Positions 1-32,361 of a stretch of DNA of 32,361 nucleotides are shown here, one piece after another; within the stretch, counting starts at the first letter, position 1; each line of letters opens with the position of its first letter. Below the pieces are notes generated by a model. That model searched no databases. It had not been told where the DNA came from and worked only from the letters and a program-made list of their open reading frames with translations. The position numbers and the translations under genes were made by a program. Source of the DNA: Campylobacterales bacterium. GTDB taxonomy: Bacteria > Campylobacterota > Campylobacteria > Campylobacterales > Sulfurimonadaceae. The stretch spans positions 51,715 through 84,075 of the forward strand of contig JAPLGM010000032.1 in NCBI GenBank assembly GCA_026390165.1. The letters are read 5' to 3'.

Positions 1-980
<980 letters not shown>

Positions 981-981
<1 letters not shown>

Positions 982-1009
982 TCTGGCTTTTGCCAGATAA
1001 TCGTTTTTT
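981..1009 (+). terminator. Rho-independent terminator after icd
   Basis: A perfect 7-bp stem (ATCTGGC at 981-987 with GCCAGAT at 992-998) closes a four-T loop and is followed after five bases by a run of six T at 1004-1009. It overlaps the last base of the icd stop codon. It separates icd from the mdh-to-oorC operon. Confidence 0.75.
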
Positions 1010-1093
1010 ATCTGTAGATTCTTACTCTATAGATAAAAGGCGATAGATTATCGTCTGAGGTTTAACTCTCTTAACCTATGCTTCTAAGTGTTT

Positions 1094-1122
1094 TTAGAGA
1101 TAAAAATAGTGTTGAGTATAAT
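1094..1122 (+). promoter_or_regulatory. Probable sigma-70 promoter for the mdh-oorC operon
   Basis: A perfect TATAAT at 1117-1122 lies 40 bases before the chosen mdh start, with T-rich DNA but no good -35 box at 1091-1099. Weak -35 elements are usual in Campylobacterota promoters. The site lies inside the longer open frame that begins at 1078, which argues that the true mdh start is downstream of it. Confidence 0.55.
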
Positions 1123-1161
1123 GAAGAGAGTGACCCTTATTTTGACACTAGGAGTTCAAAA

Positions 1162-2118
1162 ATGGTTAAAGGTAAACGTGTCGGAATCGTAGGAGCTGGA
1201 AATGTAGGCTCTACAATTGCCTATTCACTTGCGATGTTAGGTAGTTGTCATGAAATTATTTTACGTGATAATAAGATGGAAATTGCCAAAGGTAAAGCTC
1301 TTGATATGTCACAAGCAGCAGCAGCCGTACGCTCTCACACCGTAGTGAGTGTTGCGGAAAAAATGTCTGATTTAACCGATTGTGACATTGTCGTTATTAC
1401 GGCGGGGAGTCCACGTCTTCCGGGGATGAGTCGTGATGATTTGTTGATGATTAATGCCAAAATTACCCGTGAAGTGGTTGAAGGTATTGCAAAATACTCC
1501 CCTAATGCCATTATTATTATGGTTTCTAATCCGCTGGATGTAATGACCTACGTTGCCCTTCGTGAAAGTGGATTTGAACGTAGCCGTGTTATCGGTATGG
1601 CAGGAATTTTGGACAGTGCGCGTATGGCGGCATTTATCCAAGAAAAACTGGGTTATGGTGGTGGACAAATCCGTGCATCGGTTATGGGGGGACATGGGGA
1701 TGATATGGTTCCATTACCTCGTTATTCAACGGTTGCAGGAGTTCCCCTCTCTGATTTGTTGAGAGAAGATGAGATTGAAGAGATCGTTCAACGGACACGA
1801 AAAGGTGGCGCTGAGATAGTGGCATTACTGCAAACAGGATCAGCCTATTACGCCCCTGCAAAATCAACGGCTATTATGATTGAAGCAATCTTGAAAGATA
1901 CCAAACAAATTCATCCCTGTGCCGTCTATTTAGACGGTGAATATGGTTATTACGATGTAGTCAGCGGTGTTCCTGTTATGCTGGGAGCAAATGGGGTTGA
2001 AAAAATTATTGAAATTACATTGGATGATTCTGAAAAAGAGATGTTTGCTAATTCATGTGCATCGGTGCAAACCTTAATTGATACCCTTAATACCAACAAA
2101 TTCTTTGAAGGAGTGTAA
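1162..2118 (+). CDS. mdh: Malate dehydrogenase (LDH-like family)
   Basis: NAD-dependent interconversion of malate and oxaloacetate; in the reductive TCA cycle it reduces oxaloacetate to malate. The protein is 318 residues, the usual length. Visible motifs are the Rossmann loop GAGNVGST at residues 11-18, the substrate loop with SRDDLL, VSNPLD, and the catalytic histidine in GGHGDDMV (His178). The frame is open back to an ATG at 1078, but ATG 1162 is preferred: it has AGGAG at 1150-1154, lies 40 bases after a consensus -10 box, and gives a family-typical N-terminus ([13 protein letters not shown]). fumC follows two bases after the stop, so the two are co-transcribed and probably translationally coupled. 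LDH is an alternative for this fold, but the TCA context supports MDH. Confidence 0.93.
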
Positions 2119-2120
2119 GT

Positions 2121-3512
2121 ATGGATTTTCGTGTAGAAAAAGATACCATGGGAGAAGTTCGAGTTCCGAATGATACCTACTGGGGAGCGCAAACACAGCG
2201 TTCATTAGAAAACTTTCAAATCGGTGAAGAGAAAATGCCGTATGAAATTACCCGTGCATTTTCTCTTCTGAAAAAAGCGGTGGCATTGGTCAATTGTGAC
2301 CTTGGAATGCTCTCCAAAGAAAAAGCTGATGCAATAGCGCAAGCAGCGGACGAGATGTTAGCGGGTAAGCTTGATGCTAATTATCCCCTTGTCGTATGGC
2401 AAACAGGCTCTGGTACACAATCTAATATGAATAATAATGAAGTTTTGGCTTCTCGTGCGACTGAAATTTTGGGTGGTGACTTTAGAACTCAAAAATTGGT
2501 TCATCCTAATGATGATGTCAATAAATCACAAAGTTCAAATGATACGTATCCTACTGCATTGCACGTTGCAGCGATTATTGCCGTTGAAACACGTCTTCTC
2601 CCCGCGATTGACCATTTGCGTGCAACACTTGATGCAAAAGCCCAAGCGTTTAGCGATATCGTTAAAATTGGACGTACCCACTTGCAAGACGCAACCCCTT
2701 TAACTCTTGGTCAAGAGATTAGCGGTTGGGTTGAGATGCTCAATAAATGCGAAAAAATGGCAAAAACGTCACTCGAATCCGTTCGTGAGCTTGCTCTTGG
2801 TGGAACGGCTGTTGGTACGGGATTGAATGCTCATCCAGAACTTGGAGAGCGTGTAGCAGCAAAACTTACAGAGCTTACAGGGCATCAGTTCGTAACGGCT
2901 TCCAATAAATTTCATGCACTTACCTCTCATGATGCTCTTGTTTTTGCGCACGGTGCACTTAAAGCATTGGCCGCAGATATGATGAAAATTGCCAATGACG
3001 TTCGCTGGTTGGCGTCAGGTCCTCGTTGCGGTATCGGCGAAATTACGATTCCTGAAAATGAGCCGGGTTCTTCGATTATGCCCGGTAAAGTTAATCCGAC
3101 ACAAAGTGAAGCGGTAACGATGGTTGCCTGCCAAGTGATGGGAAATGATGCAACGATTGGATTTGCAGCAAGCCAAGGAAACTTTGAGCTGAATGTCTTT
3201 AAACCCGTTATTGCTTATAACTTCTTGCAATCGGTCCGTTTACTCGCGGATTCAATGAATTCGTTTAATGACAATTGTGCGGTAGGTATTGAGCCAGTAC
3301 GGGAGCAGATTGACCATTATCTTAATAATTCACTGATGCTCGTTACCGCCCTTAATCCGTATATTGGATATGAGAATGCAGCAAAGATTGCAAAAACAGC
3401 GCATAAAGAGAACTCCACATTGAAAGAAACGGCGGTAAAACTTGGTTTACTGAGTGCAGAAGATTTTGATAAATATGTCATCCCTGAAGAGATGACAAGA
3501 CCTATAGCGTAA
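2121..3512 (+). CDS. fumC: Fumarate hydratase class II
   Basis: Reversibly hydrates fumarate to malate; an iron-independent cytoplasmic homotetramer of the aspartase/fumarase superfamily. It has 463 residues, normal for FumC. The superfamily signature [11 protein letters not shown] is present at about residues 315-325, with [13 protein letters not shown] near the N-terminus and [10 protein letters not shown] in the middle, all of which line the active site. The ribosome-binding site AAGGAG at 2108-2113 lies inside the end of mdh. Aspartate ammonia-lyase shares the fold, but the fumarase-type [16 protein letters not shown] and position between mdh and sucC make fumarase the clear choice. Class I fumarases (4Fe-4S) are not seen here. 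Confidence 0.94.
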
Positions 3513-3532
3513 ACTTAAACAGGAGGAATGGA

Positions 3533-4702
3533 ATGAATATACATGAATATCAAGCAAAAGAGTTATTCAAAAAATACAATGTCCCCACACCACGTGGTCA
3601 CATTGCGTTTACACCCGATGAAGCAGTAAAAGCTGCTCAAGAATTGGGGGGATCTATTTGGGTGGTAAAAGCTCAAATTCATGCAGGCGGACGCGGTTTG
3701 GGCGGCGGTGTAAAACTAGCTCGTTCGACAGAAGAAGTACGTTCTATAGCTAAAGAGATTCTTGGTATGCAATTGGTGACTCACCAAACAGGACCAGAAG
3801 GAAAACTCGTTCAAAAGGTTTACATCGAAGAGGGTGCAGATATTAAAAAAGAATATTATCTTGGACTGCTTCTTGATCGTGCACTTGAAATGCCGATTAT
3901 GATGGCATCCACAGAGGGGGGTATGGCAATCGAAGACGTTGCTCATAATACTCCGGAAAAAATTATCAAAGTTTCTATTGATCCTTTGATAGGTTTCCAA
4001 TCCTTTCATGGGAGAAAATTGGCATTTGGCCTTGGACTTCCGACAGAAGAGATCAATAATTTTATTAAATTTGCATCGGCATTGTATAAAGTTTATATGG
4101 ATCATGATGCAGAGATGATTGAGATTAATCCTTTGGTCAAAACAGGTGATGGGAAATTTTTGGCACTGGATGCTAAAATGGGCTTTGATAATAATGCCCT
4201 CTACCGTCAAAATCAAGTCAATGAGATGCGTGATTTGACCGAAGAGGAGCCAACAGAGATCGAAGCAGATAAGTACGGTCTTAGTTACATCAAACTGGAT
4301 GGGAACGTTGGTTGTATGGTTAATGGAGCTGGTCTTGCGATGGGGACGATGGACACCATCAACTACGAAGGTGGAAAACCGGCAAACTTCTTAGATGTTG
4401 GCGGTTCGGCGAGTGCTGAAACGGTTGCAAAAGGGTTTGATATCATCTTGAAAGATCCAAATGTAAAAGCAATTTTTGTTAATATTTTTGGTGGAATTGT
4501 CCGTTGTGACCGTGTTGCTAACGGTATTATTGAAGCAACAAAAATTACTAATGTAAATGTACCGGTCATCGTTCGTCTCGATGGAACAAATGCTATCGAA
4601 GCGGCAGAAATTTTAAATAATGCTGGGATTGTAAATATCATAGCGGCAACGGATCTTGCAGACGGTGCACGCAAAGCCGTAGCAGCAGCGAAAGGGGAAT
4701 AA
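3533..4702 (+). CDS. sucC: Succinyl-CoA synthetase, beta subunit (ADP-forming)
   Basis: Forms succinyl-CoA from succinate, CoA and ATP (reversible), supplying 2-oxoglutarate synthase further down the same operon. It has 389 residues with the standard N-terminus [12 protein letters not shown], an ATP-grasp domain ([12 protein letters not shown] near residues 43-54, then EINPLVKT and a metal-binding LALDAKM), and a C-terminal CoA-ligase domain carrying [11 protein letters not shown] strong AGGAGG at 3521-3526 precedes the ATG by six bases. The alpha subunit starts three bases after the stop, as expected for partners made in equal amounts. Confidence 0.95.
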
Positions 4703-4705
4703 TCA

Positions 4706-5581
4706 ATGTCTATTTTGGTCAACAAAGATACAAAAGTTATCGTTCAAGGGTTTACAGGAAAAGAGGGGTCATTTCACGCTGAACAATGTATGGCGTATGG
4801 TACTAAAATCGTTGGAGGTGTCACTCCAGGCAAGGGTGGTCAAGAGCATCTTGGTCAACCTGTTTTTAATACGGTTTCCGAAGCAGTTGCCGCTACTGGG
4901 GCAACCGTTTCTATGATTTTTGTTCCGCCTGCTTTTGTCTCTGATGCCGTTATGGAAGCAGCAGACGCTGGGATTACCCTTGCGGTTATTATTACCGAGG
5001 GTGCGCCGGTGAAAGATATGATGTATGCAAAAGCATACGCTACAAAAAAAGACATGATGACTATCGGGCCAAACTGTCCAGGAATTATTACCGCGGATGA
5101 ATGTAAAATTGGTATTATGCCAGGCTTTATTTTCAAAAAAGGGAATGTTGGTTTGATCTCTAAATCAGGGACGTTGACGTATGAATCAGCGAACCAAGTC
5201 GTCAAAGAGGGATTTGGAATCACAACGGCTGTCGGTATCGGTGGTGACCCAATTATTGGTTTAAGTTACAAACAACTTCTCCCGATGTTTGAAGCCGATC
5301 CTGAAACACATGCCATTGTTATGATCGGTGAAATCGGTGGTGATTTGGAAATTCAAGCGGCTGCGTATATCAAAGAGCATATTACAAAACCCGTTGTAGC
5401 CTTTATCGCGGGTCAAACAGCACCAGCGGGTAAACGTATGGGGCATGCGGGTGCTATTATCTCTGGAAGTGCTGGTACAGCGCAGGAGAAAATGGCAGCA
5501 CTTGAAGCAGCGGGCGTTAAAGTAGTTGTTTCTCCAGCAGATATTGGAAAAGCAGTTGCAGAGGTAATGGCTAAATTATGA
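4706..5581 (+). CDS. sucD: Succinyl-CoA synthetase, alpha subunit
   Basis: Partner of SucC; it binds CoA and carries the phosphohistidine intermediate. It has 291 residues. The N-terminal CoA-binding Rossmann domain shows [12 protein letters not shown], the middle has [10 protein letters not shown] and [10 protein letters not shown], and the active-site histidine is His247 in [14 protein letters not shown] ahead of the ATG lies in the sucC tail. The stop TGA at 5579-5581 overlaps the ATG of the next gene (5578-5580), so the small HMA protein is translationally coupled to SucD. Confidence 0.95.
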
Positions 5582-5871
5582 TTCATGTTCTTGAAGTGGC
5601 TAATGTACGTTGCAGCGGATGCGCGAATACCATTACGAAAGAGCTTCAAGACGCTGGATTTATTCAGGTAAGTGTTGATCTTTCATGTGAGCCACGGAAA
5701 GTAACAATAGAAAGTGTGAATGAAGAGCAATTGGCACATATTAAAGCGATATTAAGAAGATTGGGTTATCCTCTTACCTCAGAGGAAAACAGTGCTCTTG
5801 ATAGTGCTTCACTAAAAGTTAAGAGTCTTCTCTCTTGTGCTGTTGGTAAATTTTCAAACGAAAAAAGTTAA
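5578..5871 (+). CDS. Small heavy-metal-associated (HMA) domain protein
   Basis: A 97-residue protein whose first ~70 residues match the ferredoxin-like HMA fold of copper chaperones and P-type ATPase metal domains: a beta strand, then the metal loop [10 protein letters not shown] with Cys12 and Cys15 (the CxxC pair), a helix, and a closing helix-strand around [10 protein letters not shown] serine-rich tail contains one further cysteine (SLLSCAVG). The normal GMTCxxC is VRCSGC here, so the methionine before the first cysteine is missing. The start overlaps the sucD stop (ATGA) and oorD follows 27 bases later, so it is made with the succinyl-CoA/2-oxoglutarate enzymes. A metal or Fe-S related role for the Oor complex is an inference from position only; a simple Cu(I) chaperone is the main alternative. 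Confidence 0.8.
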
Positions 5872-5898
5872 ATTAATCTTAAATTGTGAGGAGAATAG

Positions 5899-6228
5899 AT
5901 GTTTAAAACGACTAACCCAGGTAATGTCCCCGTATGGGTCAACACTGACAACTGTAAAGCGTGTGATATTTGTGTATCAGTATGTCCATCGGGTGTACTA
6001 GGTATGCGTTATGAGCCTACATCAACTTTGGGTGCTATGATCTCTATTGATCATCCTGAAGCGTGTATTGGGTGTAATGAGTGTGAACTTACCTGTCCTG
6101 ATTTTGCTATTTATGTTGCGGATAAAGCAGATTATAAATTTGCAAAATTAACAGATGATTCAAAAGCACGTCAAGCAGCGATTGTTGCAAATAACTATAT
6201 GTCTTTAGATTTAGTGGGAGTGAAATAA
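5899..6228 (+). CDS. oorD: 2-oxoglutarate:ferredoxin oxidoreductase, delta (ferredoxin) subunit
   Basis: Electron-carrying subunit of the enzyme that reductively carboxylates succinyl-CoA to 2-oxoglutarate (or the reverse). It has 109 residues with two complete CxxCxxCxxxCP motifs, Cys19/22/25/29 and Cys56/59/62/66, so it should hold two [4Fe-4S] clusters. TGAGGAG sits a few bases upstream of the ATG. Its TAA stop shares one base with the ATG of oorA (TAATG), giving tight coupling. The order D-A-B-C is the one known from Helicobacter and Campylobacter Oor. Pyruvate:acceptor oxidoreductase also has such a subunit, but the SucCD neighbours and OorA/OorB features point to Oor. Confidence 0.92.
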   Translation: MFKTTNPGNVPVWVNTDNCKACDICVSVCPSGVLGMRYEPTSTLGAMISIDHPEACIGCNECELTCPDFAIYVADKADYKFAKLTDDSKARQAAIVANNYMSLDLVGVK

Positions 6229-7382
6229 TGGCACGTGAAGTAATTTCTACCGGTAATCAATTATCGGCATTAGCAGCATTTGATGTTGAGTGTATGTTTT
6301 TTGGTGGCTATCCAATTACCCCTTCATCGGAAGTAATGCATGAGATGTCTGATCTTTTACCAACGGTTGGTGGTAAATTTATCCAAATGGAAGATGAAAT
6401 CGCAGGTATTTCTGTCGCACTTGGTGCATCAATGGCAGGTACAAAAGCCATGACAGCAACATCAGGACCGGGTATTTCTCTTAAAGCAGAGCAAATCGGT
6501 CTTGCATTTATTGCTGAAATTCCATTGGTTATTGTCAATGTTATGCGTGGTGGTCCATCAACAGGTCTTCCAACTCGTGTATCACAAGCGGATATCGGGC
6601 AAGCGCAATATCCAACACATGGTGACTATGCTTCTATCACTCTTTGTGCGGGTTCATTGGACGAATGTTATACTGAGACGGTTCGTGGTTTCAATCTTGC
6701 AGAAAAATATATGACTCCCGTTTTTGTCCTCTTAGACGAAACTGTTGGGCACATGCACGGTAAAGCTGTTATCCCTGATTTAGAAGAGGTTAAAGCAAAT
6801 ATCGTTCGTCGTAAGCGTTATGATGGGCCAAAAGAAGAGTATAAACCGTATAAAGCAGAGATGAATCAACCTGCTGTTTTGAATCCAATGTTTGAAGGGC
6901 ACCGTTATCACATTACAGGTCTTCACCATGGTGAAACAGGTTTCCCAACAGAAGACGCAGCACAATGTCAATTCAACATTGAACGTCTTGTTGGAAAAGT
7001 CAATACCGTTGCGGCAGAAAATGATGGGTTAGATGATCTTCCAGATTATGAAGAATTTATGTTAGATGATGATTGTGACGTTGTTTTGATTGCATACGGT
7101 TCAATCAGTCGTGGGGCAAAAGAGGCGGTTGTTAAACTTCGTGCGGATGGGATCAAAGCAGGGCTCTTTAGACCTATTATGTTGTGGCCAAGTCCTGCTA
7201 AGCGAATGAAAGAGATCGGCGATAAATTTGATAAAATTTTTGTTACTGAGCTTAATATGGGTCAATACCTAAAAGAGATCGAACGTGTTATGGGTCGCAA
7301 TAATTTTGGTACCCTACACAAAGCAAACGGTCGCCCAATTGCACCACTTGAAATGGTAGCTAAAGTTAAGGAGATGTTCTAA
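6228..7382 (+). CDS. oorA: 2-oxoglutarate:ferredoxin oxidoreductase, alpha subunit
   Basis: Core subunit of Oor; with OorB it forms the thiamine-diphosphate active site. It has 384 residues. The N-terminal domain shows the family motifs GYPITPSSEVMH, QMEDEIAGISVALGASMAG and TATSGPGISLKAE, followed by a transketolase-like C-terminal half with VVLIAYGSISRGAKEAV. Start and stop overlap both neighbours by one base (TAATG at 6226-6230 and 7380-7384), so D, A and B are probably translated as a unit. In this group of autotrophs Oor is one of the CO2-fixing, ferredoxin-dependent, oxygen-sensitive steps. Confidence 0.93.
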   Translation: MAREVISTGNQLSALAAFDVECMFFGGYPITPSSEVMHEMSDLLPTVGGKFIQMEDEIAGISVALGASMAGTKAMTATSGPGISLKAEQIGLAFIAEIPLVIVNVMRGGPSTGLPTRVSQADIGQAQYPTHGDYASITLCAGSLDECYTETVRGFNLAEKYMTPVFVLLDETVGHMHGKAVIPDLEEVKANIVRRKRYDGPKEEYKPYKAEMNQPAVLNPMFEGHRYHITGLHHGETGFPTEDAAQCQFNIERLVGKVNTVAAENDGLDDLPDYEEFMLDDDCDVVLIAYGSISRGAKEAVVKLRADGIKAGLFRPIMLWPSPAKRMKEIGDKFDKIFVTELNMGQYLKEIERVMGRNNFGTLHKANGRPIAPLEMVAKVKEMF

Positions 7383-8236
7383 TGGCTTTTAATTATGATC
7401 AATATTTACGTGTAGAGAAAATGCCAACACTATGGTGTTGGGGTTGTGGCGATGGAGTAATCCTTAAAGCGTGTATCCGTGCTATCGAAAAAATGCAATG
7501 GGATATGGATAAAGTCTGTGTTGTATCAGGGATTGGTTGTTCTGGTCGTTTTAGTTCATATATCAACTGTAATACCGTACACACAACACATGGTCGTACA
7601 ATTGCATACGCAACGGGTATCAAATTGACTCGTCCTGATGCGCATGTTGTTGTCGTTGCAGGAGATGGTGATGGACTTGCTATCGGTGGTAATCACACCA
7701 TTCATGGTTGTCGTCGTAATATTGATTTGAATTTTATTCTTATCAATAACTTTATCTATGGTTTGACCAATTCACAAATCTCTCCAACAACTCCACAAGG
7801 TATGTGGTGTGTGTCGGCGCAAAACGGTAACATTGACCCAACTTTTGATGCGTGTAAACTTGCTATTGGAGCAGGGGCAACATTTGTAGCGCGTGAGTCT
7901 ATGCTTGATCCTAAAAAATTGGAAAAAATCTTTGTAAAAGGGTTCTCTCATAAAGGATTCTCATTTATGGATGTTTTGTCAAACTGCCATATCAATCTTG
8001 GTCGTAAAAACAAAATGGCAAGTGCGATGGAAAATCTTCAATGGATTGACAGTATCACCACATCATTAAAAAAATGGGAAGCGCTTCCAGCGGAAGAGCA
8101 AATGAATATTCTTCCAACGGGTGTTTTACGCGAAGTAGTACAACCTGAGTATTGTGATATGTACGAAATGGTTATCGCAGCGGCACAAGGCAAACGTGGA
8201 AAGATTACACAAGACGATTTTGCGAAAAAAATCTAA
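7382..8236 (+). CDS. oorB: 2-oxoglutarate:ferredoxin oxidoreductase, beta subunit (TPP-binding)
   Basis: Thiamine-diphosphate-binding subunit of Oor, 284 residues. The TPP/Mg motif is VAGDGDGLAIGGNH (residues 92-105), followed after the usual gap by ILINNFIYGLTNSQ. Cys19 and Cys22 (LWCWGCGDG) and Cys53 (GIGCSGR) match cysteines that ligate a cluster in two-oxoacid:ferredoxin oxidoreductases. SPTTPQG in the specificity region is also family-typical. The start overlaps the oorA stop; oorC follows nine bases after the stop. Confidence 0.93.
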   Translation: MAFNYDQYLRVEKMPTLWCWGCGDGVILKACIRAIEKMQWDMDKVCVVSGIGCSGRFSSYINCNTVHTTHGRTIAYATGIKLTRPDAHVVVVAGDGDGLAIGGNHTIHGCRRNIDLNFILINNFIYGLTNSQISPTTPQGMWCVSAQNGNIDPTFDACKLAIGAGATFVARESMLDPKKLEKIFVKGFSHKGFSFMDVLSNCHINLGRKNKMASAMENLQWIDSITTSLKKWEALPAEEQMNILPTGVLREVVQPEYCDMYEMVIAAAQGKRGKITQDDFAKKI

Positions 8237-8245
8237 GGAGAAACC

Positions 8246-8809
8246 ATGAGAAGTACTATACGATTTACAGGAGTAGGTGGACAAGGGGTTCTCCTTGCTG
8301 GTGAAATTATGGCTGCTGCCAAAATTAAACTGGGTGGTCATGGTCTAAAAACTGCTACGTACACGTCACAAGTTCGTGGCGGTGCAACCGTTGTTGATAT
8401 TACATTGGATGATACTGAAATTTTTTATCCATATGCAAATGAAGGTGAAATTGATTTCATGTTATCGGTTGCAAACGTCAGTTATCAGCAATTTAAAAAT
8501 GGTGTTAAACCAGGTGGAATCATTGTTGTCGAGCCAAACTTGGTGCATCCAACCGAAGAAGATAGACAAAAATGGATCATTGTTGAGATTCCTATTATTA
8601 CAATTGCAAAAGAAGAAGTGGGTAATGTAATTACTCAATCCGTAGTTGCACTTGGTATCACCAATGAGTTTACAGGTGTTCTTGATCCTGAAACACTTCG
8701 TGAAGTAATGCTTTCAAAAGTACCTAAAAAGGTGCATGATGTAAACAATAAAGCATGGGCGCTCGGTATCCAATACGCCAAAGAGGCTAAAGCTAAATTG
8801 GGAATGTAA
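8246..8809 (+). CDS. oorC: 2-oxoglutarate:ferredoxin oxidoreductase, gamma subunit
   Basis: Gamma subunit, 187 residues, of the fourth Oor domain type. The N-terminus FTGVGGQGVLLAGEIMA is the family hallmark, followed by TYTSQVRGGATVVDI. AAGGAG lies seven bases before the ATG. It is the last gene of the operon; a strong hairpin follows ten bases after the stop. It is needed for complex assembly and probably helps bind CoA, as in other members of the family. Confidence 0.92.
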   Translation: MRSTIRFTGVGGQGVLLAGEIMAAAKIKLGGHGLKTATYTSQVRGGATVVDITLDDTEIFYPYANEGEIDFMLSVANVSYQQFKNGVKPGGIIVVEPNLVHPTEEDRQKWIIVEIPIITIAKEEVGNVITQSVVALGITNEFTGVLDPETLREVMLSKVPKKVHDVNNKAWALGIQYAKEAKAKLGM

Positions 8810-8818
8810 TTTCTACCC

Positions 8819-8848
8819 TATTATATGCAGTATTGCCTGCATATAATA
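8819..8848. terminator. Hairpin between convergent oorC and the RTX-like gene
   Basis: A perfect 12-bp stem (8819-8830 with 8837-8848, core TATATGCAG/CTGCATATA) with a six-base loop TATTGC lies between the oorC stop and the stop of the minus-strand gene at 8855. Neither side has a long T run, so a standard intrinsic terminator is not proven. A second pairing, TATTGCC at 8831-8837 with GGCAATA at 8861-8867, is mutually exclusive with the first. Confidence 0.5.
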
Positions 8849-8854
8849 TTGTCA

Positions 8855-9808
8855 CTAAATGGCAATATCCAATCCAAATATAGGTTTGGCTTCTCCCGAT
8901 TCTGTAATCGCAACCGAGGTATCTTTAAGGCGTGCTTGCGTCGTATTGGTGCTATCGTTGAAGTCAAACTCCCCTTTCACCGGCTGAAGCGACAAAGCAC
9001 CGATCCCTACTTCTTTAAGTGAAACGAGACGATCGCTCTGATCGGTTTTAATCCAGATTTTAAGCGCTTTAAACTGGGTATCATTTTCATCAATCCAACC
9101 GTTTTTATCATCATCCAGTGCTCTAAGTTCGTTAAATCCGCTACCGCTTTGCGGGCCAAAAAGTTCCTTGCCACTATTGATCTTCCCATCCCCGTTTTTG
9201 TCCAGTGCCAAAAAGCCGCTCTCTCCGGAGAGGAGAGGGATGTTTTCCACTCCTCCCCCCTCTATCAGATCAAATCCGAACCGTCCATTTCCGATCGGTG
9301 ATCCGCCATCAAGCGAAATGACTAACGGATCGCTTAATGCATCTCCTGCTCTAAATGAGCTGCTTTGTGTCAGATTAAATTCACGATTAAATTGGAGGTT
9401 AAGGGAAAATTCCATCTTCTTCCCATCTTCCGTTACTATCTTACCCGAAAGATTCATTGCAAGGGACTGCTCCTCATGTAGCGAATAGGAACTCGTGGCT
9501 TCCATCCCCCACCCGACTCTGGGTGCTCCCCCCTCTTTTTGGAGCTGTAATGTTCCGTTTCCTTCGGCATGAAACGAAGATACGGTAATTTTTTTCCCCA
9601 TCAATTGCTCCAAAACGGCAGCAATCGCCCGAAGCTTCGGATCAAGTATCTCTTCTTCAGCATTTTGTGTATCCTGCTTTTCCGGTGATACTGTCCCCGC
9701 TTGCTGAGCCATAGCCGTCTTTTGCATGCGAACCGACTCCTTCATCTCTTCTGAACGGATATGCGTCATACTGCTTGTACTTTCTAACGTACTTGAACTA
9801 ATTTTCAT
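8855..9808 (-). CDS. Calcium-binding RTX-like/EF-hand-like protein
   Basis: Function unknown. The 317-residue protein starts at ATG 9808; 19 extra upstream codons lack a better start. Residues 1-60 are Ser/Thr/Gln-rich and look unstructured; 60-155 hold an amphipathic beta-rich stretch; 160-275 resemble the calcium-rich domain found near the C-termini of large RTX-type proteins: PLVISLDGGSP, GRFGFDL, then the Ca-loop DKNGDGKINSGKELFG (203-218) and a second loop DDDKNGWIDENDTQF (232-246), followed by LKIW and a SLKEVGIGALSL segment. No signal peptide, membrane helix or nonapeptide repeat is visible. Many Campylobacterota carry such stand-alone proteins. Its stop faces the oorC terminator. It could be a type I secreted protein or an intracellular calcium-binding protein; I cannot tell. 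Confidence 0.7.
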   Translation of the reverse strand: MKISSSTLESTSSMTHIRSEEMKESVRMQKTAMAQQAGTVSPEKQDTQNAEEEILDPKLRAIAAVLEQLMGKKITVSSFHAEGNGTLQLQKEGGAPRVGWGMEATSSYSLHEEQSLAMNLSGKIVTEDGKKMEFSLNLQFNREFNLTQSSSFRAGDALSDPLVISLDGGSPIGNGRFGFDLIEGGGVENIPLLSGESGFLALDKNGDGKINSGKELFGPQSGSGFNELRALDDDKNGWIDENDTQFKALKIWIKTDQSDRLVSLKEVGIGALSLQPVKGEFDFNDSTNTTQARLKDTSVAITESGEAKPIFGLDIAI

Positions 9809-9908
9809 GCCAGACACCCTTTTTTTTAGATTAGTTAATATCGTCAAAAATAGCCAGAATCTCAAATCTCCTTAGGGGAGGGGGCGAGGTTGCTTTTTCA
9901 TCCGACAG

Positions 9909-10769
9909 TTATTTATCATGGTGAGAAAGATGATTATAAAATCCAGTCCCCACTATGAGTAAAGTTACACCGACAATAAGATAAAAGGCATTAATGAGTT
10001 TACTATAATCATCAAGTGCAATTTTGAATACGGCCATGAGTGATTCAATCGAAAGAGCAATGATGATGGAGGTAAGAAATTTAGTAAGCGTTTTATTTTG
10101 TAAATCATTGCCATAATTGAATGCTTTAAAGAGTACCTCGTTTTCGATAAGTGTTTTGGCCAAATCATAAATGGCTAATCCAATTGTTATCGATATAATC
10201 GAAGTAAAGATTTCATGCAGGACTTCTTCACCGGAATAGGGGGATATGAGCATTCCAAAAAAGATATAGGCACCGTAAAAGATTAAAAAGACCGATACGA
10301 TTCCAAGCAATGCTCCTCCGAATCCCATAACTAATCGATTGATCTTTTCAAAAGCACTGTTATGCTCAATTAGACGAAGTTCTTCGAGGAGTTTTAACAT
10401 ATCAAAATCGGCGACCATATAACGGTTATTTTCTCGTTTCACTATTGTTAAGGTAGGTAATCCAGTCACATAATGGAGATAAGGATTACTGATATGTATC
10501 GGTTCTTCTGCAAAACTCACCCATTTAAAATAAAAAGATTTATCGGTTCCATTTCGATCTTCATCGATATAGTTTCTCCCGTAGCTGGGTGAATCCTGAA
10601 CAAACATTTCATTGACGGCATAAATCACTTCAGCTGATTGTTCATATTCGAAAAAACGCCGCATATCTTTTGAATCAATTGAATGGGGATGAAATTTTTC
10701 CATTGCAGTGCGAAGATAAAATTGGATACTGTTTCTATGTTCAGTATAGATAGTAATAATTCGTTGCAT
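9909..10769 (-). CDS. Membrane protein with probable PDC/Cache-like sensor segment
   Basis: 286 residues, family not recognised. Residues 1-135 are soluble; the segment 83-125 (FKWVSFAEEPIHISNPYLHY, then VTGLPTLTIVKRENNRYMVADFDMLKL) resembles the ligand-binding half of PDC/Cache sensor domains, where a conserved Tyr and a G-x-P-T core precede a V-A-x-D strand. Four hydrophobic helices follow at about 147-174, 185-205, 230-250 and 258-278. AAGGAGAG seven bases before the ATG is a strong ribosome-binding site. It lies 26 bases downstream of the diguanylate cyclase on the same strand, so the two are probably co-transcribed. A role as a signal sensor or as partner of the cyclase is an inference. 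It lacks any output domain of its own. Confidence 0.65.
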   Translation of the reverse strand: MQRIITIYTEHRNSIQFYLRTAMEKFHPHSIDSKDMRRFFEYEQSAEVIYAVNEMFVQDSPSYGRNYIDEDRNGTDKSFYFKWVSFAEEPIHISNPYLHYVTGLPTLTIVKRENNRYMVADFDMLKLLEELRLIEHNSAFEKINRLVMGFGGALLGIVSVFLIFYGAYIFFGMLISPYSGEEVLHEIFTSIISITIGLAIYDLAKTLIENEVLFKAFNYGNDLQNKTLTKFLTSIIIALSIESLMAVFKIALDDYSKLINAFYLIVGVTLLIVGTGFYNHLSHHDK

Positions 10770-10795
10770 AAAAACTCTCCTTACAAAAAATAAAT

Positions 10796-12739
10796 TTATG
10801 CACTGCTAATAGCAAATAGATGATAATGTTCCTCTGTATTGTGCTTGGCATAATACATAGCCTCATCCGCACATTTTAATAACACGGATCGCTCAGTACC
10901 GTGGTCTGGGTATATAGCAATACCGATACTAAGCGAAGGATGAATGGTATGTTCTTCTACCTGGATAGGTTGATGTGCTTTGTCCATCAGATGACGGGCG
11001 ATTTTAACGGCTTCGCCGCTATTGGAAATAGTTGCAAGGATTACGACAAACTCATCTCCCCCTAACCGTGCAACCAAATCCTCAGCTCTCACCCCTTCTT
11101 TTAAAGCATTGGCAACTGTTTTAAGTAATAAATCGCCAACATCATGTCCCATCGTATCATTGACCTCTTTAAATCGGTTGAGATCGATAAAAAACAAGGC
11201 AAAATTTTGCTGTCTGTACTGTGCACGCAGGAGCGTCTGATCAAATTTTTGTTCGAAATAGAGACGATTCGGAAGTCCTGTCAATGTGTCGAGATGCGCG
11301 TGATCATACAGCTGCTGTTCATACGCCTTTTGGATACTGATGTCGGTTAGTATGGAGACGTAGCGAATTAACTTCTTATTCTCGTCATACACAGCGGAAA
11401 TACTTTGTAGCGAAGGGTAAATCGTACCGTCTTTGCGTTTGTTCCATATTTCCCCATGCCATGCACCGGTCGCATTGATCTCCTCAAACATCTTTTTGTA
11501 AAACAAGGGATCGTGACGCCCCGATTTAAGAAAACTTGGTGATAGCCCCAATATTTCATCAAGCTCATACCCCGTTACGAGAGTAAATGCGTGATTAGCT
11601 TTGATAATTTTTTTCTTAGCGTCAGTGATAAAAATACCTTCCTGCGAATTCTCAAAAACGACTGAGGAGAGGAGCAACTCGGCTTCTCGTTTTTTGAAAT
11701 TACGTATATCTTCGATACTCAACCATAAATAGGGAATATTTGCCATCGTTACCAATTCGCCTGAGAGGTTAATGGGTATTTGTTCACCATCATTGTTGAT
11801 ATAGCAACTTTCACAGCTGGAGAGCGAACCCGTTTGTATGAGGCTCTTTAGCTTCTCTTTGGCTTCTAGAAGGTATTTTTCAGCAATCAGATCAAGATAA
11901 TTTAACGTTAGGATTTGTTCAAGAGTTCGTCCCACGATTTTTAGAAATGCTTGGTTGGCATCAATAATTTGTCCATCCATGGTGCATAATACCAATCCTG
12001 ATGATGACTTGGAAATAAGCAAACGATTAAATTGACGAGAATCTTCAATCTCACGAACCAGAGGATTGACGAAAAACCAAAAAATAATACTGCCGATTAT
12101 GGCTAAAAACAAGGTAAAAAGGAAGGCATAGGTTGCTGCTTTGATATAGGGGGCTCGAATTTCATCCAGATCTATTTTTGCGACCAATCCCCAGCTAAGA
12201 GTAGGGATGGGTTTGTACGCAGCAAGAACAGTAGCGCCGCGATAGTCCAACAAAACATCAACTCCTGTTTTACCACGAAGCGCTCGGCGCATCGGTTCAC
12301 CATAGGTTGATTTCCAAGGGATGTCCATCTGATTTTTTTCATCAAAATAGCGCTGTTTTAGAATATATCCGATGGAGTCATCATTACGTTGCCCCAGTGT
12401 AAATTCTCCGCTTCTTCCAATGGCTCCGTACTCAGGATATTCGATATTTATCTGCTGGATAAACTTCGCCGCTACAGAGCGCATAAGAAGATTGGAAGGA
12501 TGACCATTATGACCCATAAAAGCTTGACGTGCAACAATATCAATCATAACACTTTGTGTCTCTACCAAATCAAGAAGGCGATTTTTTTGCCTCTCAAGTC
12601 CAATATTGTAGAGTAATCCGATTGATACGCTTGCCACAATCAGCATATTAATGGTGAGCAGTGCAATAAGATAGTAAGGGGTATGTTCAATCTTATGACT
12701 TGCAAAAGAATTGATAAGACATGATTTAATCTTTTTCAT
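10796..12739 (-). CDS. Membrane diguanylate cyclase with extracytoplasmic sensor and two PAS domains
   Basis: Makes cyclic di-GMP from two GTP. 647 residues, in order: a cytoplasmic start, TM1 at about 22-46, a periplasmic Cache-like sensor at 47-200, TM2 at 203-228, PAS 1 at about 235-350, PAS 2 at about 360-480 (with VVFENSQEGIFITDA and HGEIWNKRKDGTIYP), and the GGDEF domain at 485-640. The catalytic signature RLGGDEF is intact (GGDEF at 560-564) and an RxxD product-inhibition site (RAED, 551-554) lies five residues before it. LTGLPNR and FFIDLNRFKEVNDTMGHDVGD complete the domain. No EAL domain is present, so synthesis only. The sensor ligand is unknown. The PDC-like membrane protein follows 26 bases later. 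Confidence 0.92.
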   Translation of the reverse strand: MKKIKSCLINSFASHKIEHTPYYLIALLTINMLIVASVSIGLLYNIGLERQKNRLLDLVETQSVMIDIVARQAFMGHNGHPSNLLMRSVAAKFIQQINIEYPEYGAIGRSGEFTLGQRNDDSIGYILKQRYFDEKNQMDIPWKSTYGEPMRRALRGKTGVDVLLDYRGATVLAAYKPIPTLSWGLVAKIDLDEIRAPYIKAATYAFLFTLFLAIIGSIIFWFFVNPLVREIEDSRQFNRLLISKSSSGLVLCTMDGQIIDANQAFLKIVGRTLEQILTLNYLDLIAEKYLLEAKEKLKSLIQTGSLSSCESCYINNDGEQIPINLSGELVTMANIPYLWLSIEDIRNFKKREAELLLSSVVFENSQEGIFITDAKKKIIKANHAFTLVTGYELDEILGLSPSFLKSGRHDPLFYKKMFEEINATGAWHGEIWNKRKDGTIYPSLQSISAVYDENKKLIRYVSILTDISIQKAYEQQLYDHAHLDTLTGLPNRLYFEQKFDQTLLRAQYRQQNFALFFIDLNRFKEVNDTMGHDVGDLLLKTVANALKEGVRAEDLVARLGGDEFVVILATISNSGEAVKIARHLMDKAHQPIQVEEHTIHPSLSIGIAIYPDHGTERSVLLKCADEAMYYAKHNTEEHYHLFAISSA

Positions 12740-12921
12740 CTGAAATCTCGCCCCTTTTTTTGGTAGATGTAGTATCTACTATCCTATAAGAATCATAGCA
12801 AATAATAATCACAAAAAAAGTCTTAAAAATAATTTATAAAGTTAAATAGTGTATTTTAGGCTGAATTATCATCTTCGATTACTGTTAAGAACTTTGTTGT
12901 CTTATCATTAACACGGCATCA

Positions 12922-13098
12922 TCAGGGCTTTTGGTCCTGAGATTTTTCTGACAATAATTTCTCCTTTTTGGCTAATATGCGCTGTAACGTGCGTCGAGGA
13001 ATCCCGGTGGTTTTTTCAAGGTCTCGGAGTGTATTTTTTGATTGTTTTTCGAAAGCGGCTAATACGGCTTCTTCGGAAAGGGTAAACTTACTTAGCAT
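12922..13098 (-). CDS. Small helix-turn-helix DNA-binding protein (Fis/sigma-like HTH)
   Basis: A 58-residue protein starting at ATG 13098 (a TTG ten codons upstream is possible but has no ribosome-binding site; GAAAGAG precedes the ATG). Residues 5-20 form an amphipathic helix (SEEAVLAAFEKQ) and 22-47 a clear helix-turn-helix, with NTLRDLEKTTGIPRRTLQRI typical of Fis C-terminal and recombinase HTH units. The tail is lysine/glutamate-rich and probably disordered. No other domain is present, so it may be a stand-alone regulator or the DNA-binding remnant of a larger protein. It is monocistronic, oriented towards the cyclase gene 180 bases away. Confidence 0.6.
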   Translation of the reverse strand: MLSKFTLSEEAVLAAFEKQSKNTLRDLEKTTGIPRRTLQRILAKKEKLLSEKSQDQKP

Positions 13099-13671
13099 GT
13101 AAAACTCTTTCGCGCCAACTTGCGCCAAATAATATATATTTTATATTTGTTTAATGTCGTAAATATAATTGAGTTAAGCATTAACTCTGATATAACTTAT
13201 CTGAAAGTGTATTTGAAATGTATGTCGATATAATATATATTTAGTAAGTTCAGAAGGGAAGGGAGAAAAGAAATAACTATTATCATTATTTTTAATAATT
13301 ATATTTTTTTATTAAAAGAAAACTTTGAGATAAATAGTAAATAATTATATTTATCTAACAAACTTATGTATGCGTTAATGGTTGATATGTTATTTTAAGA
13401 GCTCAAAATCACCTAACATAGGTAAATGTATATTGCAGTTATTAAAGCATAAACAATGCCCAAGATTACGGGGAAAAGTACCCATATTAAATTTATTTTT
13501 TAGATTTTCAACCATTAATGCGTACAGGTGATGTTTGGGCGTTCTTTACGGGAGAAAGTGAGCTTGAATCGGCTCTTGAGATCTATACTATCGTTACTAT
13601 GTCCGCCGCTGCTAGTGAGATGATCTCAAAAAAACTGCATACAGAGTAGAGGGAAGTTAAAATCTATTGAA
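13099..13671. other. AT-rich intergenic region with an imperfect inverted repeat
   Basis: This stretch is strongly AT-rich and holds no convincing gene. An imperfect inverted repeat, 15 of 18 bases matching, pairs 13369-13386 with 13507-13524 (core TTAATGGTTGA and its complement). The right arm overlaps the start of a 43-codon open frame at 13518. No terminal transposase gene is nearby. It may be the scar of a deleted element or regulatory DNA. Confidence 0.4.
13518..13649 (+). pseudogene. Orphan 43-codon ORF, possible gene remnant
   Basis: An ATG-to-TAG frame of 43 codons with higher GC and more coding-like codon use than the surrounding AT-rich DNA. The predicted product (starting MRTGDVWAFFTGESELESAL) is helical and ends MISKKLHTE. 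It has no ribosome-binding site and its ATG lies inside an inverted-repeat arm. The frame also stays open for a few codons upstream, so it could be the 3' end of a lost gene. I do not recognise a family. Confidence 0.3.
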
Positions 13672-14442
13672 TTATCCGATTCCAAAAGATACTTTTTTCA
13701 AATCGACTTCTTCATCGTTGTTAATATCATATATTCCCTCAAAGCTGTAAGGAAACTGTCCATTATGTTCTCCTATGCGAGCACCGGTCGATGTGGTTTC
13801 GGCGTAGTAGTAGTCTTGATTGTCAATTGTGAGTTTAGTACGTAAAAAGGGCAGGGCGCTAGTGTCTTTAATATGTACAACCACAAAGACATGATGTGGG
13901 ACATAAACAAATCGATAATCTATTCCTCTCTCATTCAACAGTGATGCAAACAAATTGGATTTATCATCGCAATCTCCCCAATTGGTTGCAATAACTTCTT
14001 TGGCATTGCGGCTGGTGTGATCGGTTTTATAAGGGATATGGGTGACGTAATCAAACATCTTTTGAATTTCACATCCATCATTGCTATTACACCCCGTAGT
14101 GAGTTGATCGGCAAGAGGTGCGAGTTCCCCATTTCGTGCCAGATTGGTTTTTATGACCATGCCATTGAGCTCAATCACTCCTCTGTCATATAAGCTCACC
14201 AGTTGAGGGGATAGAATGTACGGGCGTAAATCACGTGTTTCGATGAACGTCATAGACATTCCTGCATACATAAATGCGCCCACGGCACTTCCCAAACCGA
14301 TAAAACTCAAGAAACCGGCTTTGCTTTTGGGAGAGGGGGTTTGATTGGATGGCTTGGATGCAGATTTAAGTATTTCACGATAGACATAAACCGCTATGAG
14401 TACAACAAGGGAGATTTTTATCCAAATATCCACACAAACCAT
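13672..14442 (-). CDS. Membrane-anchored transglutaminase-like protein
   Basis: Probable cysteine-peptidase-fold protein of unknown substrate. 256 residues from ATG 14442; a TTG start at 14493 would add 17 residues, and neither has a clear ribosome-binding site. An N-terminal membrane helix (IWIKISLVVLIAVYVY) and a second hydrophobic segment (FLSFIGLGSAVGAFMYAGM) precede a helical linker. The transglutaminase core shows the catalytic Cys in NWGDCDDKSNL (Cys158), the His in VYVPHHVFVVVHI (His183/184), and an acidic third position (AETTS) where the family usually has Asp. Cys118 and Cys124 (GCNSNDGC) may form a disulfide in an extracytoplasmic domain. It lies downstream of the broken primase-helicase on the same strand, 123 bases away, probably a separate transcript. 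Confidence 0.65.
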   Translation of the reverse strand: MVCVDIWIKISLVVLIAVYVYREILKSASKPSNQTPSPKSKAGFLSFIGLGSAVGAFMYAGMSMTFIETRDLRPYILSPQLVSLYDRGVIELNGMVIKTNLARNGELAPLADQLTTGCNSNDGCEIQKMFDYVTHIPYKTDHTSRNAKEVIATNWGDCDDKSNLFASLLNERGIDYRFVYVPHHVFVVVHIKDTSALPFLRTKLTIDNQDYYYAETTSTGARIGEHNGQFPYSFEGIYDINNDEEVDLKKVSFGIG

Positions 14443-14479
14443 CCTAGAAAAATAGGCTAAAATAATAATATCCACAAAG

Positions 14480-14507
14480 GATAGACGTTTCAATCTAAAA
14501 GTCTATC
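14480..14507. repeat. Inverted repeat upstream of the transglutaminase-like gene
   Basis: GATAGAC at 14480-14486 pairs with GTCTATC at 14501-14507 across a 14-base loop. It spans the possible TTG start at 14493, so it could be an operator or a leader hairpin if the real start is the ATG at 14442. It has no T run. Confidence 0.3.
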
Positions 14508-14564
14508 ACTGTGCGGCGGAGATTAAGATTAAATTGTAAAACATTTATGGACATTATATTCGAC

Positions 14565-15107
14565 TCAGCCGAATAACCCTGTAGAATTTACCGAACTATG
14601 CGGTGCGTTTTCTGTTAAATGGTTCAGGATATACCCCATTTTCTTATACCCTTTAAGCCGTTTAGTGAAACTGCTTTTAAGCAGAGGTACTTCATTATCA
14701 ATAAAATCGATTGCCAGACACTCCTGCCCCTGACGCCCAATACGTCCAAGATATTGAACCATCCGTTCATCATAGGATATTGGCATGGTAAAAATAACCG
14801 TATCCAAATGACCGATATCAATCCCTTCTCCAATGTAACTGCTAGTGGAGAGAATGATCGAGGCTTCGGAGGTTTGAGTGAACTGTTCACGTTTCATCTT
14901 CGTTCCCATCGCTCCATAGAGTAGGAGAGCGTCAATATTCTCAAGCTTGAGATGATGCCATAAACGATTGAGATGTTCGATTCGTTCACTGAGTACTAAC
15001 ACCTTTCGGTGTTTGAGGGTTTTAATCTCATTGATAATCAGTTGATTTCGATCATTGTCTTCACTCAACTCGCCGAGAATCATCGAGAAATGTATGATGC
15101 GCTTCAT
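14565..15107 (-). pseudogene. C-terminal fragment of the broken TOTE-type primase-helicase
   Basis: 180 codons in a different frame from the upstream part, overlapping it by 47 bases. It carries the second RecA-like half of an SF2 helicase: the strand-helix VLVLSERIEHLNRLWHHL, motif V region ILSTSSYIGEGIDIGHLDTVIF and the motif VI stretch MVQYLGRIGRQG. In intact relatives the segment ELSEDNDRNQLI lies well after the DEAH box, beyond motif III (the S/TAT box). Here it follows the DEAH box almost directly, so most of the linker and motif III are gone. The first residues, MKRIIHFSM, are the shifted reading of the DEAH-box region and not a natural start. An active helicase cannot be expected. Confidence 0.75.
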
Positions 15108-16599
15108 CGATAATGATCTGTGAATATTCCTCTATCAGTTGGGGACGGTTTTTGAGAGATTGAAGGGTTGCAATATCTAACGAACCGTTGAGTGACTTTT
15201 TGCCTTTTCCCAATATACCGATAGTTTTACCATCAATAGAAAAGTAGCTCATTAGTCTCTCTTTCCATTGATCGATGAGTGCCGTTTTATTGACTAGAAT
15301 CAGCGTTTTTACGCTTCTTTGTGAGATAATGGCTGAGGCTACCGCTGTTTTTCCAAATCCAGGGGGAGCAATAAGAAGTGCGTAATCGTATTGCATGAGG
15401 GAATTAAAGACATCGATTTGTTGCGGTCGCAGTTCCAATACCAACAGCGGAGTTGCTGTTTTTTCAAGAAGGCGTTTGTCTTGAAGCTCCAGTTTGATTT
15501 TATGTTTCACACCTAATCGGCGCAATGGTTCTAAGAGACCTCTTGGCAGGACAATGTAACGTTCATTGAGATCATAGGTGGAAACAATACGGGGTGTATT
15601 AAATGTAGAGAGACGTTGTTTTTGGCGCATGAAAAACTCAGGGTTATAGAACGATGCCATTCGCTTCAACAGGTTGAGAAACGATTTGCTTAGTCCTTTA
15701 AATTCTACGTAAATGGAATCGTGTAAAACTAATTTTAGCCATTTAGGAGGGGAAAGTTTAACCTTTTCAATTTCCCATGGCATTAATGTTTCTTCGGCTC
15801 CTAAAGATTGTGTATACGTTTGAATCAAAGCACTCAGTCGTGCAGGTGCAATTTTGGAAACACCGTTCAAATAGTGCCATTGATCACTATAGGGTTGAAG
15901 TGTATTGATATCGACGAATACGGTTTTTCCATCATTACGCGAACCGTAGTGCAGTGGCAGAGCAATGAGATTACCCAGTCCATCGTAAGGGACGTAATCT
16001 TGATTGGGGAAAAGGCGATCAAAGCTTTTCATGTCTATACCGTCACTGTGATCCATCGCTTTGGTAATAATAAGGTCACCTAAGATCCGTGCGTCGCGTG
16101 CTCGGACGTTTTGCGAGAATAAAAACCAGATATGTATACCGTTACCCGATTTGGAGATTTCAAACGAAGGGGTTAATCCCATTTCTTTGTATACGGTGCT
16201 AATTGCTCGTGCATCGTTTAAAAAACTCGATTTATCCAAATCGATGGCAAGGAATGAACAAAATGATTGATCTTTTACCGCATAAGTGCCGATACGAACT
16301 TTTCCCTCAAGATGCGATTGGATCACGGCATCGGTTAGTGGAAGATAATCGCTTCCTTGAAAGGTAGCCGTTTTTGGAAAATACCCTTTTTTTAATCCAT
16401 CACCGCTGATCCAGTAGGTAGCATAGACATCTTCTCGACCTACGAAGAGTGATCGGTAGAGGGCGATCTTATCTTCTTTGGTAAGGGCAGAGTGTTTTTC
16501 GAGTTCGCGTTTGATCTGTAAAATATGCGCTTCAATGGAGCGTTTTTGGGTTTCAAGAGAATCGAGTTGTTTTCGTAATCGATCGATATGGTGTTGCAT
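15061..16599 (-). pseudogene. N-terminal part of TOTE-type primase-helicase, frameshifted
   Basis: 512 codons from ATG 16599, which lies two bases past the stop of the ATPase gene. Domain order: a coiled coil at 5-37, an archaeo-eukaryotic primase domain at about 45-265 with the catalytic FLAIDLDKS (Asp120, Asp122) and the SGNGIHIWF histidine (His156), a linker, then the first half of an SF2 helicase with Walker A APPGFGKT (411-418) and IIIDEAHH (495-502). The frame stops ten residues after DEAHH. This arrangement matches the proteins annotated as TOTE conflict system primase-helicases, normally a single chain of about 900 residues. The remaining helicase half is in another frame at 14565-15107. 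The primase half could still fold and be made. The domain assignment is firm; the system's function is not well known. Confidence 0.8.
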
Positions 16600-16601
16600 G
16601 G

Positions 16602-17822
16602 TTAATACAAAAATCCAAAGAGCCAAAGGGGAATTTTATTCTTATACCCTATCTCAATATCATCGGAAGCGACATAGCTTTTAGATAAATCTTTTATTTG
16701 CTTAAATCCTTTGCTTTTTCCCCCTACTTCAAACGTATAGGTGTCATCGACCAAGAAATCTCCTTGCTTTGAGACATAGATTGATTCGTCCAAAAAGCGG
16801 TTTTTTTCTGCGAGAGCATTTTTGATCTGGTTAACGAAAAAGGCCTCACGCATAGAGCCTATATCAACTGAGGAGGTGAGGGCAAATGATAGATTGGTAT
16901 TTTGCATCAAAAGCTTTTCTGGTTTTGAGAGGACGTTATAACCTTTTTCTTTACTTCGAAGTGTATTGATGATTTTTGCTTGTTCGAGATGATTCAGATA
17001 CTCATATACTTTGGGTCTTGAAATCTGGGTCGATTCAGCTAGATTGGTAATATTTGGGATAAATGGGACATTGATAGCTAGGAGATAAAGAAGTTTTTTG
17101 AGCTTTCCAATCTGAGCCATTTCGATACGGTTGATATAGGGTAAATCGGTTTCAAGAATTAGATTGACAACTTGCGTCAGCCGTTGATGAAATCCTTCTT
17201 TATCTTCGAATACAAACGGATAAGCACCATATTCAAGGTACTCTTTGAAATATTTCAACGGTTTGATTTTCTCAGAAATCTTTGTAGCAATCGCAACGTG
17301 GTTTTCCAGTAGGTCTTGTAAGCTTAGTGCCTCATACTCCATGACACCGCTAAGGCTTAAATATTCCCGAAATGATAGATTTTCGAGAGTGTAAATGAGA
17401 CTTCTTCGAGAGAGATCCCCTTTTTGCTTACTGATTTGGAGGATGGAAGAACCTGAAAAGACGATGCGAAGCTCTGAAGCATCATAAATAGATTTGATAT
17501 GCGTTGACCAATCGTTATATTTATGGACTTCGTCGATAAACAATACCTCTCCACCATAACTTTCAAACTCAATAGCAAAGTCATAGAGTGATATCGATTG
17601 AAAATAGGGATTATCGAGTGAAATGTAAAGAGCTTTATCGCTTCCCTCATAATGTTCTTTGATATACTGAAGCATCATTGTTGTTTTCCCTAGACCTCGT
17701 TGACCAAGGATTCCGATAGATTTGGCATCCCAGTTGATTCGGTTATAAAGGTAGCGTTTCTTATCCAACGAGACATTGCGTAGACGTTTGACTTGTTCTT
17801 GGAAAAGAGTTTGTAAACTCAT
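16602..17822 (-). CDS. AAA_14 ATPase with DUF4143 C-terminal domain
   Basis: P-loop ATPase, 406 residues from ATG 17822 (a GTG two codons earlier is too close to the AAAGG ribosome-binding site). Walker A is GQRGLGKTT (40-48), Walker B is VLFIDEVHKY (93-102), and a sensor strand reads IVFSGSSIL. A winged-helix-like middle (NLAESTQISRPKVYEYLNHLEQAKII) and a nuclease-fold-like C-terminal part, with FEVGGKSKG, follow: the usual AAA_14-DUF4143 arrangement. Members are abundant in bacteria and archaea; cellular roles are poorly defined, though some are linked to mobile elements. It lies 40 bases after the recombinase and two bases before the primase-helicase, so all three probably form one transcript. 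Confidence 0.85.
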   Translation of the reverse strand: MSLQTLFQEQVKRLRNVSLDKKRYLYNRINWDAKSIGILGQRGLGKTTMMLQYIKEHYEGSDKALYISLDNPYFQSISLYDFAIEFESYGGEVLFIDEVHKYNDWSTHIKSIYDASELRIVFSGSSILQISKQKGDLSRRSLIYTLENLSFREYLSLSGVMEYEALSLQDLLENHVAIATKISEKIKPLKYFKEYLEYGAYPFVFEDKEGFHQRLTQVVNLILETDLPYINRIEMAQIGKLKKLLYLLAINVPFIPNITNLAESTQISRPKVYEYLNHLEQAKIINTLRSKEKGYNVLSKPEKLLMQNTNLSFALTSSVDIGSMREAFFVNQIKNALAEKNRFLDESIYVSKQGDFLVDDTYTFEVGGKSKGFKQIKDLSKSYVASDDIEIGYKNKIPLWLFGFLY

Positions 17823-17862
17823 ATACACAGCCTTTTTGTAAATATGTAAAGTAAGATTAACA

Positions 17863-18444
17863 TTATTGCTTTAAATTGTCAAGTTTATTTCGATTAAGTG
17901 TATCAATCAACGTCGATCGCTTCACCTCAAACGTACGACACACTGCCGCTTTCGACATACCATTATTTAATGCTTCTAAAATTGCGTCCATTTTTTCTTG
18001 AGGGATAGCTCGCGGCCGTCCACCAATTCGTCCCCGTTTTCGTGCCGCTGCCAACCCTGCACTAACACGCTCCTGTATAAGTGAGCGTTCAAACTGAGCG
18101 AGTGCACCGAAAACATGAAATAATAGTTCACCGGACGGGCTTGAGGTATCCATTCCCTCAGTCAGAGATTTAAATCCGACACCTTTGGATTTAAGCTGTG
18201 AAACAATTTCGATCAAGTGGGGTAGGGAGCGTCCTAATCGATCCAGTTTCCAAACAACGAGTGTGTCACCCTCTTTGACATACTCCAACGCTTGAGCTAG
18301 ACCGACACGATCATCTTTGGAACCCGATGCTTTATCTTCGAAAATATTTCGTTCATCGATACCGGCACTGATCAATGCGTCACGTTGTAAATCGGTACTT
18401 TGTCGATCACCGTCAGTTGATACTCTCATATATCCTATTAGCAT
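17863..18444 (-). CDS. Serine recombinase, resolvase/invertase family
   Basis: Small serine site-specific recombinase, 193 residues from ATG 18444, with TGAGGT about eight bases upstream (a TTG five codons earlier is less likely). The catalytic serine is Ser9 in IGYMRVST; the conserved active-site stretch VVWKLDRLGRS is at 63-73, followed by LTEGMDTSSPSGELLFHVFGALAQFER, split here as SPSGELLF and FGALAQFE. A C-terminal resolvase HTH is at about 145-185 (ALNNGMSKAAVCRTFEV). The length matches Tn3-type resolvases and Gin/Hin invertases. No transposase or invertible segment is visible nearby. A short imperfect repeat just upstream, with ACTAT at 18473-18477 and ATAGT at 18490-18494, is a candidate binding site. 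Confidence 0.9.
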   Translation of the reverse strand: MLIGYMRVSTDGDRQSTDLQRDALISAGIDERNIFEDKASGSKDDRVGLAQALEYVKEGDTLVVWKLDRLGRSLPHLIEIVSQLKSKGVGFKSLTEGMDTSSPSGELLFHVFGALAQFERSLIQERVSAGLAAARKRGRIGGRPRAIPQEKMDAILEALNNGMSKAAVCRTFEVKRSTLIDTLNRNKLDNLKQ

Positions 18445-18636
18445 GTCGGAAAACCTCAAATTTTAGTATTCGACTATTATATCAAAGCGATAGTGTTTTT
18501 TGTATAGATTATTACAAATTTTTAGCGTTTATATGCAGGGTAGAGGGAGTATACGGAAAACACTTGTTTTGCAACCTATTATTCAAATAAATAAATTCAA
18601 AATTTTGATGCCACGGTGTTATATTTTTCATTTTAG

Positions 18637-18665
18637 TTGCATTCTAAATTATTAATCGTTACAAT
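18637..18665 (+). promoter_or_regulatory. Sigma-70 promoter of the leucine leader/leuA
   Basis: TTGCAT at 18637-18642 and TACAAT at 18660-18665 are separated by exactly 17 bases. Transcription should start near 18672, about 20 bases ahead of the leader peptide ATG at 18693. Confidence 0.65.
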
Positions 18666-18692
18666 TTCATTAATACACACAAAGGAGAGACT

Positions 18693-18779
18693 ATGAAAAG
18701 TCATACTATGCCTATTTCACAACCCATTACGCCTAACCGTATCGTGAGCTTCTCTCTCCTCCTGCTAAACCTGCTGTAA
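18693..18779 (+). CDS. leuL: Leucine leader peptide (attenuation)
   Basis: A 28-codon open frame with a strong AAGGAGAG five bases upstream. The last ten codons read SFSLLLLNLL then TAA, giving six leucine codons (CTC, CTC, CTG, CTA, CTG, CTG) within seven positions, right before a downstream hairpin and leuA. This is the layout of leucine attenuators in other proteobacteria, where ribosome stalling at Leu codons when charged tRNA-Leu is low lets the transcript pass the terminator. It is not similar in sequence to the enterobacterial leader. Function is inferred from layout. Confidence 0.75.
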   Translation: MKSHTMPISQPITPNRIVSFSLLLLNLL

Positions 18780-18818
18780 TTTTCCTTTTTTCAATTTCTT
18801 TTTTTTAATTTTTAGTTT

Positions 18819-18857
18819 TGCCACATCGGGCGCAGTGCGTCCGCACATTGGCATTTT
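18819..18857 (+). terminator. Attenuator-like hairpin between leader and leuA
   Basis: Outer arms TGCCA (18819-18823) and TGGCA (18849-18853) enclose an inner six-pair stem, CGGGCG (18827-18832) with CGTCCG (18838-18843), one pair being G-T. Four T follow at 18854-18857, a short tract. T-rich DNA at 18780-18818 lies before it. An anti-terminator pairing could not be identified by eye. Confidence 0.45.
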
Positions 18858-18887
18858 CATTACTATTGTCATATTAAGGATATCTCT

Positions 18888-20939
18888 ATGCATACGCATA
18901 CAAAATATATGCCGTATCCATCGGTCACATTGGATAAAAGAGAGTGGGCGGATAAATCTGCCACAGTTGCCCCGCGTTGGGTCAGTACCGATTTACGTGA
19001 TGGCAATCAAGCGTTAGCCAACCCGATGGGAATAGAGCAAAAGATCGCCTATTTCAAAGCGTTGGTTGAATTCGGGTTCAAAGAGATCGAGGTTGCCTAT
19101 CCCAGCGCGTCACAAACGGAGTTTGATTTTTGCCGTCGATTGATTGACGAAGGGATGGTTCCTGAGGATGTCACTATTGGAGTGCTTGTCCCCTCGATAG
19201 AGCGTCATATCGTCCGCAGTTTTGAAGCATTGAATGGAGCCAAGCGGATTACCATGCACTTGTACAATCCGACCGCCACCAATCAACGCAGTGTCGTGTT
19301 CCGCCGAAGCCGTGAGCAGATCATCGCGTTGGCGTTAGAGGGTGTGGCGTGCATCAAACGCGAAGCACAGCGCTTTGGTGGAGAAGTAGTATTTGAGTAT
19401 TCGCCGGAGAGCTTTTCGCAGACCGAGTTGGATTTTGCCCGTGATATCTCCAATGCTGTGATCACAGCGTGGGAACCGACACAGGAATATCCGATGATTT
19501 TGAACCTTCCCAATACGTTGGAAGCGTGTTCACCCAACATCTATGCCGATCGTATCGAGTGGATGTCTAAACACATCAAAAACCGTGAGAGCGTCATCAT
19601 CAGCGTTCATCCGCATAATGACCGAGGATGCGCGGTAGCGAGTGCGGAGTTGGCGGTATTGGCAGGTGCTCAGAGAGTGGAGGGGACGATCCTCGGCAAC
19701 GGTGAGAGGGCAGGTAATGTCGATTTGATCACGTTGGCGTTCAACTATTTTTCGCAGGGGATCGATCCGTGTTTGAGAGTAGACAAAGTCGATGAGATCT
19801 TGAGTCGTATTACGAGCATCACAGGTATGCGCGTCGCCGAGCGTCATCCGTATGTTGGTTCTATGATCTACACGGCATTTTCAGGTACTCACCAAGACGC
19901 GATCAAAAAGGGGATGGAACATCACCGAGAGCAAAACAGCCCCACATGGGAAGTGCCTTATTTGGCGATCGATCCGCGTGACATCGGCAGAGAGTACAAA
20001 GACTCGATCCGTATCAACTCCCAATCGGGCAAAGGGGGCGTGGCGTATGTCTTAAAAGAGATCTACGGTATCGAAGTCCCCAACGAGATGCAGACGAAGC
20101 TTGCCGACGAGGTAAAACGGATTTCGCAAAAACGAGGCGGTGAAATCAGCAGTGACGAGGTGCTTGGGATATATCAGGGGATGATGAAGCGTCATGAAAA
20201 CAGCTGGAACGCCTCAGAGTACAACAAACATGCCGCATTTGTCTCGAATTTGGCATTGCCCGTTGTCGATTTGCTTGCTCCGATAGAGGGAGAGGAAATC
20301 TTAGATTTAGGATGCGGTGAGGGGACATTGGCACTTGAAATCCAAAAAAGCGGTGCGAGAGTAACGGGAGTCGATTTGAGTCACGAGATGGTAAAAAATG
20401 CACGTGCCAAAGGGATCGATGCTATGGTTATGAGCGTGACGGAGTTGGAGTTTAAAAACCGATTTGATGCGGTCTTTTCCAATGCGGTGCTTCACTGGGT
20501 AAAAGAGAGTGAAACCGCCGTTAGAAACATTTATGAAGCATTGAAGCCTAATGGGAGATTTGTCGCAGAGTTTGGAGGGTCAGGTAATTGTAAAACAGCC
20601 GTAGATGCGATGAAAGCAGTGTTTAAAAATCACCCTGAATTTGGAGCGTTTGAAGACCCTTGGTACTTTCCGAGTGTCGAAGAGTATCGTGCCCTCTTGG
20701 AGTCGTGCGGTTTTAGAGTAGAATATATCGAATTAATCCCGAGACCAACCCCAGTGGATGATATCGCCAACTGGCTTGATCTTTTTGCCAACGGTGTAAC
20801 GGCTCATTTCAGTCGTGAAGAGTTTAGTGTGTTTAAAGAGGAAGTTAGTAGGATTACGAAACCGAAGTTGTACGATGAAAACGACGGTTGGCATGTTGAT
20901 TATGTACGTTTGAGAGTTAGAGCGGTAAAAGAGGTATGA
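18888..20939 (+). CDS. leuA: 2-isopropylmalate synthase catalytic region fused to a SAM-dependent methyltransferase
   Basis: First step of leucine synthesis: acetyl-CoA plus 2-oxoisovalerate to 2-isopropylmalate. 683 residues; ATG 18888 has AAGGA seven bases upstream. Residues 1-431 match the longer (type 2) LeuA: STDLRDGNQ (33-41), HPHNDRG (from His241, metal ligands), GNGERAGNVDL, and the linker up to SSDEVLGIYQG. The C-terminal LeuA dimerisation/leucine-binding domain expected next is missing. At Met432-Met433 (20181-20186) the frame continues into a class I methyltransferase, with EILDLGCGEGTLALE (motif I at 472-479), VTGVDLS, and FSNAVLHWV, resembling trans-aconitate methyltransferase. 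The fusion is uninterrupted. Loss of the regulatory domain suggests insensitivity to leucine feedback; control may rest on the leader. An internal start at 20184 could also release the methyltransferase. LeuA assignment is firm, methyl acceptor unknown. Confidence 0.88.
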   Translation: MHTHTKYMPYPSVTLDKREWADKSATVAPRWVSTDLRDGNQALANPMGIEQKIAYFKALVEFGFKEIEVAYPSASQTEFDFCRRLIDEGMVPEDVTIGVLVPSIERHIVRSFEALNGAKRITMHLYNPTATNQRSVVFRRSREQIIALALEGVACIKREAQRFGGEVVFEYSPESFSQTELDFARDISNAVITAWEPTQEYPMILNLPNTLEACSPNIYADRIEWMSKHIKNRESVIISVHPHNDRGCAVASAELAVLAGAQRVEGTILGNGERAGNVDLITLAFNYFSQGIDPCLRVDKVDEILSRITSITGMRVAERHPYVGSMIYTAFSGTHQDAIKKGMEHHREQNSPTWEVPYLAIDPRDIGREYKDSIRINSQSGKGGVAYVLKEIYGIEVPNEMQTKLADEVKRISQKRGGEISSDEVLGIYQGMMKRHENSWNASEYNKHAAFVSNLALPVVDLLAPIEGEEILDLGCGEGTLALEIQKSGARVTGVDLSHEMVKNARAKGIDAMVMSVTELEFKNRFDAVFSNAVLHWVKESETAVRNIYEALKPNGRFVAEFGGSGNCKTAVDAMKAVFKNHPEFGAFEDPWYFPSVEEYRALLESCGFRVEYIELIPRPTPVDDIANWLDLFANGVTAHFSREEFSVFKEEVSRITKPKLYDENDGWHVDYVRLRVRAVKEV

Positions 20940-20964
20940 AATAGCCCTGAATTGTATATGTCTC

Positions 20965-21027
20965 ACTCCCAAGCTCCAGCTTGGGAGTGTATATGTTAGT
21001 CTGCATTCCCAACGAGGACGTTGGGAA
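20965..21027. repeat. Two REP-like palindromes
   Basis: Palindrome 1: ACTCCCAAGCT at 20965-20975 with AGCTTGGGAGT at 20978-20988 (11 bp, two-base centre). Palindrome 2: TTCCCAACG at 21006-21014 with CGTTGGGAA at 21019-21027 (9 bp, loop AGGA), followed by CGAGGG. Both resemble the widespread family of short GGGAAC-type bacterial palindromes. They lie 25 bases after the leuA stop; palindrome 2 lies inside the 3' end of the HEPN gene. Confidence 0.65.
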
Positions 21028-21706
21028 CGAGGGATGATGCACTTTCTTGTTTATAAATCTTATCATTAATGAATTTATTTCCCATTAAAATCACTTCTTC
21101 GAGAAATTTTTCAACATCAGCTATATATTCTTCTAGCCTGGGGATTACAAGGTCTCTTCCAAATTCTTCAAAGGATTTGTTACCATGAGCTAGCGTGTTT
21201 CTTCCATCTTTAATTGCTTTCAACTTTTCTCCAAAGGATTCAGATATCACAATTCCATATTTTTTCATGACACTGCGAATTGATCGTGCATCAAGATTTC
21301 CACTATATAGTTGATAACTCTCTATCATTTCTGAATATGGAACATTAAACGTTCCTGTACCACGCAAAAGATCGACAGTATGATGTAATACATCTATCGA
21401 GTTATGAATATCAGCTCGTTTTTCCTTATGCTTGTAAAAATATATTAATGCAAGATCTTTAATAGATCTGGAAAGATCATCGTAAAGAACATTGTTTGCA
21501 TTGATCTCTGCATGTAATTTAGTCAATGTTTGAGTTATTGTTGATTCGATAATATTATAAAGATTTATAATAACACTTGAACGGAGAACAGGAATATTTA
21601 TTTGATTAGGGGATGTTACATTTCCATCCTCTATGTCTTTGATTAGTTTGATGAGGCCTGTAGCCTCAAACATCCTTAACTTAAAATCTTGCTCAACAGA
21701 ATACAT
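20996..21706 (-). CDS. HEPN-type nuclease-like protein (MAE_28990/MAE_18760 family)
   Basis: Probable toxin-like RNase partner of the DUF262 protein. 236 residues, helical. The HEPN signature Rx4-6H is RNTLAH at Arg169-His174, within DGRNTLAHGNKSFEEFG, which is characteristic of this family; an N-terminal stretch (SSVIINLYNIIEST) matches its first helix pair. Start ATG is 3 bases after the DUF262 stop, with AAGGAA inside the end of that gene, so the pair is translationally linked. The last 16 residues (ESASSLVPNVLVGNAD) are encoded by a REP-like palindrome and probably are not part of the native protein. RNase activity is inferred from the motif; the target is unknown. Confidence 0.75.
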   Translation of the reverse strand: MYSVEQDFKLRMFEATGLIKLIKDIEDGNVTSPNQINIPVLRSSVIINLYNIIESTITQTLTKLHAEINANNVLYDDLSRSIKDLALIYFYKHKEKRADIHNSIDVLHHTVDLLRGTGTFNVPYSEMIESYQLYSGNLDARSIRSVMKKYGIVISESFGEKLKAIKDGRNTLAHGNKSFEEFGRDLVIPRLEEYIADVEKFLEEVILMGNKFINDKIYKQESASSLVPNVLVGNAD

Positions 21707-21709
21707 TGA

Positions 21710-22849
21710 TTATTTCCTTACCAACATATCTCTAATATAGTTGATTCTCCCAGCCAATTTTTGCTGTTTATGGGATTGATTTGCCACATGAGTATTCTTT
21801 TTAAACTCGGGGTCGATCAGATTCTTGTATATTTCTTCTTTGTTATAATTTTCGAAATTCAAGTTTGATCCAAGCTCCATTATTGCCATGTATATACCGA
21901 TGGAAATTGCCTCAAATACAGACCTTTTAGTTTGAGGGTTTTCCCTGTGTCTATACCCATATGGAAAAATATTTTTGACTACATTATTAACACTATCAAT
22001 TTGATTTTTGTATTCGGATAGCTTTTTTTCGAGCTTCTCAGGATTTAGCAAAGAAAGCTCTTTATTCTTGTTATCTAGATAGTTATCAAGAAAATCAGCC
22101 AAGCTTCCAGATATTCCGCTTTGATATTTTTTACTTTCAGAAAGTGCAAAAAATCGCAATAAAAGCTCTTGCTTTTCTTGTCTCTTTTCAAGCCACTTAT
22201 CTACTTCAACCAATTCAGAAAAGCTTTTACTAGTTTCTACATAGTCATAGATAAATTTAGTAAACGGTCCCGTATATATACCCTTTCTCTTCTCCATAGG
22301 CTTCAATAGATCGCTGCCTCGGTTAATTCGCTCAAACATATCTTTTTTAATATCATCAGTTGTTTCTTCAGACAAAATAATAAATCTAAGAGCGGTATCT
22401 AAAAACTTACCTTTCCTACTACTTTCTAGATCATTAAAAGTGATTCCATTTGCATTCGTTAAAGACTCAAGTCCCGTTAGTACCAAGCTGTTTTCTATGA
22501 AAGCATGAATGGCGCGGACTCGCTGTGAACCGTCGACGATCTCCCAAGCACCATCACCATTTTCTGCAACAAAAATAAAAGGAATTGGCAAGCCTAATAA
22601 AATCGACTCAATAAGTTTAGAGGATCTCTTTTCGTCCCAAGTGAATTCTCTTTGATATTCCGGAACAAACAAGATATTTCTCTTTATGTTTGTATTTTTT
22701 CTTTCCTCTTCATCTGTATCTGAATATTCAATTCCATCTGTATACTTATCTGATATATATTCAACAGTCAAATCTCGCATGTCATAGCGAACGTCTCTGC
22801 GTTTAATATATATTTGCTCTTCTAAAGTTTTTGAATCAATGGTACTCAT
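21710..22849 (-). CDS. DUF262 (GmrS/ParB-like NTPase-nuclease) domain protein
   Basis: 379 residues from ATG 22849, with TAGGAGTT upstream. The DUF262 core is PEYQREFTWDEKRSSKLIES (63-82) and WEIVDGSQRVRAIHAF (102-117), with the family DGxQR at 106-110. Proteins of this kind are found in GmrSD type IV restriction and other conflict systems, where the ParB-like fold binds or cuts nucleic acid using NTP. There is no C-terminal DUF1524 HNH domain here; the C-terminal half is a long helical region. The following gene encodes a HEPN-type protein, so the effector may be the HEPN partner. The pair sits among accessory genes and is visibly AT-rich, suggesting transfer. Biological role is inferred. 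Confidence 0.8.
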   Translation of the reverse strand: MSTIDSKTLEEQIYIKRRDVRYDMRDLTVEYISDKYTDGIEYSDTDEEERKNTNIKRNILFVPEYQREFTWDEKRSSKLIESILLGLPIPFIFVAENGDGAWEIVDGSQRVRAIHAFIENSLVLTGLESLTNANGITFNDLESSRKGKFLDTALRFIILSEETTDDIKKDMFERINRGSDLLKPMEKRKGIYTGPFTKFIYDYVETSKSFSELVEVDKWLEKRQEKQELLLRFFALSESKKYQSGISGSLADFLDNYLDNKNKELSLLNPEKLEKKLSEYKNQIDSVNNVVKNIFPYGYRHRENPQTKRSVFEAISIGIYMAIMELGSNLNFENYNKEEIYKNLIDPEFKKNTHVANQSHKQQKLAGRINYIRDMLVRK

Positions 22850-22876
22850 AATATAAAACTCCTATAAAATATTTTA

Positions 22877-22948
22877 ATTCGAAATATTTCTAAACATTCT
22901 ACACCGTTTTTCTTAAAACAATTTCCGCAAACACTTTAACCGCAGGTT
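22877..22948. repeat. Direct repeat copy 1: MocR gene 3' end
   Basis: This 72-bp stretch, which covers the last 16 codons of the MocR gene, its stop and 22 bases beyond, recurs without gaps at 30611-30682 in the same orientation with 61 of 72 bases matching. Confidence 0.8.
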
Positions 22949-24269
22949 CGATCTCCTCCATCTCGAATCCCCCGAATCCCATCCGAATCGCGTCCCATTC
23001 ACCCCCTGAGTTCTCTTTTGCAAAATAGAGCTTGATCCCCGCTTCTTCGGCTTTTTTTCGTAGGATGTCGTAATCGATATCGTAAGTAGGGCGGATATTG
23101 ATCGAGAGACCTCCACCTTCGCTGAGGATATGTATCGAATCACCCAAATATTTGATGAGCATCTGTTTCATCAGGTCGTGTTTCTTGCGGTTTAGGTTTC
23201 GTACCCGTCGCAAATGACGTTCCCAATGCCCCTCGCGCATGAACAGCTCCAACGTCTTTTGGGTCATGAGGCTGACACGGGAAAACGTGCCGTGAAAGGA
23301 GCGGTATCGATCCATCAGATGAGTAGGCAGTACGATATATCCGACACGCAAAGCAGGGGAGAGGGCTTTTGCAAAGGTGCCGATGTAGATTACTCTCTCA
23401 CTGCTGTCGAGTCCTTGGAGTGAGGGGATCGGTCGGGAGCGGTAGGTGAGTTCGCTGTCGTAGTCGTCTTCGATGATGTAGCTGTCGTTCTCTTTTGCCC
23501 ATGCGAGGAGTTTTAGACGGTTGGTGATGGGCATAGCCGCTCCTGTGGGGTACTGGTGCGAGGGGGTGATGTAGACCACGCGTGCATCGGACGCGGATAG
23601 CTCATCGAGGAGGAGTCCGTTTTCATCGACTCCTATGGGGGTAATATCATAGAGGCGGTGGGCGAAAACCTTTCGGGCAATATGGTAGCCGGGATGCTCG
23701 ATGGCAAAATGTGGGTGAGTCGGACGGAGAATATCGGCGATCATACTCATCGAGTCGATAAATGCCCCAGTAACGATAATGTGAGAAGCGTCGCACCGCA
23801 CGCCACGAAGTTCGGTCAAATACCGTGCTATTTCAGCTCTCAATCCAAACTCCCCCTGCGGATCGGGATAGGTACCCATATCGAGGGTGTCGTCTATGGC
23901 GCGATTATAGAGCCGTTTCCAGAGTTTGAGGGGGAAGACCTCTTTGGAGAGGCGGACGGGGTAAAAGTTGTAGCGGTAGGTGATGGCGGGTGTGTCGGTA
24001 GGCTCTAGCAATGCAGGTTTCCCGAGCGGATTAAAATCGGCATCGGCGACGTAATAACCGCTTTTGGGACGGCTCTCGATGTAGCCCTCCGCGTAGAGCT
24101 GGCTATAGGCGGATTCGACGGTGTTTTTGCTGATGCGGTACTCTTGGGAGATTTTGCGGATCGAGGGGAGTTTGCTCCCGATGGCATGTGTGGTCGTGAT
24201 GTCGTGTTTGAGTGCTTCGTAAAGCTGGATATGGAGAGGTATTTCGGAAGTTGCGTCGAGGAGATACAT
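22899..24269 (-). CDS. MocR/PdxR-type transcriptional regulator (GntR wHTH plus aminotransferase-like domain)
   Basis: PLP-responsive regulator, 456 residues; TGAGGT lies eight bases before the ATG. Residues 10-78 form a GntR winged helix (HIQLYEALKHDI, then KLPSIRKISQEYRISKNTVE and SRPKSGYYVAD). Residues 95-450 are a fold-type I aminotransferase-like domain with the PLP-binding lysine at Lys301 (GTFAKALSPALRVGYI) and EDDYDSELTYR. A MocR typically senses pyridoxal phosphate and acts on a divergent gene; here the neighbour at 24359 is a PNP-oxidase-like flavoprotein, a common MocR partner. It is unlikely to be an aminotransferase enzyme. The last 16 codons are repeated at 30.6 kb. Confidence 0.9.
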   Translation of the reverse strand: MYLLDATSEIPLHIQLYEALKHDITTTHAIGSKLPSIRKISQEYRISKNTVESAYSQLYAEGYIESRPKSGYYVADADFNPLGKPALLEPTDTPAITYRYNFYPVRLSKEVFPLKLWKRLYNRAIDDTLDMGTYPDPQGEFGLRAEIARYLTELRGVRCDASHIIVTGAFIDSMSMIADILRPTHPHFAIEHPGYHIARKVFAHRLYDITPIGVDENGLLLDELSASDARVVYITPSHQYPTGAAMPITNRLKLLAWAKENDSYIIEDDYDSELTYRSRPIPSLQGLDSSERVIYIGTFAKALSPALRVGYIVLPTHLMDRYRSFHGTFSRVSLMTQKTLELFMREGHWERHLRRVRNLNRKKHDLMKQMLIKYLGDSIHILSEGGGLSINIRPTYDIDYDILRKKAEEAGIKLYFAKENSGGEWDAIRMGFGGFEMEEIEPAVKVFAEIVLRKTV

Positions 24270-24293
24270 AAACTGACCTCATAATTTTTAAAT

Positions 24294-24342
24294 ATTTTGT
24301 CACTTGTTTAGAGTGCAGATTGGCGATATAGTATCACAAAAT
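24294..24342 (+). promoter_or_regulatory. Promoter and candidate operator between MocR and the flavoprotein gene
   Basis: TTGTTT at 24304-24309 and TATAGT at 24327-24332 are 17 bases apart and face the flavoprotein gene. They are flanked by an inverted repeat, ATTTTGT at 24294-24300 and ACAAAAT at 24336-24342, which extends imperfectly on both sides. A MocR-type dimer could bind this pair. Confidence 0.45.
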
Positions 24343-24358
24343 TTTTGAGGAAAGCGAT

Positions 24359-24976
24359 ATGAGACGATCAGAATTTGAAGTCACCGACCCGCAAGCCATC
24401 GAATCGGTATTGAGTGAGTGCGAGTATGGGGTATTGTCACTTATGAGCCGTGGTGAGCCTTATGGAGTTGCGGTTAACTTCGCCTATCGTGAGGGGGCGG
24501 TGTACTTTCACGGTAGCATTGAGGGGCGAAAGGTCGAAGCGATAGGCGAGGGTGCAAAGGTAGCTTTTTTGGTCGTGAAGCCTTATGCCTATATCCCATC
24601 GTATTTTAGCGATACGAGTGCGGCATATCCCGCGACACAGTTTTTTACATCGGTGCATATGAACGGTGAAGCGATACGGGTAAAAGATGAGCGAGAAAAA
24701 GCGTTCGGATTGACTGCTTTGATGGAGAAAATGCAACCAGAGGGGAAATACGACCCCATTGATGCGGCAAACCCGATTTATACCAAGATGATGGAGCTAA
24801 CGGGGGTCTATAAAATCGTACCGAACGTGATGACACTCAAAGTCAAAGCGGGGCAAAATTTACTGAAAGAGCGGTACGATACTCTTATCAAACACATAGA
24901 AAAGCGAAACGATTCAAGTGATAGCTCAACGATTCAGCTGATGCGTCAATTTCATAAAAAAGCGGATGACAGATGA
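24359..24976 (+). CDS. FMN-binding split-barrel protein, pyridoxamine 5'-phosphate oxidase family (Nim-like)
   Basis: 205 residues with GAGGAAA five bases before the ATG. The N-terminal split barrel is visible (YGVLSLMSRGEPYGVAVNFAY, then YFHGSIEGRKVEAI and AFLVVKPYAYIP), of the NimA/heme-utilisation-like subgroup rather than true PdxH. Such proteins bind FMN, F420 or heme; the substrate is unknown. It is divergent from the MocR gene, which probably controls it. Its stop overlaps the ATG of the methyltransferase gene (ATGA at 24973-24976), so the two are coupled. Confidence 0.8.
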   Translation: MRRSEFEVTDPQAIESVLSECEYGVLSLMSRGEPYGVAVNFAYREGAVYFHGSIEGRKVEAIGEGAKVAFLVVKPYAYIPSYFSDTSAAYPATQFFTSVHMNGEAIRVKDEREKAFGLTALMEKMQPEGKYDPIDAANPIYTKMMELTGVYKIVPNVMTLKVKAGQNLLKERYDTLIKHIEKRNDSSDSSTIQLMRQFHKKADDR

Positions 24977-25803
24977 ATAATGAAGAACAAACGATTAAAG
25001 ATAATATCAAAAGTACTTTTGACAATGTAGCCACAAGCTATGATAGAAATCAGCAATTTATACTATCAGCCAAAAAAATGGTCGATTTGATTCATTTTGA
25101 AAACGATAATTTGAACATTTTAGATTTATCGACGGGGACAGGTCATATCGCGATAGAACTTGCCAAAAAGTTTCCAAAGGCAAATATTTATGGTGTCGAT
25201 ATTTCCGAGGAGATGCTCAATATAGCCCGATTAAAGACAAAAGAGCATGGGATAAACAACATCACCTACTTGGTTCAAGATGTGGAAAATCTGAATTTTG
25301 AAGATATGAAATTTGATCTCATTACGTGCGGATACGGGCTGTTTTTCTACCCAAATATGGAAAAAGTCGTTAGCGATGTTTCTGAGCGATTGAGCGATGA
25401 GGGGAAATTTGTTTTTTCAACCTTTACGGATCAAGCTTTTCAGCCGTACTCCAAAATATTTTTAGAGTTGTTGGAACAAAATTACAATATCGCGCCACCG
25501 AAGCGGATAGAAAAAAGACAACTGACGACGCAAGATGAAATAGAAACGTTATGTGCTCATATTGAATACGATAGTTTGGAAATCCATGATATTGAGATTG
25601 TGTTTCCGATGGAGATTAATGAATGGTGGCAACTCCTTAACAGTACGGGATACAAGGGATTATTAAATCAGTTGGAATCCAATTATTCTCAATTTGAAAA
25701 AGAATATATAGAGTATTTGCAATCAATTTCAAAAGACAACTGTATCGATTTTAATGCGAATAGTTTGATTTCTATCGTGTCTAAAGTAGATTCATCCCGT
25801 TAA
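24973..25803 (+). CDS. Class I SAM-dependent methyltransferase (UbiE-like)
   Basis: 276 residues. Motif I is ILDLSTGTGHIAIELA (residues 49-64) and the acidic loop is YGVDISEEMLNIA, followed by DLITCGYGLFFYPN and LSDEGKFVFSTF. The N-terminus (STFDNVATSYDRN) resembles the UbiE/COQ5 group. The acceptor cannot be told; quinone biosynthesis is not implied by the neighbours. It overlaps the flavoprotein gene upstream. There is no close resemblance to the methyltransferase half of the LeuA fusion beyond the shared fold. Confidence 0.85.
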   Translation: MNNEEQTIKDNIKSTFDNVATSYDRNQQFILSAKKMVDLIHFENDNLNILDLSTGTGHIAIELAKKFPKANIYGVDISEEMLNIARLKTKEHGINNITYLVQDVENLNFEDMKFDLITCGYGLFFYPNMEKVVSDVSERLSDEGKFVFSTFTDQAFQPYSKIFLELLEQNYNIAPPKRIEKRQLTTQDEIETLCAHIEYDSLEIHDIEIVFPMEINEWWQLLNSTGYKGLLNQLESNYSQFEKEYIEYLQSISKDNCIDFNANSLISIVSKVDSSR

Positions 25804-25847
25804 AAGCCGATAAAAGGCACAATTTTTTATAGTAAAAAGGCAATGTT

Positions 25848-26606
25848 ATGACCGCATCAAACTTCAATATCTCAGATTATCTTGTCCGTATCGGCTACGA
25901 TGGGGAAGTGCGTCCGGATATCACAACACTCACTCAGCTTGTACAAAAGCAACTACGAAGCATCCCGTTTGAAAATACCGAAGTGCAGGCGGGGAGAATC
26001 CCTTCTATGATTCCCGAAGATATTGTGGATAAAGTGCTGATACGCAAACGCGGCGGATACTGCTACGAGATCAACGGCGTGTTTGCGATGGCGCTCAGTG
26101 CTATCGGTTTCGAGTGGTATTTCGCGGGGGCACGTCCGATGTTTTATCCTATGCGTCGTCCTAAAACTCACATGGTAGTGATCGTCCGTGTAGGTGGGAG
26201 AGATTATCTATGTGATACGGGATTCGGCGGATACGCACTGCGCGCGCCGATAGAGATCGTGGAGGGTGAAGCGGTGCAGGACGGCGATCGTTTCCGCATG
26301 GAACTGATCGATGGCGAATACGTGCTCAGTTCTCTCGTGCAAGATGAGTGGCAACGTCAATACGGCTTTGCTCTCCAACCGCAGGAGTGGATTGAGTTTA
26401 GCCTCGCGAACTATTTCAACGCTACCCATCCCGATACGATCTTTACCCAAAAGAAACTCGCGATCATGCAAACACCGAATGGGCGTAAAATCCTCGTGGA
26501 TAATGAACTCAAACTCATCGAAGAGGGGAAATTGGAGCTATTGAAAGTCGATTATGAGAGTGCTTTAAAAGAGTATTTTTGTTTAAAGCTTTGGGAGATA
26601 AATTAA
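25848..26606 (+). CDS. Arylamine N-acetyltransferase
   Basis: Transfers acetyl from acetyl-CoA to arylamines or hydrazines through a cysteine intermediate. 252 residues. The catalytic triad is visible: Cys72 in RGGYCYEING, His108 in KTHMVVIV and Asp123 in LCDTGFGG. The N-terminus DYLVRIGYDGEVRPD and IPFENTEV also fit. AAGGCA precedes the ATG. Its TAA stop shares one base with the ATG of the hotdog gene (26606), so they are co-expressed. Confidence 0.92.
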   Translation: MTASNFNISDYLVRIGYDGEVRPDITTLTQLVQKQLRSIPFENTEVQAGRIPSMIPEDIVDKVLIRKRGGYCYEINGVFAMALSAIGFEWYFAGARPMFYPMRRPKTHMVVIVRVGGRDYLCDTGFGGYALRAPIEIVEGEAVQDGDRFRMELIDGEYVLSSLVQDEWQRQYGFALQPQEWIEFSLANYFNATHPDTIFTQKKLAIMQTPNGRKILVDNELKLIEEGKLELLKVDYESALKEYFCLKLWEIN

Positions 26607-27022
26607 TGGATATATTAAAAATCCCCTTTGTCGAAAAAGTGGGGGTCAAACAAGATGAAAAAGGTTTAAAACTCATCTTTCGCTCAGACAACCTAAATCA
26701 TATCGCTACCGTACACGCAAGCGCACAATTCACTCTAGCAGAAACGGCAAGCGGTGAGGCGTTGCAGAGACTTTTTCCCGATTTGGTTGGCAAAGTTATC
26801 TCAGTATTGCGCGATTCACAAATCAAATTCAAAAAACCGACCACCGATACCATCTATGCGATAGCTACCGTGAGCGATGAAGAGATAGAGACATTTAAAA
26901 CTGGATTGGATAAAAAAGGGCGTGCAATGATCGGTGTAGATGTCGAGCTAAGAGATGAGAGTGAAGTTGTGGTTTGTATCGGGAGATTTACGTGGTTTGT
27001 GCAAATGATGGATGGACAATAA
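26606..27022 (+). CDS. Hotdog-fold protein (DUF4442/YiiD C-terminal-like thioesterase)
   Basis: 138 residues from ATG 26606 (GGGAG upstream; a longer frame from 26579 would lie in the NAT coding region and has no support). The helix HASAQFTLAETASGEAL and the strands VLRDSQIKFKKPT and RAMIGVDVELRDESEVVV fit the hotdog family used in acyl-CoA thioesterases. Known DUF4442 members are mostly uncharacterised. Translationally coupled to the acetyltransferase; a shared acyl-CoA theme is possible but unproven. Confidence 0.65.
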   Translation: MDILKIPFVEKVGVKQDEKGLKLIFRSDNLNHIATVHASAQFTLAETASGEALQRLFPDLVGKVISVLRDSQIKFKKPTTDTIYAIATVSDEEIETFKTGLDKKGRAMIGVDVELRDESEVVVCIGRFTWFVQMMDGQ

Positions 27023-27023
27023 G

Positions 27024-27095
27024 ATGATTATCCAATATGCCCTTGCGGATGCGTGTTTATTTGAGATAAAGATAAAAAAAGAAAAACAATGTTAA
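27024..27095 (+). pseudogene. Possible truncated ORF after the hotdog gene
   Basis: A 23-codon frame (MIIQYALADACLFEIKIKKE then QC and stop) begins two bases after the previous stop and overlaps the next gene by seven bases. The first eleven residues look like the start of a normal protein and the rest is lysine-rich and degenerate, which suggests a truncated gene. The parent family cannot be named with confidence. Confidence 0.2.
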
Positions 27096-27526
27096 ATAAT
27101 ATCTTGAATTTCATGCAAATCACAGAAAATATAGCCTCATCGGGACAGCCGGATGAATCTCAATTCGCCATAATTGCCAATGCCGGATATGATGTAGTTA
27201 TCAATCTCGCGATGCCGAATTCAGAAAATGCGATACCCTATGAGGAAGAATTGGTTACTTCTAAAAATATGGTCTATATTCATATTCCAGTTCCGTTTGA
27301 TAATCCTGAACTTTTTCATGTGCGATCATTTATTAAAGCCATGGAGACTTTTTCGGATAAGAAAATCTGGATACATTGTGTAAAAAACTATAGAGCATCA
27401 GCTTTTTTATATCATTACTTACGTAAATCACGAGGGCTTAGCGCTACGGAGGCACAAAAAGCGATACTTCCATCATGGGAACCGAATGAAATATGGCAAC
27501 GGTTTATGAGTCTTGATTCTAATTAG
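27089..27526 (+). CDS. Protein tyrosine phosphatase-like protein (DUF442-type)
   Basis: 145 residues. The active-site loop is WIHCVKNYRASAF, with Cys97 and Arg102 (CX4R), as seen in the beta-lactamase-hydrolase-like/DUF442 phosphatase group rather than the CX5R of classical enzymes. The N-terminus (ENIASSGQPDESQFAIIANA) is also characteristic of this group. Asp71 (PVPFDNPE) may be the general acid. AAAGAA precedes the ATG. Substrate unknown. It is separated by 27 bases from the VOC gene. Confidence 0.75.
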   Translation: MLNNILNFMQITENIASSGQPDESQFAIIANAGYDVVINLAMPNSENAIPYEEELVTSKNMVYIHIPVPFDNPELFHVRSFIKAMETFSDKKIWIHCVKNYRASAFLYHYLRKSRGLSATEAQKAILPSWEPNEIWQRFMSLDSN

Positions 27527-27553
27527 GTATGTGCATACAATAAAGGGGGAAAT

Positions 27554-27961
27554 ATGAAACCGAGAATTAGCATGATTACATTAGGTGTCCAAGATATGGT
27601 TCGTTCCATAGCATTTTATGAAAAATTAGGTTTTGTTCGTCAAAACGATGATAAAGAGGTCGCATTTTTCGCACTGAATGGTTCATGGCTTGGTCTTTTT
27701 GGACGTGAAGCACTTGCTAAGGATGTGCAGGTAGAATCCGGTGATTGTCAATTTTCAGGGATGACATTAGCCCATAATGTAGAGAGTGAAGCAGAAGTTG
27801 ACGAAGTTTTTGCCCATGCGATTGCTTCAGGAGCCACCATAGCCAAGGAACCTCAAAAAGTTTTTTGGGGTGGATATAGCGGTTATTTTAAAGATCCGGA
27901 CGGATATTTTTGGGAGATAGCATACAATCCGTTTTTTTGGATTGGACCTAAAGACGAATAA
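27554..27961 (+). CDS. VOC family (glyoxalase/bleomycin resistance-like) protein
   Basis: 135 residues in two beta-alpha-beta-beta-beta modules: MITLGVQDMVRSIAFYEKLG opens the first and VFAHAIASGATIAKEP lies in the second, ending with GYFKDPDGYFWEIAYNP. The closing Glu in WEIAYNP is the expected metal ligand, but the N-terminal module lacks the usual histidine, so metal binding may be partial. AAAGGGGG precedes the ATG. Function may be dioxygenase, lyase or binding; cannot be decided. Confidence 0.85.
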   Translation: MKPRISMITLGVQDMVRSIAFYEKLGFVRQNDDKEVAFFALNGSWLGLFGREALAKDVQVESGDCQFSGMTLAHNVESEAEVDEVFAHAIASGATIAKEPQKVFWGGYSGYFKDPDGYFWEIAYNPFFWIGPKDE

Positions 27962-27971
27962 AGAGACATAC

Positions 27972-28457
27972 ATGAAAAATAAATTGCATTTACTATGCGG
28001 AAAAATGGCTTCCGGTAAATCTACCTTATCTAAAAAGCTAGTGGTAGAACATAGCGCCATAGCTTTGTGTGAAGATGAGCTTTTGGCAAAGCTTTATTCT
28101 GAAGAGATCAAAACGATCCAAGATTATGTCAGATACTCAGAACGTCTAAAAGAGGCGATTCGACCTCATCTGATCGATCTATTGCGAAATAGTATGAATG
28201 TTGTGATCGATTTTCCGGCAAATACACAAAAGCAACGAGAGTGGTTCAAAGAAATTTTAGAGATTGCAAATGCTGATCATATTCTCCATTATGTAGATAA
28301 GTCCGATGATGTATGTAAAATGCAGTTGCGAAAACGAAATGAGGGATTACCCAAAGATGCCCCTTTGATTTCAGAGGAAGTATTTGATGCGATCACTAAA
28401 TATTTTGAGCCGCCTCATGAAAATGAAGGGTTTAATATTATTCGATATACGTATTAA
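27972..28457 (+). CDS. P-loop kinase-like protein (AAA_33 family)
   Basis: 161 residues from ATG 27972 (AAGAGA a few bases upstream; an earlier in-frame start would overlap the VOC gene). Walker A is GKMASGKST (10-18), followed by ALCEDELLAKLYSE and the second acidic strand VVIDFPANT, the arrangement of the nucleoside-kinase-like AAA_33 group that includes chloramphenicol phosphotransferase and zeta-toxin relatives. The closing LRKRNEG is a lid-type motif. Substrate unknown. It ends the plus-strand run of small enzymes. Confidence 0.8.
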   Translation: MKNKLHLLCGKMASGKSTLSKKLVVEHSAIALCEDELLAKLYSEEIKTIQDYVRYSERLKEAIRPHLIDLLRNSMNVVIDFPANTQKQREWFKEILEIANADHILHYVDKSDDVCKMQLRKRNEGLPKDAPLISEEVFDAITKYFEPPHENEGFNIIRYTY

Positions 28458-28461
28458 CTAG

Positions 28462-28558
28462 GTAAAAAATGCCCCAGATGTGAAACTCGCTGAGGAAGGT
28501 GCTTTAAAAAAAGTAATTGAGGTTATAGGTATCACCTGACCCCTAATTAGCTAATTAG
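28462..28558 (+). other. Gap with a short ORF tail and a tandem palindrome
   Basis: An open stretch of 25 codons (NAPDVKLAEEGALKKVIEVI then GIT and TGA at 28537) has no start and looks like the 3' end of a lost gene. It is followed by CTAATTAG repeated twice (28543-28558) and a T run, a weak AT-only hairpin that may end transcription from either side. Confidence 0.35.
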
Positions 28559-28562
28559 ATTT

Positions 28563-30491
28563 TTAGCACTTTTCCATTTTGTTAATAATATTTTCAACTA
28601 AATAAGTCTTGAACTGAGTTAGTAGAAAATTGTTTAATTTTTTCTTATCTGAAGTTTGCAGATATGTATCTAAATTAGTTTTTATATCTTTCCAAAAATT
28701 TAATTCATCAGTTAAATAACAATAAAATAATTTATTATTTAAATATTTATTATCACTATATCTTGAATGTAATATTTCACCTAATCTTGAAATATTTTTA
28801 TTTTCAATTGTTGTCAATAGTTTTGTAAAATTAGCAGGATTCAAACGACTTAGTATTGGAGTTGATTCAAAATCTTTTAGCAAAAAATGTATTAAAAATT
28901 TTTCATCTAGCTGTTTTATTGATTCTAAAAAATTATTTAATGATTGCTGTTGTTTGTCAATTTCTTCTATTTCATAAATGCTTTTATTTTTTTCTATAAT
29001 TTTTAAAAAAATGTCTCTAAAATCTTGATCATCTTCACCCATATAACCTAATCCGGTTGCATTAAATCTTATGCTAGATTCAAAAAGGTTATTTTTCCAA
29101 TTTTGATGATTTTGATATTTATCAGTAATACAAGTTTCAACCTGTTTTTTAATGTCTTCTACTGTAAGCGAACATAGTTGATTTTTACTAAAAAATATAA
29201 GTAATGCAATGACATGAATAAAATGTTCAGGAATATCGTATTCGCAATTTTTAAATTTATTAAGTACATCATGAAGGTTTTTAGTAAAATCTTCATCTGA
29301 TAACTGTCTATAATGCCATATCTTAACCCAAGATGGTTGCTTATTTTCTTTTTTTTCTAAAAAGAAAGACAAGTTACTTATTAATTCATTTAATTCTTCT
29401 TGTTGAATTGAGTTATCTAAAAGAATCTTAATCCAATTTTTTCCATCAAATAAAGGATTGTTTTTAATATTGTATTTTTCATACACTTTTTCAATATTTG
29501 TTTTTTCTTTATTTTTATTGTCTGAAAAATCCCATAATATTGTAGGTCTTTCTGATAATTCTTCTCTTGTCAAATTTGCACTTTTTAACTCAATTGAAAT
29601 TGCAAAAAAATTATTTATCAAAATTGGAACAAATTCTTCATGCTTCAAATACTCTTCATCAATATTTTTAGTAAAATATTCAAAATCGAATAATATTTGA
29701 GAAATATGTCTTAAATTATTATAGTTTGCTTTTTCATAATTATCTTTTATGATTTGTATATTTATATTTAATATTTTTTTTGATAGATTAGTTTTACTGT
29801 CTATAAAAGAAGCTAATATATGTTCAAAAGAATGTTTAACTTCAAAGGTTTTACCAATGACTTTTTCTTTAAACTCTTTATATTCAGTATTAATTATTTT
29901 TTCTTCATTTGCTAATATTATGACTTTGAAATTTGATTGTTCTACTAAATAGTTTATGTACCCTAATACTTCTTTTAAATTTATTTCTGTTCTTTCCAAG
30001 TCATCAAAAATAAATACTATTTCTTGTTTTGAGTTTTTATTTTCAGAAAAAAAATCTAATGGATTAAACGTTTTTAAATCAATATTTGCTGTTCCATCTT
30101 TATTACCATCTTGATTCCAATCAAGATTGACACCTAGTTTGAGTGCACCTTTTAGTATATTACCAGCGAGTTTTGCATACTTAGAACCTAATAATGGATG
30201 TAAATTTTGGAAAATTTCTTCATCTATTGAATTGGTATTTTTTAGCCCAAAAAGACTTATTTTTATAAATTTAATAGTGTCATTTTTAAATTCATCGATA
30301 AAATTTTCTATAAAATATGTTTTACCACTTCCCCATTTCCCACTCAGTAAAATGGCATATTCAGGGTTTGAAAGTATTAAATAATTAGATAAATATTCTT
30401 TGATGTGGTTATTTGGACTAATAATGTTTTTTTCTGCATTCATTTTTGTACCTGCTATTTTATATAATAAAGATTTTAACTTTTTAATCAT
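28563..30491 (-). CDS. KAP-type P-loop NTPase
   Basis: 642 residues. An N-terminal region with no clear membrane helix precedes Walker A GKWGSGKT (51-58) and Walker B EIVFIFDDLERTE (157-169), the latter typical of KAP NTPases. A long helical C-terminal region follows with no recognised domain. KAP proteins are often part of anti-phage or membrane-associated conflict systems. The gene is far more AT-rich than its neighbours, with many AAT/AAA/ATT codons, suggesting recent transfer. AGGTGA lies about 13 bases before the ATG, a longer spacing than usual. It has no partner on the same strand nearby; a stand-alone defence role is an inference. Confidence 0.8.
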   Translation of the reverse strand: MIKKLKSLLYKIAGTKMNAEKNIISPNNHIKEYLSNYLILSNPEYAILLSGKWGSGKTYFIENFIDEFKNDTIKFIKISLFGLKNTNSIDEEIFQNLHPLLGSKYAKLAGNILKGALKLGVNLDWNQDGNKDGTANIDLKTFNPLDFFSENKNSKQEIVFIFDDLERTEINLKEVLGYINYLVEQSNFKVIILANEEKIINTEYKEFKEKVIGKTFEVKHSFEHILASFIDSKTNLSKKILNINIQIIKDNYEKANYNNLRHISQILFDFEYFTKNIDEEYLKHEEFVPILINNFFAISIELKSANLTREELSERPTILWDFSDNKNKEKTNIEKVYEKYNIKNNPLFDGKNWIKILLDNSIQQEELNELISNLSFFLEKKENKQPSWVKIWHYRQLSDEDFTKNLHDVLNKFKNCEYDIPEHFIHVIALLIFFSKNQLCSLTVEDIKKQVETCITDKYQNHQNWKNNLFESSIRFNATGLGYMGEDDQDFRDIFLKIIEKNKSIYEIEEIDKQQQSLNNFLESIKQLDEKFLIHFLLKDFESTPILSRLNPANFTKLLTTIENKNISRLGEILHSRYSDNKYLNNKLFYCYLTDELNFWKDIKTNLDTYLQTSDKKKLNNFLLTQFKTYLVENIINKMEKC

Positions 30492-30610
30492 TCTGTATTA
30501 TGTTCACCTAAATATTCTACACTCACGATATGCCATTTTGCCAAAAAATCACAAGATAATTGGACATTCAAAATGACCTAATATCAGAAATATTGAACCA
30601 AAATCTTACA

Positions 30611-30682
30611 AATTGAAATATTATAAAATATTTTACATTGTTTTTCTTAAAATAATTTCCGCAAACACTTTAACGGCAGGTT
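30611..30682 (-). pseudogene. Remnant of a second MocR gene tail (direct repeat copy 2)
   Basis: Reading the minus strand, this stretch encodes PAVKVFAEIILRKTM and a stop, nearly the same as the end of the MocR protein at 22899 (PAVKVFAEIVLRKTV). The similarity extends 25 bases past the stop, so it is a DNA duplication and not a convergent coding match. There is no start and the frame closes upstream at the end of the amidotransferase gene. Confidence 0.75.
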
Positions 30683-30685
30683 AAA

Positions 30686-31351
30686 TTAAACTTCATTCCA
30701 TCGATCTAACAGGTCAAACAGTGCTTTATTGGCTGTGGGGATGTGATGAGCTTCAGCCCGGATCGTATCGGTATCAGAAATATACGGTGAATTAAAATCG
30801 AGATAAGCGCTATCGGCATTTAAGAGTCCGTTCATACTCTCTTGAGTCGTTTCAAAATGAAACTGCGTTGCGATGATACGTCCATCAGGTGTAGCGAATG
30901 CCTGATTTTCGAATGCATCATTGGAAGCTATTCGTATCGTCCCCTCGGGAAGATCGAATGTATCGCCGTGCCAATGAAACACGCTCATTTTCGGTGCTAA
31001 ATCTAGGGTGAGCGGATGAGGTAAAATCTCGATATCGCGCCATCCGGCTTCGCGTGTGTGCGATGGATAGACGGATGCACCCATGGCGATTGCGATGAGC
31101 TGTGCCCCTAAGCAGATACCGAATACTTTTCCTCCCTCACGGATGCGTCGGCGTAAGAACTCGATCTCGTTACGGATAAAATCCAGATCGTCGTACGCAC
31201 TCATCGACCCACCTAATACGATCATATGATCGTCTGCTTCCAGCGGTTCATTTTCCCAACATCGGATGATGCGGTAAGGGATTCCTCGCATACGCGCCCA
31301 CTCACCGATTGCCGCTTCGTTTTCAAAAGGTACGTGTTGCCAGATAGTCAT
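30686..31351 (-). CDS. Class I glutamine amidotransferase-like protein
   Basis: 221 residues from the ATG at 31351 (CAGGAG is five bases upstream; in-frame ATGs at 31354 and 31366 fit less well). Catalytic triad: Cys80 in VFGICLGAQ, His165 and Glu167 in TQFHFETT. The oxyanion region IVLGGSMSAYDD is also present. It resembles GMP-synthase-like GATases that act alone on unknown substrates. It is 22 bases after the Ada-GNAT gene, a likely operon. Its 3' end abuts a MocR tail remnant. Confidence 0.85.
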   Translation of the reverse strand: MTIWQHVPFENEAAIGEWARMRGIPYRIIRCWENEPLEADDHMIVLGGSMSAYDDLDFIRNEIEFLRRRIREGGKVFGICLGAQLIAIAMGASVYPSHTREAGWRDIEILPHPLTLDLAPKMSVFHWHGDTFDLPEGTIRIASNDAFENQAFATPDGRIIATQFHFETTQESMNGLLNADSAYLDFNSPYISDTDTIRAEAHHIPTANKALFDLLDRWNEV

Positions 31352-31373
31352 CATAACTCCTGCCATGTTGATG

Positions 31374-32361
31374 TTAGAGTTGAATCCGAAAGGGGATCAT
31401 TGCTGATTTTGAAAATCCCATACTTTCGTAAAATCGGTGTGCCGAGAGATTATCCGCATCGGTGAGGAGGGTGACTCTTCGAATCCCTTTTTCTTTGGTA
31501 CAGGTGAGGACGTATTCGAGCAAGGATGAGCCGATATCCTCTCCACGATGTTTTTCATCGATGACCATATCTTCAAGCAAAGCGACTCTTTCTCCCAGTG
31601 CCGTTGAGACGGTGTACAAGATATTAACCATCCCTACAACCTCGTTATCTATTGATGCGACATATATCTCGCCGATCCGCTCATCCTCGATGATTTTTTT
31701 CAATCCCCTCGTCTGATGCGTGCTATCGGGGGTAAACTCGACCTCTTTCGAAAAGAGCTGATGCAAAAGGGTGCAAAGGATCGGGATGTCTTCTATAGTT
31801 GCCGTGCGGTAGGTGATGGGGTTTTCTTTTGAGGCGGATTCGTAGGCGATCAGGATTTTTTTTCGCTCAATGCCCCATCGATAGCCGCTCATAGCACCGC
31901 TTTTGGCGATGACGCGATGACAGGGGATGAGATAGCCGATGTGGTTCTCCCCGATGGCGTTGGCGACCGCACGAACGGCTTTGGGCTTGTCGATAAAGTT
32001 CGCGACATCCTGATACGTCGTTATACCGCCATTAGGGAGATTGATAAGCGCTTTCCAGACATTGATCTGTAGGTTTGTCCCTTTGACCAAGAGATTGTAT
32101 TTTTTGTTTTTGATGAAAATATTTTCCAAGTAGGTTTGCGCTTTTTCATCATCGTGTTGCAAATTTGCATTTTCCCACAGTTCACTAAATCGTGTAAAAA
32201 TAGCCTCTTTGTTTTTATCAATAAACCCTAAATAACAGACCCCTTTATCAGTGTAGGCAATCAGTGCTTCACCGAAGGGGGTGAGCCCGAAACCGTAGGT
32301 GATGGTGACGTCTTTTCCTTTTTCTCTCCACTCTTTTGGGGTAACCCCTATGAGATTGACA
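31374..32361 (-). CDS. ada: Ada-type regulator/O6-alkylguanine transferase fused to a GNAT acetyltransferase (5' end cut by window)
   Basis: Repairs O6-alkylguanine by irreversible transfer to its own cysteine; Ada forms also regulate the adaptive response. The frame stays open past 32162 to the window end, so the TTG there is internal; 328 residues are visible. They begin with the end of an AraC-type HTH (IGVTPKEWREKGKD), then the Ada-family N-terminal subdomain (TYGFGLTPFGEALIAY), and the methyltransferase with VWKALINLPNGGITTYQDVA and the acceptor Cys147 (visible numbering) in YLIPCHRVIA. Normal Ada ends soon after SGYRWGIERKKILI. Here a GNAT domain follows (YRTATIEDIPILCTLL, then LLEDMVIDEKHRGEDIGSSL and AHRFYESMGF). 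The acetyl-CoA loop reads HRGEDIGS, less usual than RGxGxG. The fusion is in frame without gaps. Confidence 0.85.
   Translation of the reverse strand, partial: VNLIGVTPKEWREKGKDVTITYGFGLTPFGEALIAYTDKGVCYLGFIDKNKEAIFTRFSELWENANLQHDDEKAQTYLENIFIKNKKYNLLVKGTNLQINVWKALINLPNGGITTYQDVANFIDKPKAVRAVANAIGENHIGYLIPCHRVIAKSGAMSGYRWGIERKKILIAYESASKENPITYRTATIEDIPILCTLLHQLFSKEVEFTPDSTHQTRGLKKIIEDERIGEIYVASIDNEVVGMVNILYTVSTALGERVALLEDMVIDEKHRGEDIGSSLLEYVLTCTKEKGIRRVTLLTDADNLSAHRFYESMGFSKSAMIPFRIQL

Follow-up and report, generated by a model that had tools for sequence, protein, structure and literature searches.

A 203-bp deletion has very probably inactivated an accessory AEP-TOTE primase-helicase gene in a Campylobacterales bacterium

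The stretch of DNA analyzed here (the window; 32,361 nucleotides of contig JAPLGM010000032.1 of a Campylobacterales bacterium) carries two overlapping open reading frames, ORF A and ORF B, that hold the two parts of a primase-helicase (Table 1). ORF A contains the primase and the RecA1 domain through DEAHH, followed by ten out-of-frame residues (TFLDDSRRVE) and a stop at 15061. In Pfam searches it matched AEP-TOTE (5.6e-71), with a bit score far above the curated cut-off of 27 that places it in this family, as well as ResIII (3.9e-15) and DEAD. Although ORF A was listed from a TTG at 16626, its true start is probably the ATG at 16599, just past the stop of the AAA_14 gene at 16602. ORF B matched Helicase_C (4.8e-13), and its homology to relatives begins at 15092. 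The two frames overlap by 47 bases (15061-15107). The neighbors of the primase-helicase identified with Pfam are the AAA_14 ATPase and a transglutaminase-like gene. Since the primase-helicase starts just after the AAA_14 stop, the two genes probably form one operon.

Table 1 Features of the primase-helicase locus, in window coordinates
Feature	Position	Strand	Basis
ORF A, N-terminal fragment, 512 aa	15061..16599	-	ORF list, Pfam, motif placement
AEP-TOTE primase domain	15832..16473	-	Pfam PF22548, 239.2 bits
Primase motif AIDLDK	16231-16248	-	Our own assignment, following the passages of PMC5862659 that describe AEP primase motifs
Primase motif SGNGIHIW	16126-16149	-	As for AIDLDK
Primase motif YVPYDGLG	15973-15996	-	As for AIDLDK
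Helicase motif I (Walker A), PPGFGKTA	15343..15366	-	Aligned with XPB-II
Helicase motif II, DEAHH	15094..15108	-	Motif placement
Deletion junction, 203 bp absent relative to both same-genus copies	15092..15093	-	Aligned DNA and landmarks
ORF B, C-terminal fragment, 180 aa, open from ATG 15107	14565..15107	-	ORF list, Pfam
Helicase_C domain of ORF B	14727-15047	-	Pfam
AAA_14/DUF4143 ATPase directly upstream, intact (start GTG 17828 or ATG 17822)	16602..17828	-	Pfam

A search of 41 genomes of the genus found the gene in three, including that of the window, and both other copies (L002 and L003) are single frames, of 737 and 740 aa. L002 has lost the first codons of its gene, with an IstB-like gene (named by eye) adjoining the replaced 5' end, and L003 begins at a contig edge, so only the downstream stretch was compared. 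Sized by alignment to these intact primase-helicases, as the original prediction had suggested, the distance from DEAHH to HFSMILG is exactly 204 nt (68 codons) in both same-genus copies and 1 nt in the window. The net loss is therefore 203 bp at the junction 15093/15092, and because 203 bp is 67 codons plus two bases, the frame shifts. The gap was also seen in the aligned DNA of the window and its same-genus relatives. In intact relatives, HFSMILGELSED stands 68 codons past DEAHH, beyond motif III (LSATPKRKDG). With one nucleotide left between DEAHH and HFSMILG, the split cannot be the result of a one-base indel. These results bear out the original prediction of an N-terminal frame ending ten residues past DEAHH, a downstream frame resuming beyond motif III, a 47-base overlap that no simple one-base indel would produce, and an event that removed a few hundred bases and shifted the frame. 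The primase half and the other helicase motifs were indeed left in place, with readable motifs and Pfam matches in both ORFs.

The accompanying suggestion that short direct repeats at the junction could have caused the deletion did not hold, as none explains it. ATCAT is present on either side of it, yet an exchange between the two copies would remove 207 bases, in frame, rather than 203. No base is shared across the break as judged from two relatives, from which the ancestor of the window may have differed.

The genome is a draft of 32 contigs, and it is conceivable that the strain's gene is intact and that the contig dropped the 203 bp. However, the flanks contain no cross-junction repeat that could have led an assembler to leave these bases out, and the gene is single-copy, which makes such an artefact very unlikely. 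No second AEP-TOTE domain was found in the genome, and thus no other copy covers the loss.

With the deletion, the window copy lost motif III, the final core strand of RecA1, and the stretch that links RecA1 to RecA2. The missing segment contains VVGLSATPKRKDG, which in the intact relative L003 aligned with the XPB-II motif III. Nine residues of the segment (A494, F497, G511, L512, T515, R518, D520, G521, and G531 in L063 numbering) do not vary among 28 relatives, which come from several phyla. The L063 relative was modeled with AlphaFold (mean pLDDT 83.8, pTM 0.70); in this model, the deleted segment corresponds to residues 492-559 and comprises a helix (494-501), a RecA1 strand (508-513), and a second helix (523-530), followed by strands 533-536 and 545-552 that lead to RecA2. 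It is well established that an SF2 helicase without the motif III segment cannot unwind. The window copy does not hold motifs I to VI of a complete SF2 helicase in one frame, and the absence of motif III together with the shifted frame led us to file it as a pseudogene of the AEP-TOTE primase-helicase family.

The 47-base overlap and the in-frame starts of ORF B (ATG 15107, ATG 15083, and TTG 15068) would be compatible with two functional proteins, or a fusion made by frameshifting, that act as a working split helicase. However, motif III and the nine invariant residues are in neither frame, so even a perfect fusion would lack both, and no examined relative shares the split. In addition, neither ATG of ORF B is preceded by a sequence resembling a ribosome site (pairing scores of +0.4 and +1.7 against a background mean of -1.08, sd 2.42), a weak test given that likely real starts of the operon score only -3.4 and -3.1. 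We therefore regard a split helicase as extremely improbable.

Searches at higher taxonomic ranks placed the split in context. Among 200 genomes of the family, 14 matched, including that of the window. In ten of the 13 others, a single frame covers 717 or more query residues; of the remaining three, G065 has a fragment where a contig starts, G129 has a copy that runs off the end of its contig, and G188 has a copy with undetermined bases. In the phylum search, in which two candidates per genome were scored, 47 of 397 genomes matched in 52 rows; in 42 of these, the match exceeds 700 query residues and the open frame is at least 704 aa long. A stop was listed inside the match in many of these full-span rows; since the open frames are full-length, we took these stops to lie past the C-terminus. 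The other ten rows are the two halves of the window copy, a plasmid copy with a frameshift (G486:C2), two partial matches in G238, matches without the N-terminal part in G482, G515, and G323, and two fragments in G509. A split at the same place was absent from the genus, the ten full-span family copies, and the 42 full-span phylum rows. Thus, none of the full-span family or phylum copies has the split as two conserved genes, a pattern that would have spoken against the original prediction.

Some other copies are also broken or truncated, each at a place of its own, and the primase-helicase has probably been lost several times. In L056 (2857-4152, 431 aa, and 1955-2854), the frame shifts within a run of A that follows Walker A. 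L057 lacks its N-terminal part, the 5' end of L002 is replaced as described above, and L027 is a fragment located where its contig starts. Two further copies are incomplete in their assemblies, L025 through undetermined bases within the gene and L026 through the end of its contig. At least 576 stretches in genome_contigs encode AEP-TOTE primase-helicases; a stop lies inside the matched range in seven of the best-scoring 80 of these 576 loci, a sample that favors intact copies and gives no broken fraction. In viral_contigs, the junction sequence had no matches and an alignment search found no relative, and phage records gave only partial matches, with 0 of 148 covering 80%.

Changes on each branch were counted with polarization by three copies (window, L002, and L003). 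The synonymous/non-synonymous counts in regions A and B were 38/19 and 30/14 on the window branch, 59/23 and 30/23 on the L002 branch, and 101/35 and 34/9 on the L003 branch. The window branch (68/33) thus showed no excess of amino-acid changes over the branches of its two relatives (224/90; Fisher p 0.45), and the share of it spent without constraint was 3% by maximum likelihood, with a 95% upper limit of 13% (neutral ratio 2.9). No further stop or frameshift was found inside either fragment. Given the lack of both further lesions and excess amino-acid changes, the deletion is recent. It should be noted that the absence of decay shows recency only, and that continued function of both pieces would fit it too. 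A tree of 19 copies pairs the window with L063 (the L002 contig) and then with L003, so that a single loss in the lineage of the window suffices. Among all three copies, dS was 0.43-0.87 in region A and 1.9-2.3 in region B, and the lower dS in the first part of the gene than in the last hints at recombination within the gene.

Undiminished constraint in ORF A, with its intact primase domain and motifs, could also mean that the truncated 512-aa protein works as a helicase-less primase with its AAA_14 neighbor, and L056 is a second truncated copy that keeps the primase half. However, constraint is equally undiminished in ORF B, as expected from simple recency, and the two halves go together in full-span copies. 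Furthermore, L056 was truncated by a frameshift within a run of A, and the gene of its near relative L030 is intact. We consider a functional primase fragment to be marginally less probable even than the assembly artefact.

Very likely, then, an accessory primase-helicase gene has recently suffered a loss-of-function mutation here, and the breakage is an ordinary pseudogene event. The intact gene encodes a protein of ~740 aa in which an N-terminal helix is followed by an AEP primase domain and an XPB-like superfamily 2 helicase. Loss of 203 bp in the lineage of the window removed motif III together with the remainder of RecA1 and the RecA2 linker, and translation in the shifted frame ends ten residues on. 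Our best guess is that the transcript would give at most a 512-aa protein, consisting of the primase domain and one half of the helicase, and that ORF B would stay untranslated; the broken products are presumably inactive. The remains probably persist since little time has passed; the partner gene upstream, a gene that is also found alone, is unharmed.

The window gene shares its domain order (PF22548 plus an SF2 helicase) and the length of its relatives with AEP-TOTE primase-helicases such as the Arcobacter plasmid 'DEAD/DEAH box helicase family proteins'; six Arcobacter/Aliarcobacter plasmid copies (H1-H6) show 55-57% identity to ORF A. It differs in being broken at a place where the relatives compared over this segment are unbroken. 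The label 'TOTE-type' in the original prediction is apt as a Pfam domain name, supported by 239.2 bits, but not as a TOTE conflict system, for which the part of PMC12458937 that explains the name gives TPR, OB, TBP, and Effector. The window gene carries a Pfam domain named after these systems, but a search for TBP (PF00352) gave no match in the whole genome, while the same search was positive in four of 14 control genomes, all archaeal. The adjacent genes encode the AAA_14 ATPase and the transglutaminase-like protein instead, and Pfam found no TPR or OB family in the closest two genes to either side (13672-14493, 10796-12739, 16602-17828, and 17863-18459). A TOTE conflict system was therefore rejected, and annotations should treat the locus as a single broken gene rather than as two proteins or a TOTE conflict system.

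Two other known groups resemble parts of the gene. CRISPR-associated primase-polymerases have a related AEP domain (PADLOC PDLC01465, 3.7e-72; PDB 7nqd, which we take to be such an enzyme, 5.7e-11 for the intact relative L003), but the primase of the window type is fused to an SF2 helicase. No cas genes, Cas1 and Cas2 included, were found among nine proteins scanned with PADLOC (eight of them from the window), with the lone exception of a marginal CasR-profile match of the AAA_14 protein (9.9e-4). The RecA1 region of L003, including motif III, aligned with XPB-II DNA helicases (PDB 6p4f and 5tnu) at 1.2e-24; however, this match lacks the primase domain, and the window copy has lost motif III.

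In the close subfamily, a partner gene of one of four kinds lies directly upstream on the same strand in 15 of the 17 readable loci. The partner is AAA_14/DUF4143 in the window, L021, L023, and L029; AbiEi with AbiEii in L020, L022, L024, L025, L030, L031, and L056; zeta-like in L008, L019, and L026; and RelB with YafQ in L018. L064 and L067 have none of these. The upstream side is cut or replaced in L002, L003/L028, L027, and L057, which were left out of the 17. Pfam was run on representative partners only, with L029, L030, and L031 assigned by eye, and gave 113 bits for AbiEii, 93 for YafQ, 60.8 for RelB, and 41.8 for zeta in L008, together with AAA_14 matches in L021 and L023; AbiEi (22.0, cut-off 25) and the L019 zeta (19.9, cut-off 22.3) scored below their cut-offs. 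The zeta-like gene of L019 is split over two frames, the partner gap is ~200 bases in L019 and L026, and L025 has a 101-aa ORF between partner and primase-helicase.

On the tree, the seven partner labels need eight changes (six being the least possible), and AAA_14 needs four changes for its four rows, which points to the exchange of partners along the tree. The labels are also clustered, only one of 200 shuffles being as low. An AAA_14 gene without the primase-helicase was found in L055, where homology stops at the primase-helicase start and the contig ends ~200 bases later. Among the best-scoring 80 of the 576 genome_contigs loci, 41 have a same-strand ORF within 150 bases upstream, these ORFs being of mixed kinds, many doubtful, and uncounted by partner type. 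A narrow literature search found no paper on a link between the primase-helicase and such partners.

Intact relatives are common, and their association with toxin-antitoxin or AAA_14 partners that vary between loci suggests a mobile, defense-like cassette to which the primase-helicase belongs. A more specific and tentative reading, which we hold to be rather doubtful, is that in Campylobacterota the primase-helicase is the last gene of a cassette with an exchangeable first gene (AbiE toxin-antitoxin, zeta-like kinase, RelB/YafQ, or AAA_14/DUF4143 ATPase), and that the partner retains the cassette in the genome, so the helicase can be lost time and again while the cassette stays, as in the window. 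If this were true, the AAA_14/DUF4143 ATPases might function as addiction-like or defense modules in their own right.

Several other genes in the window stood out. A serine resolvase gene (17863-18459), whose close relatives sit at several positions in further genomes of the genus, possibly marks mobility of the stretch. A single ORF at 18888-20939 combines an HMGL-like/isopropylmalate-synthase-type part with a methyltransferase domain (Pfam), and its DNA occurs at ~88-90% identity in several genomes of the genus. At 20996-22849, a HEPN-family gene lies beside a GmrSD_N/NsnA-like gene (Pfam, PADLOC), and the two form a probable defense pair. Finally, the gene at 28563-30491 strongly matched the PADLOC candidate defense family PDC-S49 (3.3e-148).

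Follow-up and report, generated by a model that had tools for sequence, protein, structure and literature searches.

A LeuA-methyltransferase fusion in Sulfurimonadaceae behind a predicted leucine leader-peptide attenuator

The window, by which we mean the whole stretch of 32,361 nucleotides of DNA analysed here, carries a gene in which the catalytic region of 2-isopropylmalate synthase (LeuA) is joined in one frame to a class I SAM methyltransferase. The fusion is a new architecture made of known enzyme kinds, and no report of it was found in a search of open-access papers. Leucine feedback seems to have been exchanged in this two-domain chain for leader-peptide control. The reading we prefer, tentatively and at somewhat less than an even chance, is that the gene encodes an isopropylmalate synthase that is free of feedback and induced by leucine starvation, and that the methyltransferase attached to it is a carboxyl O-methyltransferase which esterifies isopropylmalate or a product close to it.

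Structure and authenticity of the fusion

The gene and its parts are as follows.
18888..20939, + strand: LeuA-methyltransferase fusion gene, 683 aa (ORF, Pfam, phmmer, homologues, dN/dS)
18972..19799, + strand: LeuA catalytic barrel, HMGL-like, residues 29-304 (Pfam; residues compared with M. tuberculosis LeuA), with metal ligands D38, H241 and H243 and the further residues R37, H124, S172, E174, N206, P208 and T210
19863..20180, + strand: post-catalytic subdomains I and II, residues 326-431, with H335 and Y358 (Pfam IPMS_D2, 326-390)
20184..20936, + strand: class I SAM methyltransferase domain, residues 433-683 (Pfam, phmmer, structure match)
20964..20989, + strand: strong terminator-like hairpin 3' of the fusion gene, with a U-poor tail, also a palindrome between convergent genes

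The 683 codons contain no internal stop. Pfam profiles match at residues 29-304 (HMGL-like, E 3e-66) and 326-390 (IPMS_D2, E 4e-33), class I methyltransferase profiles above their cut-off span about 458 to 611, and the same search found no match to LeuA_dimer (PF08502) in the protein. By phmmer, residues 13-425 align to M. tuberculosis LeuA (1sr9) and residues 429-681 to a single whole methyltransferase chain (3ccf), and in an AlphaFold model (mean pLDDT 80) the N-terminal and C-terminal parts resemble the same two proteins. A sequence-only reading of this DNA had described one uninterrupted 683-codon frame with a LeuA catalytic region followed by a methyltransferase, on which ORF, Pfam and phmmer agree, and its statement that the methyltransferase stands in place of the leucine-binding domain is borne out by the absence of PF08502.

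Full-length homologues in one frame, 72-95% identical, are present in ten other Sulfurimonadaceae genomes, which belong to Sulfuricurvum (G065, G044, G064, G069 and G058), genus g7 (G019 and G017) and genus g17 (G219, G224 and G225, all one-contig genomes with the fusion intact). One of the copies, WP_013449937.1, which is annotated only as 2-isopropylmalate synthase, lies on the S. kujiense plasmid pSULKU02 (a complete record); the genome that has it, G044, is of the same genus as the Sulfuricurvum-like genome of the window (G000, 2.64 Mb). The fusion is also found in an Arcobacteraceae MAG (L031, 57%). Since so many intact homologues exist, including those on pSULKU02 and in one-contig genomes, the fusion is real and an assembly or frameshift artefact at the junction, which the earlier reading had considered, is ruled out. 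Purifying selection acts on both halves. Within Sulfuricurvum, pairwise comparisons give a dN/dS of about 0.05-0.07 in the LeuA half and 0.06-0.10 in the methyltransferase half, the latter being looser in g17 (0.26-0.36).

In the LeuA tree, L031 falls inside the Arcobacteraceae clade (100/100), and in the methyltransferase tree its second half clusters with Arcobacteraceae methyltransferases that stand alone (98/94). Both trees place the Sulfurimonadaceae fusions elsewhere, and thus the same two domain families have been united on at least two occasions, both times at the same end of LeuA. Among the Sulfurimonadaceae, copies with and without the fusion are interspersed. A chance truncation-fusion, the other origin that had been proposed from the sequence, is unlikely, given the conservation of the fusion and its two or more separate origins.

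The LeuA half and its clade

The LeuA half sits in a clade of second LeuA copies of Campylobacterota that lack the regulatory domain (53 proteins in the sample), and the branch that splits this clade from all 28 sampled regulated LeuA has a support of 100/100. Most members are unfused and end at about 433-457 aa, just past subdomain II. An ordinary LeuA bearing PF08502, one per genome, was found in 55/55 checked genomes with a clade member, so that the fusion as a genome's sole LeuA is ruled out; this constant company of a regulated LeuA is counted in favour of the preferred reading. The search for a second, regulated leuA suggested by the sequence-only reading thus found one in the window genome, L001 (C13; 565 aa, 53% identical, behind a murG-like ORF), which is the only PF08502 match there, and the fusion protein is a paralogue alongside it.

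Residues R80, D81, E218, H285, H287, H379 and Y410 (M. tuberculosis numbering; roles of the residues compared here from PMC11532901 and PMC12961565) are identical in 81 aligned sequences, fusions included. All four residues of the ketoisovalerate pocket (L143, S216, N250 and P252, in the same numbering) are retained in the window protein, which makes the pocket of the isopropylmalate synthase type; a MAM-like enlarged pocket is ruled out, S172 and P208 of the fusion protein being present and not changed to Gly. With these residues in place, the LeuA half probably has isopropylmalate synthase activity. It shares with LeuA of the yeast/M. tuberculosis type (NCBIfam PRK03739, TIGR00970) the barrel, subdomains I and II and the metal and substrate residues, but has the methyltransferase instead of LeuA_dimer and falls in a clade apart, which is marked by a residue signature not shared with that type. 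Leptospira IPMS LeuA2 (4ov4) and plant methylthioalkylmalate synthase (6e1j) are likewise paralogues without the leucine feedback domain (PMC11532901), whereas the fusion is only about 25% identical to them, carries a methyltransferase and has pocket residues that are not of the MAM type.

About ten positions are altered in nearly the whole short-LeuA clade, several of them beside the pocket (Q145P, S171P, A253N, V255L, M257A and G222Q, M. tuberculosis numbering). These changes favour a reading in which the LeuA half now uses a different 2-oxo acid and takes part, together with the methyltransferase and varying downstream genes (TauE, LysE, SnoaL-like), in making a small specialised metabolite that is secreted. 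Pairs of a LeuA-like enzyme and an O-methyltransferase have precedents in the cystargolide/belactosin pathways (PMC11408123) and in the pantaphos cluster, where the synthase is paired with a predicted O-methyltransferase (PMC7858074), and the variation of the downstream partner genes fits as well. However, the specificity residues of the first shell are of the isopropylmalate synthase kind, the leader encodes Leu, and no conserved biosynthetic cluster was seen, the fusion standing alone in the window, which leaves this reading fairly unlikely. Against the preferred reading, removal of the regulatory domain from M. tuberculosis LeuA reportedly disrupts substrate binding, as Huisman is said to have found in 2012. 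A second LeuA paralogue of G065 (L165, 6170-7351, - strand) has an internal in-frame deletion that includes the segment of the subdomain I catalytic His; despite this its leader is intact, and a methyltransferase gene and a TauE gene follow.

Leucine leader and hairpin

Upstream of the fusion gene, in a region that the sequence-only reading had passed over, the DNA alignment gives the order Shine-Dalgarno, leader ORF, U-rich stretch, hairpin and the gene's own Shine-Dalgarno.
18680..18692, + strand: Shine-Dalgarno region of the leader peptide, AAAGGAGAGAC, invariant in 14 loci, with a predicted stem in the consensus fold
18693..18779, + strand: leader peptide ORF, MKSHTMPISQPITPNRIVSFSLLLLNLL*, whose reading frame and Leu codons are kept in 14 loci via synonymous changes
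18820..18852, + strand: terminator-like hairpin before the fusion gene, z -3.6, with compensatory changes at three stem pairs
18877..18880, + strand: Shine-Dalgarno AGGA of the fusion gene, from the sequence, conserved in the alignment

The leader peptide ends in SLLLLNLL*, its Leu codons lying at 18756-18767 and 18771-18776. Across these 14 loci, changes in the core Leu codons are synonymous (e.g. CTG to TTA) and leave the residue as Leu, while other codons drift. The leader Shine-Dalgarno at 18683-18690 is complementary to 18753-18760 within the Leu codons, and a stem is predicted between them. The leader hairpins tested fold at z -2.7 to -4.1, with compensatory changes at three stem pairs, and the U-run behind the hairpin at 18820-18852 is short in the window (TTTT) and 5-7 T in relatives. 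Folding of the leader region found no competing antiterminator, a point against the preferred reading. A SAM or other known riboswitch upstream of the fusion gene was considered and dropped, as an Rfam search gave no match. The near-perfect palindrome ATCCTTACATGTAAGGAT lies in addition between the leader hairpin and the LeuA start in L026, L027 and L033, and is absent from Sulfuricurvum leaders.

Leucine leaders occur before the short-LeuA paralogue in four lineages. Dissimilar Leu-rich leaders precede the paralogue in g17, in many Arcobacteraceae, the fused L031 among them, and in Sulfurospirillum (with Val as well as Leu); a subset of Arcobacteraceae short-LeuA copies has no Leu leader, which counts against the preferred reading. 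Before regulated leuA, a Leu-rich leader was found in 0/20 genes (at most 5 Leu in 9 codons), and an ATG-started ORF with at least 6 Leu in 9 codons turns up in 1.5% of random stretches. In family f4, methyltransferase genes, including two fused to a COMT-like domain, have leaders ending in SALLLSFFLLSL*, that of L134 ends in TALLLLPLHCVS*, and a strong hairpin with a U-run follows the leader in L129 and L131. Leucine control is tied to both fusion partners, together and apart, because such leaders stand before the paralogue and before the f4 methyltransferase alone.

Leucine leaders are known in the phylum, since LeuL of C. jejuni has Ribo-seq support (PMC11955535). Like LeuL-type attenuators, as in C. 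jejuni, the present leader is a short ORF that contains a run of Leu, and here a hairpin comes after it; it differs in standing before a LeuA paralogue, and in f4 before a methyltransferase, rather than before regulated leuA, and in having no Rfam match. Judged from conservation and predicted folds, leucine attenuation very probably controls the fusion gene. The link of the methyltransferase fusion to leucine metabolism, which had been drawn from the domains, gains independent support from the leader. An enzyme without leucine control had also been suggested; the regulatory domain is indeed absent, but control has probably moved from feedback inhibition to the leader-peptide attenuator.

The methyltransferase half

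The SAM-site motifs DLGCGEG (glycine-rich motif I) and VTGVDLS (acidic residue) are present and conserved. The best named profiles for 17/17 scanned relatives are trans-aconitate methyltransferase (Tam) and BioC, and the best NCBIfam equivalog scores are 66-74 bits against cut-offs of 185-320 (Tam, BioC), so that the domain is not assigned to either family. The relation to small-acid carboxyl methyltransferases proposed earlier holds in the sense that these are the nearest named families, though all below cut-off. Yeast Tmt1 and Tam share the class I fold, Tam profiles match all the scanned relatives, and Tmt1 acts on 3-isopropylmalate under leucine/amino-acid starvation, whereas the scores here are far under the equivalog cut-off, Tmt1 is a separate protein, and the activity here is predicted. 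CysG and BelI also belong to pathways with a LeuA homologue and an O-methyltransferase (PMC11408123), but as separate proteins, and a His-His-Asp metal site like theirs is not evident in the present domain, in which the motif reads LHW at the place where a His pair might be expected (judged by eye).

Close relatives (52-65%) of METHYLTRANSFERASE stand alone in Arcobacteraceae and other families, also in genomes without short LeuA, and in two f4 genomes a close relative is fused behind a COMT-like methyltransferase domain. These COMT fusions (L131, 493-1809, + strand; L132, 5468-6787, + strand) hold two methyltransferases per chain, with a Leu/Phe-rich leader upstream. The substrate of the methyltransferase need not come from LeuA, since the enzyme is COMT-fused in f4 and alone without short LeuA elsewhere, and many short LeuA copies lack such a methyltransferase, which counts against the preferred reading. 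The unlinked methyltransferase was found in 7/24 sampled Arcobacteraceae genomes with short LeuA against 0/18 without (Fisher p 0.013), and the same association across the phylum sample, fusions left out, has p 7e-5; these p-values are only a guide because shared ancestry is uncorrected. The gene directly after short LeuA in Sulfurospirillum, and after the second copy in G065 (L165), encodes a methyltransferase that is of the same broad class but belongs to another subfamily.

The methyltransferase occupies the exact place of the regulatory domain, and it might have replaced it as a regulatory or dimerising module (e.g. for SAM sensing) with little catalysis of its own. Such a role is highly improbable: the SAM-binding motifs are intact, the domain is equally conserved fused or alone, stand-alone relatives exist, and unfused short LeuA do without it. 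Another reading is damage control, in which feedback-free synthase and induced LeuBCD make unwanted elongated acids of the norvaline/norleucine type in leucine starvation and the methyltransferase traps these by-products, as Tam traps trans-aconitate. The Tam-like character of the domain, the leucine attenuation of the f4 methyltransferase even without a LeuA paralogue, the aminoacyl-tRNA editing protein behind the fusion in part of g17 and the LysE-type exporters in Sulfurospirillum speak for it; the physical link between the two domains points to channelling of the main product and not to clean-up, and the tRNA editing gene is not conserved beside most copies, so that damage control is improbable.

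Proposed pathway

In the preferred reading, a scarcity of charged leucyl-tRNA would raise expression of the bifunctional enzyme. Ribosomes stalled on the leader Leu codons would prevent termination, which is why the fusion gene is presumably expressed in leucine starvation. The LeuA half would then convert 2-ketoisovalerate and acetyl-CoA to 2-isopropylmalate, uninhibited by leucine, and the methyltransferase half would O-methylate a carboxylate of 2-isopropylmalate, of 3-isopropylmalate (after isomerisation) or of isopropylmaleate (after dehydration). Whether the methyltransferase does act on a LeuA-pathway acid is, in our estimate, an even matter. The methyl ester would leave the leucine pathway as a signal, a trapped by-product or a precursor, and might be exported where an exporter gene adjoins; TauE or LysE exporters do so in several genomes, which is counted in favour of the preferred reading, and export as such is somewhat doubtful.

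In yeast, both 3-isopropylmalate and isopropylmaleate are substrates of the methyltransferase Tmt1, and the ester is secreted as a signal in starvation (PMC3197675, PMC4684349); CysG and BelI methylate 3-isopropylmalate in the beta-lactone pathways of cystargolide and belactosin (PMC11408123). In the literature found, methylation of leucine-pathway acids is described for these two cases. A bacterial signal or metabolite pathway in which leader-read leucine shortage leads through feedback-free isopropylmalate to a released methyl ester, with an adjacent exporter in some genomes, is quite unlikely; if true, it would be a prokaryotic counterpart of the yeast's secreted 3-isopropylmalate methyl ester. 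Repeated independent fusion and leucine leaders on both partners give a testable prediction, namely that these bacteria methylate an acid of the leucine pathway.

Genomic neighbourhood

No same-strand gene follows the fusion in the window. Elsewhere the next gene often overlaps by 4 nt or abuts; it encodes a TauE/SafE exporter in L006, L018/L033 and L165 and a SnoaL-like protein in S. kujiense and relatives, and in Sulfurospirillum MOSC and LysE genes come after the methyltransferase. No conserved neighbourhood that names a pathway was found across the families compared. An AraC regulator common to LeuA and methyltransferase in Arcobacteraceae was ruled out, only the DNA-binding part being alike. 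A gene for an aminoacyl-tRNA editing domain protein lies directly behind the fusion in part of g17 (L159, 9701-10174, + strand; the same gene in L014 and L015), and several Arcobacteraceae have a homologue of it close to their LeuA paralogue.

The region looks mobile, with resolvase and defence genes in the window and the plasmid copy in S. kujiense, and the methyltransferase has another fusion partner in f4, both of which would suit a neutral or accidental fusion of two neighbour genes with no metabolic link. Such an accident is very improbable, given that the same pair was fused independently at least twice, that a second methyltransferase subfamily adjoins short LeuA, that leucine leaders stand on both partners and that selection is purifying. 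An integron cassette array around the fusion gene was also considered and dropped, as no regularly repeated attC-like element was seen.

Other features of the window were noted in passing. A TOTE-conflict-system primase/helicase (AEP-TOTE) at 14565-16626 (- strand) looks disrupted because its helicase part runs on in a different frame, in a second ORF that overlaps the first. Immediately downstream of the fusion, and facing it convergently, 20996-22849 (- strand) encodes a HEPN-domain protein beside a GmrSD_N (DUF262-like) protein, a pair that is defence-like. A KAP-family P-loop NTPase at 28563-30491 (- strand) is perhaps part of a defence island. A MocR-type regulator and a divergent run of small enzymes (PNPOx-like, methyltransferase, arylamine N-acetyltransferase, thioesterase-like, glyoxalase and kinase-like) occupy 22899-28457, and parts of this set lie near LeuA paralogues in L027, L028, L032 and L034. 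An 83-nt direct repeat, 83% identical, at 22866-22948 and 30600-30682 takes in the 3' end of the gene for the MocR-type regulator, and its second copy looks like a remnant of that gene.
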